64,000 bases of DNA, from NCBI GenBank assembly GCA_016235555.1, contig JACRKC010000004.1, positions 1 to 64,000 on the forward strand, given 5' to 3'. Position 1 is the first letter of the stretch; each line of letters starts with the position of its first letter. Below are positions 1-64,000 of this stretch, one piece after another. Source of the stretch: Verrucomicrobiota bacterium (lineage in GTDB: Bacteria > Verrucomicrobiota > Verrucomicrobiia > Opitutales > Opitutaceae). Both the position numbers and the translations under genes were made by a program. The notes beneath the pieces were generated by a model that was not told the origin of the DNA, did not search any database, and was given only the letters and a program-made list of their open reading frames with translations.

Positions 1-69
1 AACAACGGCAACAACGACGGTGCCGGCACCGCCCCCGGCAACCCCGGCGCGAAGAGCAAGAAGGGCTGA
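1..69 (+). CDS. 3' end of a truncated gene, Asn/Gly-rich C-terminus
   Basis: Only the last 22 codons are in the window. They are Asn/Gly/Pro-rich and end in a Lys-rich tail (AKSKKG) followed by TGA at 67-69. A rho-independent terminator follows 30 bases later, which supports this being a real gene end on the plus strand. The tail suggests a low-complexity or disordered C-terminus, and no function can be assigned from it. Confidence 0.6.
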   Translation, partial: NNGNNDGAGTAPGNPGAKSKKG

Positions 70-99
70 CGCGATCCCGCGGATCGCCGCCCTCACCTC

Positions 100-130
100 G
101 GCCGACCCAACGCGGGTCGGCCGTTTTTTT
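100..130 (+). terminator. Rho-independent terminator
   Basis: A perfect 9-bp stem (GGCCGACCC at 100-108 pairing with GGGTCGGCC at 114-122) with loop AACGC is followed by GTTTTTTT. It sits about 30 bases after the stop codon of the truncated gene at the left edge and is oriented to terminate it. Confidence 0.85.
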
Positions 131-142
131 CGCCCGGGCGCG

Positions 143-280
143 GGTGTGACTCAAACTGATGTCGGTTCTCGGCTGCTCGGCTGTAGCGGCGGTCTATGAC
201 CGCCGTCGTGGCGGCAAGGGTATACGGTCGGCGGTCATAGACCGCCGCTACAATTCCCTGACATCGGTTTGAGTTACACC
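143..280. repeat. 138-bp composite inverted repeat, copy 1 (REP family 1)
   Basis: The inner pair of hairpins is GTAGCGGCGGTC-TAT-GACCGCCG at 183-205 and its inverse at 229-251. The outer arms, 143-165 and about 258-280, are inverse copies of a sequence containing GACTCAAACTGATGTC. A second copy of the same 138-bp length lies at 44599-44736. The GTAG foot plus hairpin in inverted orientation matches the organisation of REP/BIME elements mobilised by RAYT proteins. The element precedes the start of the gene at 344. Confidence 0.85.
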
Positions 281-343
281 CCCCGGGCGCACCGCCAAAT
301 GATTTGATTCGCCCTCCGCGCCCCCAATGCTCCGGCAAGGCTC

Positions 344-1564
344 ATGCGTGCCCTCAAGATCCTGCTCGTCACCTCCGCGCTCGGTGTAGTGGCGTGGTGG
401 CTGTTTTCGGCTCTTCCTCGCGACGCGGCCGCGACCGGACCGGCTCCCGCCACCCCCGTGACGCGAAGCGCGACAGTGGCGTCGGCGCGTCCGGCCGAGG
501 ATGCGGTGCAGCCGGCGAGGTCCGGTGAAAGTCCGGCGCGCCGTGTCGCCGACGAACGGGCCGCCCCGTCGCTGGCGCAGTTTCGTGTCCAGCTCGAAGC
601 GGTGGTTCGCGAACTGGCGGGTCCCGCGCGCACGAACGCGATCGACGAGATCGGGCGGGAGGTGGCCCGGGCGAATCCTGCGTGGGCCGCGGGGCTTGCG
701 GCGGGCCTCGAGGATTTCCACAGCCGCTATCTCTTCCTGCGGGCGGTGGGTGAGGCCGCCGCCGAACGCGATCCGGCGGCGGCGGCGGCGTGGGCGGCGG
801 AGCTCGCCGAACCCGCGCTGCGGGACAACATCTGCAACGCCGTCGCGATGAAGTGGGCGGAAACCGACACGCCCGCCGTGATCGAATGGGCGCTCGCCCT
901 GTCCGAGCCATCCGCCCGGGCCAAGGCGATCGAGGGGGTGACGTGGACCTGGGCGCAACGGGATCCGAAGGCGGTCTACGAGTGGGCCGTCGGCCTGCCT
1001 GACCGCGAATTGCGCGAGGAGGTGCTCGTGAAGACCGCAAAGATGCTCGCGGTGCAGAACCCGCCGCAGGCGCTCCAATGGGCGCTGCAATTTCCCGAGG
1101 GCCCGCAGCGCGACCAGGCGCTCCACTACACCGTGTTCCAGTGGGCGACGCAGGACCTGGGCGCGGCGGTGAGCTGGACGGCGCGCGTGCCGCCCTCGGA
1201 CGCGAAGGCCAGCAGCGAAGTCGCGATCGCGCGTTCGTGGTCGGCGCAGGAGGCGCAGGGGGCCACGACGTGGGCCGCCGCCATCACGGATCCCGCGACC
1301 CAGGCGCTCGCGCTGAAGACCACGCTGCAAAAATGGGCCGAGGCCGATCCCGCGCCGGCTGCGCACTGGATCGTGCAGCGGGGGGCGACGCCGGCCAACG
1401 AGGAGATTTTCCGCAGCGTGACCGCCGCGCTGGTCGAACGGAATCCCGCCGTGGCGGCGCAGTGGCTGCAAGGCGTGACGCATCCGGCGTGGCGGCAGGC
1501 CGGCGAGCGCATCCTCGCCGAGCGTCCGGCCACGCCGCCGGTGAAGCGGCCCTCCACCGGCTGA
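344..1564 (+). CDS. Exported or anchored protein with Trp-Ala helical repeats
   Basis: 406 aa. The N-terminal hydrophobic segment (MRALKILLVTSALGVVAWWL) is a signal peptide or anchor, followed by a Pro/Ala-rich linker to about residue 85. The rest is an array of short helical units, each carrying a Trp-Ala-type dipeptide (KWAETD, EWALAL, TWAQRD, EWAVGL, QWALQF, QWATQD and others). This suggests a TPR/Sel1-like or HEAT-like solenoid, probably for protein contacts in the periplasm. I do not recognise a named family. The start is the first ATG, directly before the hydrophobic segment. It converges on the next gene with only four bases between the stops. Confidence 0.8.
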   Translation: MRALKILLVTSALGVVAWWLFSALPRDAAATGPAPATPVTRSATVASARPAEDAVQPARSGESPARRVADERAAPSLAQFRVQLEAVVRELAGPARTNAIDEIGREVARANPAWAAGLAAGLEDFHSRYLFLRAVGEAAAERDPAAAAAWAAELAEPALRDNICNAVAMKWAETDTPAVIEWALALSEPSARAKAIEGVTWTWAQRDPKAVYEWAVGLPDRELREEVLVKTAKMLAVQNPPQALQWALQFPEGPQRDQALHYTVFQWATQDLGAAVSWTARVPPSDAKASSEVAIARSWSAQEAQGATTWAAAITDPATQALALKTTLQKWAEADPAPAAHWIVQRGATPANEEIFRSVTAALVERNPAVAAQWLQGVTHPAWRQAGERILAERPATPPVKRPSTG

Positions 1565-1568
1565 CGCG

Positions 1569-2036
1569 TCACGCGGCCGGCTTCGCCGGCGGCGGCGGGA
1601 TGAACAGGCTGCCGGCGAGCACGATCAGCCCGGCGTTTTGCAGCAGCTTCGCGCACACGGCGACCTCGCCGGTCCCGCAGCCGCAATCGAAGCGGAGCGC
1701 GCAAAATGGCAGCGAACCCGTGCGCGACAGCGCCCACGCACGCAACGCCACGGCGCCGGTAAAACCCATGAGCAGCACCAACGCTAGCAGCGCCGTGCCG
1801 CCCGTGCGCACGCCGAGGAGCAGCAGCCCGCCGCAGAAGATCTCCACCCAGGGGAGCACGGCGGCGGTGAAGTTCAGCAGCAGCGGCGCCGTCACGAGAT
1901 CGAACTGGCGGACGAGTTTCAGGAATCCGACCGGATCGAGCGCCTTGACGACCCCGAGGTGGACGAACATCGCGCCGAGCGCGAGGCGGGCCAGCAGCGG
2001 GAGCCAGCGGCGAAGCGCGGATGGGTCGGGCTTCAT
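1569..2036 (-). CDS. MauE/DoxX-type redox-associated membrane protein
   Basis: 155 aa, about four transmembrane segments (around residues 15-35, 48-68, 72-95, 130-148). DoxX/MauE signs are the GAMFVHLGVVKALDPVGFL start and a cysteine group (FDCGCGTGEVAVC) before the last helix. Family members are inner-membrane proteins tied to thiol-disulfide or electron-transfer chemistry. The ATG at 2036 overlaps the stop of the rhodanese gene (ATGA), so translation is probably coupled. Longer in-frame reading upstream is Arg-rich shadow sequence and was trimmed. This is the last gene of a DUF1573-rhodanese-MauE operon. Confidence 0.8.
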   Translation of the reverse strand: MKPDPSALRRWLPLLARLALGAMFVHLGVVKALDPVGFLKLVRQFDLVTAPLLLNFTAAVLPWVEIFCGGLLLLGVRTGGTALLALVLLMGFTGAVALRAWALSRTGSLPFCALRFDCGCGTGEVAVCAKLLQNAGLIVLAGSLFIPPPPAKPAA

Positions 2037-2632
2037 GGGGCGACGCGGTGGCCGCCCCCGCGCGGGCCGGTTTCGAGCGGCAGGTTCTTCTCCCGCCACT
2101 CCGCGATGCCGCCGGCGTAGACGAACAGCTTGGCCGCGGGCACGCCAAACTGGAGGAGGTCGCCGGCGGCGAGTTCGCTGTCCTCGCACTCGCCGCCGTT
2201 GCAGTAGACCACGATGCGATCGGCGGCGGCGCAGGCGCCGAGGATGTCGGCCACGTATTTGTCGAGCCGGTAGTGATCGAACGGGCGGGCGCCGGGGATG
2301 TGGCCGGCGGCGTAGTGGGCCTCGTCGCGCGCGTCGATGAAGACGATCCGGCCCGCGGTGAACAGCGGGTCACGGAAGAACCCGACCGCACGCTCGTGCG
2401 ATAGCAGGGCGATGCCCTGTGCGCCGAGGCGGGCCCGGCGCGCCGCGCTCAGGCCGGAGGACGCGGTCGGGGCCGGCGTGACCGCGGCCACCGGTGCGAC
2501 GGCGGAAAAATAGTCGCGGCGCAGCGCCAGGCCGCGCGGCGAAACGGCGTTGGCGATCAGCCCCAGCGCCACACCGGCGAGCGCGACGGCGACGCTGTCG
2601 CGCAACGTGGCGCGGGCAGAAGACGCACTCAT
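2033..2632 (-). CDS. Membrane-anchored rhodanese-like sulfurtransferase
   Basis: 199 aa. An N-terminal transmembrane segment (about residues 12-30) places the domain outside the cytoplasmic membrane. The rhodanese domain covers about residues 85-190, with FIDARDEAHYAAGHIPGA (CH2A-type motif) and the active-site loop VVYCNGGECEDS carrying the catalytic Cys. The single-domain form suggests persulfide handling or single-domain sulfurtransferase activity. The ATG at 2632 is chosen over an in-frame GTG at 2653. The gene overlaps the MauE/DoxX gene by four bases and follows the DUF1573 gene by about 30 bases, so the three form one transcription unit. Confidence 0.85.
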   Translation of the reverse strand: MSASSARATLRDSVAVALAGVALGLIANAVSPRGLALRRDYFSAVAPVAAVTPAPTASSGLSAARRARLGAQGIALLSHERAVGFFRDPLFTAGRIVFIDARDEAHYAAGHIPGARPFDHYRLDKYVADILGACAAADRIVVYCNGGECEDSELAAGDLLQFGVPAAKLFVYAGGIAEWREKNLPLETGPRGGGHRVAP

Positions 2633-2662
2633 GGTGCCGGAGGCCAACGTCACGCCGGCCGG

Positions 2663-3703
2663 CTACCGGTGGCCCGTGCCGACGATCGGCACCTCGAACG
2701 AGGGCTGCTCGGGGTGGTTGGTTTTGCCGCGGACGAAGCGCTGGCCGGGGGCGTCCGCCTGGAAGCCGGGCGGAAACGTGACCATGATCGTGAACTGCTT
2801 CTTGTCCGGCGACGCATTGAGCGAAAACCCGGCCCCGGCGGCATCGACCCGCACGTCGGAGACCTGGAGATCGTAGCCGCGGTGGTTGAGCACGACGACG
2901 TAGCGCTTCTCCGGCGCGGCCAGTTTCCCCGCGGGCAGCATGATCTCCGTCGGGGCGACCTGCACGGGCGGGAGCAGGGTGGCGACGGCCTGCACCGTGA
3001 GTTCGGGCATCCTCGGATTCGAGGACTTCATCGTGATCCGCGCGGTGTGCGTGCCGTTGGCGATGGGTGGGACGGTGGTGAGGGTTAACTCGAATTCCCT
3101 GCCCGGCACCGTCTCCTTGAGGGTCGCGGCGAACACCGCCTTGTCGCAGCGCACGTCGGACACCTTGAGCTCGCCGGCGACTTGATTTCGGATCGTGACG
3201 GCCCGGCTGATGATCTGGGCCGGCTCCGTCAGCGCGGGAAAGATGACGACCGGCTGTGAGATTTTCACGGGCGTCCAGACATCGGCCTTGATCTCGAGCA
3301 CGGTCTGCGGGTGTGCGGGGTCGTTGGTTGAGACGGTGACCGTCTTCGTGACGCCGCTGGCGAATTGGGCCGTCTCGAGCTGGATGGGGATGGTGCCGGT
3401 GGCGCCCGGCGGGATCGTGCGCGTCCACTCGCCGGCGGTGGTGCAGCCGCAGGCCGGCTTGACGTCGACGATTTCCAAGGGCGCGTCGCCGGTGTTGCGG
3501 AGTTTGAAATCGTGCCGCACGGCCTCGCCCTGCGGCACGCTGCCGAAATCGTGGACCGGCGCGGCGATCTCGAGCCGGGGGCCGCCCGTGCGGGGCGTCG
3601 ATTGGACGGTCGGGGCGGGGGCCGCGGACGGAGCGGCGCCGAGGCCGGCGGTGGCGGCGGGCAGCAGAGCGAGTTGGACGCAGCGGCGGAGCGACGGGCG
3701 CAC
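2663..3703 (-). CDS. DUF1573 secreted protein with Ig-like (ASH/MSP-type) repeats
   Basis: About 346 aa from a GTG start. A signal-peptide-like segment (LALLPAATAGLGAA) is followed by a DUF1573 domain (HDFGSVPQGEAVRHDFKLRN, then the typical GDAPLEIVDVKPACGCT with its CGC). One or two further beta-sandwich repeats follow (SNDPAHPQTVLEIKADV; SSNPRMPELTVQAVATL). DUF1573 proteins are extracytoplasmic and of unknown role. No ATG is available in frame downstream of the 3803-3919 repeat, so the GTG at 3703 is the best start. It is the first gene of the operon with rhodanese and MauE/DoxX. Confidence 0.8.
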   Translation of the reverse strand: MRPSLRRCVQLALLPAATAGLGAAPSAAPAPTVQSTPRTGGPRLEIAAPVHDFGSVPQGEAVRHDFKLRNTGDAPLEIVDVKPACGCTTAGEWTRTIPPGATGTIPIQLETAQFASGVTKTVTVSTNDPAHPQTVLEIKADVWTPVKISQPVVIFPALTEPAQIISRAVTIRNQVAGELKVSDVRCDKAVFAATLKETVPGREFELTLTTVPPIANGTHTARITMKSSNPRMPELTVQAVATLLPPVQVAPTEIMLPAGKLAAPEKRYVVVLNHRGYDLQVSDVRVDAAGAGFSLNASPDKKQFTIMVTFPPGFQADAPGQRFVRGKTNHPEQPSFEVPIVGTGHR

Positions 3704-3802
3704 GTGGAGGCGGAGCAGGCGGGCGAAGGGAGGCACGGGAAGTGGGACCGGGGGCGAGTGTGGTGGGGGAGTGGGGGGTGCCAAGCCTCGTTTTGCGGCC
3801 AG

Positions 3803-3919
3803 GGCGCGGCTCACTTTTCTGCCCGGCGGAGGCGCGCTTTTCCAGGCGCCCAAGCCCGGCGGTTGAAAACCGCCGCTCCGTTGCTCCCGCCGAACGGCAG
3901 GAAACTGAGATGCGCCCTG
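3803..3919. repeat. About 117-bp composite palindromic element (family 5), copy 1
   Basis: The element contains a hairpin around GGCGCGCTTTTCCAGGCGCC, then CGGCGGTTGAAAACCGCCG, flanked by inverse arms (GCTCACTTTTCTGCCCGGCG on the left, CGGCAGGAAACTGAGATGCG on the right). Other copies lie at 28603-28717, 44749-44873, 47014-47080 (half) and 50335-50452. It fills the gap between the DUF1573 gene and rnpB. Confidence 0.8.
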
Positions 3920-3978
3920 GCAGGGGCGTGGTGACACCGGCTTGCCATTGGGGGACGGAGTTGTTCGCTAGCCTCCTT

Positions 3979-4433
3979 AGCTTTGGGGCCTGGTCGTCGC
4001 TCCGAGTTCTTTGATCCCAAGATGCGGGCTAAACCCGCGTCCGTTTTACGGATATTCGGAGAGGAAAGTCCGGACTCCGCAGGGCAGGATGCCGCATGAG
4101 CTTCACCGCAAGTGCGGGCGGCGCACGTCAAGGTGCGTTGACGGACAGTGTCACAGAGAACATACCGCCGCGCGGGCAACCGCGTGGTAAGGGTGAAAAG
4201 GTGGGGTAAGAGCCCACCGCGCCGGCAGCAATGGCGGCGGCACGACAAACCCCGTCCGGTGCAAGGCAAAATAGGTGACTGGGCGGCCCGTCCGATAGTC
4301 ACGGGTATGCCGCAGCCTGCTTCGCTCCAAGTGGAGCTCCGCAGGCCAGGGCCCCGCAAGGGGACCTGAGAGAAATGACGGCCGAAGCGCCGCAAGGCGC
4401 GGAACAGAATCCGGCTTACCGGCCCCAAAGCTA
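3979..4433 (+). ncRNA. rnpB: RNase P RNA (bacterial type A)
   Basis: The catalytic RNA that matures tRNA 5' ends. Conserved blocks visible in order are GAGGAAAGTCCGG at 4061-4073, CAGAGAACATACCGCC near 4153-4169, GGGTGAAAAGGTGGGGTAAG near 4191, and ACAGAATCCGGCTTA at 4404-4418. The ends pair (AGCTTTGGGGCC at 3979-3990 with GGCCCCAAAGCT at 4421-4432), giving the P1 stem and fixing the borders within a few bases. The length of about 455 nt is at the long end for this RNA, partly due to an extended hairpin around 4308-4370. Confidence 0.95.
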
Positions 4434-4523
4434 ATCTCTTTTCGAGGGTAGGACACGTTGCCTTCAACGCGCTGCGTCGCGGAAGCCGTGAGGCTTTTGC
4501 GCGAAACGCATACGCGTAGCCCA

Positions 4524-4550
4524 AGCGCGTTGCGGTCAACGCGCTCCACC
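4524..4550. repeat. REP family 2 (GTGGAGCGCGTTG hairpin), single plus a degenerate partner
   Basis: AGCGCGTTGCGGTCAACGCG followed by CTCCACC is the inverse of GTGGAGCGCGTTG-NNNN-CAACGCG. A degenerate partner (GTTGCCTTCAACGCGCTGCG) lies at about 4457-4476. It sits between rnpB and the stop of the cupredoxin gene. Confidence 0.75.
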
Positions 4551-4557
4551 GTCGAGG

Positions 4558-5016
4558 CTACTTCTTCACCACGAGCACGCCCTTCATGCCGATCTGGCAG
4601 TGGGCGGGGAAACTGCAGAGGAAGGGATATTCGCCCGGCTCGGTGGGGGCGGTGAAGCTGGCTTCGCCAGTCTCGTTGGGGCCGAGGAGGCCGATCGTGG
4701 CGAGAACCTTGTCTTTCATTTTTTCCGGGATGTGGCCGTTGCCGGCTTAGGGGGCGCCGGCGTTGGCGAAGGCGATCGGATCGGTGCCCTTGGCGAGGAG
4801 CACCCAGTTGTGGCCCATGACGCTTTTCGGGAGTGTGCAGGCGTTGGTGAGCACGACCTTGATCGGCTCGCCGGGGGCGGCGGTGATCGACGCGACGTCG
4901 AACTTCATCTGGTTGCCCTCGCCGGATTTGATTTTCACGACGCGCGGGCCATCCGCCGCGAATAGCAACGCAGAGGTGGCGAGGGCGAGGAGCGGGAGGA
5001 AGAGTTTGGATCTCAT
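4558..5016 (-). pseudogene. Auracyanin/azurin-type blue copper protein with in-frame TAA
   Basis: Read through, this is 152 codons encoding a periplasmic cupredoxin: signal peptide (MRSKLFLPLLALATSALLFA), then a beta-sandwich with all four type-1 copper ligands, His69 (in VMGHNW), Cys134 (in PFLCSF), His139 (in PAHC) and Met144 (in IGMKG). The C-x4-H-x4-M spacing is like auracyanin. An in-frame TAA at 4747-4749 (codon 90) interrupts it, and the frame is otherwise open and conserved on both sides to the TAG at 4558. The truncated 89-residue product would lack Cys, His and Met ligands. It is third in an operon after the decaheme cytochrome and outer-membrane barrel genes, so the intact form would be a soluble electron carrier. 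It is either a recent nonsense mutation or a sequencing error. Confidence 0.8.
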
Positions 5017-5025
5017 GGGAAAGGT

Positions 5026-5048
5026 CGGCGGTCATAGACCGCCGCTGC
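5026..5048. repeat. REP family 1, single hairpin
   Basis: CGGCGGTCATAGACCGCCGC followed by TGC is the inverse of the GTAGCGGCGGTC hairpin, with the foot slightly changed (GCAG). It occupies the short gap between the barrel gene and the cupredoxin gene inside the operon. Confidence 0.75.
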
Positions 5049-5066
5049 GGCGATGGTGGCAGCGGA

Positions 5067-7742
5067 TCAGAGTTTGATTTGGAACATCACACCATACCAG
5101 TTGACGCGGTAGGCCATCGGGCCGCCGTCGAGGCCGACGACCGTGGGCGCGTTGGCGGGGTTGGGTGCGACCACCGGTGAACCGTCGAGGTTGCGATAGT
5201 GCCAGTCGCGAATCGTCTCCCATTGGTTGCGGTAAACGAGCCGCGCCGAGAGCCGGGGTGTGAGCGGGAAGCGCAGGCTGGCATCGAGGTAGCTGGCGTC
5301 CATGGCCATGTCAGGCACGCGGTCGCCGGCGAAGACGGCGTTGGCGGCGTTGATCGCACCGCCGATCGCGTATTGGTAGGCGAGACGCGTGCGGCCGAGG
5401 GTGTAGGAGTAGTCGAGGTTGAACGTGGCTTTGCCAAGCTCCTGCTTGAAGCCGAGTCCGGCGACGTGATTGCGATCGGTGCTCCTGGCGCCCCAGGCGT
5501 TGCCGAGCGAATAGAACGGGCCGCCCGGTGTGGAGCCGATGGTGGCGGCGTTTTCGGGCGTGATGACGCCGAGCGGCGAGACGACCCCGATGGTGACGTT
5601 GCCGGCCTGCTGGATCGAGGCCTGACGGACACGGCTTTGCTGATACGAATAGAAACTGTAGATGTTCTGCTTTGGTGACGGCTGGTAGTTGAGGTCGAGA
5701 TTGGCCGAGTCGGAGCTGTCTTTGGCGCGGCCGAACGCGGCGTCGGGGTAACGTGACTCGCGGAACTGGAACGAGAGCCCGGCGTCGAGATTGGGGCGCA
5801 GCATGGTGTCGAGGCGGACGTTCACGATGTGCTGGTTGCGATCGGAGAGCTCGTAGTTGCGCAGGGCGCCGTTGTTGCGGACGGCCCAGGAGGTGACGTT
5901 GGTGCCAACAGTGGTCGGCATCGCGATGATCGCGGCGCTCATCGCGTCCTCGTAGTAAGCGGTGAGGTAGCGGCTGCCGCGGCGCTGGCCGTATTCGTAG
6001 GAGGTGCGAAGGGTGCTGTTGAGCGGAAGGGCGCGGTTGACGTAGCCAAGCTTGAAGCGGTCGTCCCAGACCTTGGCGCGCTCGCGGTTGGTGCGTTCGA
6101 CGGTGTCACGCTCGTAAGAGCCGGTGAAGTTGGCGGTCTTCGAGAGCAGGTAGTCGGCGGTGGGACCGAAGCGATATTGTTTCGAGGAATAGATCTTGTT
6201 GCTGATCACGACGCTGCCCGTGGGTGTCGGTGCGCCGGCGAAGAGCACGCCGCCGGAGCCGGTGGCATCGTTGAGGGGTCGGCCCCAGACGCCGGTGAGG
6301 CCGGCATAGGAGAGGCCGCGGGTCTGCGCGCCGGCCGTGGCGGCGTCGGCGTCGACGTAAACGGCGTTGGGATTCACCGCGTAGTAGGGATCGCTGTTGT
6401 TATCGGACTCGTTGAAACGGCCCTTCAACTTGACGTTGAGTTCGGCGGAAGGGTTGAGCGAAAGCGTGAGGTCAGCCGTGCGCGTATCGATCTTGCCCCT
6501 GGCCGTGGGACGGCTGAGCGAGCCGACCGAACTCCAATCGCCGCCGGGCAGAATCGTGACGTTGGCGGAGGTGATGCCGGCGACGGTGGTGTAGGGAATG
6601 AGATTGTCGTTCTGGCGCCAGGTGCCTGCGGCGACGACCGCGGTGATCGAACCGTTGTAGAGATCGGGAAGTTTGCGCGTGTATTCGGCGCGGGCGTTGT
6701 GCGAGGTGTTGCTGGGCGTGAGGTCGAAGCGGCCGACGACGTAGGCGCCGGCGGCGGGTGTGGTCGTGAAGCCTTGGGGCGCGATACGGTAGGGCTCCTG
6801 GAAGGTGAGCGTGTCGATCTTGTTGTCGAAGATCGAGGACGACCACCGGAAGTTGAACGCGTTGAGCCCGGCGGCGTAGGTCACGCCGGCGGATAGGTCC
6901 TTGGTGTCGTAGTCGACCGGCTCGGGAATTTCGATCGGGGCGGTGCCGCCGTTGTTACCCCAGACGGCGCCGAGGGGACGGGCGCCTTTGCGTTCTTCGA
7001 GCGCGTAGCTGGCGTAAACTTTCCAGGCGGCGGAGAGCGTGAGATCGAGGCGGGCGCCGTAGCGCTTGCGGGTCAGCGAAAGCGAGGTGCGGTTGGCGGA
7101 ATTGGCGGCGGCGGCGGCGACCGCGGCGTTGTCGGCGGTGGTCGAGGCCGTGCCGCCGGGCGTGAGGCCGGTGAGGAGGACGAGGTTGCCGGTGCCGAGG
7201 CCGGACCAAAGGGTCTTGTAGCTGTCGGTGAAGACGTGGGGCGTCTCGCTGAAGTAGAGCTTCAACGTCCACGAATTGGCGCGGCCGAAGTTGACGCCGT
7301 AGTATTGGTCGCGCCGGCCGGCGGCGCCGCCCGAGAGGCCGAAGAAGCTGCCGTCGGCCTTCTTCATCGCGAGGTCGAAGTTGTTTACGTAGGCGCCCTG
7401 GTCGAAATCCTGATACATCCGATACCGGGCGTTGCGTTCGTCGGCGTCGCCGCCGATGTAGCCGACTTCGAGCTGGCCGGAGTATTCCCAACCGGAGGCG
7501 GACTTGGCGATATCCTCGAGCTTGGGCACAACGAGCGGCCACTTGAACATCTGGCCGGTGGGCGTGTGTTTGATCGCGGCCCACTCGGGATCGGCGGAAC
7601 GCGAGGCGTTGACGGAGGAGGTCTCCTTGTTGGAGAGCGTAGTGCCGACGCCGGCGCTGGTGGTGGCGAACGGCGAGGCGACGAGGCGCGCGGCCGCAGC
7701 GGCGGCGAGAGCGGTGAGGGTGAGACGGAAAATCGTTTTCAT
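5067..7742 (-). CDS. MtrB/PioB-family outer-membrane beta-barrel for a decaheme cytochrome
   Basis: 891 aa with signal peptide (MKTIFRLTLTALAAAAAARL). After a short N-terminal linker, the chain is many alternating amphipathic strands (SGWEYSGQLEVGYIGGDADE, YYGVNFGRANSWTLKLYF, and so on), typical of the MtrB/PioB porin that sheathes an MtrA-type decaheme cytochrome and carries electrons across the outer membrane. The N-terminal CXXC seen in some Shewanella homologues is absent. The assignment rests on the barrel pattern, the length and the immediately upstream MtrA-type gene (24 bases between them). It ends in FQIKL rather than a terminal aromatic residue. The pairing implies extracellular electron exchange, but direction and substrate cannot be read from the sequence. 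Confidence 0.85.
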   Translation of the reverse strand: MKTIFRLTLTALAAAAAARLVASPFATTSAGVGTTLSNKETSSVNASRSADPEWAAIKHTPTGQMFKWPLVVPKLEDIAKSASGWEYSGQLEVGYIGGDADERNARYRMYQDFDQGAYVNNFDLAMKKADGSFFGLSGGAAGRRDQYYGVNFGRANSWTLKLYFSETPHVFTDSYKTLWSGLGTGNLVLLTGLTPGGTASTTADNAAVAAAAANSANRTSLSLTRKRYGARLDLTLSAAWKVYASYALEERKGARPLGAVWGNNGGTAPIEIPEPVDYDTKDLSAGVTYAAGLNAFNFRWSSSIFDNKIDTLTFQEPYRIAPQGFTTTPAAGAYVVGRFDLTPSNTSHNARAEYTRKLPDLYNGSITAVVAAGTWRQNDNLIPYTTVAGITSANVTILPGGDWSSVGSLSRPTARGKIDTRTADLTLSLNPSAELNVKLKGRFNESDNNSDPYYAVNPNAVYVDADAATAGAQTRGLSYAGLTGVWGRPLNDATGSGGVLFAGAPTPTGSVVISNKIYSSKQYRFGPTADYLLSKTANFTGSYERDTVERTNRERAKVWDDRFKLGYVNRALPLNSTLRTSYEYGQRRGSRYLTAYYEDAMSAAIIAMPTTVGTNVTSWAVRNNGALRNYELSDRNQHIVNVRLDTMLRPNLDAGLSFQFRESRYPDAAFGRAKDSSDSANLDLNYQPSPKQNIYSFYSYQQSRVRQASIQQAGNVTIGVVSPLGVITPENAATIGSTPGGPFYSLGNAWGARSTDRNHVAGLGFKQELGKATFNLDYSYTLGRTRLAYQYAIGGAINAANAVFAGDRVPDMAMDASYLDASLRFPLTPRLSARLVYRNQWETIRDWHYRNLDGSPVVAPNPANAPTVVGLDGGPMAYRVNWYGVMFQIKL

Positions 7743-7766
7743 GGTCGGTTGGATTTTTCGTCGAGG

Positions 7767-8753
7767 TTAGCGTTGGAAGCGGGCGCCCGCGGGGTGGTTG
7801 CTACCGTGGATCTGCGAGTGGCAGTTCTGGCAGGAGCGGCCGATCATGCGGCTGTTGGGAGCGGCCCCGCCGCCGAGCAGCTGGCCGGCGTTGTAGAGAT
7901 TGGTCTGGTGATTCGTGTTGTCGTGGCACTGCTGGCACTGGAAGGGCCGCGCCACGGTCAGGAGCTTGTCGTGGTTGGAGCCGTGCGGGCTGTGGCAGGT
8001 GAGGCAGTTGTCCCGCACCGGGGCGTGTTCCCAGAGGAACGGTCCGCGTTTCTCGGCGTGGCAGTTGTAGCAGAGCTCGTTGACGGAGTCGGCCTTCATG
8101 AGGGCCTTCGCGGTGGAGCCGTGGGGATTGTGGCAATCGACGCACGACATCTTCCCCTCGGGCAGCGGCATGTGGGAGCGCTTGGCGAACTCGGCGCGCT
8201 GCTGTTGGTGGCAGGTGTAGCAGGTGTCGTTGATCGTCTGTTTTTTCAGCAAGCCGGCCTCGGAGACCTTGGCCATCGGGTTATGGCAGTCAGAACAAGC
8301 GAGCTGGTTGCGCGCGTGCGTGGAGCTGTCCCAGAACATGTGGTTGCCGCCGGAGTGGCATTGCATGCACTGCGCGTTTTGCGTCGCGACAGGCGTGCCC
8401 CATTCCTTGGTGAAGCCGACGAGCGAGGGGCGGTTCGCGGGATCGGAGGGATTTTTGAGATGGTTCGAGCCCGGGCCGTGGCAGGCCTCGCAGCTTTTTT
8501 GCTGGAGTTCGTTTTTCGGGTTCTTTCGGAAGATGTCGGCGTGCACCGTGTGGGTGAACTGCTTGTTCTGCGGTGCGTGGCAGGCGATGCACACGGCCTC
8601 ACCGACGTAGGTCGCGCCGCCGTTGAGGGCGGGCGTCGCGGCGGGGGTCGTGGGACGGGTTTGGGCGACGATACTCGAAACGAGAGCCACGGTGCCGAGG
8701 ATGGCGGCGGCTGCGCCGAAGCGCAGCGAGAGGAGGGGGAATCGCGATCTCAT
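7767..8753 (-). CDS. DmsE/MtrA-type decaheme c-type cytochrome
   Basis: 328 aa with signal peptide (FGAAAAILGTVALVSSIVAQ) and ten CXXCH heme motifs, in order CIACH, CEACH, CMQCH, CSDCH, CYTCH, CVDCH, CYNCH, CLTCH, CQQCH, CQNCH. Length, heme number and even spacing match the periplasmic MtrA/DmsE/PioA family, which sits inside an MtrB-type porin. The ATG at 8753 is preferred over an in-frame TTG at 8771 because it starts the signal peptide directly. It is the first gene of the operon cytochrome-barrel-cupredoxin. No surface decaheme (MtrC/OmcA) or CymA-like quinol oxidase is seen nearby. Confidence 0.93.
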   Translation of the reverse strand: MRSRFPLLSLRFGAAAAILGTVALVSSIVAQTRPTTPAATPALNGGATYVGEAVCIACHAPQNKQFTHTVHADIFRKNPKNELQQKSCEACHGPGSNHLKNPSDPANRPSLVGFTKEWGTPVATQNAQCMQCHSGGNHMFWDSSTHARNQLACSDCHNPMAKVSEAGLLKKQTINDTCYTCHQQQRAEFAKRSHMPLPEGKMSCVDCHNPHGSTAKALMKADSVNELCYNCHAEKRGPFLWEHAPVRDNCLTCHSPHGSNHDKLLTVARPFQCQQCHDNTNHQTNLYNAGQLLGGGAAPNSRMIGRSCQNCHSQIHGSNHPAGARFQR

Positions 8754-9000
8754 GGAGAATGGGAGGTTCAACGCGCCCGCGGCCGGGGCTCACCAGAGGA
8801 ACGAGCAACTGCCGTCCGCGTTTTCGACGCGGTGCCGGAGTCGCAACGAGGTGAGGCCGGGTATGGGCGCAAAGGGTGGTGCGCACAGCGTCGGCGCGCG
8901 GCGGCCGGGCGCGAAAACGAAACCGTAACGGCGTTGTTACGAAATCAGACCGGACACGGTGGAACGCGGGGGCGCAGCCGCCGGACTCCCGCGGTTTTCG

Positions 9001-10398
9001 TCACTCGCGCGGGATCACCCGGCCGAGGAGGAAGAATTTTCGCTCGGGATACCAAAGCACCGGCACGCCGTTGCGCACGGTCGAACTCGCGTAGAGCGCG
9101 AGATCGAGACGGCCGGCCGTGCCGGGTTTGCCGAGGCTCACTCCGTCGTGATCGAAGAAGAGCTGCGGCTCGCTGAACCACACGGGCTGCTCGGCGCCGG
9201 GTTGGAATTTGCCATGGACGAGATGGATGGGGCGGCGGTGAAAACCGGAATCCGTCGGGCCGTAGTTTTTATAGTGGCCGTCGTGGTTGTGGATGAAGAG
9301 CGCGTAGCGGCCGCTGCCGGCCGCGGGGCCGCCGAGGTCATACATCGGGCAGGGCGAGAGCGGATGGAGGAGCGGTTCGCCACCGTCGCGGCGCAACAAG
9401 CGGCGCGGCGCATCCCACGTCTCGCCGCCGTCGCGGCTCTGCGACCAGAATGGACTGCCGCTCGCCGTGCGCATCACGACGAACAGGCGGCCGTCGGGCA
9501 GCTTCACGACCGAGGGCTCCTGGCACGCGCTGACCGCCTCGTGCCCGGGGAACGGCACACTGAGGGCGCGCTCGTTGGCCATGAACCAACTGATCTTCAG
9601 GTCGGCGACGGCGGGGTTGTCGTCGACGTTTTCGAAGCGCATGAACTCGACGCGCGCGTCGGCTGACATCCACGACTTGGTCGGATTTTTCGTGACGGCG
9701 AAACTCGTCCAGCGCGTGAAGCCCGCGAAATATTTTCCGTCGGTGCCGAGACGCAGCGGGCGCTGCCAGCAGAGCATGTTGGGCGGCATGGTGGCGTCGG
9801 GATTGTCGCGATTGCTGCGCGGCACCGCGATGCGCTGCGGGGCGGACCACGTGGCGCCGCCGTCGTCGCTGGAAATGCCGTCGAGCCAGCCGGTGTGATG
9901 GGGGAAGTTGTCGTGTTTGCCGATGTGCTGGCTGTAGAGCACGTAGATGCGGCCGCGTTTGCTCACGAGCGGGTAGCCCCAGCTCGCCATGTGGCCGTCG
10001 CCGGGACGCTTCGGGCCGGCGATCACGCGTGGCTTGGTCCACGTTTTGCCGCCGTCGGGGCTGGTGGCGAAGGCGATGTGCTGGTCGGGCTGCGCTTCGG
10101 CGGAGCTTTGGGTCCATACGGCCATGAGCTGGTCGCGCGGGCCCTCGAACACGAGGAAGTGCTCGTTGCCGGTGTCGCTCACGATGTCGCCGCGCACCTC
10201 GGGCACGAAGACGACGAAGTCGGGCTTCGTCTTCGGGAGCTCGAGGGGGATGCGGCGGGAGAGCTCGGCGGCGTCCTTGATCACGTTGGCCGGAGGCGCG
10301 GGCGCGGCGGCTTTTTTCTTGGGGGCGGACGCGTCGGCGGCGGCGAGGGAAAGCGGCGCGAGGGCGAGCGACAGGACGACGAGGGCGGCGGATTTCAT
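9001..10398 (-). CDS. Secreted sialidase-like (BNR/Asp-box) beta-propeller protein
   Basis: 465 aa with signal peptide (MKSAALVVLSLALAPLSLAA) and a short Lys/Ala/Pro linker. Asp-box motifs SxDxGxxW appear as ATSPDGGKTW, GISSDDGGATW and SQSRDGGETW, marking a six-bladed propeller of the exo-alpha-sialidase superfamily. Such proteins hydrolyse or bind glycans, but Asp boxes alone do not prove sialidase activity and the substrate is unknown. The start at 10398 is chosen because it begins the signal peptide. It is divergent from the DUF3500 gene, with a family 2 REP between them. Confidence 0.85.
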   Translation of the reverse strand: MKSAALVVLSLALAPLSLAAADASAPKKKAAAPAPPANVIKDAAELSRRIPLELPKTKPDFVVFVPEVRGDIVSDTGNEHFLVFEGPRDQLMAVWTQSSAEAQPDQHIAFATSPDGGKTWTKPRVIAGPKRPGDGHMASWGYPLVSKRGRIYVLYSQHIGKHDNFPHHTGWLDGISSDDGGATWSAPQRIAVPRSNRDNPDATMPPNMLCWQRPLRLGTDGKYFAGFTRWTSFAVTKNPTKSWMSADARVEFMRFENVDDNPAVADLKISWFMANERALSVPFPGHEAVSACQEPSVVKLPDGRLFVVMRTASGSPFWSQSRDGGETWDAPRRLLRRDGGEPLLHPLSPCPMYDLGGPAAGSGRYALFIHNHDGHYKNYGPTDSGFHRRPIHLVHGKFQPGAEQPVWFSEPQLFFDHDGVSLGKPGTAGRLDLALYASSTVRNGVPVLWYPERKFFLLGRVIPRE

Positions 10399-10451
10399 GG
10401 CGGGGTGTGGCGCATTGACCTTGGGGCGCGGCTGGGTCAGGCAAGGGACGA

Positions 10452-10479
10452 AGCGCGTTGAGGTCAACGCGCTCCACCC
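10452..10479. repeat. REP family 2, single hairpin
   Basis: AGCGCGTTGAGGTCAACGCG followed by CTCCACCC. It lies nine bases before the ATG of the DUF3500 gene and within the divergent promoter region shared with the sialidase-like gene. Confidence 0.8.
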
Positions 10480-10487
10480 ACGATCCC

Positions 10488-11693
10488 ATGCACCCCAAAA
10501 TCATCGGCGCAGCCGCGGCTGCATTCCTCACCGTTCAGGCGTTGGCGCAGCCGGCACCGGCGGTGCCAAAAGACGAGACCCTGTTTCAACGCTTCCAGCG
10601 CCAGTCGCGCGAAGCGGAGCAGCGCGGACTGGCGGAGCCGTTCCGCGGCATCACCGCCGACGGCAAGGTCGAGCCCGGTTTGTTTGCGATCAAGTCGACG
10701 GGCGTGACGACGGAGCCGGTGCGGCAGGCCGCGGTGGCGTTTCTCGCGGGACTGACCGAGGCGCAGCGGGCGAAGACGAAGTTCCCGGTCGACGATGCCG
10801 AGTGGCGCAAATGGATGAACCAGCACTTCTACGTGCGACAGGGCGTGAGTTTTCTCGAGATGACGGAGCCGCAGCGCAAATCGGCGTTTGCCCTCATGCG
10901 CGCCGCGCTCAGCGCGAAAGGACTCAAGCTCTCGCAGGACATCATGAAGCTCAACCACACGCTCGGTGAGCTGAACAAAAACGATTTCGAGCAATACGGC
11001 GAGTGGCGCTACCACGTCACGGTGATGGGCGAGCCTTCGGCGACCAAGCCGTGGGGCTTCCAGGTCGACGGGCATCACCTCATCATCAATTATTTCGTGC
11101 TGCGCGACCAGGTCGTCATGACGCCGCTGTTCGTCGGCTCCGAGCCCGTGATCGCGACGGCGGGAAAATACCAGGGCGTGAGCATCCTCCAGGAAGAGCA
11201 GGCGCGCGGTCGCGACTTCCTGCTTTCGCTCGACGACGTGCAGCGGAAAAAGGCCGTGCTCGAGACGGCGAAGCCCGGCAACAACAACCAGACCGAGGCG
11301 TGGAAGGACAACGTCACGATGCCCTACGCCGGCGTGCGCGCGGCCGAGCTCACCGCCGCGCAACGCAAAGACCTGCTCGCGTTGATCGCGCTCTTCGTGG
11401 CCAACATGGACGACGGCCACGCGAAGGTGAAGATGTCCGAGGTCGAAGCGCACCTCGACCGCACGCACTTCGCGTGGATCGGCGGCAGCGCGGCGGACAG
11501 CGTCTACTACTACCGCATCCACAGCCCGGTGGTGCTGATCGAATTCGATCACCAGCGTCCGGCGGGGCTGCGGCACATCATGCCGCCGAACGTGCCGAAC
11601 AAGGAGCACATCCACGTGGTCGTGCGCACGCCGAATGGGAACGACTACGGCAAGGATCTCCTGCGGCAGCACCTGCTCGCGGAGAAGCACTGA
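10488..11693 (+). CDS. DUF3500 secreted protein
   Basis: 401 aa with signal peptide (KIIGAAAAAFLTVQALAQ). The body matches the DUF3500 family: an N-terminal helical region with repeated AFLAGLTEAQRAKTKFPVDD-like text, a central GFQVDGHHLIINYFVLRDQV block followed by a GSEP/Q-type loop, and a C-terminal half with YYYRIHSPVVLIEFDHQ and the His-rich KEHIHVVVRTPNGNDYG ending. The conserved His/Asp residues suggest a metal-dependent or hydrolase-like fold, but the family has no established activity I can cite. The ATG at 10488 is used because upstream codons fall in the REP element. Confidence 0.85.
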   Translation: MHPKIIGAAAAAFLTVQALAQPAPAVPKDETLFQRFQRQSREAEQRGLAEPFRGITADGKVEPGLFAIKSTGVTTEPVRQAAVAFLAGLTEAQRAKTKFPVDDAEWRKWMNQHFYVRQGVSFLEMTEPQRKSAFALMRAALSAKGLKLSQDIMKLNHTLGELNKNDFEQYGEWRYHVTVMGEPSATKPWGFQVDGHHLIINYFVLRDQVVMTPLFVGSEPVIATAGKYQGVSILQEEQARGRDFLLSLDDVQRKKAVLETAKPGNNNQTEAWKDNVTMPYAGVRAAELTAAQRKDLLALIALFVANMDDGHAKVKMSEVEAHLDRTHFAWIGGSAADSVYYYRIHSPVVLIEFDHQRPAGLRHIMPPNVPNKEHIHVVVRTPNGNDYGKDLLRQHLLAEKH

Positions 11694-11704
11694 GGCGGGG
11701 CCGA

Positions 11705-11822
11705 GGTGGAGCGCGTTGCCCTCAACGCGTTGGTTTAGAGGTGGGAGCGGGTTTACCCCGCGACTCGTCGGGGCGTATAGCCCCTCCCACAAAAAGTGCG
11801 TTGAGGGCAACGCGCTCCACCT
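11705..11822. repeat. Nested REP pairs (family 2 outside, GTGGGAGC pair inside)
   Basis: The outer pair is GTGGAGCGCGTTGCCCTCAACGCG from 11706 and its inverse ending near 11822. Nested between them at 11741-11790 is a second inverted pair with a different stem: GTGGGAGCGGGTTTACCCCG, and the inverse of GTGGGAGGGGCTATACGCCCC. Both units keep a GTGG foot. The whole occupies the gap between the convergent DUF3500 and phosphatase genes. Confidence 0.85.
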
Positions 11823-11942
11823 CGATCCGGCGGCGGCGGACGTCGAAATGGGTGGGAATGCCGTTGGTCGCGAAGTTCACACATGGCCCCACTCGGTTCC
11901 TCGGGTCTGCTCCCCGGCGGACAAACCGTCTCCTGCGCGATT

Positions 11943-12605
11943 TCAACTTTCCCAATACCGCTCGCGGGCGGGCACGCTCACGAGGTGGCGGCCGGGGAGG
12001 ATGCAGGCGGTGAGGGCGCCGCCCATCACGCAGGCGGTATCGAGGCCGAGGGACCATTTGCGGCGCGAGGGCTGCTCGCGCGGGGTGTGGCCGTAGATCA
12101 CGAAGGGCGGGCCATGCCAAATCTCCGACCAGTGCGGGGCACCGGGAAACTCGCTGCGCTTGTGCGGCTCGCCGTCGGGGCCGACCACCTGGATGCGCGT
12201 GACGACGCGCGCCGGCTGGCCCTGCCACGGCGTGCCGGGCAGGAAGCCACCGTGCACGCACACCGTTTCCTGTCCGCGCACCCGATACGTGAGCGGCATC
12301 GCGGCGAGGTAGGCCCACGCCTTGGCGTCGAGCTGCTTGAGCGTGTCGTAGTCGGATTTCTTGAGGTGCGTGGGGTCGCCGGTCTTGCGGTAGTTGAGCA
12401 GGCGCAACTCGTGGTTGCCGAGGAGCGCACAGTGCGCGTGCGCGCGGGCCAGTGCGATCACGCGGGCGCTGTCCGGGCCGCGGTTGACGAGATCGCCGAG
12501 GAGGATGAGGCGGTCGCGGGAGGTGAGGGCGAGTTTTTCGAGCAGCGCCTCGAATTCGCGGGCGCAGCCGTGGATGTCGCCGATCGCGATGGTCCGGCCG
12601 CTCAT
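11943..12605 (-). CDS. Metallophosphatase (ApaH/PrpE-like Ser/Thr phosphatase family)
   Basis: 220 aa. Calcineurin-like metal-binding motifs are complete and in order: GDIHG (residues 8-12), GDLVNRG, GNHE, a later HGG and YGHTP. This matches PPP-type bacterial phosphatases and diadenosine tetraphosphatases, and the substrate (phosphoprotein, Ap4A or other) cannot be told from sequence. The ATG at 12605 lies directly before the first motif, and the longer in-frame extension has no support. It is transcribed in the same direction as ppk1 upstream, with a REP pair between, so cotranscription is uncertain. Confidence 0.85.
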   Translation of the reverse strand: MSGRTIAIGDIHGCAREFEALLEKLALTSRDRLILLGDLVNRGPDSARVIALARAHAHCALLGNHELRLLNYRKTGDPTHLKKSDYDTLKQLDAKAWAYLAAMPLTYRVRGQETVCVHGGFLPGTPWQGQPARVVTRIQVVGPDGEPHKRSEFPGAPHWSEIWHGPPFVIYGHTPREQPSRRKWSLGLDTACVMGGALTACILPGRHLVSVPARERYWES

Positions 12606-12652
12606 GTGCGATGGGATCGATACCGCGAAGGTGGCTTCGCGTGGGTCGGGAA

Positions 12653-12711
12653 GTGGCACGGGTCTCCTGACCCGTGGCGCGGCAGATCACGGGTCGGGAG
12701 ACCCGTGCCAC
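12653..12711. repeat. REP family 4 pair (GTGGCACGGGTC hairpins)
   Basis: GTGGCACGGGTCTCCTGACC at 12653 is followed by its inverse ending GACCCGTGCCAC at about 12711. Each half is a hairpin with a 4-base loop. A second pair lies at 32370-32428. Confidence 0.85.
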
Positions 12712-12765
12712 GAACCGGGCGATGCTGTGCGAGGAACACGGCGGTCTTGGTCAAGGGCCCCGCGA

Positions 12766-14940
12766 TCATGACGCCGGTGCGGCGGCTTTCAAGGTGGTGG
12801 CGAGCGTGGCGGTGCGCACGCCGGCGGCGGCCATGAAGTATTTGTGCGCGCTGAACGGTTCCTGCCCGGCGGGGCGGGCGGGCGGGGCCTCGGTGCCGTC
12901 GGCGCGCAACTCGCGGGCATCGACGTTGTCGCGCAGCTCGGTGGCGAGGACTTCGGTGATGAGCGTCTTGCGCAGCTCGGGGTCGTAGATCGGGAAGACG
13001 CACTCGACGCGGCGGAAGAAATTGCGGGGCATCCAGTCGGCGCTGCCGCAGAAGACTTGGGGCGCGCCGCCGTTTTCGAAGTAGAAGATGCGCGCGTGCT
13101 CGAGGAAGCGCCCGACGAGGCTGCGGAGGCGGATGTTTTCGCTGAGACCTTTCTTCCCGGGGATGAGGCAGCAGGTGGCGCGCACGATGAGATCGATCTG
13201 CACACCGGCGGCGGAGGCGGCGTAGAGGCTGTCGATGGTCTCGGGGTCGACGAGCTTGTTCATCTTGGCGACGATGCGCGCGGGGCGGCCGGCGCGGGCG
13301 TGAGCGGTTTCGGCGGCGATGAGTTCCTGGATGCGCGGGTGGAGATTGAACGGCGCGACGAGCAGGTGCTGGAAATCCGGCGCGCGGCCGAGGCCGGTGA
13401 GCGAATTGAAGAGTTCGGCGACTTCGGCGGTAAGTTCGGGCCGGGCGGTGAAGAGGCTGAGGTCGGTGTAGAGACGGGCGGTCTTCGGGTTGTAGTTGCC
13501 GGTGCCGAGGTGGGCGTAGCGGCACAACTCGCTACCCTCGCGGCGGACGACGAGGCAGGCTTTGCAGTGGGTCTTCTGGCCGACGAAGCCGTAGACGACA
13601 TGCACGCCGGCTTCCTCGAGTTCGCGGGCCCACTTGATGTTGTTGGCTTCGTCGAAGCGCGCCATGAGCTCGACGAGCGCGGTCACCTGTTTGCCGGCCA
13701 TCGAGGCTTCGATGAGGGCGCTGACGACGGGCGAGTCGCCGCTGGTGCGGTAGAGCGTCTGCTTGATCGCGAGGACGTGGGGATCGCGGGCGGACTGCTC
13801 GATGAATTCGACGACGGGCGCGAACGAATCGTAGGGATGGTGGAGCAGGAGGTCGCGTTCGCGGATGGCGTCGAAGATGACCGGATGCGCGCGCACGGCG
13901 GCGCTTTCCGCGGGCACGAACGGGGGGAACTTCAAGTCGGGCCGGTCGAGCTGCTCGTAGAGGCTGAAGAGGCGGCCGAGGTTGAGCGGGCTCGGCAGGC
14001 GGAACGCGTTGGCGGGCGAGAGCCCGAGGTGGCTGCACAGCGCGGTGAACAGCGCTTCGTCGACGCCTTCCTCGATTTCGAGGCGCACGGCCTCGCCCCG
14101 GCGGAGGTTGCGGAGTTCCTCTTCGATTTTTTTGAGAAGGTTTTCCACCTCTTCATCGTCGATGTAGAGGTCGCTGTTGCGCGTGACGCGGAAGGCGTGG
14201 ACGCCGGCGACGGTGTAGCCGGGCGTGAGGCGCGCGGCGCAGAGCTTCATGATTTCGGAGAGGAAGATGAAGCGGCGCGGGCCGTTCTCGTGGGGCGCGA
14301 TTTCGACGATGCGCGGGAGGCTGCGCGGCACGGGCACGATCACCATGAGTTTCTCCGGCACCGCGGGGTCGGGTGGGTCGACCGCGACGAGGAGGTTGAG
14401 CGTCTTGTTGGCGAGCTGCGGAAACGGGTGGGCCTGATCGACCGCGAGCGGGGTGAGCACGGGCAGGACCTGCGCCTCGAAATAGGCCGAGAGCCAGGCG
14501 CGCTCGGTGTCGTCGAGCTGCGGGGCGGTGCGAAAGACGACGCTCTGTTCCGCGAGCCGCGGCGCGAGGTCGCCGTGCCAGCAAGCGGATTGGTCGGCGA
14601 CGAGGGCGCGGACGGTGCGGTAGATCCGGCGCAACTGCTCGCGCGGCGAGAGGCCGTCGATGCTGGTGACGGCGGTCTCGGAGTCGGCCTGTTGCATGAT
14701 GCCGGCCACGCGAATCTCGAAGAACTCGTCGAGGTTGGAGCTGACGATGGCGAGGAACTTGACGCGTTCGAGCAGGGGATTGGCGGGGTGGCGGGCCTGG
14801 TCGAGGACGCGGCGATTGAATGCCAGCCAGCTCTGCTCGCGATTGCCGTAGGGCGACTCGCCGGGCGCGGTGGACGCGGGCTTGCGGGCGGGTGCGGGGG
14901 CGACGCGGGGGAGCGGGGACTTGCGTTTGGAACGGTTCAC
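12766..14940 (-). CDS. ppk1: Polyphosphate kinase 1
   Basis: 724 aa, the usual length. It reversibly polymerises the gamma-phosphate of ATP into inorganic polyphosphate. After a basic leader (residues 1-25) come the N domain (SWLAFNRRVLDQARHPANPL, then SSNLDEFFEIRVAG), the head domain, and the two PLD-like catalytic domains, with KTHCK near residue 458 (phospho-accepting His) and YAHLGTGNYNPKTA just after. The C2 domain has ENIRLRSLVGRFLEHARIFY and SADWMPRNFFRRVE. All diagnostic motifs are intact. No exopolyphosphatase or pho genes adjoin it. Confidence 0.96.
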   Translation of the reverse strand: MNRSKRKSPLPRVAPAPARKPASTAPGESPYGNREQSWLAFNRRVLDQARHPANPLLERVKFLAIVSSNLDEFFEIRVAGIMQQADSETAVTSIDGLSPREQLRRIYRTVRALVADQSACWHGDLAPRLAEQSVVFRTAPQLDDTERAWLSAYFEAQVLPVLTPLAVDQAHPFPQLANKTLNLLVAVDPPDPAVPEKLMVIVPVPRSLPRIVEIAPHENGPRRFIFLSEIMKLCAARLTPGYTVAGVHAFRVTRNSDLYIDDEEVENLLKKIEEELRNLRRGEAVRLEIEEGVDEALFTALCSHLGLSPANAFRLPSPLNLGRLFSLYEQLDRPDLKFPPFVPAESAAVRAHPVIFDAIRERDLLLHHPYDSFAPVVEFIEQSARDPHVLAIKQTLYRTSGDSPVVSALIEASMAGKQVTALVELMARFDEANNIKWARELEEAGVHVVYGFVGQKTHCKACLVVRREGSELCRYAHLGTGNYNPKTARLYTDLSLFTARPELTAEVAELFNSLTGLGRAPDFQHLLVAPFNLHPRIQELIAAETAHARAGRPARIVAKMNKLVDPETIDSLYAASAAGVQIDLIVRATCCLIPGKKGLSENIRLRSLVGRFLEHARIFYFENGGAPQVFCGSADWMPRNFFRRVECVFPIYDPELRKTLITEVLATELRDNVDARELRADGTEAPPARPAGQEPFSAHKYFMAAAGVRTATLATTLKAAAPAS

Positions 14941-15150
14941 GAAAGATCGGGGGCGGACAGTGGCGCGGAGACGGGCGGCGTTCGAGCGGAATGCGGCGGC
15001 GTCACGAATTCGTCACGTAGCGTGGGTGCGGGCGGGCCGCGACGCAACGTTGGCGAGGCGGCCGTTCAGTGGGAGTGTCCGCCGTCGGCGGTCGCAGCCC
15101 GTCGCGACCACCAGGGCATCCGTTTGCCGGCCCCGGTTCCGGTCATACCC

Positions 15151-15173
15151 GGCCGCCTCACGGCGGCCGCTAC
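15151..15173. repeat. REP-like single hairpin with GTAG foot
   Basis: GGCCGCCTCACGGCGGCCGC followed by TAC reads on the other strand as GTAGCGGCCGCCGTGAGGCG: a 7-bp stem with a 4-base loop and a GTAG foot. No inverse partner is nearby. Confidence 0.65.
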
Positions 15174-15204
15174 GACGCACGACGTGGGACGCCCCGTCCA
15201 CGAC

Positions 15205-15393
15205 TCACAGGCCCCAGGAGGCTTTGACGGCGTTGTAGGTGGTGCGGTCGAGGTCGTTGAAGTCGACGCGGCGGTAGGACATCACGCGCGGCGTGAGGGG
15301 CGGAAAGCGGCCTTGGTTGAAGAGTTCGTTGAAGCCCCAGAGGCGGTTGGGGGCGTTGGAGCAGGTGCGCCAGTTGTAGGGGGCGCGCGATGG
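15205..15393 (-). pseudogene. Possible C-terminal gene remnant cut by a 26-bp repeat
   Basis: About 62 codons ending at TGA-side position 15205 read like real protein: APYNWRTCSNAPNRLWGFNE, then YRRVDFNDLDRTTYNAVKAS. Composition is not the Arg/Ala/Pro-rich text typical of shadow frames here. Upstream, the frame runs into the 15393-15418 repeat (which encodes ENPAAFV) and no start or signal peptide follows. I do not recognise the family. It could be the tail of a secreted protein truncated at the repeat. Confidence is low because the piece is short. Confidence 0.35.
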
Positions 15394-15418
15394 AACGAAT
15401 GCCGCCGGGTTTTCACAC
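15393..15418. repeat. 26-bp dispersed repeat, copy 1
   Basis: The sequence from GAACGAATGCCGCCGGGTTT through TCACAC is identical at 59109-59134. Exact conservation over 26 bp in unrelated contexts indicates a dispersed repeat. Confidence 0.8.
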
Positions 15419-15471
15419 GGGCTCGGAGACGGTGGGGCAGGTCGAGCTTCGGGCTGGAGAAGCACCGCTGG

Positions 15472-16656
15472 ATGGTGAAGATCACGGCGCTGATGAACCC
15501 TGCGACAACGCTTTCGATGCTGCGAACGTGGATGATCGTCGCCGCGATCTTCGTGATGAGCGAAACGGTCGAGGCGCAGACGGCGCCGACGATCACGCGC
15601 CAGCCGGCCGCACAGAAAGTGGCCGTGGGCGATCCGGTGAGTTTTCAAGTGGTGGCGTCAGGCCCGGCGCCGGTCAGTTATCAGTGGCGTCGCAACGGTG
15701 TGGCGATCGGCGGCGCGACCGCGGCCACGCTGACGATCCCGGCGGCGCAGTTGGCGGATGCGGGCGGTTTTTTCGTGGTGGTGAGCAGCGGCCCGGGAAG
15801 CACGACGAGCGAGACGGCGGTGCTGACAGTGGTGGCGCCGCCGCGGATCGCCAATCTCTCGATCCGCACGGGCGCCGGGGCGGGGGCGCAGACGCTGATC
15901 GTGGGCGTGACCGCGGGCGCCGGGACAGGCCGGTTGCCCGCGCTGGTGCGGGGCATCGGTCCGAGTCTCGCCCAGTTCGGCGTGGTCGATGCGCTGCCGG
16001 CGCTGCGGCTCAGCGTGTTTGCCGGAGAAACCCTGGTGACGTCCAACGAGGGGTGGGGCGGGACCGCGGAGATCGCGGCGCGGGCGCAGCAGGCGGGCGC
16101 GTTTGCGCTGTCGCCGACTTCCCAGGACGCGGCGCTGCTGACGGACTGGTCGGCGGGGGGCTTCACCGTGCAGATCACCGGACAGCGGGGGGCGACCGGC
16201 GTGGCGCTGGCGGAGGTCTACGATACGACGGCGCCGGAGATCGTGGCGGGCGGGACGGCCCTGCGGCTCGTGAATTGCTCGGCCCGGGCGCAGGTCAATG
16301 CCGGTGACGGCATCCTGATCGCGGGTTTCACCATCGCGGGCGAGGTGCCGAAACGCATCCTCGTGCGCGGAGTCGGGCCCGGCTTGAAACCGTTTGGCGT
16401 CGCGGATGCGCTCGTGGATCCGCTGCTGACGGTGTATGACGCGAAGCGACAGCTGGTGGCGTTCAACGACGATTGGGGGAAGGCAACGGAGGATTTGCGG
16501 GCGGCGTTTGCCCGGGTCGGCGCGTTTGCGCTGCCGGAGGGGTCGCTGGACGGGGCGCTGGTCGTCTCGCTCGCACCGGGGAGTTACACCGCGCAGGTGG
16601 CGGGGTTCGCCGCGGGGACGGGAGTCGGCCTCGTGGAGATTTACGAACTGCCGTAG
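15472..16656 (+). CDS. Secreted Ig-domain protein with two C-terminal beta repeats
   Basis: About 394 aa. A hydrophobic signal segment (MLRTWMIVAAIFVM) is followed by an Ig-like domain (PTITRQPAAQKVAVGDPVSF ... YQWRRNGVAIGGATAATLTI, residues about 45-125). Two copies of a roughly 125-residue beta-rich module follow, each with a VRGIGPSL/VRGVGPGL motif, an FGV...AL.DP.L stretch and a GALVVSLAPGSYTAQVAG-like end. Such modules are common in large secreted proteins of this phylum, and function is unknown, possibly surface adhesion. In-frame ATGs at 15472, 15493 and 15517 are all possible. 15472 has GGAGAAG upstream. Confidence 0.8.
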   Translation: MVKITALMNPATTLSMLRTWMIVAAIFVMSETVEAQTAPTITRQPAAQKVAVGDPVSFQVVASGPAPVSYQWRRNGVAIGGATAATLTIPAAQLADAGGFFVVVSSGPGSTTSETAVLTVVAPPRIANLSIRTGAGAGAQTLIVGVTAGAGTGRLPALVRGIGPSLAQFGVVDALPALRLSVFAGETLVTSNEGWGGTAEIAARAQQAGAFALSPTSQDAALLTDWSAGGFTVQITGQRGATGVALAEVYDTTAPEIVAGGTALRLVNCSARAQVNAGDGILIAGFTIAGEVPKRILVRGVGPGLKPFGVADALVDPLLTVYDAKRQLVAFNDDWGKATEDLRAAFARVGAFALPEGSLDGALVVSLAPGSYTAQVAGFAAGTGVGLVEIYELP

Positions 16657-16664
16657 CCGGCGGA

Positions 16665-18203
16665 TCAGTTTTGTCCGGCGCGCCAGGGGGCGGGGGCGGC
16701 TCCGGGGCGGGGCAGCGTGATCCGCGCGAAGAGCGCGTAGATGGTTTCGCGCGGCAAGGGCAGTCGTTCCAGCAGGGCTGGCACCGACGCGCGGTCGCGA
16801 AGGGCGAGGCTGTCGAAACTGATCCGGTGCAACGGCGGCGGCTCCCATTTCGCGTCGCGGCGCAACCGGTCGGCCCAGTGGGCGACGAGGTCGGGTGCGT
16901 CGCACAGCACGGCGGTGATCCAGAGGCTGCCGGCCACGATCGGATCGAATGGCTGGTGGCGGGCCGCGCGGTCGAGGAGGGCGAGGGCGGCGCGGTCCGG
17001 CGCGCGGATCACGACGCTGGCGAGCAGATCGAGCCGGCCGGGGTCGAGCGGGCCGGAGGCGCATCTGGCGAAACAGGCGAGGGCGAGCGAGTCGTTGCCG
17101 GCCTGCTTTTCGAGCCAGTATTGCAACGCGAACGAACGGAACTCGCCGAGCGTGGGATGGAACGCGGTCTTCACGGCCATGGCGTCGGGGAGGTCGCCAC
17201 AGCGCACCAGTTGTTCGAGCTGCAACATCGCGTAGGCGGGTTGGGCGAACGGATCGACCGGTTGCTGCAAGCCGGCGCGGGCGAGTCCGGCGCGACCGTC
17301 CTGCAGGAGGACCTCACTCGCGACGAGCGCGCGCGCGGGGGGCGGGAGTTGGCGCAAAGCGGCCGCATGGGTGGCGGCGAACGCGCCCGCCGTGGACTCC
17401 AGGCGCAGGGCGACGACGAGCGTGCGGATCCAGAGGGGGGCGTTGGCGGCGTCCTGGGCGGCCATCCAGAGGGCGAACCGGGCGAGGTGCTCGGGCCGGC
17501 CTTTGGCCAGGAGCAGATCGTGGAAAATCAGCGCGGTCCGCGGGGATTGCTCCGGGTGGCGCTGCAGGAGCCATTGAAACGCGATGTCGGCGACGTTGGG
17601 ATTGGCGGAGAGGCTGTCGAGCATCGCGTGCAACAAGGCGGCGTCGTAGTTCGCCGGATCGGCGGCGAGGGCGCTTTGCAGCGAGAGGCGGGCGAGGTCG
17701 AAGTCGCGACGCTCGATGGCCTCGATCGCCCGTGCCAGGAACTGCCGGGAATTCGTGCCGGGGAGGCGGGCCCATCGGGTCGGAAGGGCGAGGTCGAGCC
17801 AGCCGGCGGTGCGATTGCCGTGGAGGCGGATCACGAGGAAGGCGGCGACCGTCACGGTCGTGTAGGCGGCGAAAAGCGTGAGGACCGCCAGCAGGGCGGC
17901 GCGGCCCCAGAAGGGGCGCACGTCCCGGGCGGGCAGCGAGCAACAGTAACCGTGCGCCGTGGTGCGCAGGGCCGGGCAGACGAGGCGGAAGCGGCCCGGG
18001 CGATTCCAATCGAGCGCGGCGTCGCAGTGGGTTTCGAGCGGGCGGCCGGAATCGCTGGGATGCTGGCAGGGGCACCGGGCGGACGCGAGGTTGCGCCGGT
18101 AGGCGGCCTTGCGGAGATTCCACACGACCAGCGCTCCGGGCACGCGACACGCGTCTTCAAAAAGACCGCGCCACCATCCGATTTTCCGCCGGACCCGCTC
18201 CAT
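16665..18203 (-). CDS. Membrane protein with Cys-rich N-terminus and TPR-like body
   Basis: 512 aa. The N-terminal cytosolic part has a Cys cluster (ARCPCQHPSD ... THCDAAL ... RLVCPALRT ... GYCCSLPA), possibly a metal or iron-sulfur site. A transmembrane helix follows (AALLAVLTLFAAYTTVTVAA, about residues 118-138), and then a long helical-repeat region with TPR-like rhythm (ARLSLQSALAADPANYDAAL). I do not recognise a family. The ATG at 18203 sits 12 bases after the stop of the VPEFST protein, so it is likely the last gene of the pseudopilin operon. This suggests an assembly or anchoring role. Confidence 0.75.
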   Translation of the reverse strand: MERVRRKIGWWRGLFEDACRVPGALVVWNLRKAAYRRNLASARCPCQHPSDSGRPLETHCDAALDWNRPGRFRLVCPALRTTAHGYCCSLPARDVRPFWGRAALLAVLTLFAAYTTVTVAAFLVIRLHGNRTAGWLDLALPTRWARLPGTNSRQFLARAIEAIERRDFDLARLSLQSALAADPANYDAALLHAMLDSLSANPNVADIAFQWLLQRHPEQSPRTALIFHDLLLAKGRPEHLARFALWMAAQDAANAPLWIRTLVVALRLESTAGAFAATHAAALRQLPPPARALVASEVLLQDGRAGLARAGLQQPVDPFAQPAYAMLQLEQLVRCGDLPDAMAVKTAFHPTLGEFRSFALQYWLEKQAGNDSLALACFARCASGPLDPGRLDLLASVVIRAPDRAALALLDRAARHQPFDPIVAGSLWITAVLCDAPDLVAHWADRLRRDAKWEPPPLHRISFDSLALRDRASVPALLERLPLPRETIYALFARITLPRPGAAPAPWRAGQN

Positions 18204-18214
18204 CCGCCGGGGGG

Positions 18215-19249
18215 CTAGCGGCGCGGCGCGGAGAGCGCGGCCACGGTGGATCGCCGCCGGCGGCGGCGCCAGAGCAACAGGCCGAGTCCGCTGCCGAGGA
18301 GGAGCCCGGTCTGGCCGAAGGTGGAAAACTCGGGCACGATTTTCTTCTGGCCGTCGGCCGTGAACTCCGTGCTGAACGCGCCGAGCGCGGTCCAGGTCAG
18401 GCTCGAACTCGAGGTGATGTTGCCGCCGTAGATGTCCTGGTTGAAGGCGTTGGGGTTGCCGGAGCTGAAAGTCATGAAGGACATCGCGGTGCTCGAGGTG
18501 ACATTCCACGCGGAGAAATCCGTGCCGTTGACGGTGCCCATGTCACGGATGGCCTGCTGCAGGTTCGTGTAGGAGATGGCGAACGTGAGGTTCATGTTCT
18601 GCACGCTGGACTTGGAGGTGGCGGCGTAACTTTCGGGCGCGGCGGCGTAGGCGAAGGTGAGCGGCACGCCGCTGCCGCTGCTGTTCAGCGTCGAGGTGGC
18701 GGTGGTGGTGTAGTTGGTGACGGTGGTCGTGCTCGGGGCGTCGTTCGCGCCGGTGCCGGCTTTTTTGAAGACGAGCGACGGGGTGGTGCCGGTGGAATCG
18801 ACGCCGAACATCAGCTCGGGTTTGCCGTCGTTGGTGAGATCGAGGCCGACGAAGATGTAGGAGCCCTCGTAGTTTTTGGTCTGGTTGGCGTCCTGGAACC
18901 GGAAACGGAACATCATGTAGGTGTCGGTCCCGCCGTTGGTGATCGTGCCCGATTTCACGAGGAAGCCCGGCACATCGGAGCCGAGCGTCGAGGCGGCGGT
19001 GGCGCCGTTAAGGTAGACCGAGGTGCCCGCCGTGGCGGAGATGAAGTCGGCCTGTTTCTGGCCGGTCTGCTGATCGGTGAAGGGATCGGTCATGATGGTG
19101 CCGTTGGACTTCACCACGGCGTTGAACGTGCCCGACAAATCGCTGACGGCGATTTGCCCGGGCGCGGTGCCGCCCGCGAGGAGCCAGAGCAGCCCCAGCA
19201 CGGGCGGAACGGAGCGATCGAACGGAAGGCGGAGGGGCGAGCGGGACAT
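18215..19249 (-). CDS. Exported protein with VPEFST (PEP-CTERM-like) sorting tail
   Basis: 344 aa: signal peptide (VPPVLGLLWLLAGGTAPGQ), a Ser/Thr/Gly-rich beta-type body (NDGKPELMFGVDSTGTTP), then a tripartite C-terminal tail of VPEFST motif, hydrophobic stretch (GLLLGSGLGLLLW) and an Arg cluster. This is the architecture of PEP-CTERM substrates processed by exosortase. No exosortase is visible in the window. It is located immediately downstream of the major-pilin-like gene (7 bases), so it probably shares a transcript with the pseudopilins. Confidence 0.85.
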   Translation of the reverse strand: MSRSPLRLPFDRSVPPVLGLLWLLAGGTAPGQIAVSDLSGTFNAVVKSNGTIMTDPFTDQQTGQKQADFISATAGTSVYLNGATAASTLGSDVPGFLVKSGTITNGGTDTYMMFRFRFQDANQTKNYEGSYIFVGLDLTNDGKPELMFGVDSTGTTPSLVFKKAGTGANDAPSTTTVTNYTTTATSTLNSSGSGVPLTFAYAAAPESYAATSKSSVQNMNLTFAISYTNLQQAIRDMGTVNGTDFSAWNVTSSTAMSFMTFSSGNPNAFNQDIYGGNITSSSSLTWTALGAFSTEFTADGQKKIVPEFSTFGQTGLLLGSGLGLLLWRRRRRRSTVAALSAPRR

Positions 19250-19256
19250 CGGCGGC

Positions 19257-19610
19257 TCAGGGGGCGTAGGTGATCGTGCGCGTGCCGGCGATGCCCTCGA
19301 CGGTGACGGTGGTGCCCTGCGTGAACGCGGCCGGATAGGTTTCGTTGGCGACGAGGTTGAGGGCCTTCACATAGTTCGTGGCGCCGACGAGGTTGCCCTG
19401 CGAGACGGAGGAGACGCCGTTTTCGAGGTAATACTGGTCGGCGGCGGCGGCGAGCTGGCGGGCGTTGTTGAGCACGGCCTTGTCCTGCGAGGAGGTGCGC
19501 ACTTTCTGGAAGGCGGGGATGGCCATCGCGGCGAGGAGGCCGATGATGACGACGACGATCATGATTTCGACGAGGGTGAAGCCCTGGCTGGAGCGGATTT
19601 TGGTATTCAT
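19257..19610 (-). CDS. Type II/IV prepilin, major-pilin or GspG-like
   Basis: 117 aa. Class III signal: short basic leader MNTKIRSSQG cut before FTLVEIMIVVVIIGLLAAMA, with Glu at +5. A short globular part follows (LNNARQLAAAADQYYLENGV), typical of pilin/GspG. It would be processed by PilD and form the pilus or pseudopilus shaft. It is the only short major-type prepilin in the cluster, downstream of six larger minor-pseudopilin genes. Confidence 0.92.
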   Translation of the reverse strand: MNTKIRSSQGFTLVEIMIVVVIIGLLAAMAIPAFQKVRTSSQDKAVLNNARQLAAAADQYYLENGVSSVSQGNLVGATNYVKALNLVANETYPAAFTQGTTVTVEGIAGTRTITYAP

Positions 19611-19637
19611 GGATTTGTTTCGGTTGTGGAGTGGGAG

Positions 19638-21194
19638 CTAAAAGTCAAACAGCGCGGCGACGGTGGCGCGCTGCGGCGCGTCCTGGAGTTCCTTCCAGCG
19701 GTTGACGCGGTAGCCGCCGCCGCTGTCGAGGTTGCCGAGCGCCTCGTCGTAGTGGAAATCGGTGCCGCCGTTCATCGAGATGGAGTTGGCGACGACGGAG
19801 CCGGAGACGTGGCCGCTGCTGCCGCCGCCTTTCAGTTCGACGGTGGCGTTGGGGGCGTAGATGGCGGCGTAGAGCTGGCCGTTGCCGCCGACGGTGATGG
19901 TCTGGCCGCCGGCGGTGTTGTGCGTGCCGAAGATGAGGAGGGCCGAACAGGGATTGGCGCCGGCGGTGGCGCCGTTGACGAGGCCGTTGCCGAAGGCGGA
20001 GATGTGGCCGTTGGTGTAGAGGGTGAGGGCGGAGCCGGTGGCGATGGTGAGCGTCTTGGTGCCGGTCAGGCCGAGGACGGTGGATCCGGAGTGGCTGTTC
20101 ATGATGAACACGACGTTCTTGGGCGTGCCGGCGCTGCCGACGGTCATATTGGCGTTGGGAAGCACCTTGCCGCTGCCGAAGACGTAGTAGAATTTGCCGT
20201 CGGCCGGGTTCGGCGTCGTGTCGGACGCGCGGGGATACACCGTGGGCACGGGGTCGGTGGGGCCGATGGTATAGAACCCGGTGGTGCCGCCGGGCACGGT
20301 GATGGGCGGGAAGCTGGCGGAGAAGTCGTTGGTGACGCGCGTGGGGTCGTTGGTGGTGGAGGCGGTGCCGTGCACGCTGCCGCCGGAAGTGGTGCCGGTG
20401 GGGCCGGTGCGGGCGTAGCCGTAGACGTCGCCGCCGGTGCCGAGCGCGATGCTGCCGGTGACGGCGCCGACGGTGCAGGTGGCGGTGCGCACGCCGGTGG
20501 AGTAGGCGGTGGGGCTGGAAGGACTGCCGGAGTTCCAGCTGTCGGCGAGCGGGTGGCCGACCCAGGTGATCGAGTCGCGGGCGACGAGGCCGTTGGCGAA
20601 GAGGCCGCGGCGCGCGAGATCGATGGTGATGTATTTCACGAGATTCGGGCCGCCGTCGCCGGGGGTGATGATGGATTTGGCGATGATGCGGGGCGAGCCG
20701 CTGAGATCGTAGTTTTGGACGACGACTTTCACGACGGCACGGGCGTTGGGCGAGGGTTCCCAGTAGCCGGGGGAGCCGGTGGGGAAGGTGGCGGTGGCCT
20801 TGTGGGTGGCCGAGTCGGTCGTCCAGCCGTTGCCGGACGAACAGGCGGTGGCGAGGGCGACGCCGTTGGACTGGTTCTGGTTCAAGGCGAAGAGGGCCTG
20901 CTCGAGGCCGGTCTCGGCGAGGTTCATCGCGGCGTTGTTGAGGAAGCTGCGGGTGGCGATCTTGAGCGTGGTGCGGCTGAGATTGAGGTAGGAGACGAGG
21001 GAGACGCCGATGATCGAGGCGACCAGCATCGTGACGATCAGGAGGGAACCGCGCTGCGCGCGGCTCGGACCAAGGACGAAGGACCAAGGACCAGGGACCG
21101 TGCCTGCGGCGCAAGGCGTGCGTCGAGTTCGAGTCTCCAGTCCATGGTCCTTTGTCCTTGGTCCATCGTCCCTGGTCTCTGGTCCGGTTTTCAT
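19638..21194 (-). CDS. PilX-like minor pseudopilin with HYDEAL C-terminal motif, copy 2
   Basis: About 518 aa. A PilX-type N-terminal helix (RGSLLIVTMLVASIIGVSLV) is followed by AATRSF-like pilin text (NAAMNLAETGLEQALFALNQ) and a long beta-rich domain ending in NGGTDFHYDEALGNLD. It is paralogous along its length to the gene at 22375-23841. The N-terminus is odd: between the ATG at 21194 and the PilX helix are about 42 residues encoded by an inverted GGTCC-rich repeat (21061-21185), absent from the paralogue. The ATG lies two bases beyond the stop of the PilW-like gene, so coupled translation is likely. Confidence 0.85.
   Translation of the reverse strand: MKTGPETRDDGPRTKDHGLETRTRRTPCAAGTVPGPWSFVLGPSRAQRGSLLIVTMLVASIIGVSLVSYLNLSRTTLKIATRSFLNNAAMNLAETGLEQALFALNQNQSNGVALATACSSGNGWTTDSATHKATATFPTGSPGYWEPSPNARAVVKVVVQNYDLSGSPRIIAKSIITPGDGGPNLVKYITIDLARRGLFANGLVARDSITWVGHPLADSWNSGSPSSPTAYSTGVRTATCTVGAVTGSIALGTGGDVYGYARTGPTGTTSGGSVHGTASTTNDPTRVTNDFSASFPPITVPGGTTGFYTIGPTDPVPTVYPRASDTTPNPADGKFYYVFGSGKVLPNANMTVGSAGTPKNVVFIMNSHSGSTVLGLTGTKTLTIATGSALTLYTNGHISAFGNGLVNGATAGANPCSALLIFGTHNTAGGQTITVGGNGQLYAAIYAPNATVELKGGGSSGHVSGSVVANSISMNGGTDFHYDEALGNLDSGGGYRVNRWKELQDAPQRATVAALFDF
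21061..21185. repeat. GGACC/GGTCC-rich inverted repeat inside a pseudopilin gene
   Basis: One arm is GGACCAAGGACGAAGGACCA followed by AGGACCAGGGACC, and the other (from about 21142) is GGTCCTTTGTCCTTGGTCCA followed by TCGTCCCTGGTCTCTGGTCC. A 40-base centre (CGTGCCTGCGGCGCAAGGCG ...) separates them. It is read in frame as part of the PilX-like protein at 19638-21194. Confidence 0.85.
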
Positions 21195-21196
21195 GG

Positions 21197-21805
21197 TCAA
21201 TTGGCGGTTTTGTTGCGGAGCAGGTAGGTGGCGGAGATCGCGTTTTCCGTGGCGGCGGCGCCCGCCGTCGACGTGACGCGCATGCGCAGGGAGAGTTCGA
21301 GGCGCTTGGTGGCGCCATCGCCCGTGGTGGCGGTGCCGAGGCGGTCGTAACGGTTGAAGGCGCAGCTGTAGACGTTGCGGGTGAGAATCTGGTAGCCCGG
21401 GGTGGTCGTATCGTGCGCCACGGGCCCGCCGGGCCGGCGGTAAAAGCAACCGGCGGTCGCCCCGGTGGTGGCGCTGTTGAAGTAGTAGGTGACGCGGTTC
21501 GAGTAACCCGTGTAGTTGTCGGGCACCGTGAGGGAGAGCGACGTGGCGCTGTGGTAGGTGATGGCGCTGGCCATGCGCACATCCTGGGCGAATTCCTCGA
21601 GAGCCCGGCGGGCCTCGACCTCCATGCCGTTGTAGTTGTAGAGGCGCTGGGCGCTGCGCGTCATCATGATGAACGCGGAGAGCACGCCCGCGAGAATGAA
21701 CCCGCCGATGGCGCTGCCGATCATGATCTCGGCGAGGGTGAAGGCGGCGCCACGCCGGCGGCGCAGAGCGCAGCCGGGAGGAGAAAAATGGCGCGGGGAG
21801 TTCAT
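21197..21805 (-). CDS. PilW-like minor pseudopilin, copy 2
   Basis: 202 aa. Prepilin leader ends RRRRGAA before FTLAEIMIGSAIGGFILAGV. The residue before the cut is Ala rather than the usual Gly, but Glu at +5 is kept. The body matches the gene at 23850-24464 (EARRALEEFAQDVRMASAIT, GCFYRRPGGP, ILTRNVYSCAFNRYD). It is the middle gene of the second pseudopilin triad. Confidence 0.88.
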   Translation of the reverse strand: MNSPRHFSPPGCALRRRRGAAFTLAEIMIGSAIGGFILAGVLSAFIMMTRSAQRLYNYNGMEVEARRALEEFAQDVRMASAITYHSATSLSLTVPDNYTGYSNRVTYYFNSATTGATAGCFYRRPGGPVAHDTTTPGYQILTRNVYSCAFNRYDRLGTATTGDGATKRLELSLRMRVTSTAGAAATENAISATYLLRNKTAN

Positions 21806-21817
21806 CCGGCGGGCGGA

Positions 21818-22366
21818 TCAGTTGTTGAAGAAGAAATCGTAGAGGCCGTTCTGGCAGTAATAGGTCGAGTAGGAGCGTGTGAGCTGGCGGCGGTCGAAGT
21901 TGCGCCACGCGATCGTGAAGGTGACCTGCTTCATGCCGGTCTGCGGCGCGGTGCAGCGGCGGGTGACGGTGAAGCGGTTGCCGATGGCGGCGTTGCTGGT
22001 GAACACGGAATCGACGGTGACAGCCGTATCCGTGTCGTCGGCATACGCGTTGACCGTGGTCCAGTCGCTCATGCGGAGCTTCTCGATCTCGGTCTGCATG
22101 ATCTGGCCGGCGAGGACCATGTTGCGGGCGGAGTCGAGGTTGGCGTAGCCGCGCTGGAGGGTCGTGACGGAGGTGGCGATCGCGAGGGAGAGGATGGCGG
22201 TGGCCATCATGACTTCGAAGATGGTGAAGGCGGTGGAGCGGGAAAAAGCGGACGCTGGGAGCAGGGCCGGGCGGTGACCGGCCCATTCAGGCGGTGGGTG
22301 TTCGCGGGGCCGGTCGCAGACCGGCCCGACTCCGGTGCGAGGGCATGTTGCACGGTGAGCTTGCAT
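21818..22366 (-). CDS. PilV-like minor pseudopilin, copy 2, with repeat-derived leader
   Basis: 182 aa. The prepilin region is STAFTIFEVMMATAILSLAI with Ala at the cleavage position and Glu at +5, and the body (LDSARNMVLAGQIMQTEIEK) is paralogous to 24451-24972. The leader is unusually long, about 47 residues from the ATG at 22366, and is encoded by a palindromic repeat (about 22275-22335). No nearer ATG exists before the helix. The ATG follows the stop of the preceding triad's PilX-like gene by about ten bases. Confidence 0.8.
   Translation of the reverse strand: MQAHRATCPRTGVGPVCDRPREHPPPEWAGHRPALLPASAFSRSTAFTIFEVMMATAILSLAIATSVTTLQRGYANLDSARNMVLAGQIMQTEIEKLRMSDWTTVNAYADDTDTAVTVDSVFTSNAAIGNRFTVTRRCTAPQTGMKQVTFTIAWRNFDRRQLTRSYSTYYCQNGLYDFFFNN
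22275..22335. repeat. GGGCCGGTC palindromes inside a pseudopilin leader
   Basis: GGGCCGGTCGCAGACCGGCC at about 22307-22327 is a 9-bp-stem hairpin, with a second partial GACCGGCCC at 22277-22286. The sequence is translated in frame as the leader of the PilV-like protein. Confidence 0.75.
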
Positions 22367-22374
22367 GACGGCCG

Positions 22375-23841
22375 CTAGAACGAGGCGAGCACGCTTTCGT
22401 AGGCGGCGCGGTCGGCGGCGGTGCGAAGCTCGCGCCAGCGGACGATGCCGTAGGGATTGTTGCCGCCCCAGTTGGCGAGGGATTCGTCGTAGTGAAACGA
22501 GGCGTTGCCGGTGACGGTGATGTTGTTGCCGACGACGGAGCCCATCACGTCGCCGTTGCCGTTGATGGTGACGTTGGCGTTGGGGGCGTAGACGATGGCC
22601 TTGAGGGCACCGTTGCCGGCGATGGAGACGGTCTGGCCGGTGGTGGAGCGGGTGCCCCAGATCTGGAGGCTGGAGGGGGCGAGGTTGGTGTTGAGCACGC
22701 CGTTGCCGGCGAGGCTGATGTTGCCCTGGGTGTAGACCTCGAGCTGGGCGCCGCTACCGACGGCGAGGGAGGCCTGGCCGGTGAGGCTGATGGCGTCGTT
22801 GCCGGCGGCGGTGTCGAAGAGGAAGACGACTTTCTTGTTGTCGGCGATGCTGACGACGTTGCTCGAGTTGCCGGCGGAGGAGATGGAGTTGAAGCGGATG
22901 TAGTATTTGCCGTCGGAGGCGATGGCGTCGGTGGCGCGCGGGAAGGTGATGGGCATGTCGCCGGCGTTGATGGTGCCGCCGGGGTTGACGGTGCTGCCGG
23001 CGGGGGCGGTGGCGTTGTCGAAGTTGGCGGTGAAGTCGGTGGCGATGCGCGTGGTGTCGACGGTGCCCTGCGCCTGAGCGAAGGAGGCGACGGTCCCGTT
23101 GGTGCCGACGCTGATGCCGCTGGTGCCGGAGCTGCCGACGGAGGCGAAGCCCCAGATGTCGGCGTTGTTGACGGCGACGGAGCCGACGGCGACGGAGGTG
23201 CTGCCGACGCTGCCGTGGTCGTTGCGGACGGCGGAACTGTAGGGGACGGTGGAGGTGCCGTCGCCATCGGGATCGGAGTTCCAGCTGTCGACGGCGGCGT
23301 TGTTGCCGTTGAAGGTGATCTGATTGCGGGCGACGAGGCCCATGGCGAATTTTGAGCGGCGGCGGAGCTGGACCTCGACCATCTTCGAGATGGTGCGCGA
23401 TTCGTTGGGCAGGGTGAGGGTGGACTGCGCGACGACGATGGGCTGCGAGGCGGAGCCGGAGATGTAGTGGTCGACGTAGACTTTGCAGAGGGGCGAGATG
23501 TTGCCGCTGAGCACGAAGTCGGTGAAGCGGCGCTTGGCGCTCACGCCGTCGCTGGTGTTCCAGTCGTTCCACGCGGTCCCGGAGCCGGCGGTGGTCTGGT
23601 TGAACGACCAGAGGGCCTCCTCGAGGCCGGTCTCGGCGATGTTGGTGGCGGCGTTGATGTAGAAGGAGCGGTTGGCGAGCTTGAGGGAGCTGCGGCCGAG
23701 GGCGAGGTAGCTGCCGAGGAAGATACCGATCGCGGCGGCCAGGAGCATCGCGACGATGAGGAGCGAGCCTCTCGACCCGGCGCGGGACAAGCCGCGGGAG
23801 GAGTGGAAATGGGCGGAACGGGGATGGGAGGAGCGAAGCAT
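22375..23841 (-). CDS. PilX-like minor pseudopilin with HYDESL C-terminal motif, copy 1
   Basis: 488 aa. The N-terminus is MLRSSHPRSAHFHSSRG, then SRGSLLIVAMLLAAAIGIFL and ANRSFYINAATNIAETGLEE: the PilX/pilus-assembly N-terminal pattern without a classical G/FTLxE site. The large Ser/Thr/Asn-rich beta domain ends NASFHYDESLANWGGNNPYG, a motif shared with the copy at 19638. The ATG at 23841 lies just after the stop of the PilW-like gene at 23850. Last gene of the first triad. Confidence 0.87.
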   Translation of the reverse strand: MLRSSHPRSAHFHSSRGLSRAGSRGSLLIVAMLLAAAIGIFLGSYLALGRSSLKLANRSFYINAATNIAETGLEEALWSFNQTTAGSGTAWNDWNTSDGVSAKRRFTDFVLSGNISPLCKVYVDHYISGSASQPIVVAQSTLTLPNESRTISKMVEVQLRRRSKFAMGLVARNQITFNGNNAAVDSWNSDPDGDGTSTVPYSSAVRNDHGSVGSTSVAVGSVAVNNADIWGFASVGSSGTSGISVGTNGTVASFAQAQGTVDTTRIATDFTANFDNATAPAGSTVNPGGTINAGDMPITFPRATDAIASDGKYYIRFNSISSAGNSSNVVSIADNKKVVFLFDTAAGNDAISLTGQASLAVGSGAQLEVYTQGNISLAGNGVLNTNLAPSSLQIWGTRSTTGQTVSIAGNGALKAIVYAPNANVTINGNGDVMGSVVGNNITVTGNASFHYDESLANWGGNNPYGIVRWRELRTAADRAAYESVLASF

Positions 23842-23849
23842 GGCGGGAA

Positions 23850-24464
23850 TCAGGTGGTGACGACCTTGTTGCGGAGGACGACGCGGGCGCTGAGCACGGC
23901 GTTGGTGGTGGCCACCGTGGTCACGCCCTGGCGGACGGAGCGCAGGGTGATCTGGATCTGTTTCGTTTCGAGGTCGTTGTTGGCGGTGTAGTCGACGCCG
24001 TTGATGACCTTGTAGCGGCGGAACGAAAATTCGCGGACGTTGCGGACGAGGATGAGCTTGTCCGACGTGGACGACGGGCCGCCGGGCAGCCGGTAGAAGC
24101 ATTGGGCGGTCGGGCCCGAAGTGGAGCTGTCGTAGGTGTAGGTGACGAGGTAGGACGAGGCGCCGGCGACGCGGAACGTGACGCTGTTGGCGCTGTGCCA
24201 GACGATGTTGGAGGCCATGCGGGCCTCCTCGCTGAAAGTCTCGAGCGCGCGACGGGCTTCCGCCTCCATGATGGAGTAGCTGGCGGCGTTATAGCCGTCG
24301 CGTCCGATCATGAGAAATGTGCCGAGGACACCCACGAGGATGAAGCCCGAGAGGCCGGCGGCGACCATCATCTCGACGAGGGTGAAGCCGGCTTGGCGCA
24401 AGCTTCGCGGGCTCCGGCCGGCGCGGGCGCGGCGGCCAGGTGGGGGAGACTCAGTGGGCGACAT
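23850..24464 (-). CDS. PilW-like minor pseudopilin, copy 1
   Basis: 204 aa with a 26-residue basic leader ending QAG, cut before FTLVEMMVAAGLSGFILVGV, a standard class III site. The body carries MEAEARRALETFSEEARMAS and QCFYRLPGGP, shared with the second-copy PilW-like protein. The start overlaps the end of the PilV-like gene by 14 bases, which supports an operon. Confidence 0.9.
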   Translation of the reverse strand: MSPTESPPPGRRARAGRSPRSLRQAGFTLVEMMVAAGLSGFILVGVLGTFLMIGRDGYNAASYSIMEAEARRALETFSEEARMASNIVWHSANSVTFRVAGASSYLVTYTYDSSTSGPTAQCFYRLPGGPSSTSDKLILVRNVREFSFRRYKVINGVDYTANNDLETKQIQITLRSVRQGVTTVATTNAVLSARVVLRNKVVTT

Positions 24465-24972
24465 AGAAATAATCGGCGAGGCCGTTGCGCGCGTAGCGCG
24501 TCTGGTAGGTGAGCTGGTGGCTGCGGCCGTCGACGCCGGACCAGCGGACGTGAAGAGTGATCAACTTGATATCCGTCCGGCCGGAAATGTCTTCGACGGT
24601 GCGCGTCACCTGGAAACGGCCGGCGATGGTGGAGAGAGCGGTGTCGAGGGCGGTGCCGTAGCCGGTCGTGATGGTGGCGGCGGGATCGACGGTGCCACTC
24701 TCCGGGAGGGCGCTGATTTGAGACCAGTTTTGCAGGCGGAGAATCTCGATCTCGCTCTGCATGATCTGGCCGGCGAGAGTCATGTTGCGGGCCGTGTCGG
24801 TGGCGCGCAGGCCGTATTGGAGCGCGGTGAGGGCGGTCGCGATGCCCAAGGCCATCACCAAGGCGGCGAGCATGGTCTCGGCAATGGTGAAGCCGGTCGC
24901 CCGGGACCGCCCGCGAGTGAGGCAGAGCGGGCGGAGGGTGGTGGTGAGGGGCGACCGGGGCGGGAGAATCAC
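24451..24972 (-). CDS. PilV-like minor pseudopilin, copy 1
   Basis: 173 aa with leader ending RATG, cut before FTIAETMLAALVMALGIATA (Glu at +5). The body motif LRATDTARNMTLAGQIMQSE is shared with the PilV-like copy at 21818. It is first in a run of at least seven pilin-type genes on the minus strand, ending with the major-pilin-like gene. Confidence 0.88.
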   Translation of the reverse strand: MILPPRSPLTTTLRPLCLTRGRSRATGFTIAETMLAALVMALGIATALTALQYGLRATDTARNMTLAGQIMQSEIEILRLQNWSQISALPESGTVDPAATITTGYGTALDTALSTIAGRFQVTRTVEDISGRTDIKLITLHVRWSGVDGRSHQLTYQTRYARNGLADYFYVAH

Positions 24973-25040
24973 GCGCCCAGTCTAGCGCGAAACCGGAGGC
25001 GGGGTTAGAGGCCAACAGCCTGCATTTCGGGCGGGGGTGG

Positions 25041-25061
25041 CATAGGCCCGATCGGGCCTAC
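25041..25061. repeat. 18-bp perfect palindrome with GTAG foot
   Basis: TAGGCCCGATCGGGCCTA at 25043-25060 is a perfect palindrome. With the adjoining C it reads GTAG on the minus strand, as in the other REP-like families. It lies in the 170-bp gap between the first pseudopilin gene and the gene at 25144, where it could also act as a terminator stem. Confidence 0.6.
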
Positions 25062-25143
25062 GATGGGGCCGGCGGGGGCAGTTTGCCGGGGGGACCAGGG
25101 GGCGGACGTAGGAGAAACCGTGGCCGCACAGTTCCCCGGTGAC

Positions 25144-27054
25144 TCAGCGCGAGTCGCGCGATGGGCGAAGGTGCTCGTCCGCCTCGGTGGTGCGGCCCAT
25201 CTGGCGGAGGAGTTGGCCGAGGCCGAGATGCGCCGGCGACGAAGTGGGGTCGATTTCCAAAGCCCGCCGGAAGGCGCTCTCGGCTTCGTCGTAGCGGCCC
25301 ACCGTGGCCAGGGCGCGGGCGCGGCTGAAGTGGGCCGGAGCCGAGAGCGGGTTGAGCTGCAGGGCGCGGTCGAAATGGGCGAACGCCTCGGCCGGCCGAT
25401 CGATGACGGTGAGCGCAACAGCCCAGTTGAGCTCGGCGTCGGCGTAGTCCGGGTCGAGGCGGAGTGCCTGCTGGAAGTGTGCGATCGCCTCGGCCGGACG
25501 CCCGCTGCTGGCGAGGGCCAGGCCGAGGTTGTGGCGGGCGACGGCGTAGCGTGGGTTGAGGCGCAAGGCTTCCTCGAAGCGGGCGATGCCTTCGGAGGCG
25601 CGGTTGAGCTCCATCAGGGCGATGCCGAGGTTGTTGTGCGCCTCCGCGAACCTGGGCCGGAGCTTGAGGGCTTTCTCGAATGGTCCGACGGCATCGGCGG
25701 GGCGGCCGAGGCGGCGGAGGTTGTCGCCGAGGTTGTTGAGCGCCTCGGGAAAGTCGGGACGCAATCGGAGGGCCGCTTCAAGATGCGGGATGGCACCGGC
25801 GGGCTGACCGCGGTGCGTGAGTTCCTCGGCGAGATTGTTGTGCGCCATCCAGCACGCGGGATTTTTCCGAAGCGTGGTCTCGAACAGCGTAACCGGATCG
25901 CGATATATCGCGCTCTGCCGCCAGGTGAAGCCGCCGAGAATCAGGAGCACCACGAGTGGAATGGCGCGGGGCAGGCGCGAGAGTCCGAGGGCGATCAGCG
26001 CGAGGATCGGCAGGCAGGCGAGGTATTGGAAGTGGTCGGCCACCCACGAAAAGATGAACGGGTAGACGTTGAAGAAGCCGAGCGCGGGGAAAAGCGATCC
26101 GATGAAGAGCAACCACGCGGCGAGCAGGCCGCGCTGGCGCTGGAACCAAAGTGCGACAGCCACTCCGACGGCGGCGAGGGGAAACAGGAATTGCCAGAGC
26201 ACGCCGACGTCGACCGTCCAGCGCGGGTAGATGAACATCAGATTTGCGGGCCCGAGAAGTTTACCGAGGTAGAACCAGATCACGCGACCGGCGAGCAGGC
26301 CGCGTTCGACGAGGCCGAGTTCGAAATGCGAACCGGCGGCACCGATGAGCGTGCGTTCAAACCATGCCGTGGTGAGGCCGGCGGCGAGACTGAGGGCGAA
26401 CCACGGGAGGAGCGGCAGGACATCGCGGCGCAGGTCGAGCCGGCCGGCGCTTGGGGCGGGCTCGCCGCGTCGCCACCAGATGATCACGAGCAGCGCGGCG
26501 GGGAGGGTGGCGGTGACGGTCTTGGCGAGGAGGGCGCAGACGAAGAGCGTGGTGGCGAGCGCGTAGGCACGGCGGGCGCGGGTCTCGTTGAACCGTAGAT
26601 GGGCGAGCGCCGCGCCGAGGTAGAAGACGAGGGAGAGGGTGTTTTTCTGCTCGGAAATCCACGCGACGGATTCGACGCACACGGGATGCAGCGCGAACAA
26701 CAGCGCGGCGATCGAGGCACCGGGGATCGTGAGCTGGCGCAGCAGCGCGGCGAACAGACAGGCGGAGGTGGCGTGAAGGAGGACGTTGACGAGGTGGTAG
26801 CCGAGCGTGGCATCGCCCCAGAGCTGGTGTTCGAGCCAGAAGGCGGAGTGGAGCAGCGGGTAGTATTGCTGCGTGGCGCCGGGCTCGAACCAGATGCGCG
26901 CGAGGCCGGAGAGCGACTGAAGGTCAGCGCGGGTGACGTGGCCGGCGTCGTCCCAGAGCAACGTGCCGCTCAGTGCGGGCCAGTAGGCGACGAGCGTCGC
27001 GGCGAAGGCGAGGGCGGCGAGCCAGCGTGGCGAGAGTTCGCGGGAAGGGGTCAT
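25144..27054 (-). CDS. Multi-span membrane protein with C-terminal TPRs (TMTC-like)
   Basis: 636 aa. About ten transmembrane helices in residues 10-390, starting WLAALAFAATLVAYWPALSG then LLWDDAGHVTR: the early Asp-Asp loop seen in GT-C-type glycosyltransferases. It also has SVAWISEQKNTLSLVFYLGA, characteristic of TPR O-mannosyltransferase-like (TMTC) proteins. Residues about 400-630 are canonical TPRs (PDFPEALNNLGDNLRRLGRP, EAHNNLGIALMELNRASEGI). Likely a polyprenyl-sugar-dependent protein glycosyltransferase, with unknown acceptor. The ATG overlaps the stop of the upstream gene (ATGA). Confidence 0.85.
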   Translation of the reverse strand: MTPSRELSPRWLAALAFAATLVAYWPALSGTLLWDDAGHVTRADLQSLSGLARIWFEPGATQQYYPLLHSAFWLEHQLWGDATLGYHLVNVLLHATSACLFAALLRQLTIPGASIAALLFALHPVCVESVAWISEQKNTLSLVFYLGAALAHLRFNETRARRAYALATTLFVCALLAKTVTATLPAALLVIIWWRRGEPAPSAGRLDLRRDVLPLLPWFALSLAAGLTTAWFERTLIGAAGSHFELGLVERGLLAGRVIWFYLGKLLGPANLMFIYPRWTVDVGVLWQFLFPLAAVGVAVALWFQRQRGLLAAWLLFIGSLFPALGFFNVYPFIFSWVADHFQYLACLPILALIALGLSRLPRAIPLVVLLILGGFTWRQSAIYRDPVTLFETTLRKNPACWMAHNNLAEELTHRGQPAGAIPHLEAALRLRPDFPEALNNLGDNLRRLGRPADAVGPFEKALKLRPRFAEAHNNLGIALMELNRASEGIARFEEALRLNPRYAVARHNLGLALASSGRPAEAIAHFQQALRLDPDYADAELNWAVALTVIDRPAEAFAHFDRALQLNPLSAPAHFSRARALATVGRYDEAESAFRRALEIDPTSSPAHLGLGQLLRQMGRTTEADEHLRPSRDSR

Positions 27055-28529
27055 CGGGTGGCGTCCAGTTTGGCGAGGAAGCGGGCGACGTCGGGGCGCG
27101 TTTTCCAGTCGACGGGTGCGAGCGGGAGAGCGCGGGCGATTTCGGATCGGGCCGTGGCGGACTCGCCGAGGGCCAGGCTGGCTTGGGCGCACATGAGCCA
27201 GGCGTCGGGATTCTTCGGATCGTGCTGCGCCATGAGGGAAAAATACGTGCGCGCGTCGGGCCAGCGGCCCTGCGTGGCGGCGAGGATGCCGCGCTGCTTG
27301 GCGGGCGAGGCGGGATTGGTCGCGAGCTTGATGGCGAGCGCGAGATCGGCATCGGCGGCGCGGAAATCGCCGCGCTCCATCGCATGGATGGCGCGCAACT
27401 CGTAGAGCTCGGGCATGGCGATCGCGGGCGGCTGGTCGAGGACGTTGAGCTCGTGCTGGAGGTTGAAGATGGGATTCACGCGATCGTTCATCACGTGGTG
27501 GGCGGGGACGATCATCGCGACGATGGCGGCGGTGCGCGTCAGGGCTGGCAGCCACGCGGCTCCGTGCGCGAGCAGTGTGCCGAGCACGGCGGCGGGCAAC
27601 AGCATCGTCATCGAGCGGCTGTAGTCCTGCGCGGTTGCGAGTCCCATGGCGGCCAACACGAGCACGCCGGCGCCGAGCGCGAGAGAGCGGGAGCGTTGCG
27701 GCCAAAGTGCGACGATGCCGGCGGCGACGAATGCCCAGCCGCCGCGGAGCCCCTCCCAGAGGCCGAGTGCGATGCGGGAGAACGGCGCGTCGAGGAAATC
27801 GCGGCTGCCGAGGTAGCCGCCGAGTGTGGCGCCGGCGGCGGATTTCGCGGAGAGCAGGCCGAATCGCACGAGGAGGAAGGCGGCGAGCAGAGCGGCGGGA
27901 ACGCCGGCGTCGCGCTTCAGGTCGAATTTTCCGGGACGATGCAGCCAGCGGCAGAACAGCGCGAGCGGGGCGGCGGCCACGAAACGCTCGTCGATCCACG
28001 GTGCCAGCAGGCACGCGGTCCAGGCGACCCACGACGACTCGGCGAAGGCGGCGAGCAGGAGCGCGAGTGCGAGCCAGGAGTCGAAGTAGCCGAGCCAGCC
28101 AGTGGAGGTGAAGAACCACGAGGCTGCGCCGAGCGTGCAGGTTGCGAGGGCGGTGTCGGTCCAGTTGAAAGCCGCGCGACGCAACAAGGTGACGAAGTAA
28201 CCGAGGACGAGCAGGCAGCCGGCGTGGGCGAGGCCGAAAAAGAGCGTCGGTGGCAGGCCGAGATAGTGGCCGAGCACTGGAAAAAAGAGCCGCCATTGAA
28301 TCGCGCGGTGAAGCTCGTCGGCGATCGGGGCGCCCGGGTGGGCGACTTGGGCGAGCACGCTGACGCCGCGGCGGACTTCGAGCATGCCGCCCATTTCGGG
28401 GACGCGTGACCAGAGACGGAATGCGCCCCACGACGGACTGAAAAAGACGATCAGCAGCGCGAAGACGCCGAGGGCGAGGCGCCAGCGGAGGAGAGTTTCG
28501 CGCGAACTGTGCGGGGCGGAGGCGGACAC
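27051..28529 (-). CDS. Multi-span membrane protein with short TPR-like tail
   Basis: About 492 aa from a GTG start at 28529. A TTG at 28574 would add 15 residues, and neither has a convincing ribosome site. There are about ten transmembrane helices (WRLALGVFALLIVFFSPSWG, ALATCTLGAASWFFTSTGWL, and so on). The C-terminal soluble part of about 110 residues is helical-repeat-like (AIHAMERGDFRAADADLALA, GRWPDARTYFSLMAQHDPKN). I recognise no family. The four-base overlap with the TMTC-like gene and a similar design suggest a joint role in protein or surface glycosylation. Confidence 0.78.
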   Translation of the reverse strand: MSASAPHSSRETLLRWRLALGVFALLIVFFSPSWGAFRLWSRVPEMGGMLEVRRGVSVLAQVAHPGAPIADELHRAIQWRLFFPVLGHYLGLPPTLFFGLAHAGCLLVLGYFVTLLRRAAFNWTDTALATCTLGAASWFFTSTGWLGYFDSWLALALLLAAFAESSWVAWTACLLAPWIDERFVAAAPLALFCRWLHRPGKFDLKRDAGVPAALLAAFLLVRFGLLSAKSAAGATLGGYLGSRDFLDAPFSRIALGLWEGLRGGWAFVAAGIVALWPQRSRSLALGAGVLVLAAMGLATAQDYSRSMTMLLPAAVLGTLLAHGAAWLPALTRTAAIVAMIVPAHHVMNDRVNPIFNLQHELNVLDQPPAIAMPELYELRAIHAMERGDFRAADADLALAIKLATNPASPAKQRGILAATQGRWPDARTYFSLMAQHDPKNPDAWLMCAQASLALGESATARSEIARALPLAPVDWKTRPDVARFLAKLDATR

Positions 28530-28602
28530 GAGTGCGTAGCGGACGACGTAAGGAGGCCGGTGCACCGGAGGCAATGCACGATCACGGACCTCAAATGCCA
28601 GG

Positions 28603-28717
28603 GGAGCATCTCAGTTTCTTGCAGTCCGGAGAGAGCGAAGGAGCGGTGGTTTTCAACCGCCGAGCTTGGGCGCTTGGAAAAGCGCCCCTCCGCAGTGCAC
28701 GAAAGTGAGATGCGCCC
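28603..28717. repeat. About 117-bp composite palindromic element (family 5), copy 2, inverted
   Basis: Left arm GCATCTCAGTTTCTTGCAGT, hairpins GGCGGTTTTCAACCGCC-like (GCGGTGGTTTTCAACCGCCG) and GGGCGCTTGGAAAAGCGCCC, right arm CACGAAAGTGAGATGCGCCC. One of the two most complete copies. Confidence 0.85.
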
Positions 28718-28764
28718 AAATGCCAGCCTCGGCACCTCGGCTGCTACGGGGCAGATGGCTCGTC

Positions 28765-28824
28765 GTGGACGAGGCGTCCCGCCTCGGGCGTTTGCAGACT
28801 GAGGCGGGACGCCTCAGCCACTAC
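28765..28824. repeat. REP family 7 pair (GAGGCGTCCCGCCTC), overlaps a stop codon
   Basis: The left half is GTGGACGAGGCGTCCCGCCT followed by C. The right half is the inverse of GTAGTGGCTGAGGCGTCCCG. The right half contains the stop codon (complement of 28814-28816) of the dehydrogenase gene. A single family member lies at 32538-32562. A separate REP-like site, GTAGCAGCC...GGCTG in inverse, lies just upstream at about 28723-28746 and again at 52792-52816. Confidence 0.8.
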
Positions 28825-29860
28825 TGTCACTACTGGTGAGTGACACGATGGCTTTGATCACGCCGGTCTCGGGTTTCAGCCAGGTGGGGAATGCTGCGAT
28901 CATCGCATCGAAGGGCGCGCGGTGGGTGATCCACGGCTTGGTGTCGATGGTGCCCTCCTCGATGAGCCGGATGATGCGGGCGAAGTCGCGCGAAAGGGCG
29001 TTGCGCGAGCCGAGGAGGGTGAGTTCGCGGCGGTGCATCGCGGGCGCTTGCGGAAAGGAAATCTCCTGCTGCGTGATGCCGACGAAAGCGACGCGGCCGC
29101 CGAAGGCGGCGTAGTTGAGCGCGTTGGCCATCGACTTGTGGTGGCCGGTGGCGTCGATCACGACGTCGGCGAGCTGGCCGTTGGTGATCGCGGAGAGCGC
29201 GGTGAGTTCGGAGCCGTCGCCGCGGGCCACGATGGTGTGAGGCACGCCCATTTTCTCGCGGCAGAAGGCGAGGCGGGCTTCGTTGATGTCGGCGACGATG
29301 CACGTGGCGCCGGCGACCTTGACGAATTCGATCGCGGAAAGGCCGATGGGGCCGGCGCCGATGACGAGGACGTTTTCCCCGGCGCGCACGGCGGCGCGGT
29401 CGACGGCGTGGCAGCCGATGGCGAGGGTCTCGACGAGGGCGAGTTGTTCGAAGGAGAGCTTCCGGGAGACGTGGAGCTTGCGCGCGGGGAGCAGCATGCG
29501 CTCGCACATGCCGCCGTCGCACATCACGCCGAGGGTCTGGTGCGACTCGCAGCAGTTGGTGAGACCGCGGCGGCACGAGTAGCAACGCTGGCAGTTGATG
29601 TAGGGCTCGACGGAACAGCGATCGCCGGGGGCGACGTTCGTGACGCCCTCGCCGACGGCGAGCACCTCGACGCCGAGTTCGTGTCCGGGGATGCGCGGGT
29701 AGGAGTAGAACGGCATCTTGCCGAGGTAGCCGCCGTAGTCGGTGCCGCAGATCCCGATGCGGTGGACGCGCAACAGCGCCTCGCCCGGACCGGGGGCGGC
29801 GGGCTCAGGGAGATCGAGCGGGCGGAAATTTTTCGGAGCGTCGAGGCTGATAGCTTTCAT
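28814..29860 (-). CDS. Zinc-dependent alcohol/polyol dehydrogenase
   Basis: 348 aa, medium-chain dehydrogenase family. Catalytic zinc ligands are Cys38 (IGICGTD), His60 and Glu61 (GHE). The structural zinc cysteines are Cys90, Cys93, Cys96 and Cys103/104. The NAD(P) site is VLVIGAGPIG. It resembles sorbitol, L-threonine or L-galactonate-type dehydrogenases. In context with an aldo/keto reductase, a FucU-type mutarotase and a sugar isomerase, it probably oxidises a sugar acid or polyol of deoxysugar breakdown. The ATG at 29860 is the clear start. Its stop lies within a REP. Confidence 0.9.
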   Translation of the reverse strand: MKAISLDAPKNFRPLDLPEPAAPGPGEALLRVHRIGICGTDYGGYLGKMPFYSYPRIPGHELGVEVLAVGEGVTNVAPGDRCSVEPYINCQRCYSCRRGLTNCCESHQTLGVMCDGGMCERMLLPARKLHVSRKLSFEQLALVETLAIGCHAVDRAAVRAGENVLVIGAGPIGLSAIEFVKVAGATCIVADINEARLAFCREKMGVPHTIVARGDGSELTALSAITNGQLADVVIDATGHHKSMANALNYAAFGGRVAFVGITQQEISFPQAPAMHRRELTLLGSRNALSRDFARIIRLIEEGTIDTKPWITHRAPFDAMIAAFPTWLKPETGVIKAIVSLTSSDSSG

Positions 29861-29870
29861 GGTGGAGGAG

Positions 29871-29931
29871 GTAGGAGCCTGCTTGCAGGCGATTCGCGCA
29901 CGGATGAAATCGCCTGCAAGCAGGCTCCTAC
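29871..29931. repeat. REP family 3 pair (GTAGGAGCCTGC hairpins)
   Basis: GTAGGAGCCTGCTTGCAGGC at 29871 and its inverse ending at 29931, with 15 bases between the halves. It separates two genes of the sugar operon, so it would lie inside the mRNA. Copies are at 36280-36365 and 62530-62606. Confidence 0.9.
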
Positions 29932-29946
29932 AACACGCAGTTGGGC

Positions 29947-30879
29947 TCAGTTGTTTTCCGGCAGACCTTCGAGGTGGCCGAGGTTTTTCACGGGGGCGAA
30001 GAGCGCCTGCACATCGGCGAGGAGTTGCTGGTCGAGGGGCTCGGAGGCCCACCGGGCCCAGGCGCGGATGTTGGCGGGGTTGGCGCTGCCGGCCACCGTG
30101 GTGGTGATGTCGGGGTGTTGGAGGGAGAATTGCAGCGCGAGTTTCGCGATGTCGGTGCCGCGGCTGGCGCAGAGGGCGGCGGCGGCGCGCGCGGCGGTCT
30201 TCACGGGCTCGGGCTCCTTCAACCACGCGGGGAGCGGGGCGTTGGTGAGGAGGCGGGCGGAGAACGGGCCGGCGTTCATCGCGCCGACGCCGCGGGCTTT
30301 CAGGTAGGGCACGATCTCGTCGGAGAAGCGGGTGTTTTGCAGCGTGTGCTGGTTGTAGCTGAGCACGCAGTCGACGGTGGTCTGTTCGAGGATGAACTTG
30401 AAAATCTTCATCGGGTAGCCGCTGAAGCCGATGTAGCGGACCTTGCCGGCTTTTTGGATTTTGCGGAGCGCGGGCAGCGTCTCGTCGACGATCTGCTGCA
30501 TAGGGACGAACTCGATGTCGTGGCAGAGAATGATGTCGAGGTGATCGGTGCCGAGGCGGTGGAGCGAGACGTCGACGCTCTCGGCAACGCGCTTGGCGGA
30601 GAAATCAAAATGCGCGAGGTCGTAGCGGCCGAGCTTGGTGCAGAGCGTGTAGCGGTCGCGCGGCACGCCCTTCAGCGCGATACCGAGGAGCACCTCGCTC
30701 ATGCCGCGGCCGTAGAACGGCGAGGTGTCGATGAAGTTGAGACCGCAGTCGAGGGCGACGCGCACGCTGGAGAGCGCCTCGTCGAGGGTGACGTGGCGGA
30801 ACTCGGCGCCGAGCGAGCTGGCGCCGAAACTGAGAACCGGGAGTTGGAGGCTGGTCGAGCCGAGGCGGCGGGTTTGCAT
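29947..30879 (-). CDS. Aldo/keto reductase, probably an aldose 1-dehydrogenase
   Basis: 310 aa with an intact AKR catalytic tetrad: Asp51 and Tyr56 (IDTSPFYGRG), Lys82 (CTKLGR) and His120 (ILCHDIE). The overall text (LGAEFRHVTLDEALSSVRVA, VRYIGFSGYPMKIFKFILEQ) resembles L-galactose and L-fucose dehydrogenases of the D-threo-aldose 1-dehydrogenase group. These oxidise the pyranose to its lactone with NAD(P). Gene neighbours (FucU mutarotase upstream, Zn-dehydrogenase downstream) support an oxidative deoxysugar pathway. Confidence 0.88.
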   Translation of the reverse strand: MQTRRLGSTSLQLPVLSFGASSLGAEFRHVTLDEALSSVRVALDCGLNFIDTSPFYGRGMSEVLLGIALKGVPRDRYTLCTKLGRYDLAHFDFSAKRVAESVDVSLHRLGTDHLDIILCHDIEFVPMQQIVDETLPALRKIQKAGKVRYIGFSGYPMKIFKFILEQTTVDCVLSYNQHTLQNTRFSDEIVPYLKARGVGAMNAGPFSARLLTNAPLPAWLKEPEPVKTAARAAAALCASRGTDIAKLALQFSLQHPDITTTVAGSANPANIRAWARWASEPLDQQLLADVQALFAPVKNLGHLEGLPENN

Positions 30880-30957
30880 GGAGGTGAGAAGGGTGAAAAT
30901 CCGGCTGCGCAGTTTGTAACGTAATACGTTACAAACGCGGAGGGCCGCGGAGTGGGG

Positions 30958-31404
30958 TCAGGCGGTGCGGCAGCCGACGGTGAGGAGGACGTTGGCCCAG
31001 AGGGCTTGGTCGGCGGTCTGGATGGTGAGGACGTGATCGGGGCTCTCGACGGCGCGGTAGAAATCCCACTTGAGGATCGGTTCGATTTTGAGGGCGGGAT
31101 TCGCGTCGGTGGCGATGGCGCGGAACTCGGCCCAGGCGGGCGGCTCGCCGAACTTGGCGTAAGGATCGTCGGGCGGGATGCCCATCGTGTTGATGGCGTC
31201 GACCGGGACGGCAGTGAGGAGGGTGCGCAGGACTTGGGCGACGGTGACGACTCCGGGGGCGAGGTTGAGCGAGACGACCTCGGCGTGCGGGCCGCGTTTG
31301 GTGGAAGCGGGGTAGTTGCCGTCGGCGATGAGGATTTTCGCGTGGTGGCCGGCGCGGGCGCAGACGCGGAGGATGTCGGGGTGGAGGAGCGTGGTCTTGA
31401 GCAT
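30958..31404 (-). CDS. RbsD/FucU-family sugar mutarotase
   Basis: 148 aa. Family motifs are HPDILRVCARAGHHAKILIA (His of the active site), DGNYPA and a C-terminal TADQALWANVLLTVG. FucU interconverts alpha- and beta-L-fucose, RbsD acts on ribose, and FucU is the better guess given the neighbouring L-fucose-type aldo/keto reductase. The ATG at 31404 lies five bases after the stop of the isomerase gene, so the two are cotranscribed. Confidence 0.9.
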   Translation of the reverse strand: MLKTTLLHPDILRVCARAGHHAKILIADGNYPASTKRGPHAEVVSLNLAPGVVTVAQVLRTLLTAVPVDAINTMGIPPDDPYAKFGEPPAWAEFRAIATDANPALKIEPILKWDFYRAVESPDHVLTIQTADQALWANVLLTVGCRTA

Positions 31405-31409
31405 GACGG

Positions 31410-32228
31410 TTACGGCGCGGCGGTGAAACGGCGGAAGGAGGCGATGGTTTCGCGGGCGGCGGTGTCGGCGTCCGGGAGCGGAATGACTTCGGCCGAGAGG
31501 TAGCCGGCGTAGTTGAGCGAGCGGAGTGCGGCGATCACCGGTGGGACGACGGTGTGGCCGAGGCCGATGGCGCGGCGGTTGGAGTCGGCGAAGTGCACGT
31601 GGCCGACGAGCGGGCCGACTTCGCGAAGCGCAGGGGCGAGGTCGGGCTCCTCGATGTTCATGTGAAACAGATCGCAGAGCACGCGGACAGCGGGCGCACC
31701 GATCGAGCGGAGCCACGCGGCGGCGTCGGCCTGGCGGTTGAAGAGGTTGGTCTCGTAACGATTGAGCGGTTCGTAGAGCAACACGGTGCCGCGGCTCGCG
31801 GCGTGGGCGCCGAGATCGGCGAGGGCGTCGGCGAACCAGGCGAGGGCCTGTTCGCGGGCGACCGGAGCTTCGACGCGGCCTTGCATCGAGCCGATGATCG
31901 CGGGGGCGCCAAACTCTGCGGCGGCGTCGATGAGGGCGCGGATGAACTCGCGGGCGTCGCGGCGGATGGCGGGATCGACGTGCGTGAGCGTGAGTTTGCG
32001 GACGACCCAGCCGGCGCCGGTGCCGAGGGCGGCGAGTTGGAGGCGATGGTGGGTGAGGATGCGCGCGAGCCCGGCGCGATCGAGTTCGGCGGCGGAGCGG
32101 GGAAAAACTTCGAGGGCATCGAAGCCGAAGGTAGCGGCGCGGGCGGCGGCGTCGGCGAGGCCGGAGGTGAAGACGAAGGGGCCGCCGGCGGTTTCGGGGA
32201 CGAGCGAAACGGTGATGGCGGATTTCAT
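31410..32228 (-). CDS. TIM-barrel sugar isomerase/epimerase (AP-endonuclease 2 fold)
   Basis: 272 aa. Features of the sugar-phosphate isomerase/epimerase family include the metal-binding pattern LLYEPLNRYE (Glu), VLCDLFHMNIEE (Asp, His), HVHFADSNRR (His) and YLSAEVIPLP (Glu). It resembles hydroxypyruvate isomerase, tagatose or rhamnulose 3-epimerases, and substrate is not determinable. It is the first gene of the four-gene sugar operon (isomerase, mutarotase, aldo/keto reductase, Zn-dehydrogenase). Confidence 0.87.
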   Translation of the reverse strand: MKSAITVSLVPETAGGPFVFTSGLADAAARAATFGFDALEVFPRSAAELDRAGLARILTHHRLQLAALGTGAGWVVRKLTLTHVDPAIRRDAREFIRALIDAAAEFGAPAIIGSMQGRVEAPVAREQALAWFADALADLGAHAASRGTVLLYEPLNRYETNLFNRQADAAAWLRSIGAPAVRVLCDLFHMNIEEPDLAPALREVGPLVGHVHFADSNRRAIGLGHTVVPPVIAALRSLNYAGYLSAEVIPLPDADTAARETIASFRRFTAAP

Positions 32229-32369
32229 GCGCGAAGGAAAAGCACAGTGGGAGCGCCGCCACGGGGCGAGGGGGAAATTTTTTTGGAAAGCGGAAAGTAA
32301 AGATCCCCGGAGCAAGCTCCGGGGCATTTGACCAAACCTCGATGTTCCGCTCCCAACCGCGCCGGTTTT

Positions 32370-32428
32370 GTGGCACGGGTCTGCCGACCCGTGATCCACT
32401 TCGCCACGGGTCAGGAGACCCGTGCCAC
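32370..32428. repeat. REP family 4 pair, copy 2
   Basis: GTGGCACGGGTCTGCCGACC and the inverse of GTGGCACGGGTCTCCTGACC, 59 bp in total, the same length as the pair at 12653-12711 but with a different centre. Confidence 0.85.
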
Positions 32429-32474
32429 CTCCAACCAAGGCGAAGCAAGCTTCGCAGTATCGGCCCCACGACGA

Positions 32475-32505
32475 ATAAAAAGCGCCGGTCGGTGGGACCG
32501 GCGCT
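32475..32505 (-). terminator. Rho-independent terminator of the TonB receptor
   Basis: On the minus strand a 10-bp stem (AGCGCCGGTC pairing GACCGGCGCT, 32481-32490 with 32496-32505) is followed by TTTTTATT. It is about 65 bases past the stop codon of the TonB receptor. Confidence 0.8.
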
Positions 32506-32537
32506 GGGGGAGTGCCAAGCGGGAGATCGATCAAACA

Positions 32538-32562
32538 CGAGGCGGGACGCCTCGTCCACTAC
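32538..32562. repeat. REP family 7, single
   Basis: CGAGGCGGGACGCCTCGTCC followed by ACTAC is the inverse of GTAGTGGACGAGGCGTCCCG. It lies eight bases beyond the stop codon of the TonB receptor. Confidence 0.75.
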
Positions 32563-32569
32563 GGTGGCG

Positions 32570-35500
32570 CTACAAGTCGAAGGTCGCGGTGAGGATGAAC
32601 TGTCGTGGGTCGACGATGCGATAGGAGTTTTTGGTCCCGTCGGGATAGGCGCCGATGGGCTGGAGCCGGCCGCTCTCCTGAATGTTGCGGACGTTGAGCT
32701 GGAGCGTGGCGGACACTTTGTCGGCCCACAGCTTCATGCGGTAGCGGGCATTGAGGTCGATGTAGGTGTGCGCGCGGTTGTAGATGGGATTGGTGCGGTC
32801 GAGGGCGATGTAGACGCCCGCGGCGTCCTTGATGCCGTAGTAGCCGATGGCGCCCTTGTCCTCCCAGCGGAGGGCGCCGCCCACGCTGACGTTGCGGAGG
32901 ATGCGGTGCTCGGTGATGCCGCGCAGGTCGAAACGCGTGCTCGCGCGCACATTCCAGCGGCGGACGCCCGGGTCGGCGGTGCCCTCGGCCTGCTTGATGA
33001 CGTTGAAGGGCGAGCCGATGAAGGTGGCGTAGTTTGCGGCCGGAGTCTGGCTGCCGGCGTAGCTTTGATTCCACCACAGGCCGGCGGTGTTGCCCGCGGT
33101 GGCGGCGAGGCCGCCCGGGGCTGTGGAACCGATGCGCGGATCCTTGACGGTGGTCCAGATGGGCAGGCGCTGATTAAGCCAGCGCTGCACGTCGTCGGAG
33201 ACGTTCTGGTTGAACTGCTGGGTTTCGGTGACGTTGGCCGAGACGGTCCAGTAGTTCGCCGGGTTGTAATTCAACTCGATCTCGGTGCCCTTGGCGATGC
33301 GGTCGTTGGTGGAGGAAATGAGGCCGGCGTTGAAGTAATCGCGCAGGGTGTTGCGCAGTTCGGTGGTCAGGCCCATTTGCCGCGAAACCTCGGTATCGAT
33401 TTGCGCGGCGGTCCAGGTGGGGTTGGCCCAGGCGACCCACGCGGTGGCCTGCGTTTCGAAGAGGAAGCCGGCGGTGGAGGCCACATCATGGCGGAGCGTG
33501 CGCTGGGCGATCGTGCCGGCGTCGCCGTTGCGGTTGTCGAGCTGCGCGGTGCGCCAGAAATTCACGGAGAGGACGAATTTGTCCGACAGCGTGAGCGAGA
33601 AGCCGCGATCCTTGCCGGTGCCGTGGGGGTTCGGCAGCTCCTGCAGGAAGAGGCTGAAGCGCGGGTCCTGCGGGGTGAAGCTGTTCGATTCGTTGTAGCG
33701 GAGCGTCAGGCCACGGAGCAACTGGCCGAAGTATCCGCCCGCGCCGCCGCCGCCGGCCAGCTGGTCGATGCGGGACCAGCCGTGGAAGGGCTTGAGCACG
33801 ACGCCGCTCTGCTCGGTCTTGCCGAAGCGGTTCGAGCGATAATTCGGCGCCCAGTGATCGATGGACTCGTAGTCGAAGGTGATGCCGTCGGGGTTCAGGC
33901 GCTGCGGCGAGGAGCCTTGCTTGACGAGCTGCCGATCCTGGCGGCGGCCAAACGTGGTCACGATGCGGTCGTCCCAGAAATGGCTTTGGACGAGGCCGCC
34001 GAGGGTCTTGATGATCGTGAGCGAATTATTGCCGGCGCCGGCGCGATCGGTGGTGGCGGCCTGGGAGATGAGGACGGGTTCGTTGATGAAGCCGGTGTTG
34101 CCGTTGCCGTAGCGGAAGTTGTAGGTGCCGTATTTGAAATCGTAGGGCGCGTAGTCGATGTTGTTGCCCGCGTTGTCGCCGAGGTAATAGCGCCAGTAGC
34201 CGCGGGTGATGTTGGCCGCGGCGGCGGCACCGCCGGTGATGTTGCCCTGGTTGACGCGCGAGGCGCCGGCGGGAATCCACGCGTGGGTGTCGGCGATGCC
34301 GTCTTTCCACGAGTAGCGGCGGTTGACGCGGTATTTGTATTCGTCGTAGCCGGAGATCTGGTGGAGGCCGAGCCAGCGGAGCAGGCCTTCGCGCTTGGTG
34401 AGGTTGAGCTGGTAGGCGAGCTGCGCGCGGTAGGTGTCCCAGCGCTGGGGCTGATCGAGCGTGAACGGCTGGTCGATGCCGACGTAGGGCCGGAGGTAGA
34501 AGGGATTGGGGCTGCCATCGAGGAGCTTCTCATTGGGATCGATGAGGAGCTGGCCGGACTGGCCGTTGGCGTTGAGCTCGCCGACGGTGACCCGGGAGTA
34601 GCGCTTCGAGTCCTCGCGCATCGCGGAGAGTTGGACGTCCAGCCGCTGCGACGGGGTGTCGAGGAGGTTCTGGTCGAGCGTGGCCTGGCTCGTGGCCGAG
34701 CGATCCGTGAAACGGTTGATGGCGGCGAGATTGACGCTCTCCCAGTCGTAGAGCGCCTTGTCGTTGACCGCGGGCGTGGTGGTGAAGAGCGGTTGCCCCG
34801 AGGGGCGGCCGGCCACGATGCCCGCGCCGGCGTTCACGGACTGCAGGCGCACGGTGTTGAAGGTCGTGCCCGTGACGGCGGCGGCACCGGTGCCGGGATT
34901 GGTGGAGAGCGTGGCGCCGCCCGTGCCGAGGTATTCGAGCCCGCTTGGTCCGACGTAGGCGTAGAAGCGACCGCTGCCGGTGAAGTTGCGGTTGAACCAT
35001 TGGGTCACGGTCGCGGTGTCGCTGGTGATGGGCGTCGTCGTGCCGACGCCGCCGGCGCCGATGGTCTGGCCGCCGACGTGGATGACCTGCGCGACGGGAT
35101 CCCACGTGGGCCGGCCGTTGGCGATCCAGTAGGAGACGCTGTCGCGCGGCGGAGAGGCGTTGGGCCGGTTGCCGTTGGTGCGCGCATACAGGTGCGAGAG
35201 ACCGATGCGGGTCGTCTTGAACGGTTGGTAACGCAGCATGCCGTTGTAGCGGACGGTATTTTGGCCGGAAGGCTTGCGGGTGTAGGCGTCGTGCTGGAAG
35301 GCGCCGCTGGCGCGCACGGCGAGCTTGTTGCGCAGGAGCACGCGATTGACGTCGAGGCTGGTGCGGTAGCCGCCCCAGTCGTCGCCGCGCAGCTGAAACT
35401 GCGAGCGATCACGGGTGAGGTTGGCGCCGGCGGTGACCTGGTTGACGGTGCCGGAGGGATTGCCGAGGCCGAAGACGTTGGCGTTGGGGCCGCGGCTGAC

Positions 35501-36103
35501 CTCGACGGCATCGAGCACGAGCGGGTCGAGCGGCGTGCGGCCCATGGTCTCGAAGTTGCCGAGCGAGACGTTGGCGGCGCCGATGCCGCGCACCCGGTTG
35601 GCCTGCGTGGGGTTGAGGCTCACGTTTTCCGATACGCTGCCATTGCGATCGATCGTGTAGTCGGTGTAGGTGCCGGTGCCCTCGGTGCCCGCGGTGTAGA
35701 GGAAGACGTCGTTGATATCGAGCATGGCGAAGTCGGCCATCTGCTCCTTGGTGACGACGGTGATGGACGAGGCCAGGTCCTCGAGCTTCGAGTTGAAGCG
35801 CGTGCCGGACATGGTGTTGGAGGCGTAATAACCCTTGGCGTCGGAGACGACCTCGAAGGGCGAGAGCGCGATGATTTCCTCGCCGGACCCGGGCGCGGTG
35901 GCGATCTTCTTCTGGTCGGCCGCGAGGGCGGCGGCTTCATCGGCGTCGAGGCGGCCGTTTTTATTTTTGTCGTAGCGGGCGAGGGTGGCGGCGTCGGGCG
36001 CGGGGGCGGCTTGGCCGCGGACGAACGGGGCAGCAGCGGTCAGGCAGAGTTGCCCGAGGAGCAGACGCGACAAAGCGCGGAGTGAACGGTGGCTTGGGTT
36101 CAT
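32570..36103 (-). CDS. TonB-dependent outer-membrane receptor with N-terminal EF-hand loop
   Basis: 1177 aa. Signal peptide to about residue 30, then a canonical EF-hand loop at residues 45-56 (DKNKNGRLDADE: Asp, Asn, Asn, Asp, Glu at positions 1, 3, 5, 9, 12). A TonB-box-like stretch (IIALSPFEVVSD), the plug (SITVVTKEQMADFAMLDIND ... VEVSRGPNANVFGLGNPSGT) and a 22-strand-type barrel of about 900 residues follow. Substrate is unknown, but proximity to the sugar operon suggests a glycan or sugar. A 5' UTR hairpin (GTGTCC/GGACAC, 36151-36170) and a weak possible promoter (TTGCGC and TATTAC, complement of 36200-36205 and 36176-36181) lie upstream. Ends FILTATFDL. Confidence 0.93.
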   Translation of the reverse strand: MNPSHRSLRALSRLLLGQLCLTAAAPFVRGQAAPAPDAATLARYDKNKNGRLDADEAAALAADQKKIATAPGSGEEIIALSPFEVVSDAKGYYASNTMSGTRFNSKLEDLASSITVVTKEQMADFAMLDINDVFLYTAGTEGTGTYTDYTIDRNGSVSENVSLNPTQANRVRGIGAANVSLGNFETMGRTPLDPLVLDAVEVSRGPNANVFGLGNPSGTVNQVTAGANLTRDRSQFQLRGDDWGGYRTSLDVNRVLLRNKLAVRASGAFQHDAYTRKPSGQNTVRYNGMLRYQPFKTTRIGLSHLYARTNGNRPNASPPRDSVSYWIANGRPTWDPVAQVIHVGGQTIGAGGVGTTTPITSDTATVTQWFNRNFTGSGRFYAYVGPSGLEYLGTGGATLSTNPGTGAAAVTGTTFNTVRLQSVNAGAGIVAGRPSGQPLFTTTPAVNDKALYDWESVNLAAINRFTDRSATSQATLDQNLLDTPSQRLDVQLSAMREDSKRYSRVTVGELNANGQSGQLLIDPNEKLLDGSPNPFYLRPYVGIDQPFTLDQPQRWDTYRAQLAYQLNLTKREGLLRWLGLHQISGYDEYKYRVNRRYSWKDGIADTHAWIPAGASRVNQGNITGGAAAAANITRGYWRYYLGDNAGNNIDYAPYDFKYGTYNFRYGNGNTGFINEPVLISQAATTDRAGAGNNSLTIIKTLGGLVQSHFWDDRIVTTFGRRQDRQLVKQGSSPQRLNPDGITFDYESIDHWAPNYRSNRFGKTEQSGVVLKPFHGWSRIDQLAGGGGAGGYFGQLLRGLTLRYNESNSFTPQDPRFSLFLQELPNPHGTGKDRGFSLTLSDKFVLSVNFWRTAQLDNRNGDAGTIAQRTLRHDVASTAGFLFETQATAWVAWANPTWTAAQIDTEVSRQMGLTTELRNTLRDYFNAGLISSTNDRIAKGTEIELNYNPANYWTVSANVTETQQFNQNVSDDVQRWLNQRLPIWTTVKDPRIGSTAPGGLAATAGNTAGLWWNQSYAGSQTPAANYATFIGSPFNVIKQAEGTADPGVRRWNVRASTRFDLRGITEHRILRNVSVGGALRWEDKGAIGYYGIKDAAGVYIALDRTNPIYNRAHTYIDLNARYRMKLWADKVSATLQLNVRNIQESGRLQPIGAYPDGTKNSYRIVDPRQFILTATFDL

Positions 36104-36279
36104 GGCGTGAATGGAGAGAAAGCGTGAGCGCAACAGGCGGCCGGGGGGCGGTGTCCTCGGGAAAGGACACGTGTCGTAATAGAAGCGGCCGGAGCGTTGG
36201 CGCAACTCGTATTCTCGGACTCGAAATCGGACAATCCGATGAGGATGAAAACGGAGATTCAGCGCTGCGAAGCGTGAGG

Positions 36280-36365
36280 GTAGGAGCCTGCTTGCAGGCG
36301 ATTCCGGAGGTGGCGCGCTGGTCGCACCACCAATACCAAACCATCGCCTGCAAGCAGGCTCCTGC
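36280..36365. repeat. REP family 3 pair, copy 2
   Basis: GTAGGAGCCTGCTTGCAGGC at 36280 and an inverse half ending near 36364, whose foot has drifted to GCAG. It lies between thrS and the TonB receptor. Confidence 0.88.
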
Positions 36366-36421
36366 CTTCCGTTGGCGAAAGCCACTCGGCGCGACGCGCG
36401 TCGAGCAGCTGTAGACTCTGC

Positions 36422-38335
36422 TCAGACTTTTTTCTTTTCCGGCAGCGCGCGCGTCGCGATCTCGGTTTTCAGTTTTTCGAAGAACGACGCGAAGGGCTGC
36501 ACGCCCTCGTCGCCGCGGGCGCGGGAGCGCACGGAGACGGATTGCGCCTCGGCCTCTTTCTGGCCGAGCACGAGCGTGTAGGGGACCTTGTCGAGCTCGG
36601 CGCGGCGGATCTTGGCGCCGAGTTTGTCGTTGTGCTCGTCGAGCACGGCGCGGACGCCGGCGGCCTTGAGCGACGCGAGCAGCGTGCGGCCGTAGTCGAG
36701 CGTCTTCTCGCTGATCGGGACGAGGCGGAGCTGCTCGGGCGCGAGCCACACGGGGAAGTCGCCGCCGAAGTGCTCGATGAGCACGCCGCAGAAACGCTCC
36801 ATCGAGCCGAACGGCGCGCGGTGGATCATCACCGGGCGGTGCGCGGTGTTGTCGGCACCGATGTAGCTGAGGTCGAAGCGCACGGGGAGGTTGTAGTCGA
36901 CCTGCACGGTGCCGAGCTGCCACTCGCGGCCGATCACGTCCTTGATGACGAAGTCGATCTTCGGACCGTAGAACGCGGCCTCGCCGGGCTCCTCGGTGAA
37001 CGGCACGCCGAGCGTCTGCGCGGCGGCGCGACACGCGGCCTCGGCCTTGTCCCAGTTGGCGGCCTCGCCGGTGTATTTGTTGGAATCGGGATCGCGCGTG
37101 CCGACGCGGACGCGGTAGTCCGACATGCCGAGCGTCGAGAGGATGATTTTGACGAGCGAGAGGCAGCCGAGGACTTCGCCGGCGACCTGTTCCTCGGTGC
37201 AGAAGAGATGCGCGTCGTCCTGCGTGAAGCCGCGGACGCGCGTCATGCCGTTGAGTTCGCCGCTCTGCTCCCAGCGGTAAACGGTGCCGAACTCCGCGAG
37301 GCGCACCGGCAGGTCGCGATACGAGTGCGGCTGCGACGCGAAGATCTTGATGTGATGCGGGCAGTTCATCGGCTTCAGCATGAAGCCGTCGAGGAGCTTG
37401 TCGGCGTCCATCACGCGATCCTTGGCGATGACTTCCTTGCCGGCGCGGCGGTTGATTTCGTCGGCGAAACCCTGCGAGACCGACTCGAGGCGCGCGGTGA
37501 GCTCGGCGCAGGAGCAGCCTTCGCTGGCGAGCTTGAGCATGGCGTCGGGTTCGGCGAACGCGGTGAACTGCGCGTCCTTGTAGTAGGGGAAGTGGCCGCT
37601 GGTCTTGTAGAGCGCGAGCTTGCCGATGTGCGGCGTGAAGACCTGCGAGTAGCCCTGCTTGCGCAGCTCCTCGCTGATGAAGTTCTGCAACTCCTGGCGC
37701 ACGACCGCGCCGTGCGGCGTCCACAGCACGAGGCCGAGGCCCACGTCGTCGTCGATGACGAAGAGTTTCAGCTCCTTGCCGAGCTTGCGGTGGTCGCGCT
37801 GCTTGGCCTGCTCGATCTGCGTGAGGTAGGCGGCGAGCTCGTCCTTCGACGCGAACGCGGTGCCGTAGATGCGCTGGAGCTGCTTGTTCTTTTCGTCGCC
37901 GCGGTGATAGGCGCCGGCGATGGAGAGGAGCTTGAACGCCTTCAGCTTCGCCGTGTAGCGCACGTGCGTGCCGGCGCAGAGGTCGGTGAACTCGCCGTTG
38001 GTGTAGAACGAAATCTTTTCGCCCTCGGGGATGTCCGCGAGACGGCCGAGCTTGTAGCGCTCCTGGCCGATTTTCTTGATGATTTCGATGGCCTCGTCGC
38101 GGGAGACCTCCCTGCGGTCGAAGCGCTGGTTCTCGTCGGCGATCTTCTTCATCTCGACCTCGATCTTCGCGAGGTCGTCCAGCGTGAATTTGTGGTCGAG
38201 ATCGATGTCGTAGTAGAAGCCGGTGTCCGTCGGGGGGCCGATGTCGAGTTTGGCGTCGGGGAACAGACGGAGGACAGCGGTCGCCAAAACGTGGGAGCAC
38301 GAGTGGCGAATTTCTTCGAGCGGAGTCATGGCCAT
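36422..38335 (-). CDS. thrS: Threonine-tRNA ligase lacking the N-terminal TGS domain
   Basis: 637 aa. Starts almost directly at the editing domain: His11 and His15 (RHSCSH) plus Cys120 and His124 (CAGTH) form the editing site. The class II core follows, with zinc ligands Cys325 (KPMNCPHH), His376 (DDAHLF) and a later His (MIHRAPFGSMERF), then the anticodon-binding domain (LRLVPISEKTLDYGRTLLAS). The usual 60-residue TGS domain is missing, while length is kept by an insertion of about 55 residues (around 260-318, including EGCSCAELTARLESVSQGFA) before the zinc Cys. No in-frame upstream TGS sequence is visible. Confidence 0.95.
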   Translation of the reverse strand: MAMTPLEEIRHSCSHVLATAVLRLFPDAKLDIGPPTDTGFYYDIDLDHKFTLDDLAKIEVEMKKIADENQRFDRREVSRDEAIEIIKKIGQERYKLGRLADIPEGEKISFYTNGEFTDLCAGTHVRYTAKLKAFKLLSIAGAYHRGDEKNKQLQRIYGTAFASKDELAAYLTQIEQAKQRDHRKLGKELKLFVIDDDVGLGLVLWTPHGAVVRQELQNFISEELRKQGYSQVFTPHIGKLALYKTSGHFPYYKDAQFTAFAEPDAMLKLASEGCSCAELTARLESVSQGFADEINRRAGKEVIAKDRVMDADKLLDGFMLKPMNCPHHIKIFASQPHSYRDLPVRLAEFGTVYRWEQSGELNGMTRVRGFTQDDAHLFCTEEQVAGEVLGCLSLVKIILSTLGMSDYRVRVGTRDPDSNKYTGEAANWDKAEAACRAAAQTLGVPFTEEPGEAAFYGPKIDFVIKDVIGREWQLGTVQVDYNLPVRFDLSYIGADNTAHRPVMIHRAPFGSMERFCGVLIEHFGGDFPVWLAPEQLRLVPISEKTLDYGRTLLASLKAAGVRAVLDEHNDKLGAKIRRAELDKVPYTLVLGQKEAEAQSVSVRSRARGDEGVQPFASFFEKLKTEIATRALPEKKKV

Positions 38336-38459
38336 GGTGTGTGTGAGTTGTGGTCCTGCCTACGAACGCAGGGCCGGAACCGGAAAGGCCGCCGGGAAAA
38401 TGTGGCCCTGTCAATCCGGGCCTTTTTCGGATGCTGGGCAGCTGAAACTTGTGGAGCAG

Positions 38460-39008
38460 TCAGGGCTTGGGACTGCCGGTTCCGGGTGCCGTGGCGGTAG
38501 GTGAAGCGGCCTCTTGAGCTTTGGATTCCAGCCAGCGGCGATCGAACTCTTCCCTTGCCTGCTTGCCTACCAACGCAAACACATCGCTGCCGAAACGGGT
38601 CTTGATGTGGTCGCGCATGACTTGGTTGTAGGCTTCGACGTAAGCGACGAGGGGTTCTGAGACGATGCAGCCAGCAAGCGCAGTGTATTCGACGTTGTAG
38701 TCACGCTTCCAAATCTCCCTCTCAATTTCATCCCACGGCAGGTAGAGTCCGTAGCTCAAGATCACCATCCTCCCTCGTTGGAAGTGCTCATTGGCCTCCT
38801 GTCGTCCGTCCCGGCCTTCGTATTCGTCCCCGCCTGAGAGACGGACTCGTTGGCGTTCGATCTGATTGCCGCTTACCCGCCCGAGGTTTGGCCCTCCGCC
38901 CAACACAGTCAGTTCTCTGGTTCCCGCCTTGGGCGAAAGCGCATAGTAGGCCAAAAACCCACCCAGCAAACCGGCCGGAACCCAGAAGTAGTGGCGCGGC
39001 GTTGTCAC
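38460..39008 (-). CDS. Small membrane-anchored protein of unknown function
   Basis: 182 aa. One N-terminal transmembrane segment (FWVPAGLLGGFLAYYALSP, residues 8-26), then a soluble part with charged helices (WDEIEREIWKRDYNVEYTAL, YVEAYNQVMRDHIKTRFGSD) and a Ser/Thr/Pro-rich tail. I recognise no family. Its GC content looks clearly lower than its neighbours, as does the adjoining 3' half of cysS, which hints at recent acquisition or relaxed codon use. Located between thrS and cysS on the same strand. Confidence 0.7.
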   Translation of the reverse strand: MTTPRHYFWVPAGLLGGFLAYYALSPKAGTRELTVLGGGPNLGRVSGNQIERQRVRLSGGDEYEGRDGRQEANEHFQRGRMVILSYGLYLPWDEIEREIWKRDYNVEYTALAGCIVSEPLVAYVEAYNQVMRDHIKTRFGSDVFALVGKQAREEFDRRWLESKAQEAASPTATAPGTGSPKP

Positions 39009-39078
39009 ATTGAAGAATACGGTCGTAGCCGAGAGTCCTTAGGCACGATTTCGGTTCTTGGTCGGGCGTGAAGCCCAC

Positions 39079-40521
<1,443 letters not shown>

Positions 40522-40690
40522 GAGGCGAAAGTGAGAGGGCGAAGGTTTGGGAATTTTCCGCCGCGGCACCAGACCGAACGCGGTGCTTGAAAGCGAGGCG
40601 TTTTGGGCGATGGTGGGCGCGCGACCGGCCGGCTGACCGGCGGGTCGCCGGCTCGTGCCGCCCACCCAACCACCCACCGGAGCACTCCTC

Positions 40691-41065
40691 ATGGCCAAGA
40701 AATCCGCCCACTACGTCGATGGATATGTGATTCCCGTTCCGAAGAAGAACGTCGCCGAATACCGCAAGATGGCGCAGCTCGGCTGCAAAGTCTGGATGAA
40801 GCATGGCGCACTCGATTACCGCGAGTGCGTGGGCGAGGATTTGAACGTGAAATGCGGCCCGGGGTTCTCCCGCGGCATCAAGGTCAAGCGGGGCGAAACC
40901 GTCGTCTTTGCCTACATCGTCTACAAATCGCGCGCGCATCGCGACAAGGTGAACGCGGCCGTCATGAAGGATCCCGAGCTGTGTGCTGGCATGGACCCGG
41001 AGAAGATGCCGTTCGACTGGCGGCGGATGCTCACCGGCGGGTTCGAGACACTGGTGAGTGCCTGA
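40691..41065 (+). CDS. DUF1428 protein (dimeric alpha-beta barrel)
   Basis: 124 aa. Typical DUF1428 text: YVDGYVIPVPKKNVAEYRKM, GALDYRECVGEDL, VVFAYIVYKSRAHRDKVNAA and MPFDWRRMLTGGFETLV. Family members have a ferredoxin-like dimeric alpha-beta barrel and no established function. It is divergent from cysS and about 100 bases upstream of hemB on the same strand, and could share its transcript. Confidence 0.9.
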   Translation: MAKKSAHYVDGYVIPVPKKNVAEYRKMAQLGCKVWMKHGALDYRECVGEDLNVKCGPGFSRGIKVKRGETVVFAYIVYKSRAHRDKVNAAVMKDPELCAGMDPEKMPFDWRRMLTGGFETLVSA

Positions 41066-41163
41066 GCCGGCGCAAGAAACGGCCGGGTTTCGGCAAATCC
41101 CGCGCCCAATTTCCCCTCGCGGCGACCGTGGCCGGCTGCTCTAGTGCGGCGACGTTCAAACCC

Positions 41164-42177
41164 ATGGCCGAGACCTTTGCACTGGACCTGACCCAACGCC
41201 CCCGGCGCCTGCGCCGCACGCCCGCGCTGCGCGCAATGGTCGAGGAGACCGTGCTGCGCCCGGCGGATTTCATCGCGCCGCTGTTCGTCGTCGACGGCAA
41301 GCCGGCGCCCGAGGAGATCAAGTCGATGCCGGGCCAGTTCCGGCTGAACATCGCCGACCTCGTGAAGGAGTGCCGCGCGATCCACAAGCTGGGCGTGCCG
41401 GCCGTGGCGCTGTTTCCCAAGCTCGATCCGAAACTCAAGGACGACGAGGGCACGCAGGCGCTCAACGAGGAGACGCTGATCCTGCGGGCCGTGCGCGCCG
41501 TGAAGAAGGCCGTGCCCGAACTCGCGATCATCACGGACGTCGCGCTCGATCCTTACACGAGTCATGGGCACGACGGCGTGCTCACCGCCGCGCGCGACGA
41601 CGTGGAGAACGATCGCACCGTCGGCCTCCTCGCCAGGATGGCCGTGTTGCAGGCGCGCGCAGGCGTCGACTTGGTGGCGCCGAGCGACATGATGGATGGG
41701 CGGGTGGGTGCGATTCGCACGGCGCTCGATGCCGCGGGCTACACCGGCACGGGCATCCTCGCCTACTCAGTGAAATACAATTCGGCGTATTACGGGCCGT
41801 TTCGCGACGCGGTGGGCAGCGCGCAGGCGGCGGGCACGCGCTTGCTCAGCAAGGCAACTTACCAGATGAACCCGGCCAACCGCCGCGAGGCGATCCGCGA
41901 GGCGCAGCTCGATGCCCGCGAGGGTGCCGACATGATCATGGTGAAACCCGCGGGCGCGTATCTGGACATCATCCGCGAGGTGCGCGATGCGACGGACCGG
42001 CCGATCGCGGCCTACCAGGTTTCCGGCGAATACGCGCAGATCCACGCGGCGGCGCGGCTGGGCTGGCTCGATCTCGCGCGGACGCGGCATGAGTCGCTGC
42101 TCGCGATCAAGCGCGCAGGCGCGGACATGATTCTCACCTATTTCGCCAAGGAAATGGCGGCGGGGTTGAAAGGGTAG
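41164..42177 (+). CDS. hemB: Delta-aminolevulinic acid dehydratase, Asp-rich metal site
   Basis: 337 aa. Condenses two 5-aminolevulinate molecules to porphobilinogen for heme and other tetrapyrroles. Schiff-base lysines lie near residues 204 (AYSVKYNSAYYGPF) and 261 (IMVKPAGAYLD). The metal loop near residue 125 reads DVALDPYTSHGHDG, so the Cys triad of zinc enzymes is replaced, which points to a magnesium-dependent form. The stop codon TAG (42175-42177) is formed by the GTAG foot of a REP. Heme demand fits the decaheme cytochrome elsewhere in the window, although the two are far apart. Confidence 0.96.
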   Translation: MAETFALDLTQRPRRLRRTPALRAMVEETVLRPADFIAPLFVVDGKPAPEEIKSMPGQFRLNIADLVKECRAIHKLGVPAVALFPKLDPKLKDDEGTQALNEETLILRAVRAVKKAVPELAIITDVALDPYTSHGHDGVLTAARDDVENDRTVGLLARMAVLQARAGVDLVAPSDMMDGRVGAIRTALDAAGYTGTGILAYSVKYNSAYYGPFRDAVGSAQAAGTRLLSKATYQMNPANRREAIREAQLDAREGADMIMVKPAGAYLDIIREVRDATDRPIAAYQVSGEYAQIHAAARLGWLDLARTRHESLLAIKRAGADMILTYFAKEMAAGLKG

Positions 42178-42253
42178 GGCGGATTGTCCTCAGTCCGCCG
42201 CCCCATGTGCGGGCGAAAACCCTGAGCGGCGCGTGAGGGATAACGCGCCCTAC
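42174..42253. repeat. REP-like pair (GTAGGGCGGATT / GTAGGGCGCG), supplies hemB stop
   Basis: The left half is GTAGGGCGGATTGTCCTCAG followed by TCCGCC. The right half is the inverse of GTAGGGCGCGTTATCCCTCA. The halves share the foot but not the stem. The TAG of the left foot is the hemB stop codon. Confidence 0.8.
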
Positions 42254-42289
42254 CTACTGAGGCTCGCGAAATAGGGTGACAAAGAGCTC

Positions 42290-42407
42290 GGTGGTTCGGG
42301 GAGCGCACCCGTCTCGGGTGCTGGGGCCGGCGTCTCGCCGGCACCGCCGAAGTCCTCGGCGAGACGCCGAGGACAGCCCGCGGGACGCGGGCGCTCCCCG
42401 AACCACC
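42290..42407. repeat. 118-bp inverted repeat enclosing four hairpins
   Basis: Outer perfect arms are GGTGGTTCGGGGAGCGC (42290-42306) and its inverse (42391-42407). Inside are four separate hairpins in a row: ACCCGTCTCGGGT, GCCGGCGTCTCGCCGGC, TCCTCGGCGAGACGCCGAGG(A) and GCCCGCGGGACGCGGGC. Loops share GTCTC/GAGAC-like text. It lies in the hemB-permease convergent gap. Confidence 0.85.
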
Positions 42408-42450
42408 ATGTGTCACTCAATTATGCGAGGCTCAGTAAACGACGGCGCGT

Positions 42451-43911
42451 TTAACGCCCGCCGTTGTTCAGTTTGCTCCGGTGGCGGCTGTAGCCGAAGT
42501 AGATCGCGAGGCCGATCACCATCCAGATGACGAGGCGCAGCCACGTATCGCCGGGCAACGCGACCATCTGGGCGAGGCACACGAGTGCACCGAGCAGCGG
42601 GATGAGCGGGACGAGCGGGGTCTTGAACGGCCGGGGCAAATCGGGCCGGCGGCGGCGGAGCACGATGATCGCGGCGCAGACGATCACGAAGGCGAACAGC
42701 GTGCCGATGTTTACGAGTTCGCCGAGCAGCGCGAGCGGGAGCACGCCGGCGATGATGCACGCGAGGAGGCCCGTGACGATTTGCGTGACATACGGAGTCT
42801 GGAAGCGCGGGTGGGTCTTCGCGAACACCGCGGGCAGCAGGCCATCGTTGGCCATCGAGAAGAAGATGCGCGGCTGGCCCATGAGCATCACGAGACACAC
42901 GGAGCTGAGGCCCATGAGCGCGGCGATCTCGACGATGTAGCGGAGCCACGTCGGTGCGCCGGCGGCTTGGAGCGCGTTTACGACGGGAGCGGCGTTGTTG
43001 AGCGTGGTGTATTTCGCCATGCCCGTGAGCACGAAGGAAAACGTGATGAAGATCACGGTGCAGACCGCGAGCGAGCCGAGGATGCCCTTGGGCATGTCGC
43101 GCTGCGGATCCTTGGCCTCCTGCGCCGAAGTCGAGACGGCGTCGAAGCCGATATAGGCGAAGAAAATCACGCCCGCGCCCTTGAGGATGCCGCTCCAGCC
43201 GAACTCGCCGAACTTGCCGGTGTTGTCGGGGATGAAGGGCGTCCAGTTCGCTTTCGCGATGTCGGGATGGGCGATCACGAACCAGGCGCCGAACGCGATG
43301 CAGAAGATGAGGACCGAGACCTTGGTGACGACCATCACGTTGTTGAAGTTGGCGGATTCCTTGATGCCGATCACGAGGAGGAGAGTGAGGACAAAGATGA
43401 TCGCGACGGCGGGCAGGTTGACGATGGCGCCGGTGAGCACGTAGTGGCCGTTGACGTAGTCGATCGGGGCGCTGCAGAGCTGGGGCGGCACCACGATGCC
43501 GAATTCCTTCAGGAACGCGACGAAGTGCCCGGACCAGCCGACCGCGACGCTGGGCGACGTGAAGAGGTATTCGAGGATGAGGTCCCAGCCGATGATCCAC
43601 GCGAGGAATTCGCCGAGCGTGGCGTAGGCGTAGGTGTAGGCGCTGCCGGCGATCGGAATCATCGCGGCAAACTCCGCGTAGCACAGACCGGCGAAAAGGC
43701 AGCCGAGCCCGGAGACCACGAACGAGAGCGCGATGGCGGGGCCCGCGTATTGGGCGGCGGCCTGGCCGGTGAAGACAAAGATGCCCGCACCGATGATCGC
43801 GCCGATGCCGAGGCTGACGAGGTTGGTGGCGGAAAGCGCGCGGCGCAGGCCATGCTGGCCCGCAGCTTCGCGCTGCAGTTGTTCGACGGATTTGGTTTGG
43901 AACAGGCTCAT
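42451..43911 (-). CDS. APC-family amino-acid permease
   Basis: 486 aa with about twelve transmembrane helices. APC signature near the start: LVSLGIGAIIGAGIFVFTGQ. Other family marks are GSAYTYAYATLGEFLAWIIG and FFAYIGFDAVSTSAQEAKDP. It resembles cationic amino-acid transporters of the YfnA/CAT group. Substrate specificity cannot be read. Single gene, with the start ATG preceding a 25-residue cytosolic leader. Confidence 0.92.
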   Translation of the reverse strand: MSLFQTKSVEQLQREAAGQHGLRRALSATNLVSLGIGAIIGAGIFVFTGQAAAQYAGPAIALSFVVSGLGCLFAGLCYAEFAAMIPIAGSAYTYAYATLGEFLAWIIGWDLILEYLFTSPSVAVGWSGHFVAFLKEFGIVVPPQLCSAPIDYVNGHYVLTGAIVNLPAVAIIFVLTLLLVIGIKESANFNNVMVVTKVSVLIFCIAFGAWFVIAHPDIAKANWTPFIPDNTGKFGEFGWSGILKGAGVIFFAYIGFDAVSTSAQEAKDPQRDMPKGILGSLAVCTVIFITFSFVLTGMAKYTTLNNAAPVVNALQAAGAPTWLRYIVEIAALMGLSSVCLVMLMGQPRIFFSMANDGLLPAVFAKTHPRFQTPYVTQIVTGLLACIIAGVLPLALLGELVNIGTLFAFVIVCAAIIVLRRRRPDLPRPFKTPLVPLIPLLGALVCLAQMVALPGDTWLRLVIWMVIGLAIYFGYSRHRSKLNNGGR

Positions 43912-43942
43912 GAGCGGCTGGGGTCAGCAGGCCGCGGTGAAC

Positions 43943-44533
43943 TCAGAAGGGGGAGCGTGACACTTGGAGCGAGTCGCCGGGCATCAGGCGCGGGTCCTGG
44001 GCCGGACTTTTCTGCGCGAGCTTCACGTCGATCGTGTAGGCGTGCTTGTCGCGCACGAGGCTGACGGCGGTTTCCTTGGCGTAGAGGGTGAAGCCGCCCG
44101 CGGACTGGATGGCTTTGGCGACGGTGAGATCGGGCGACCACGGGATGCGGCTCGGGCGCTGCACTTCGCCGCCGACGTAGACGTAGCGCTCGGTGACATT
44201 CACGGCGACGTCGAGCGCGGTGTAGATTTTTTTCCCGATATAGGTCTCGCGAATGCGCTGCGTGAGGTCGGCGGTGCTGGCGCCGGCCGCCGCCACCGTG
44301 CCGATGAACGGCAGGTTGATCACGCCCTGCTCGTCGATCTGCACGTTGTTGGTGCTGGGATCGGGCACGCCGAGAAGTGCGACGGTGAGACTGTCGCCGA
44401 CGCGCAGTTGCGAGGTGGAGACGGGCACCGGCACCTGCGGATTGGTCGCGGTCACGCCCCCGTCAGTGCCGCAGCCGGCAAACGCGAGCAGCGCGGCAAG
44501 ACTGGCGAGGGCGACGCGCGGGGAGAGTCTCAT
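43943..44533 (-). CDS. Wza-like polysaccharide export lipoprotein
   Basis: 196 aa. Lipoprotein signal with lipobox ALLAFAGCG. A polysaccharide biosynthesis/export (Poly_export) domain follows, RVGDSLTVALLGVPDPSTNN ... VQIDEQGVINLPFIGTV, then an SLBB-like region (RYVYVGGEVQRPSRIPW). It is short and ends PGDSLQVSRSPF, without the C-terminal helix of full Wza. It could be an outer-membrane export pore subunit. No chain-length regulator or Wzx/Wzy adjoins it, so it is an orphan here. Confidence 0.88.
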   Translation of the reverse strand: MRLSPRVALASLAALLAFAGCGTDGGVTATNPQVPVPVSTSQLRVGDSLTVALLGVPDPSTNNVQIDEQGVINLPFIGTVAAAGASTADLTQRIRETYIGKKIYTALDVAVNVTERYVYVGGEVQRPSRIPWSPDLTVAKAIQSAGGFTLYAKETAVSLVRDKHAYTIDVKLAQKSPAQDPRLMPGDSLQVSRSPF

Positions 44534-44598
44534 GGGCGAGCTTCGTGCGCGAAAGTCGGCGGCTTGGCAACTGCGGCGTGCGATTGCGTCGCCGCGGG

Positions 44599-44736
44599 GG
44601 TGTGAATCAAACTGAGGTCAGTTCTCGAAGGCCTCGGTTGTAGCGGCGGTCTATGACCGCCGTCGTTGCGCCAAGGGTATTCGTTCGGCGGTCATAGACC
44701 GCCGCTACAAATCACTGACCTCGGTTTGAGTCACAC
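44599..44736. repeat. 138-bp composite inverted repeat, copy 2 (REP family 1)
   Basis: Same 138-bp length and design as 143-280. Inner hairpins are GTAGCGGCGGTCTATGACCG at 44640 and the inverse ending 44707. The outer arms contain GAATCAAACTGAGGTCAG and its inverse. The centre between hairpins (AAGGGTAT core) is also shared. Confidence 0.85.
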
Positions 44737-44748
44737 CCTCGCCGCGGG

Positions 44749-44873
44749 GGGCGCATCGCACCTGCCTGCAATCCGGAGGGGCGCTTTTCCAAGCGTGCAC
44801 GCCCGGCGGTTGAAAACCGCCGCTCCGTCGCCCCCGCCGGACTGCAAGGAACTGGGCTGCGTCCTCGTCGGGA
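44749..44873. repeat. About 117-bp composite palindromic element (family 5), copy 3
   Basis: The degenerate left arm (GGGGCGCATCGCACCTGCCT) is followed by GGGGCGCTTTTCCAAGCGTG, CGGCGGTTGAAAACCGCCGC and the right arm CGGACTGCAAGGAACTGGGC. It directly adjoins the 138-bp element, so two large composites lie side by side. Confidence 0.75.
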
Positions 44874-44903
44874 AAAACAAAAACGGCAGCCGGGTGGCTG
44901 CCG
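44872..44903 (-). terminator. Rho-independent terminator of the acidic-protein gene
   Basis: On the minus strand an 8-bp stem (CGGCAGCC/GGCTGCCG, 44884-44891 with 44896-44903) is followed by TTTTTGTTTTT. It is 34 bases past the stop at 44937. Confidence 0.85.
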
Positions 44904-44936
44904 TGAAAGGTGGTGGCGGGAGGGCGCGGGAGAGGT

Positions 44937-45743
44937 TCAGCGTTTGCCCTTGGATTTGCGCTGGGGCTTCTCGTCTTCTTCCTCGGCGGCGTCGTCCTCT
45001 TCGTCGGCATCGTCGTCGTCGGAGTCTTTGTCTTCGTCGCCGTCGCCCTTTTTCTTTTCACCCTCCTCGTCGTCGCCGTCTTCCTCATCCTCGTCCCACT
45101 TGAGCGACTCGTCGTTCTTGAGTTTTTCCTCTTCCTCTTCGTCGAGTTCCGGCAGGTCGGCGTCGTCGGCTTCGTCTTCGATGCCTTTCGCCGGCGCTTC
45201 CTCGTCGGAGTCGTAACCGGCGGGCATGAAGTCGAGGATCGAAGTGAGCTCCTCGAAGGTGTGGATCGCACTGCCGTGCATGAAGTGGCTGTTCTGGTCC
45301 TCGCGGATCTCGTCCTCCACTTCGTCGACCGAGAGCTTCGATTCAAACTCGAAGAGGTCGTTGAGCATCTTCACGCGGCAGCGCGTGATGTGGTCGAGCA
45401 GGTCGGCGTAGGGGCCGTTCTCCTCGTCGAGAATATCAGGCAGGGCGAAGAGTTTCTCCTCGGAGTCGAAGAGCGACTCCTTCACGCGCTTGAGCCGGAC
45501 CTTGCCGGTGCCGAGGTCCTTGTCGATGCGGAAGGCGATGAAGGCCGACTCGAACACATCCTGATCGAAGCCGTAGTCGCGCAGCGGATCGACGAGTTCG
45601 ATGAGGTGGGCGAGTTGGCGCGGATCGATGATGCTGAGGCCGTCCACATCCCAGCGCACGGGGTCGCTCGTTTCCGCGACCCACCAGTTATGGTCGTCGC
45701 CGAGACGGACGATGCACCAATCGAGAGAGTTAGGCTTGGCCAT
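44937..45743 (-). CDS. Conserved-looking protein with long acidic C-terminal tail
   Basis: 268 aa. The first 170 residues look globular (MAKPNSLDWCIVRLGDDHNW, ETSDPVRWDVDGLSIIDPRQ, KVKMLNDLFEFESKLS-like helices). The last 95 or so are dominated by Asp/Glu with Lys clusters and end in KSKGKR, a charged disordered tail. I recognise no family. Such tails often bind basic proteins or cations, but that is inference. The ATG at 45743 is directly before the conserved-looking start. It has its own terminator and is divergent from pyrD. Confidence 0.75.
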   Translation of the reverse strand: MAKPNSLDWCIVRLGDDHNWWVAETSDPVRWDVDGLSIIDPRQLAHLIELVDPLRDYGFDQDVFESAFIAFRIDKDLGTGKVRLKRVKESLFDSEEKLFALPDILDEENGPYADLLDHITRCRVKMLNDLFEFESKLSVDEVEDEIREDQNSHFMHGSAIHTFEELTSILDFMPAGYDSDEEAPAKGIEDEADDADLPELDEEEEEKLKNDESLKWDEDEEDGDDEEGEKKKGDGDEDKDSDDDDADEEDDAAEEEDEKPQRKSKGKR

Positions 45744-45929
45744 AGAATCAGGAGAATGGGCTGGAATTTTCGCGCAGCGTGCGAGGGGTGTTTGAAAAAA
45801 CAAGCACAAAAACGGTCACCGCGTAACGACCCCGTTACGGGCGAAAATCGCTCCGGAAAATCCTGCGCGGGCGGGGCTTCGGCACGCGCGACACTTGCAT
45901 TTTGACGGCGCGATTTCACGCTGCCCGGC

Positions 45930-46994
45930 ATGGGCTGGCTTTACGAAAAACTCGTCCGACGCGCCTTCTTCGCGCTCGATTCCGAGACCGCGCACGAGCG
46001 GGGGGTGCAGGCGATGGCCCTGCTGGGGGCGGTGCCGCCCGTGTGTCGGGCGCTGGAGGCGTGGACACGGCTGCCTGCGGGTGCGCGCCCGGTGGCGGCG
46101 TTTGGGCTGAAGTTTCCCAACGCAGTCGGCCTCGCGGCGGGCTTCGACAAGAATGCCGTGGCCTGGCCGGCCGCGGCGGCCATGGGTTTCGGGCATGTGG
46201 AGATCGGCACGGTGACGGCGCTGGCGCAGCCGGGCAACCCGCGGCCGCGGATGTTTCGCTATCCGCCGCAGGAGGCGGTGATCAATCGGATGGGCTTTAA
46301 TAATGAAGGCTCCGCGGCGGTCGCGACGCGGCTGGCGCGCCAGACTCCGCGGGGCGCTCGGCGCATCCCGCTCGGCATCAATCTCGGAAAATCCAAGGTC
46401 GCGGAACTCGACCGGGCGACGGAGGACTACCTGGCAAGTTTCGGCCGGCTGGCCGATCACGCCGACTACGTGGTGCTGAATGTCTCGAGTCCCAACACGC
46501 CAAACCTGCGGCAGCTGCAGGATGAAGGGCGGCTGCGGGAACTCCTCGGCGCGATCACGGCGGCGAATCGCGCGCGCGCCTCCTCGGCGCCCGGCGGGCG
46601 TCGTGTCCCCGTGCTGCTGAAAATCGCCCCCGATCTGACGTGGACGCAGATCGACGCGGTGCTGGGCGTGATCGCGGAGTATGGCCTGGACGGCATCATC
46701 GCCACCAACACGACGCTGGCGCGGCCGGGGTTCTTCGCGACGGTGAACGAAACCGGCGGTCTGAGTGGCGCGCCCCTGCGCCAGCGATCGACCGAAATCA
46801 TCAATTACATCGCGCGCGCGACCGGTGGCCGGTTGCCCATCGTCGGGGTCGGAGGGATCTGCGATGTCGCCGGGGCCGCCGAGAAACTCGATGCCGGTGC
46901 GACGCTGGTGCAGGTTTACACGGGGATGATCTACCGTGGGCCGTTTTTTGCCGCGGCGCTGGCCCGCGGGCTGGCGGAGCGGCAGCGGCGTTGA
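45930..46994 (+). CDS. pyrD: Dihydroorotate dehydrogenase (quinone), class 2
   Basis: 354 aa. Membrane-associated class 2 enzyme that oxidises dihydroorotate with quinone in pyrimidine synthesis. It has the N-terminal amphipathic region of class 2 (MGWLYEKLVRRAFFALDSET), FMN and substrate motifs (GLAAGFDKNAVAW, NRMGFNNEG), the catalytic Ser in NVSSPNTPNLRQLQ, KIAPDL and the terminal GVGGI/VYTGMIYRGP FMN-phosphate loop. Complete and of normal length. Confidence 0.95.
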   Translation: MGWLYEKLVRRAFFALDSETAHERGVQAMALLGAVPPVCRALEAWTRLPAGARPVAAFGLKFPNAVGLAAGFDKNAVAWPAAAAMGFGHVEIGTVTALAQPGNPRPRMFRYPPQEAVINRMGFNNEGSAAVATRLARQTPRGARRIPLGINLGKSKVAELDRATEDYLASFGRLADHADYVVLNVSSPNTPNLRQLQDEGRLRELLGAITAANRARASSAPGGRRVPVLLKIAPDLTWTQIDAVLGVIAEYGLDGIIATNTTLARPGFFATVNETGGLSGAPLRQRSTEIINYIARATGGRLPIVGVGGICDVAGAAEKLDAGATLVQVYTGMIYRGPFFAAALARGLAERQRR

Positions 46995-47013
46995 CGGAAA
47001 ACCCGTTCAATCC

Positions 47014-47080
47014 CGGGCTCGGCGGTTGAAAACCGCCGTTCCGTCGCGCTCACCGGACGTCAAGAAACTGAGATATGCCC
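47014..47080. repeat. About 117-bp composite palindromic element (family 5), right half only
   Basis: CGGCGGTTGAAAACCGCCGT hairpin followed by the right arm CGGACGTCAAGAAACTGAGA. The left arm and the GGGGCGC hairpin are absent. It starts about 20 bases after the pyrD stop. Confidence 0.75.
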
Positions 47081-47159
47081 TTCAATCTGCAAAATCGATT
47101 TTCAGTGCTGGACAAGGTTCGGGCGATTCCTCTTAGTCCGCGTTCCTCTCTTTACACCT

Positions 47160-47244
47160 GCTCGGGTGGTGGAATTGGTAGACACACACGTTTGAGGGGC
47201 GTGTGCCGTAAGGCGTGCGAGTTCGAGTCTCGCCCCGAGCACCA
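47160..47244 (+). tRNA. tRNA-Leu (anticodon GAG), CCA encoded
   Basis: 85 nt. Acceptor stem GCTCGGG (47160-47166) pairs with CCCGAGC (47234-47240), discriminator A, encoded CCA at 47242-47244. The D-loop and 5' part (TGGTGGAATTGGTAGACAC) are those of leucine tRNAs. Anticodon stem CACGT/GCGTG with loop TTGAGGG gives anticodon GAG at 47194-47196, reading CUC/CUU. The variable arm (TGCCGTAAGGCGT) and T arm (GTTCGAGTC) are present. Confidence 0.96.
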
Positions 47245-47493
47245 TGCTTCACCCGCGTCGCGGGAAGCAATTCGAGGCTGGCGAACTCCACAGCCCAGCG
47301 GCGGGGAGGGCCGTCGGCTCCGGAATACGGAATTTGGCGGCTTGAGGCCTGTAGCTGCGCCCGGTCAGCGGTCCCCCGGGGGCCTTGGGGTGTTAATCTC
47401 CCTCCGATGGCCGGGAAACTGCTTGCCTCTCCCTCGGACGCGCGGGACACTGCGCCGCGATTACGATCCGTCTCGCACACCATCCGCAAACCT

Positions 47494-47517
47494 CGCGGGC
47501 ATCCGCCCGCTTTTTTA
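47494..47517 (+). terminator. Terminator hairpin ending five bases before a start codon
   Basis: Stem GCGGGC (47495-47500), loop ATCC, GCCCGC (47505-47510), then TTTTTT. It could end the tRNA-Leu transcript, but it abuts the ATG at 47522, leaving no room for a promoter or ribosome site in between. Confidence 0.75.
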
Positions 47518-47521
47518 GTCA

Positions 47522-49501
47522 ATGGACGACACCGCTCCCAAGGAAAACCAGCCGGAACAGACTCCGGAAAATCCGCCTGCCGACTTCAACAAGATCGACC
47601 TGAGCCAGCTTCAGGGCTTCAGCTTCGGCACGCAATGGTCGGTCGACAAGACCGCACCCTCCGAAGGGCGCGACCGGCCGCGCCGCGAAGACCGGCGTGA
47701 CGGCCCGGGCGGTGGCCCGGATCGGCGCGACCGCCGGTCGTTCCGCCGGCCGGCTGGCCCTGCGGGTAGCGAGGCTCCGGCAGGGGGCGGCGAACGCCGC
47801 GAATTTTCGGGCGATCGTCCGCCGCGCCGCGAAGGCGGCGATTTCCGTGGTGGCCCGCGGCGGGATGGACCCGGCGGCGGCGGCGAGTTTCGCGGTGGCC
47901 CCCGTCGTGGCGGCTACGGCGGCCGGGGCGAACCGATGGAGCGCGGCCCCTACGACAGTCCCTATTTCACGGCCACGTTTTATCCGGAGGACACGAGCTT
48001 CAACACGCTCGTCCAGACGATCCGCAAATCCTGCCGGACGATCGAGCTCTTCGAAATTGCGCGGACCGTGGTGGCGAAGACCGACCGCTTCGTGGTCGTG
48101 GTCTCGCGCAAGACGCCGGGCGACTATGCCGCGCCCTCCGCCGCGGCCGGTGTCGCTTCCGCTCCGGCGGAGCGTGCGCCGCGGCAACCCATCTACATTT
48201 CGCTGCCGGACGGCGTCCCGTTTGACACCGAAGAGGCGGCCGTCGCCCATGTGATGAGCGCGCACCTCGACAAGTTCTTCGACATGGCCGAGGTCGAGGT
48301 CGAGGCCCCGAAGGGGAATTTCCAAGTCATCAACAAGTGCGGCGTGACGGGCGAACTGCTCGGGCCGCCGAATTACCATCGCTACAACCAGATCGTCCAG
48401 CAGCACCACGCGGCCAAAGTGTCGCGGATGGCGTTTGAGGCGTTTCGCAGTCGCATCGAGACGGTCCGCGATCCGGAGGCGGTCGCGCAGTGGCTGGCGA
48501 AAATGAAGAAGACCACGCGTTACACGTGGAAGATGCCCGCCCCGAAGGCCGCGAAACCGGCGGTGGCTGAGACGCCCGCCGCCGAGGCGCCTGCTCCGGC
48601 GCCGGAGGCGCCAGCAACCGACACGCCCGCGCCCGAGGCTCCCGCCGCCCCGGCGGTGCCGACGTTCGATGCCTACGAGGACGCGCGCCTGCATCTGTTG
48701 ACGACCGCGCGCGAGCGCATCGTGCGGGCGGTCGAGCACGCGCGGTTCCACGGCAAACTCGCCGAAACCATGCCGCAGGGTGAAATCCGCCGGGCCATCG
48801 AAGGCGCGCTGGAGCGTCAGCGGAAATTCCCGCTCGACACCGCCAATGCCCTGCGTGGGCGTCTCCGCCGCGAGCACTTCACGATCTTCAAGAAAGGTTC
48901 GAAGGGCGTGAGCTACGTGTGCGCCGTGAAGCGCAAGTTCCGCGTGCCCGGCCAGACGTTCGCCGACAGCATCGGCGCGCTGATCGCCTTCGTCGAGGCG
49001 CACCCGATGGTTCGCGCGAGCGAGCTGCCGTCGAAGTTGCTCGGCATCAATCTACCCGCCCAGGCCGCGCCTGCCGCCGCCCCGGCCGAAGGCGCCGCTC
49101 CGGCGACGCCCGTGCCGGAACTTACGGTCGACGAGCGCGCGAAAATCTCGCGCTTGCAGGGCGACCTGATGTGGCTCGTGCGCGAAGGCTACGTGACCGA
49201 GTTCATCGACGGCACGCTCTACGCGCCGCCGCCCATGGTCGAGGCGCGCAAGAAGGAAGTCGAAGCCGAGGAGCACGATCCGGAGAACTTCCCCGAGGCT
49301 CCGCCGCCCGCCGAGACGCCTGCACCGGCGGCGGCCGCACCGGCAGCGCCGGCCGAGGTCCCGGCCGAAGCGCCGGCGGTGGTCGAACCTACGGCACCCG
49401 TGGAGGCTGCCTCTGAGCAGCCGCCCGCGCCGGTGGCGGAAGCCCCGGCCGAGCCGGCACCAGCTCCCGCCGAGCCGAAAGCGGAACCGCCGCCGGCTTG
49501 A
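47522..49501 (+). CDS. RGG/RG-rich protein with Ala/Pro-rich linkers
   Basis: 659 aa. Residues 1-45 are a conserved-looking leader (DFNKIDLSQLQGFSFGTQWS). Residues about 47-140 are RGG/RDR-rich, like RNA-binding disordered regions. A compact domain around 144-200 follows (YFTATFYPEDTSFNTLVQTI, TIELFEIARTVVAKTDRFVV), then a His-rich stretch (GPPNYHRYNQIVQQHHAAK). A helical region near 400-490 includes KFPLDTANALRGRLRREHFT. The tail after residue 590 is Ala/Pro/Glu-rich. I recognise no named family. RNA binding is inferred only from the RGG tract. A terminator hairpin immediately precedes the ATG. Confidence 0.85.
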   Translation: MDDTAPKENQPEQTPENPPADFNKIDLSQLQGFSFGTQWSVDKTAPSEGRDRPRREDRRDGPGGGPDRRDRRSFRRPAGPAGSEAPAGGGERREFSGDRPPRREGGDFRGGPRRDGPGGGGEFRGGPRRGGYGGRGEPMERGPYDSPYFTATFYPEDTSFNTLVQTIRKSCRTIELFEIARTVVAKTDRFVVVVSRKTPGDYAAPSAAAGVASAPAERAPRQPIYISLPDGVPFDTEEAAVAHVMSAHLDKFFDMAEVEVEAPKGNFQVINKCGVTGELLGPPNYHRYNQIVQQHHAAKVSRMAFEAFRSRIETVRDPEAVAQWLAKMKKTTRYTWKMPAPKAAKPAVAETPAAEAPAPAPEAPATDTPAPEAPAAPAVPTFDAYEDARLHLLTTARERIVRAVEHARFHGKLAETMPQGEIRRAIEGALERQRKFPLDTANALRGRLRREHFTIFKKGSKGVSYVCAVKRKFRVPGQTFADSIGALIAFVEAHPMVRASELPSKLLGINLPAQAAPAAAPAEGAAPATPVPELTVDERAKISRLQGDLMWLVREGYVTEFIDGTLYAPPPMVEARKKEVEAEEHDPENFPEAPPPAETPAPAAAAPAAPAEVPAEAPAVVEPTAPVEAASEQPPAPVAEAPAEPAPAPAEPKAEPPPA

Positions 49502-49564
49502 GCGGCAGGTGCACCGGCTAGAGGCTGGCTGCACTTTTGTCAGAAAAGACGGACGGACTCCGAG

Positions 49565-49634
49565 GTAGGGCAGGTCTGTGACCTGCCCTTTCACGCGGTG
49601 AGTGCTCGCGGGGCAGGTCACAGACCTGCCCTAC
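49565..49634. repeat. REP family 6 pair (GTAGGGCAGGTC hairpins)
   Basis: GTAGGGCAGGTCTGTGACCT followed by GCCC, and its inverse ending at 49634. Both halves are perfect 8-bp stems with a GTAG foot. It lies between the convergent RGG-rich and TonB-C genes. Confidence 0.88.
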
Positions 49635-49671
49635 TTCCAGCCACCGCTCCGCGCAAAGTTCATGACAGGCT

Positions 49672-50133
49672 CTAGTCTTCGTCGAAGGCGAATCTAATCC
49701 TGCAATCCAGAATCATGCCCGAGCGTGATTCTGGATTGTTGAGGCCGGGCAATTCTCGAAACCGCCAGAGCTTGGTGGCGTTGATGACCGGGTGCTCAAA
49801 CTCGCGTTGGCTGCTTTGGACGATGCGCGAGCTGCTCACCGCGCCGTCGGCGCCGATCGTTAGCCGGATAGTGACTTCACCGGCGATTCCGGCTCGAACC
49901 ATCTCCATGGGATAAAACGGCATTGGTGCGGCGGGAACCGGCCAGCCGCGCGGCGACTCAGCTGCAGGAGTCACGGATTCCAGAGTCACCACAGGTGTGC
50001 CCGGGCCTGAATACCCGCCGCCATAAATGCGACGTGCTCTGGAGGAGCAGCCAATTTGAAGCATCGCAATGCTGGTGACCAGGACGGTCAGCAGCGCGGC
50101 GAACCCAATCCGATTGGATGGCTGTGAGTTCAT
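49672..50133 (-). CDS. TonB C-terminal-domain lipoprotein
   Basis: 153 aa. Lipoprotein signal with lipobox MLQIGCSS. The C-terminal part (residues about 75-150) is a TonB-C-like fold: PMEMVRAGIAGEVTIRLTIG, ADGAVSSSRIVQSSQREFEH and PVINATKLWRFRELPG. Unlike a true TonB it lacks the Pro-rich spanning region and is lipid-anchored, so energy transduction is doubtful. The ATG at 50133 precedes the signal peptide. GC is somewhat lower than the neighbours. Confidence 0.85.
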   Translation of the reverse strand: MNSQPSNRIGFAALLTVLVTSIAMLQIGCSSRARRIYGGGYSGPGTPVVTLESVTPAAESPRGWPVPAAPMPFYPMEMVRAGIAGEVTIRLTIGADGAVSSSRIVQSSQREFEHPVINATKLWRFRELPGLNNPESRSGMILDCRIRFAFDED

Positions 50134-50239
50134 CGGGGAGTTTGTGGCACGACTACTACTACACGACGAGCGACTCAATCTTACCTTGGCCGGCATTGTG
50201 CAGTTGAGCTCGTGCCTATTCGTGACCGCGCCGTGCAGC

Positions 50240-50314
50240 GGTGGAGCGCGTTGCCCCACCGCGCCATCGCGACCCACGACGTAATCCAGCGCGTTGAGGG
50301 CAACGCGCTCCACC
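50240..50314. repeat. REP family 2 pair
   Basis: The left half GTGGAGCGCGTTGCCCCACC has a degenerate second arm. The right half AGCGCGTTGAGGGCAACGCG followed by CTCCACC is intact. It adjoins the family 5 element that starts at 50335. Confidence 0.8.
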
Positions 50315-50334
50315 TCGACTGCAACGTTCCCGTG

Positions 50335-50452
50335 GGGGCGCATCTCACTTTCTTGCACTGCGGAGGGGCGCCTTTCCCAGCGCCCAAGCTCGGCGGTTGA
50401 AAACCACCGCTCCGTCGCTCTCTCCGGACTGCAAGAAACTGAGATGCGTCCT
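50335..50452. repeat. About 117-bp composite palindromic element (family 5), copy 5
   Basis: Left arm GCATCTCACTTTCTTGCACT, hairpins GGGGCGCCTTTCCCAGCGCC and CGGCGGTTGAAAACCACCGC, right arm CGGACTGCAAGAAACTGAGA. Together with 28603-28717 it is the most complete copy. The in-frame ATG used for the next gene lies in its right arm. Confidence 0.85.
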
Positions 50453-51727
50453 TCCGATGGAGATCTCTTACCCTGCGCTTGCCGCGCCCATCGCCGGTCT
50501 CATGCTGGCGCGATCTTGCCGGCGGAAAAACCTGTCATCGTCTATCTCTTCACCACGTTTCCCAAGAACACGGAGACCTTCCTGCAACGCGAGGTGATCG
50601 CGATGCGGGCGCTCGGGGCGGAGCTGAAGCTCTACTCGCTGTGGGGGGGCGGAGGTTCGTTCCGCGGGCTGCCGGTCGCGTCGTTCAACAAATGGCGCCT
50701 CCTGACGCTGTGCTGGTTGATCCCGTATGAATCGTGGCGCCGGCCGGAGGTGCTGCGCGAACTGCTGCACGGCCTGTTCACGCGCCGGGCTCCGTCGTGG
50801 CTGAATTTCTGGGAGAACATGCTCGGGGCCGGGTTCGCGTGCGTCCACCTGCGCGCGTTTCGGCGGCAGCCGCCGGACCTCGTGCACGCGGCGTGGGGCG
50901 GTGCGCCGGCGACGGCCGCGTGGTTGTTGTGGCGCGCCGGCGGACATCGCTACAGCGCGGCGGCCCATGCCTACGATATCTACGAGCACGGCGGCGATTG
51001 GTGGCTGGACGAGAAGCTCGGCCCGGCGGCCTTCGTCCACACGTCCACGGAAATGGCGCGGCGGGCGCTGATCGCACGAGGGCTCGATGGGAAAAAGATC
51101 CACTGCATCCGCCGCGGGCTGGACCGCCTGCCAGCCGTGAAACCGCTGCGCTCGACGCGTTCGCCGCTGCAGCTGGTGTGCGTGGCGCGGCTCGTGGAAA
51201 AGAAGGGGCTCGATCACCAACTGCGGATTTATGCGGCGCTGCGGGCCGCGGGCGTGCCGTTTGCCGCGCGCATCGTGGGCGACGGGCCCTTGCGGGCGGA
51301 ACTCGAGAAGCTCGCGGGCCACCTCGGCATCGCGGCGGACGTGACGTTCACCGGCCACCTGCCGCAGCACGAAGTCTGGAGCCAACTGGCGTGGGCCGAC
51401 GTGTTGCTGCACACCGGCGTGATCGCCCCGAGCGGCGATCGCGACGGATTGCCCAATGTCATTCCCGAGGCCATGTCGGTGGGCGTGATGGTGGTCACCT
51501 CGCCGGCCGCGGCGACCACCGAGGCGGTGACGCAGGGTGTCACCGGATTCGTGGCGACGGTCGACGCGGTCGACCAATGGGTGTCGGCCCTGCGGCGACT
51601 ATCGACGGACGATGCGTTTTGCGAGAAGCTGCGGCGGGCGGCGCGCGAGTGGGTCGAGGAAAACTACGATGCGCACAAGAATGCGGCGCGGCTGCACAGC
51701 CACATGCTGCGGACGCTGGCGACATGA
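50444..51727 (+). CDS. GT4-family glycosyltransferase
   Basis: Up to 427 aa, cytosolic GT-B fold. N-terminal domain from about residue 30 (KPVIVYLFTTFPKNTETFLQ), acceptor side AAHAYDIYEHGG, C-terminal donor side LVCVARLVEKKGLDHQLRIY, GDGPLRAELEKLAGHLGIA and DGLPNVIPEAMSVGVMVVTS: the EX7E-type GT4 pattern. It transfers a sugar onto a lipid-linked or surface glycan. Start is uncertain: ATG 50444 falls in a repeat and gives a 24-residue unconserved leader, while TTG 50516 begins just before the domain. Overlaps the next gene by four bases (ATGA). Confidence 0.88.
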   Translation: MRPSDGDLLPCACRAHRRSHAGAILPAEKPVIVYLFTTFPKNTETFLQREVIAMRALGAELKLYSLWGGGGSFRGLPVASFNKWRLLTLCWLIPYESWRRPEVLRELLHGLFTRRAPSWLNFWENMLGAGFACVHLRAFRRQPPDLVHAAWGGAPATAAWLLWRAGGHRYSAAAHAYDIYEHGGDWWLDEKLGPAAFVHTSTEMARRALIARGLDGKKIHCIRRGLDRLPAVKPLRSTRSPLQLVCVARLVEKKGLDHQLRIYAALRAAGVPFAARIVGDGPLRAELEKLAGHLGIAADVTFTGHLPQHEVWSQLAWADVLLHTGVIAPSGDRDGLPNVIPEAMSVGVMVVTSPAAATTEAVTQGVTGFVATVDAVDQWVSALRRLSTDDAFCEKLRRAAREWVEENYDAHKNAARLHSHMLRTLAT

Positions 51728-52749
51728 TCTACTTCGACGTCACCAAGACCGGCAGCGCGGCGCACCGCTCGGGATTGACGCGGGTGAGCGCCCGGCTGAG
51801 CGGGGAACTCGGGGCGGCGGCGCAGGCGACCGACTGGCCGACCGCGGCGCAGCGGGCCGGGGCTGGCGACTGGTTTCTCACCGCGGAACTTTTTTCCGAG
51901 ATCGAGCGCCCCGGGTTCACGGAGTTTCTCACGCGGCGGACCTGCCGGCTAGCGGCGATCTTCCATGACGCGATCCCGCTCAAGCATCCGCACATCACCT
52001 GGCCGCAGAGCGTCGCGCGGCATGCGGGCTATATGAAACTGTTGTCCGGTTTCGATCGCGTGTGGGCGGTCTCGGCGGCGAGCCGCGAGGAGCTGCTCGG
52101 GTTCTGGCGCTGGCAGGGCGTGACGACGCCACCGCCCGTCGACGTGCTGGCGCTCGGCGCGGATTTCAATGGCAGGGCGCGGGTGACCGATCGTCCGGCG
52201 GCGGCGGGCGCGACGCCGCAGCTCCTGTGCGTGGGCATCCTCGAGCCGCGGAAGAACCAGGATTTTCTCCTCGATGTGTGCGAGGGGTTGTGGCGGGAGG
52301 GCCGGCAGTTCGAACTGCACGTGGTGGGGCGCGTCAATCCGCACTTTGGCCGGGCGATCGTCGCCCGGCTCAAGGAAGAGCGGCGGCACTTCCCGGGCTT
52401 GTGCTATCACGAAGCGGCGAGCGACGCGGTGGTGGCAAAACTCTACGCGACGGCGCGAGCCTCGGTGTTTCCGACGATCGCGGAGGGCTGTGGATTGCCC
52501 TTGCTCGAGTCGCTCTGGATGGGCGTGCCGTGCGTGTGCAGCGATCTGCCCGTGCTGCGGGAGAACGCCGACGGCGGCGGGTGCGTGCCGGTGGCGCCCG
52601 ACAATCGCGCGGCCTGGCATGCCGCGCTGGGCCGCGTGTTGCGGGATGACGCCTGGCACGCGCAATTGGTGCGCGAGGCGGCGACACGGGAGTTGCCGAC
52701 TTGGGCCGAGGCGGCCGACACCATCAGACGCGGGCTGGGCGCAACGTAG
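51724..52749 (+). CDS. GT4-family glycosyltransferase
   Basis: 341 aa. GT-B fold with the hallmark LCVGILEPRKNQDFLLDVCE and a later FPTIAEGCGLPLLESLWMGV with DLPVLRENADGG. The N-terminal half carries AIFHDAIPLKHPHI, like mannosyltransferases of the WbaZ/GumH type. It is clearly related to the gene at 54124-55311 (same FHDAI and VGTLE.RKN blocks). Translation is probably coupled to the preceding glycosyltransferase by a four-base overlap. Confidence 0.88.
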   Translation: MIYFDVTKTGSAAHRSGLTRVSARLSGELGAAAQATDWPTAAQRAGAGDWFLTAELFSEIERPGFTEFLTRRTCRLAAIFHDAIPLKHPHITWPQSVARHAGYMKLLSGFDRVWAVSAASREELLGFWRWQGVTTPPPVDVLALGADFNGRARVTDRPAAAGATPQLLCVGILEPRKNQDFLLDVCEGLWREGRQFELHVVGRVNPHFGRAIVARLKEERRHFPGLCYHEAASDAVVAKLYATARASVFPTIAEGCGLPLLESLWMGVPCVCSDLPVLRENADGGGCVPVAPDNRAAWHAALGRVLRDDAWHAQLVREAATRELPTWAEAADTIRRGLGAT

Positions 52750-52758
52750 GCACAAAAA

Positions 52759-52785
52759 AGCGCGTTGAGTTCAACGCGCTCCACC
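52759..52785. repeat. REP family 2, single hairpin
   Basis: AGCGCGTTGAGTTCAACGCG followed by CTCCACC, ten bases after the stop of the glycosyltransferase gene. A GTAGCAGCC...GGCTG-type site in inverse follows at about 52792-52816. Confidence 0.82.
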
Positions 52786-52836
52786 CGATCCCAGCCTCCT
52801 CACGTCGGCTGCTACGGCCGAGGGCGTGGTTACGGT

Positions 52837-54033
52837 TCAGAGCTTCTTGATCGCGTAGGCCATGGCCTCGGCGATCCGCTCGAGCTGTTCGTCGGTGTGC
52901 ATCGCGGAGATCGCGGTGCGGATGAGATCCTTGCCGACGGGCACGGCGGGCGCGATGGACATGACGGTGAACACGCCGCGATCCATCAGCGCGCGCCAGA
53001 AGAGATAAACGCGTTCCTTCGAGCCGAGCACGATCGGGACGGCGGGCGTCTCGCTGTCCCACGTGTCGAGGCCGAGGTTCTTGAGCATCGCCTTGTATTT
53101 CCTCGTGTTGGCCCAGAGGCGTTCGAGGTGTTGCGGCTCGGTCTGCATGACGTCGAGCGCGGCCATCGCGGCGCCGGCTTGCGCCGGGCTGAGGGCGGCG
53201 GAGAAGGTCGTCTGCTTCGAGTGGGTGCGGAGATACTCGATGACCTCGCGACTGGAGGCGACGAAGCCGCCGATGCTGGCCAGCGATTTCGACATGCTGC
53301 CGCACATGACGTCGACCTTGTCGTTGAGACCGAAGCTATCGATCGTGCCGCGGCCCTGGCGGCCGAGCACGCCGAAGCCGTGGGCATCGTCCAAAACCGT
53401 GAAACAGCTGCTTTCCTCGGCGATTTCGGCGAGTTCGGGGAGGCGGGCGATGTGGCCTTCCATCGAATAGACGCCCTCGATGACGAGGATTTTCGGGGCG
53501 TCGGGATTCGAGGCGGCGATGACCTCGCGGAGATCATCGGGGTTGTTGTGCGAGAAACGTTCGTAGCTGGCGTTGGAGAGCCGGATGCCGTCCCACAGAC
53601 AGGAATGGATGTTCTTGTCGGCGAAAATGATGTCACCTTTCTGGCCGAAGGTCGCGACGGCCGACATGCAGGAGAGGTAGCCCGCGGCGTGGACGTGACA
53701 GGCCTCGCGGCCGAGGAAGTCGGCGAGTTTTTCCTCGAGTTCCAGGTGAAATTTCCGCGAGCCGTTCGAGATGCGGGCGCCGTTGGTGCTGGTGCCCCAT
53801 TTGTTCATCGCGGCGCGGGCTGATTCGAGGATCTTGGGGTGGAACGACAAACCGAGGTAGTCGTTGCTCGACAACATGATCATGTCCTTGCCGTCGAGCC
53901 GGACAGTGGTGCCCTTCTGGGCCTCCATGGCGTGATAGAACGGGGCGTATTTCAGCCGCATCTTCGTCGGATAGTCGTCGCGACAGCGGGCCAGAATCGC
54001 CTTCTTGTTTTTGGTAAAGAAACTTAACGCCAT
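52837..54033 (-). CDS. Serine palmitoyltransferase-like alpha-oxoamine synthase
   Basis: 398 aa PLP enzyme. Substrate and cofactor motifs: GTSTNGARISNGSRKFHLEL, His143 stacking on PLP (KNIHSCLWDGIRLS), Asp215 and His218 (LDDAHGFG), and PLP Lys249 in CGSMSKSLASIGGFV. The SKSLASIGG text is that of serine palmitoyltransferases rather than 2-amino-3-ketobutyrate ligase or 8-amino-7-oxononanoate synthase. It would condense serine with an acyl-CoA (or acyl-ACP) to start sphingolipid synthesis. No acyl-carrier gene or ketosphinganine reductase lies beside it. Surrounded by glycosyltransferases, so a glycosphingolipid role is possible. Confidence 0.87.
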   Translation of the reverse strand: MALSFFTKNKKAILARCRDDYPTKMRLKYAPFYHAMEAQKGTTVRLDGKDMIMLSSNDYLGLSFHPKILESARAAMNKWGTSTNGARISNGSRKFHLELEEKLADFLGREACHVHAAGYLSCMSAVATFGQKGDIIFADKNIHSCLWDGIRLSNASYERFSHNNPDDLREVIAASNPDAPKILVIEGVYSMEGHIARLPELAEIAEESSCFTVLDDAHGFGVLGRQGRGTIDSFGLNDKVDVMCGSMSKSLASIGGFVASSREVIEYLRTHSKQTTFSAALSPAQAGAAMAALDVMQTEPQHLERLWANTRKYKAMLKNLGLDTWDSETPAVPIVLGSKERVYLFWRALMDRGVFTVMSIAPAVPVGKDLIRTAISAMHTDEQLERIAEAMAYAIKKL

Positions 54034-54123
54034 GATGGTCGGGGCAAACGAGAGCAGTCGCCATGCCCGTTGGCAAACGCAAAGGCTGGGCGGGAGCCCG
54101 GCGATGGACTCGAAAACGCGCGC

Positions 54124-55311
54124 TTAGTTCCGCCGCGGCAGCGCGTGGGCCCATTCGGCCAATTCGCGCGCGTAGTCGGTCCACGTGCGGAACTTGCGCT
54201 GGCGCGCGGCGCGGGTGAGCGCGGTGACTTCGGCGGGGGAGGAGAGCAGTCGTTGGATCGCGGTCGCCAGGCTGGCCGAGTCGACGGCGTCGAGCGGCAG
54301 GCAACCGCCGCCGCGGGCGGACTCGCCGAGGGCGCCGCGGCCTGAGCAGACACACGGTTTGCCGTGGGCGAGACTTTCGATCACGGGCAGGCCGAAGCCC
54401 TCGACGATCGACGGATAAACGGTGAACGCGCACGCGGCGTAGGCTTCGTCGACGGCCGTTTCGCCGAGCGGGCCGTCATAGCGCAGCGACCGGCCGGCGG
54501 CTTGCAGCACCTGCACGCGGGCGAGGGCGGCGGCGCCGGTGTCCTTGTTGGCGAGGCCGATCAGGCGGAGTTCGAAACGCGTGCCACGCGCCCACAGCTG
54601 CTCGCACGCGTCGAGCAGCGCGAGGTGGTTTTTTCGCCCCTCCAAAGTGCCGACGCAGAGCACGGTGGGAACCGCGGTCGCGATCGGGACGGGCGTCGCA
54701 ATGTCATCCATTGGATGACAACGGGCGTCGACGCCGAGGGGGAGGGCGGTGACGGGCGGGGGGCTGACGGCGCCGAGCCAGCGCCAGTAGTCGGTGAGCA
54801 CGTCGCGCGAGGTCTCGGAGTTGGCGGCGATGCCGTCGAACGCGAGCAGCTCGCGCAGGTAGGCGGGAAACCGGGCGACGGTTTTCGGCGGCGAGAGTTC
54901 CGGATACTGCAGCGCGATCGCGTCGTGAAACACGGCGACGCGCGGGCCGCGGGTGGCGGCGAAGATCGCAGGCAGCGCGGCGGCGACGGCGGGCGAGAAA
55001 ACTTCGGGCACGAGCAGGCCGGAGTTCCGCGGCAGCGGGTCCGCGGGCCGCCCGAGCAGGCGGGCGGCGTTGCCGGCGAGCCTGGCGCGTAGCGGCCACT
55101 GGGCGCTGCGTTTGTCGGTCACCGTTTTCGTGGCGAGATTGGCGTGCTCCCAGTCGGCGAGGGGACGCCACGTGTCGCGATGAGGGTCGTGCGTGATCGG
55201 CACGGCCGCGGCGCCGAGCGAGGCGTGAAGCGAGCGGGCGACCCGCTGGATGCCGGTGCGCGCCCGGGTGTGGCAGGTGTGGGTGAGGTCGAGGAGGAGC
55301 GGAGCGGGCAT
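54124..55311 (-). CDS. GT4-family glycosyltransferase
   Basis: 395 aa. N-terminal DLTHTCHTRARTGIQRVARS fits mannosyltransferases of the GT4 type. FHDAIALQYPELSPPKTVAR, VLCVGTLEGRKNHLALLDAC and YPSIVEGFGLPVIESLAHGK mark the GT-B fold and donor site. It is paralogous to the gene at 51724-52749. It follows the GT-C-like gene at 55351 on the same strand. Confidence 0.88.
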   Translation of the reverse strand: MPAPLLLDLTHTCHTRARTGIQRVARSLHASLGAAAVPITHDPHRDTWRPLADWEHANLATKTVTDKRSAQWPLRARLAGNAARLLGRPADPLPRNSGLLVPEVFSPAVAAALPAIFAATRGPRVAVFHDAIALQYPELSPPKTVARFPAYLRELLAFDGIAANSETSRDVLTDYWRWLGAVSPPPVTALPLGVDARCHPMDDIATPVPIATAVPTVLCVGTLEGRKNHLALLDACEQLWARGTRFELRLIGLANKDTGAAALARVQVLQAAGRSLRYDGPLGETAVDEAYAACAFTVYPSIVEGFGLPVIESLAHGKPCVCSGRGALGESARGGGCLPLDAVDSASLATAIQRLLSSPAEVTALTRAARQRKFRTWTDYARELAEWAHALPRRN

Positions 55312-55345
55312 CGAGGCGGGCGCAGGTTTCGCAGAAGGGGCGAAC

Positions 55346-55363
55346 CGAGGTCAACGCGCTTCC
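55346..55363. repeat. Half of a family 2 REP, contains a stop codon
   Basis: GAGGTCAACGCGCT matches the right arm of the GCGTTG-NNNN-CAACGCGCT family. The TCA at 55351-55353 is the complement of the stop codon of the next gene. It is short, so chance is possible. Confidence 0.45.
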
Positions 55364-57363
55364 CCGAGCGGTTCGAGCGTGAGGCCGTAGAGACGCAGGC
55401 CGAGCAAACGGCGGTCGGCCGAGAGACCGACCTTGGCCGGGGCGAGGGCGTCGGGCAATTCGAGCACGATCAGCCGGGAGGAGCGGGCGTTCCAAATCTC
55501 GGCGGGGATCGTCGCGCGCAGGGTGTGGCGGGCGCCGGGAAATTTTTCCGTGGCGAGGGGGTGCCCGTTGACGACGAGGCGCACAGTCTGGCCGGCGGGG
55601 TTGAGCTCGGTGGTCAGACCCGAGGCGTCGAGCGAGAGGAGCAGCGGGCCTTGGGCGGCGGGAGTGGTGAAAGTGAGCGCGGCGAAGTGGGCGTCGGTCC
55701 AGGTCCATGGGGGCTCGGTGGGCGCGAGGCCGAAGAGGGCGAAGCGTTCGGGCGGACCGGGCCGGCTGAAATCGATGTGCAGCGGAAGCGTGGCGGCGGG
55801 CGCGCCGTCGACGAAGACGACGCGGCAATTGCGATTGAGCACGTGGCGGACGGAGGGCGCGGAGGACGCGGGCACGATGCGCCAGACCGAGAGGGCGCCG
55901 CGGTGCAGTGCGTCGTGCTGGTTTCCGAAAACGAGATCGCGACCGAACATGATCCGGTGATCGGGGTGAACATAGGCCGCGAGGCCGCGATGTTGCAGGG
56001 CGCGAGCGAGGGTCACGGCCTCATACCAGTCCTCATGGGCGAACAGGAGGAGCTTGGGCGCGGCGGGTCGCGCGTCGGCGGCGAGCAGCGCGGGCAGGCG
56101 CACCGGGATGTCGTCGCAGCGGGCGTCGAGTTTGGGTTCCGCCGGGAGCGCGAGGGCGAAGGCGGCCACGGCGGCGGTGCCGGCCGCGGTGCAGACGAGC
56201 CGGGAAACGGTGGGCGAGAGTTGTCCGGCCATCACCACTACGGCGAGGGCGAGGGCGTGAACGAGGGAATGATTGAAGTGGCTGTTGTAGCTCGTCAGCC
56301 CGCCGTCCTGTCGCATGCCCCAGACGAGCGTGAGTGCGCTCGCGAGGAGCCAGAACCAGAGCAAACTGCGCCCGAAGCGGAGGGGCGGAATGGACTCGCG
56401 GCGGCGCGAACCGGAAAAGAACCACCACCCGACGACGCTGATCGCGGCTGCCCAGGCGACGATCAGCCACAGGTGGCGGGCGAAGGGAGCCCACGCTTCG
56501 GGTCCGAGCCGGTTGAAGAGCGAGGGATCGTTCATCCCGAGGAAATACGAGGCGTAGCAGAGAGCGGATTGCAGGAGGGACTGGCCGGCGTCGTGCTGGT
56601 AGCGGAGGTGGAGGACGATGTCGTGGAGGTTGCTCGCGCGACCGCGCGATGCGTCAATCACGAGGGGCAAGAGGAAGACCGCGAGCAGGACGAAAGAGAC
56701 GCGGGTGGAGGGGCGGCCGGCCAGTTTGCGCCAGTCGAATCGCGGGTTGCGCAGCAGCGCGATCACGGCGGCGAGTGTCATCGGCACGACGAATAGCGGC
56801 TGGGCGACGTGGCCATGCACGAGGAAGCTGCCGGCGACTACCATGAACGGTGACGCGATGCGATCGCCGGAGGCGACGGCGGCGCAGGCCACGAGGAAGC
56901 ACAACATCGGCATCAGCAGCACGTCGGGCGGCCACGTGCTGTAGATGATGCGATCGACCTGGGCGAAGTGCAGCGCGCCGGTGGCGATCGCGAGGGCCAC
57001 CGTGAGCGCGGGTTGGCGCGTGTGGCGGGCGAGCAGCGCGATGGCGGCGGCGTAGAAGGCGAGTTGCAGCAGCGCGCCGGTGTAGAGGTGGGCGTTGTGG
57101 GGCGCGGGCGTGAGGCGGAGGGTGTCGTGGAGCAGCCACTCGCCCGCAGCATGGACATAGAAGAACGCCGGGCCGGGGTGGTGGAAGCCCCACTGCGAGT
57201 AGTTGCCATGGATTTCGCGCAGGCGTTTCGCGCGGTGGATTTGCAGGCCGTTGGAGGCGGAGTCGCCTTCCTCGATGTGCGGGGTCGCGAAGAAATTTTC
57301 GCGGTAGGTGCCGGTGATCGCGAGGGCCAGCGCGAGGAAAACGATGGAGAACGTGCGCGCCAC
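55351..57363 (-). CDS. GT-C-like membrane protein with C-terminal beta domain
   Basis: 670 aa. About ten transmembrane helices in residues 1-420. The first periplasmic loop carries HIEEGDSASNGLQI, an acidic catalytic-loop pattern of GT-C glycosyltransferases, and GNYSQWGFHHPGPAFFYVHA. The C-terminal 230 residues are soluble and beta-rich (PPWTWTDAHFAALTFTTPAA, GQTVRLVVNGHPLATEKFPG), resembling a carbohydrate-binding module. Polyprenyl-phosphate sugar is the likely donor, and acceptor unknown. Part of a minus-strand run with the genes at 57379 and 54124. Confidence 0.8.
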   Translation of the reverse strand: MARTFSIVFLALALAITGTYRENFFATPHIEEGDSASNGLQIHRAKRLREIHGNYSQWGFHHPGPAFFYVHAAGEWLLHDTLRLTPAPHNAHLYTGALLQLAFYAAAIALLARHTRQPALTVALAIATGALHFAQVDRIIYSTWPPDVLLMPMLCFLVACAAVASGDRIASPFMVVAGSFLVHGHVAQPLFVVPMTLAAVIALLRNPRFDWRKLAGRPSTRVSFVLLAVFLLPLVIDASRGRASNLHDIVLHLRYQHDAGQSLLQSALCYASYFLGMNDPSLFNRLGPEAWAPFARHLWLIVAWAAAISVVGWWFFSGSRRRESIPPLRFGRSLLWFWLLASALTLVWGMRQDGGLTSYNSHFNHSLVHALALAVVVMAGQLSPTVSRLVCTAAGTAAVAAFALALPAEPKLDARCDDIPVRLPALLAADARPAAPKLLLFAHEDWYEAVTLARALQHRGLAAYVHPDHRIMFGRDLVFGNQHDALHRGALSVWRIVPASSAPSVRHVLNRNCRVVFVDGAPAATLPLHIDFSRPGPPERFALFGLAPTEPPWTWTDAHFAALTFTTPAAQGPLLLSLDASGLTTELNPAGQTVRLVVNGHPLATEKFPGARHTLRATIPAEIWNARSSRLIVLELPDALAPAKVGLSADRRLLGLRLYGLTLEPLGEAR

Positions 57364-57378
57364 GGCGGGCTGACCGGG

Positions 57379-58935
57379 TCAGGGTTGCGCGAGCGAGAGC
57401 CGCGGGTCGTAGACGGCGAACGCGAGCGAGCGGGCGTCGGCATTGGAGCTTTCGCGCACACCGGGGGTGTCGGTGGCGAATTCGAGCGTGGCGCGGCCCT
57501 CGGCGTCGAGCGCCACCGGGAGGGTGCAGGGTGCGGTCTTCTTGCTGAGGGTGACGCGGGTGAGTTCGCGTTCGCCCTGCCGGATGACGACGGTGCGCGG
57601 TGCGAGGCTGGCGAGGGCGAAGGAGAGATGCAGCGTGTCGGCGCGTTTGGTCCACGACGAGAAGGTCACGCGGGCGCGCCCGTCGGACCAGGCCCAGCGG
57701 GAGCGGCCGCTTTCCTCCATGCCGAACCAGCCGGTGTCGAGGCGGGCGATGACAGCGGTGCCGCGGGAGTTCAGCGCGGCGAGTTCCTGCCAGTCGCGCG
57801 GCACGTCGCGCAGTGCGAGCAGGCCGGAAAAGACGGTGAGGTTGCCGAGGACGAGCCAGGCGAGCGGCGCGCGCGTGCGGTAGGCGACGAGGTTGAACGC
57901 GAGGGTGAGCGGCAGCAGCGCGCGGGTGGCGGCGCCGGGATAACCTTCCCAGACGACGGTGCCGAGGCAGAGCAGCATCCCGGCGAAAACCGCGCCGAGC
58001 CGCCACCAGCGATCGTCGGGCCGCCAGCGCGTGAGCATGAAAGTGGCCTGGGTGGTGAGACCGAGGGTCGCGAGCAGCGTCGTCCACGCGAGCGGTTTGT
58101 CTTCGACGCTGCGGAGGGCGGCGAGCGCGGCGCGCCATTTTTCAATCAGCCCGAGCACGGGAACCGAGAAATTACCCCAGCCCTGCTCGACGGTGCCGGC
58201 GCGGGTGCGGACATAAAAGAGCCAGACGGCAAGCGGAGCGGCGACGGCGATGGCGCGCAGGATATTCTGACTGGAGAGCCACGGCCGGCGCAGGAGACCG
58301 GCGAAGGCGGCGAGGGCGGTCTCACGGGCGAGGGCGGCGGCGGCGAGGACGTTGGACGCGAGGGAATGGCGTCCGTGGTCAACCGCGAGGTAAGCGCCAG
58401 CGACGAGAGCGAGGGACGGCAGATCAGTCAGCGAGAGCCGCACGCTGGCGAGCGCGCCGGCGGAAAACATCACGCCGCCCCACGCGAGCAGGCTGGGCCA
58501 ATCCTCGACCTCGAGCAGCCGCCACAGCAGCCACGCAAGGGCGAGCCAGGCGGCGACGTTGACGAGCGTGAAGGCGTGGATGACCCAGCGCGGCTGGCCG
58601 GCGCCGAGCACCCACGCGACCGCCGACGGCAGAATGCGGCGGGCGCGGTAGGAAAAGTTGTCGAGGGCGCGGCCGAGGTCGGGATCGCGCAGCGAAGGAT
58701 CGCAGGCGATCTGCGCGTAATAGACGCCGTCGTAGCCGCCGTGGTCCGGGTAGGTGTAGATCGGTTGCTCGCGGAGCGCCGAGATCATGCGTTCGCGGCT
58801 GCCGGCATCGAGCTGGACGAAAGCAGTGAAGCCGTAGACCTGGTGCCAGAAGCGGCCGACGAGAAATAAGAAAAACGCGACCGCGACGAGGCCCGCGGCG
58901 CGCACGAGACGGCGATGAACATCGGTGGGGATCAT
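57379..58935 (-). CDS. Multi-span membrane protein, GT-C-like, paralogue of 60882-62486
   Basis: 518 aa, about nine transmembrane helices. First loop YTYPDHGGYDGVYYAQIACD, then LDNFSYRARRILPSAVAWVL, shared nearly residue for residue with the plus-strand gene at 60882. Conserved ETALAA and WWRLGAVFAGMLLCLGTVVW, GYPGAATRALLPLTLAFNLV also match. Beyond residue about 390 is a soluble beta-type domain. GT-C membership is inferred from the fold pattern. The ATG at 58935 replaces a longer, unsupported start. Confidence 0.8.
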   Translation of the reverse strand: MIPTDVHRRLVRAAGLVAVAFFLFLVGRFWHQVYGFTAFVQLDAGSRERMISALREQPIYTYPDHGGYDGVYYAQIACDPSLRDPDLGRALDNFSYRARRILPSAVAWVLGAGQPRWVIHAFTLVNVAAWLALAWLLWRLLEVEDWPSLLAWGGVMFSAGALASVRLSLTDLPSLALVAGAYLAVDHGRHSLASNVLAAAALARETALAAFAGLLRRPWLSSQNILRAIAVAAPLAVWLFYVRTRAGTVEQGWGNFSVPVLGLIEKWRAALAALRSVEDKPLAWTTLLATLGLTTQATFMLTRWRPDDRWWRLGAVFAGMLLCLGTVVWEGYPGAATRALLPLTLAFNLVAYRTRAPLAWLVLGNLTVFSGLLALRDVPRDWQELAALNSRGTAVIARLDTGWFGMEESGRSRWAWSDGRARVTFSSWTKRADTLHLSFALASLAPRTVVIRQGERELTRVTLSKKTAPCTLPVALDAEGRATLEFATDTPGVRESSNADARSLAFAVYDPRLSLAQP

Positions 58936-58968
58936 GGCTGCGTCGTGACCCGGTTGGTGGCCACGAGC

Positions 58969-59000
58969 GTGAGCGAGTGGTGCTTCGGCCACTCGCTCAC
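58969..59000. other. Perfect 12-bp-stem hairpin
   Basis: GTGAGCGAGTGG (58969-58980), loop TGCTTCGG, CCACTCGCTCAC (58989-59000). It lies 34 bases upstream of the ATG at 58935 and on that gene's transcript would be a 5' UTR hairpin. No T-run, so not a terminator. Confidence 0.6.
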
Positions 59001-59035
59001 CAGAGTGTGTGAGAACGCGACGGTGGTAGCGGAAA

Positions 59036-59095
59036 GCGTGAGCTTTTCGCCCGAACGCAGGCCAGATCCCGCGAAAACCTCACGGTTTCCGCTAC
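59036..59095. repeat. REP-like pair with GTAGCGGAAA foot
   Basis: GTAGCGGAAAGCGTGAGCTT followed by TTCGC, and the inverse of GTAGCGGAAACCGTGAGGTT. Both loops are GTGA, and the stems differ by compensating changes (AAAGC/GCTTT versus AAACC/GGTTT). Confidence 0.82.
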
Positions 59096-59108
59096 ACTTC
59101 GCGCGGCT

Positions 59109-59134
59109 GAACGAATGCCGCCGGGTTTTCACAC
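59109..59134. repeat. 26-bp dispersed repeat, copy 2
   Basis: Identical to 15393-15418 (GAACGAATGCCGCCGGGTTT then TCACAC). It is followed by a sequence that in inverse reads GTAGCCGCGAGCGTGACAGA, another REP-like foot. Confidence 0.8.
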
Positions 59135-59179
59135 AGTCTGTCACGCTCGCGGCTACCGGAGTTGCGGATCGCAGCGCAC

Positions 59180-60700
59180 TCATTTCGCGGCTGGTGCCGT
59201 CCCGGGGTAAACGAGGCGCCAGATCGCGGCGTTATGGAGCGTGGTCACGGGCTCCCAGATGCCCGGGCAGTGCTCCTTGAGCGCCTTGTCTTCCTCCCAC
59301 TTGAAGTCGACGGCGCAGATCTGGCGGCCGGCTTTTTGCGCGGCGGCGACGAACTCAGGGAAGCGGCCGGGCTTCACCTGGTCCCAGCGCAGAACGGGAA
59401 AATCCGTGTAGAAATAGAGTGCGCCGCTGAACGTCATCGTCACCACCAGCGTGCCGGGCGGGAAGCGTTTCTTCAGCTCGTCGCACGCCTCGACGTAGGT
59501 CTGCTCGCCGGCCTTCGTGTTCATGATGTAGAACTGCCGCGTCCAGTAGCGGCTGAGGATCGCCGCCCAAACTGCGAGCGCGAGGGCGGCAACGGCCCGG
59601 AAGCGGCCGGCCTGCGCCGCGTCGAACCGCCGCGCGATCGCCTCGACGCCGAGTGCGCCGCCGAGGATCAGGGCGGGAAACGCCGGCAGGATGAACCGCA
59701 GGCACCACCACACCTCGCGGGTGACTTCGTAGAACGTGTAGAGACCGGTGATGACGCTGAACCACACCGCGAGGCCGAGCAGTTCGCGCGTGCGAAGCTC
59801 GGCGCGCGCCGCGGCGGCGAAGGGCAGGATGAGCAGTGCGGTTGGCAACAGCAGGGCGAGCCATTTCAGGAGGTGCAGCGCGGTCGGCGGGCCGTATTCC
59901 CAGTGGAAGGTTTCGAAGATGGAGCCGTAGCCCGATTTCAGCGCACCGCCGTAGAGCACGTGGTTGTAGACGCCCTGCCAGACCGCGCCGGGCACGCCGC
60001 CGAGGCCGAGCGCGACGAGTTTTTTCCAGTCGAAGCCGATGAAGATCACCACGGCGGGCAGCAGCAGGATATTCGTGGGCCGCACGAGCACGGCCATCGC
60101 GTAGGCGGCGCCGCACGCCACGGCCCAGCCGAGGGAGCGGCGAGCGCGCAGCGCGGTCCACATCGCGGCGAGCGCCCACGTGGTCGCGAGCGTGTCGCTC
60201 AGCGGTTGCACGGCGGTGAACAAAAACATCGGCGTGAGCGCGAGCACGGCGGCCGAGGCGGCGGCGAGCCGCGCATCGAGCCCGAGTTCACGGCCCACCG
60301 CGTAGCACAGCCACACCGCCCCGAGTGCGGCGAACAAGCCGATGGCGATCGGGCCGGCGATCCAGCCAAGAAACTTGCCCGTGATCGCCATGTGCAACGG
60401 CAGGCCGGTGGGGTAGGTGGGCGTGATGTGCGGGTTATGCGGGAACGGCCAGAAACCGAGGGGGAGGAACTGGAGTTTGTCCTCGATGAGCGGGCCGGTG
60501 AATTCGGCCGGGATGCGCAGCTCGGTGTCGAATTTTCCCTCGGTGAACAGGCGCGCGCTGTTGAAGTAGCCCGAGGAATCGGAGCCGCCCGCCGCCGTCG
60601 TGAAATAAAACCCGATCATCACCGCATACGCGGCCAGCGCAAGGAGCCCGAAACGCACGAGCCAGCGCGGCGCGGGAGCGGGGGGATTCGAGTTTGACAT
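59180..60700 (-). CDS. PMT-type GT-C membrane glycosyltransferase
   Basis: 506 aa, about ten transmembrane helices. The first loop has GGSDSSGYFNSARLFTEGKF (Asp/Ser pattern of PMT/ArnT-like enzymes), then PTYPTGLPLHMAITGKFLGW and a later VRPTNILLLPAVVIFIGFDW. C-terminal soluble part to TTLHNAAIWRLVYPG. Expected to move a sugar from polyprenyl phosphate to a periplasmic acceptor. The ATG at 60700 is used, and the upstream in-frame extension crosses a REP. Confidence 0.83.
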   Translation of the reverse strand: MSNSNPPAPAPRWLVRFGLLALAAYAVMIGFYFTTAAGGSDSSGYFNSARLFTEGKFDTELRIPAEFTGPLIEDKLQFLPLGFWPFPHNPHITPTYPTGLPLHMAITGKFLGWIAGPIAIGLFAALGAVWLCYAVGRELGLDARLAAASAAVLALTPMFLFTAVQPLSDTLATTWALAAMWTALRARRSLGWAVACGAAYAMAVLVRPTNILLLPAVVIFIGFDWKKLVALGLGGVPGAVWQGVYNHVLYGGALKSGYGSIFETFHWEYGPPTALHLLKWLALLLPTALLILPFAAAARAELRTRELLGLAVWFSVITGLYTFYEVTREVWWCLRFILPAFPALILGGALGVEAIARRFDAAQAGRFRAVAALALAVWAAILSRYWTRQFYIMNTKAGEQTYVEACDELKKRFPPGTLVVTMTFSGALYFYTDFPVLRWDQVKPGRFPEFVAAAQKAGRQICAVDFKWEEDKALKEHCPGIWEPVTTLHNAAIWRLVYPGTAPAAK

Positions 60701-60780
60701 GAAGGGCGTGCGTTCTGTGATGCGGCAAACTGCACGTGAGAAATTTGGAAGACAAGCGCCTGCATCGGGCATCGCCAGCT

Positions 60781-60862
60781 GTAGCGGCGGTCTATGACCG
60801 CCGGGTGACCGTGGACCAGGCGTGCGTCGGGAGTGCGATCGGCGATCATAGACCGCCGCTAC
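60781..60862. repeat. REP family 1 pair
   Basis: GTAGCGGCGGTCTATGACCG at 60781 and the inverse half ending 60862. The right half ends 19 bases before the ATG at 60882, so it lies in the 5' UTR or promoter of that gene, between divergent genes. Confidence 0.88.
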
Positions 60863-60881
60863 AATTTTCGTTCCGCGCGGC

Positions 60882-62486
60882 ATGAGCGCGGAGGTCGAAG
60901 AAAAACCCGGCACACTCGGACGCTGGCTGGCCCGTCGGCTGCGACTCGCGTGCTTCGCCTGCGTGGCGTTGTTCCTGTGGGGTATCGCCCAGTTTTACTC
61001 ACCGACCACCGGGTTCTCGAGTCTCATCTCGATCGGCGATGCGCTGGCGGGGCGCGAGGTCGCGGCGCTGCGGCAGGTGCCGCACCATGTGTATGAAGGC
61101 GTGCCGGGCTACGACGGTGCCTACTATGTGCAGCTCGCGCTTTACCCGACGCTGCGCAACCCGGAGCTCAAGACCGCGATCGACAACCTGCCGTATCGCG
61201 CGCGGCGGATTTTGTTTTCGTGGGTCGCGTGGGCGCTGGGTCTCGGCCAGCCGGCGTGGATCGTGCAGGCGCATGCGCTGCTCAACGTCGTGGTCTGGCT
61301 CGCGCTGGCCGTGCTGTTGATGCGCTGGTTTCCACCGACGGATCTGGAAAATTTTCTGCGGTGGTTCGGCATTCTGTTTTCGAGCGGCCTGTGCATGAGC
61401 GTGCGCAATTCGCTGGTGGACGGACCGAGCCTGCTGCTCATCGCCGGGGCGATGGCGTGGCTGGAAAAAGGGAAACGAGGCGCGGGACTGGCCGCGCTGG
61501 CGCTGGCCGGGCTGGGGCGGGAAACCAGCCTGCTCGCGGTCACGGCGACGACCGACGAAAGCCTGCGTGCGCCGCGCACCTGGTTGCGCTGGATCGGCGC
61601 CGCCGTGGCGGTTGCGCTGCCGCTGGTGCTGTGGATGGGATATGTCCTCTGGCAGTTCGGTGCGACGGAGGACAAGGGCCTCGGCAACTTCGGGGTGCCG
61701 CTCGGTGGCTTCGCGCAGAAGTGGGGCGAGTCGTTCGCGGAGATCGCGGCGCACCCGTTTTCGCCGACGGCGGTGACGACGCTGGCGACCGTGGTCGCGC
61801 TCACGGTGCAGTTTCTGTTTTTCGCGCTGCGGTGGCGTCCGGGCGAGGCTTGGTGGCGGCTGGGAGTGGCGTATGCCGCGCTCATGGTGTTTCTAGCGAC
61901 GCCGGTGTGGGAGGGGTTTCCCGGAGCGGCGTCGCGCGTGCTGCTGCCGATGCTGCTGGCGTTCAACATCGCCGTGCCACGGGGCCGCCGCTGGCTCGCG
62001 GTGCTGGTGGCCGGCAACTTGAGCGTGCTGGCCGCCTACAAGGAGTTCACGCCGCCGCGGGAATTTTTCTCCGTGCGCGGCGCGCCGGAGGCGGTGGCGG
62101 CGCTGCGCATCGAGCGCACGGGCGCCTGGCATGGGATCGAAACCACGGCGACGGCGAGCTGGCGCTGGAGCAAGGGCGAGGCGGGATTGAAGCTGCACAA
62201 CGCGAGCGGCCGGCCGCTCGTGGTGGCGATCCGCGGCGAAGTGGTGTCGGCGCAGGACGAGCGGCGCGTGCGGGTGTTCGCCGGCTCCGCGATGGTGTGG
62301 TCCGACACGATCGTGCCGCGACCGACGGAGATGCAGTTCGGCTGTGTGCTGCCGCCGGGCGAGACGGAACTCGTGTTCAAGACGGACCTGCCGGCGCACG
62401 TCGTGGGCGCTGACGACCGGCTGCTGGCGTTTCGCGTGGCGAATTTGGAGATCGTCGTGAGGCCGGCCCCGGCCAAAAGTCCGTAG
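60882..62486 (+). CDS. Multi-span membrane protein, GT-C-like, paralogue of 57379-58935
   Basis: 534 aa, about nine transmembrane helices after a short basic leader. Shared blocks with the paralogue: GYDGAYYVQLALYPTLRNPE, IDNLPYRARRILFSWVAWAL, AALALAGLGRETSLLA and TPVWEGFPGAASRVLLPMLL. C-terminal soluble beta-type domain (ASWRWSKGEAGLKLHNASGR). Same predicted role in surface glycan assembly. It is on the opposite strand to its paralogue, with the PMT-type gene between, so this is not a simple tandem copy. Confidence 0.8.
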   Translation: MSAEVEEKPGTLGRWLARRLRLACFACVALFLWGIAQFYSPTTGFSSLISIGDALAGREVAALRQVPHHVYEGVPGYDGAYYVQLALYPTLRNPELKTAIDNLPYRARRILFSWVAWALGLGQPAWIVQAHALLNVVVWLALAVLLMRWFPPTDLENFLRWFGILFSSGLCMSVRNSLVDGPSLLLIAGAMAWLEKGKRGAGLAALALAGLGRETSLLAVTATTDESLRAPRTWLRWIGAAVAVALPLVLWMGYVLWQFGATEDKGLGNFGVPLGGFAQKWGESFAEIAAHPFSPTAVTTLATVVALTVQFLFFALRWRPGEAWWRLGVAYAALMVFLATPVWEGFPGAASRVLLPMLLAFNIAVPRGRRWLAVLVAGNLSVLAAYKEFTPPREFFSVRGAPEAVAALRIERTGAWHGIETTATASWRWSKGEAGLKLHNASGRPLVVAIRGEVVSAQDERRVRVFAGSAMVWSDTIVPRPTEMQFGCVLPPGETELVFKTDLPAHVVGADDRLLAFRVANLEIVVRPAPAKSP

Positions 62487-62529
62487 CGCATGGGGCATTT
62501 TTTCCAGTTCAAGCGTTCGATGACGACAG

Positions 62530-62606
62530 GTAGGAGCCTGCTTGCAGGCGATTCGAGACACACATCGTCGGCGTGCGCGCCAAATCGCCTGCGAGCAGGC
62601 TCCTAC
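62530..62606. repeat. REP family 3 pair, copy 3
   Basis: GTAGGAGCCTGCTTGCAGGC at 62530, inverse half ending 62606 with one stem change (GCGAGC for GCAAGC). Confidence 0.88.
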
Positions 62607-62657
62607 CTGTCGCGTTGTGAAAGCCTTGAGGTGATCGTGCCCCTCGTTTCCTGACCG

Positions 62658-63599
62658 ATGCCCTCGACGCCTAAGTCCACCAACCCGCTCGCCGCGCTGT
62701 TCAATCCGTGGGGCGAGGCGAAGCGGCTGCGCGCCGAGAACGAGCGCCTGCGGGCCGAGCATGACGAGTGGGCGCGTTTTTTTCCGCCGGGGCATTTCTA
62801 CTCGCCGCTGCCGTCGCGGGAGGAGGTGGCGGAGGCGTTTGCGCGGGGCGGATTCGGACCGCCGTTTCCGGGCGTCGAGCTCAACGAAGCGGGGCAGGTG
62901 GCGCGGTTGGAGCGGTTCGCGCCGTTTTACGCGGAGCAGCCGTTTCCGGAGGAGCAGACGGACGGCAAACGGTTCTTCCTGAAGAATCCCTCCTACGGCC
63001 ACTTCGACGCGATCATGCTCTACTGCATGCTGCGCGAGGCGCGGCCGCGGCGGATCATCGAGGTGGGCTCGGGGTTTTCCTCGGCGGCGATGCTCGATGT
63101 GAACGAGCGCGTGCTGGGGGGCGGCGTGGAGTTCACGTTCATCGACCCCGACATGATCCGGTTGCGCAAGCTGCTGCGGCCCGAGGACGAGAAGCGCACC
63201 ACGCTCATCGAGAAACGCGTGCAGGACGTGCCGCTGGAGACGTTTGCCTCGCTCGGTGAGAACGACGTGCTGTTCATCGACTCGTCGCACGTGAGCAAGA
63301 TCGGCAGCGATGTGAACCGGCTCTACTTCGACGTGCTGCCGGTGCTCGCCCCGGGCGTGCTCATCCACATCCACGACGTGGCGGGCAACCTGGAGTATCC
63401 GCGCGAGTGGCTCGACGAGGGCCGGGCGTGGAACGAGCAGTATTTGCTGCGGGCGTTTCTGATGCACAATGCGGCGTATCGGGTGGAACTGTTCACGGGC
63501 TGGCTGTTCAACACGCGCCACGAGTGGTTCCGGACGCACATGCCGCTCTGCGCGCGGGGCGGCGGCGGGATGATCTGGCTGCGGAAACTGGCGCGGTGA
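62658..63599 (+). CDS. Class I SAM-dependent methyltransferase-like protein
   Basis: 313 aa. An N-terminal charged helix (EAKRLRAENERLRAEHDEWA, coiled-coil-like) is followed by a Rossmann core with motif I RRIIEVGSGFSSAAMLDV, then FTFIDPDMIRL, ENDVLFIDSSHVSKIGSDVN and PGVLIHIHDVAGNLEYPREW. The DSSH/HIHD pattern resembles glycan-linked methyltransferases near O-antigen clusters. Substrate unknown. It fits the surrounding glycosyltransferase cluster. Confidence 0.85.
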   Translation: MPSTPKSTNPLAALFNPWGEAKRLRAENERLRAEHDEWARFFPPGHFYSPLPSREEVAEAFARGGFGPPFPGVELNEAGQVARLERFAPFYAEQPFPEEQTDGKRFFLKNPSYGHFDAIMLYCMLREARPRRIIEVGSGFSSAAMLDVNERVLGGGVEFTFIDPDMIRLRKLLRPEDEKRTTLIEKRVQDVPLETFASLGENDVLFIDSSHVSKIGSDVNRLYFDVLPVLAPGVLIHIHDVAGNLEYPREWLDEGRAWNEQYLLRAFLMHNAAYRVELFTGWLFNTRHEWFRTHMPLCARGGGGMIWLRKLAR

Positions 63600-63665
63600 G
63601 CCGTCTCCGCGCTCGACAGGGACGCCGCGCGGCGAGTGACTCGACGGGTGAAACCCCACACACGG

Positions 63666-64000
63666 ATGTTGCGGCTGGCCGCCATGCTGCTGGCCGGCGT
63701 GGTGAACGTGATAGCGGCTGAGCTGTTGCCGGCGGGCAAGCCGCCGCCCGCGGTGCTGTTTGAGCATTTCCCCGACCGGTTGCACGCCTACGTCTGGCGG
63801 AACTGGGAGCTGGTCGACACCGCCGCGCTGGCGCGCCTGGTGGAGGCCACGCCGGCGCAGTTGGAGCACGTCGCGGCGTCGATGGGGCTCGGAGCGAATC
63901 GCGCGCCACCGCCGGCGGAGCGGCGCCAGATTTACATCACGATCGTGCGCCGCAACTGGCACCTGCTGCCGGAGGACCAGTTGCTCGCGTTGGTCGGGAT
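63666..64000 (+). CDS. Exported protein, 5' part only, runs off the window
   Basis: 111 codons visible from the ATG at 63666. Signal peptide (MLRLAAMLLAGVVNVIAAEL), then HFPDRLHAYVWRNWELVDTA, ALARLVEATPAQLEHVAASM, and IYITIVRRNWHLLPEDQLLA. The repeated RNW...LP..L pattern reminds me of N-termini of large secreted proteins (DUF4838-type or glycosidase-like) in Verrucomicrobiota and Bacteroidota, but I am not sure. The frame is open to the last base. Confidence 0.7.
   Translation, partial: MLRLAAMLLAGVVNVIAAELLPAGKPPPAVLFEHFPDRLHAYVWRNWELVDTAALARLVEATPAQLEHVAASMGLGANRAPPPAERRQIYITIVRRNWHLLPEDQLLALVG

Follow-up and report, generated by a model that had tools for sequence, protein, structure and literature searches.

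We found that a 64,000-nucleotide stretch of DNA from a member of the Opitutaceae (hereafter the window) encodes an MtrAB-type outer-membrane conduit followed by the frame of an azurin/auracyanin-like cupredoxin, and that this trio of genes recurs in related genomes, although the copper gene of the window is interrupted by a stop codon. We give about even chances to the reading that the locus represents an MtrAB conduit devoid of MtrC, in which a high-potential periplasmic copper carrier most plausibly links MtrA to a caa3-type oxidase, with electrons being taken up by the cell. The genome containing the window is a draft assembly of 8.0 Mb in 140 contigs. The features discussed below are the following:

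7767..8753, minus strand: decaheme c-type cytochrome of the MtrA/DmsE/MtoA/PioA type, 328 aa, with a signal-peptide-like N terminus and ten CXXCH motifs
5067..7742, minus strand: MtrB/PioB outer-membrane barrel, 891 aa, assigned by PF11854, TIGR03509 and fold
4558..5016, minus strand: azurin/auracyanin-like cupredoxin frame, 152 codons plus the final stop, interrupted, with a signal peptide
4747..4749, minus strand: in-frame TAA at codon 90 of the cupredoxin frame, placed by codon alignment
4585..4617, minus strand: copper-ligand loop C-SFPA-H-CQIG-M (C-x4-H-x4-M), downstream of the stop
4027..4428, plus strand: RNase P RNA (class A), Rfam RF00010, 178.8 bits

Decaheme cytochrome and MtrB/PioB barrel

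The preliminary description of this DNA had placed a decaheme cytochrome, a barrel and a copper protein consecutively on one strand. This layout was borne out: on the minus strand the cytochrome is followed 24 bp later by the barrel, and the barrel 50 bp later by the copper frame. The RNase P RNA gene is convergent with the end of the cupredoxin frame and marks the boundary of the cassette rather than being one of its members. Farther on, positions 1569-3937 (minus strand) encode, one after another, a DUF1573/OS_HP2-like protein, a rhodanese and a MauE-like membrane protein, the frames of the latter two overlapping from 2033 to 2189 of the window on the same strand.

The assignment of the cytochrome to the MtrA/DmsE type rests, besides its ten heme-binding motifs, on a profile search with TIGR03508 of the DmsE family (266 bits, cut-off 192) and on sequence similarity to the MtrA chain of 6R2Q, a crystal structure of MtrAB (6r2q_A, E=1.8e-68). 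An alignment of 20 members has a mean column identity of 78%. The barrel scores 307 bits against PF11854 (MtrB_PioB; cut-off 23) and 255 bits against TIGR03509 (cut-off 240), and matches MtrB of 6R2Q by sequence with E=1.8e-10. Its AlphaFold2 model, computed with 18 homologues as input, has 26 long strands by our own count, equal to the number of strands in MtrB (PMC7198977). Confidence in the model is moderate (pLDDT 59), and many of its loops are unresolved. In a Foldseek search the closest structure to this predicted fold is 6r2q_B (E=1.8e-31, TM 0.81 by target length), with the runner-up at 4e-9. Thus, sequence and fold agree in placing the barrel with MtrB/PioB, a point on which the preliminary description had made its proposal depend.

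Conservation and history of the trio

To define the distribution of the trio, we surveyed 252 genomes of the family, taking a strong match to MtrB_PioB as the criterion for a barrel. Such barrels are present in 22 of these genomes; evenly drawn samples of the order (372 genomes) and the phylum (387 genomes) added none beyond the family. A scan of genome contigs for the trio likewise turned up nothing but a close relative. A copper gene lies directly behind the barrel in 13 of the 22 genomes and is intact in 12 of them; it is absent in eight, that is, from 8 of 21 resolved loci, the remaining locus (G753) being on a contig that stops 162 bp past the barrel. The trio resides on a single contig in 11 of the 13 genomes, while in G758 the contig begins inside the barrel and in G867 the genes are split over two contigs. 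Order, strand and close spacing as seen in the window are repeated in 12 further genomes, so that the trio is not a chance arrangement. Its conservation in relatives was the other point on which the initial proposal hinged. Among named relatives, the Opitutae MAG RH-23may17-1088 (L015, genome G762) of the same family comes closest, with a barrel that is 84% identical and a cupredoxin that is intact; the host had been described as Verrucomicrobiota-like, which fits.

Azurins as such are widespread in the family, the azurin profile having matches in 203 of the 252 genomes. The 13 best of these matches (at least 230 bits, the next one scoring 191) are all in genomes with the barrel. In a phylogenetic tree that includes 18 other azurins of the family, all 13 cupredoxins linked to MtrAB group together in a clade of their own (support 100/100). 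On the barrel tree, in turn, the presence of the cupredoxin requires five changes, four of which are forced by well-supported branches. Because the cupredoxins form a single clade and yet five changes are needed on the barrel tree, the history of the copper gene is one of a single gain followed by several losses. A search of the eight cassettes without a cupredoxin found no remnants of the copper gene.

Genes flanking the cassette are common only within small groups of genomes, for example, G026/G774, G743/G750 (together with part of G754) and G866/G867, and those flanking it in the window are common to no other genome, the closest relative included. G026 and G774 have a common downstream neighbour (95% identical), and G774 lacks the cupredoxin. 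Since the neighbouring genes mostly differ between genomes, the three-gene unit appears to be a mobile cassette. Plasmid records yielded a single distant decaheme cytochrome (Photobacterium, 33%) and thus lend no support to a plasmid as its vehicle. Neither do tRNA genes appear to serve as integration sites, a cassette-adjacent tRNA being found in G777 only. In G754 (locus L112), a one-heme cytochrome and a cytochrome of octaheme type, with seven CXXCH motifs counted, are encoded behind a cupredoxin-less MtrAB cassette, at a distance of about 2.3-3.5 kb.

The MtrAB-linked cupredoxins

All four type-1 copper ligands (His, Cys, His and Met) are present in each of the 12 intact copies. The ligand loop of the MtrAB-linked proteins, C-x4-H-x4-M, has the spacing of Roseiflexus auracyanin (6kol, CTYPAHYAGGM), whereas that of Pseudomonas azurin (C-x4-H-x3-M) is one residue shorter. 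A cysteine directly following the second ligand histidine sets these proteins apart, occurring in 12 of the 13 MtrAB-linked cupredoxins and in none of the 18 other azurins, which have Phe, Tyr or Ala at this position. The modelled structure (pLDDT 87.5) finds its matches among azurins and auracyanins. Many other azurins of the family have a simple lipobox pattern; because this pattern is absent in 12 of the 13 MtrAB-linked copies, a soluble periplasmic carrier fits these sequences.

Those azurins and auracyanins that have been characterised carry electrons at high potential. The copper protein of the cassette has in common with them the cupredoxin fold and, with 6kol, the loop spacing, and the window genome encodes alternative complex III. 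It differs from them in being encoded with MtrAB and in missing the cut-off of the azurin equivalog TIGR02695 (54 bits, cut-off 105).

The stop codon in the copper gene

In the window the copper frame is open only from 5016 to 4747, corresponding to 89 aa. When the frame is read through the TAA it scores 48.7 bits against PF00127 (cut-off 21), so that the type-1 copper protein announced in the preliminary description was recovered as an azurin/auracyanin-like frame. However, three of its four copper ligands lie behind the stop (4749-4747), which that description had overlooked: the 89-residue product keeps the first His ligand and lacks the Cys, the second His and the Met. Codon 90 is GAC, GAG and GAG in three relatives. 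The 62 codons after the TAA differ from those of the closest relative by nine amino-acid and 18 silent changes (dN 0.066, dS 0.66; dN/dS about 0.1), which argues that the downstream half of the gene was under selection until very recently. A frameshift can be dismissed, as there is a single in-frame TAA and the frame is open on both sides; so can selenocysteine or other recoding, the codon being TAA and not TGA. Read-through of the TAA is not likely. On the sequence evidence the stop would then be either a recent nonsense change or a wrong base call.

The second of these alternatives, an assembly or consensus error in a trio that is intact in the organism, falls just short of even odds in our estimate and is separate from the question of mechanism. 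The window copy is the one interrupted copy among the 13, a single codon is altered in an assembly fragmented as described above, purifying selection is evident downstream of the stop, and the branch leading to the window copy in the tree is no longer than that of its sister. A real mutation, in turn, is suggested by the fact that a change of GAC or GAG to TAA takes two base substitutions (one would suffice only from a GAA ancestor), by nearby sequence that carries no other signs of error and by the clean losses among relatives, which mark the gene as expendable. If the stop is real, the conduit of the window has no copper protein of its own and would need another carrier, which might be, for example, the oxidase-linked azurin described below or a cytochrome.

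The same losses, together with the stop, bear on whether the copper protein belongs to the electron path at all. It might be a passenger of the operon serving, for example, periplasmic copper handling or protection, as its repeated loss and the interrupted window copy would lead one to expect. We consider this improbable: the type-1 ligands are retained without exception in the intact copies, a single cupredoxin clade has stayed bound to the MtrAB operon while the flanking genes changed, and the low dN/dS after the stop codon is that of a constrained protein. Still, the absence of the copper gene from 8 of 21 cassettes and its disruption in the window speak against the copper-carrier reading, and because of them the conduit seems able to persist without the copper gene in some lineages.

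Respiratory context and possible direction of electron flow

The second azurin of the window genome is encoded divergently from a cytochrome c oxidase operon, in which CoxB (182 bits) has a heme motif and CoxA scores 699 bits; an oxidase of the caa3 type is present. Linkage of this kind is common in the family, coxB being located within 1.5 kb of 11 of the 17 other azurin loci examined. The window genome also contains a complete operon for alternative complex III (ActD, 214 bits). None of the 22 genomes with the barrel encodes an OmcA/MtrC cytochrome (TIGR03507) above the cut-off. In-frame TGA codons in weak MtrC matches raised the possibility of selenoproteins, but the one match read in detail (L121) proved to be ActA, the pentaheme subunit of that complex, and ends at an ordinary stop.

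These observations bear on how the copper protein might be used. The closest parallel in the literature is MtoD of Sideroxydans lithotrophicus ES-1, the potential of which was judged too high for the quinone pool; a terminal oxidase was proposed as the recipient of its electrons (PMC13390432). We infer the redox potential of the copper protein, its docking, the direction of electron flow and the substrate. In the reading that we prefer, a decaheme wire would sit inside the 26-strand barrel, accompanied, where the copper gene is intact, by a dedicated soluble periplasmic protein of the azurin/auracyanin type. This protein would most likely take the slot that MtoD or the PioC HiPIP occupies in iron-oxidising systems and, as a high-potential one-electron carrier at the periplasmic end, would pass electrons from MtrA towards the caa3 oxidase and alternative complex III. 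Electrons of extracellular origin, from Fe(II), reduced humics or other cells, could in this way enter oxygen respiration. Uptake is favoured by the oxidase linkage of the sister azurins, the operon for alternative complex III, the auracyanin-like loop, the lack of MtrC/OmcA and the analogy with MtoD. Lithoautotrophy as a general role is not supported, since RuBisCO-family proteins occur in just 3 of the 22 genomes with the barrel (the window genome, G866 and G867). The one in the window genome is about 419 aa long and is encoded on contig C130 at 86414-87247 (L131).

The window genome also encodes inner-membrane multiheme proteins of the reductive type and two further porin-cytochrome clusters, located as follows:

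L041 3879-7787 (contig C1) and L042 718-3264 (contig C127): NapC/NirT-like protein of 522 aa and multiheme-b561 proteins of 776 and 848 aa
L014 9357-12262 (contig C10) and L042 9494-12510 (contig C127): porin-cytochrome clusters

The multiheme-b561 fusions have 11 (776 aa) and 13 (848 aa) CXXCH motifs and, together with the NapC/NirT-like protein, resemble inner-membrane electron exits of the ImcH/CbcL type. The clusters on C10 and C127 encode roughly octaheme cytochromes (CXXCH counts of eight and seven, respectively) and barrels with little or no Pfam similarity. Also on C127, L042 5456-8835 contains, beside an octaheme-porin cluster, a gene for a DsrP-like NrfD protein (420 bits, cut-off 350) that has a cyclic-nucleotide-binding domain as its fusion partner; genes for an iron-sulfur protein and for a cytochrome with four hemes adjoin it.

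Because the genome encodes these inner-membrane multihemes and the two octaheme-porin conduits, electrons may reach MtrAB from the quinone pool. The conduit would then work in the reductive direction, from menaquinone through the NapC/NirT-like or multiheme-b561 proteins and MtrAB to humics or Fe(III), and the copper protein would be an accessory carrier, a buffer for electrons or a link employed solely with high-potential acceptors. The dispensability of the copper gene agrees with such a role, as does the proposal that porin-octaheme clusters of Verrucomicrobia from a humic bog reduce humics or Fe(III) (PMC5615132). We nevertheless give the reductive conduit less weight than uptake, because an extracellular MtrC/OmcA partner was not found above the cut-off in the 22 genomes, high-potential azurins and auracyanins are poorly matched to low-potential Fe(III) oxides and the sister azurins are tied to an oxidase. 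The preliminary description allowed for copper passing electrons towards the inner membrane or away from it; on balance, our findings favour a high-potential connection with the oxidase chain, with uptake as the more probable direction.

A broader scenario, to which we attach clearly less weight than to the uptake reading of the locus itself, is that copper-linked MtrAB spread among Opitutae as a three-gene cassette, the auracyanin-like protein docking on MtrA and feeding the caa3 oxidase, and thereby brought O2-coupled electron uptake to heterotrophic Verrucomicrobiota. A dedicated copper carrier acting with MtrAB would, if true, imply that the carrier slot, filled by heme or iron-sulfur proteins in known systems, is exchangeable, and its potential would point to the direction of electron uptake. 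MtrAB conduits would also extend to Opitutae, a group absent from the published surveys that we consulted in the open-access literature. Finally, the intact, lost and interrupted copper genes of close relatives constitute a natural set for testing the contribution of the third partner.

Comparison with known systems

PioABC of Rhodopseudomonas palustris consists of a decaheme cytochrome, a barrel (PF11854) and a small high-potential periplasmic carrier, in an order like that of the trio. PioC, however, is a HiPIP iron-sulfur protein of a phototrophic host, whereas the third gene here is a PF00127 cupredoxin frame. MtrA and MtrB of Shewanella MtrCAB (6R2Q) are homologous to the window proteins by sequence, MtrB also by predicted fold, but the Shewanella system includes the extracellular MtrC, with no counterpart above the cut-off in the 22 genomes with the barrel. 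A cupredoxin as a third partner had been suggested in the preliminary description to represent a distinct arrangement. This holds in that the trio is found in 13 genomes and no MtrC/OmcA above the cut-off in any of the 22; at the same time, the partner is not obligatory, being absent from 8 of 21 cassettes and interrupted in the window. The system of Sideroxydans lithotrophicus ES-1 (MtoAB with MtoD, PmcA and ImoA) likewise combines a decaheme cytochrome and an MtrB-type barrel without MtrC and has a small periplasmic one-electron carrier nearby. MtoD is a monoheme cytochrome, whereas the carrier here would be a type-1 copper protein, and the cassette lacks an ImoA/CymA gene.

Within the phylum, the clusters of He et al. 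2017 (PMC5615132) also place a porin beside a multiheme cytochrome and are resembled by those on C10 and C127 of the window genome. They differ from the MtrAB cassette in having eight rather than ten hemes and a barrel other than PF11854. According to that study, Shewanella- and Geobacter-type systems are absent from its genomes, and it does not mention cupredoxins. As a further published analogy, cupredoxins rise together with MtoA on magnetite, although they are encoded elsewhere and are in part multicopper oxidases (PMC12016527). Searches of the open-access literature, a limited library, for MtrAB with azurin or for extracellular electron transfer (EET) in Opitutaceae yielded no description of such an arrangement. 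Thus, while MtrAB, PioABC, MtoAB and the verrucomicrobial porin-octaheme clusters were already known, an MtrAB cassette in which a cupredoxin gene is conserved in third place is, with respect to that literature, new.
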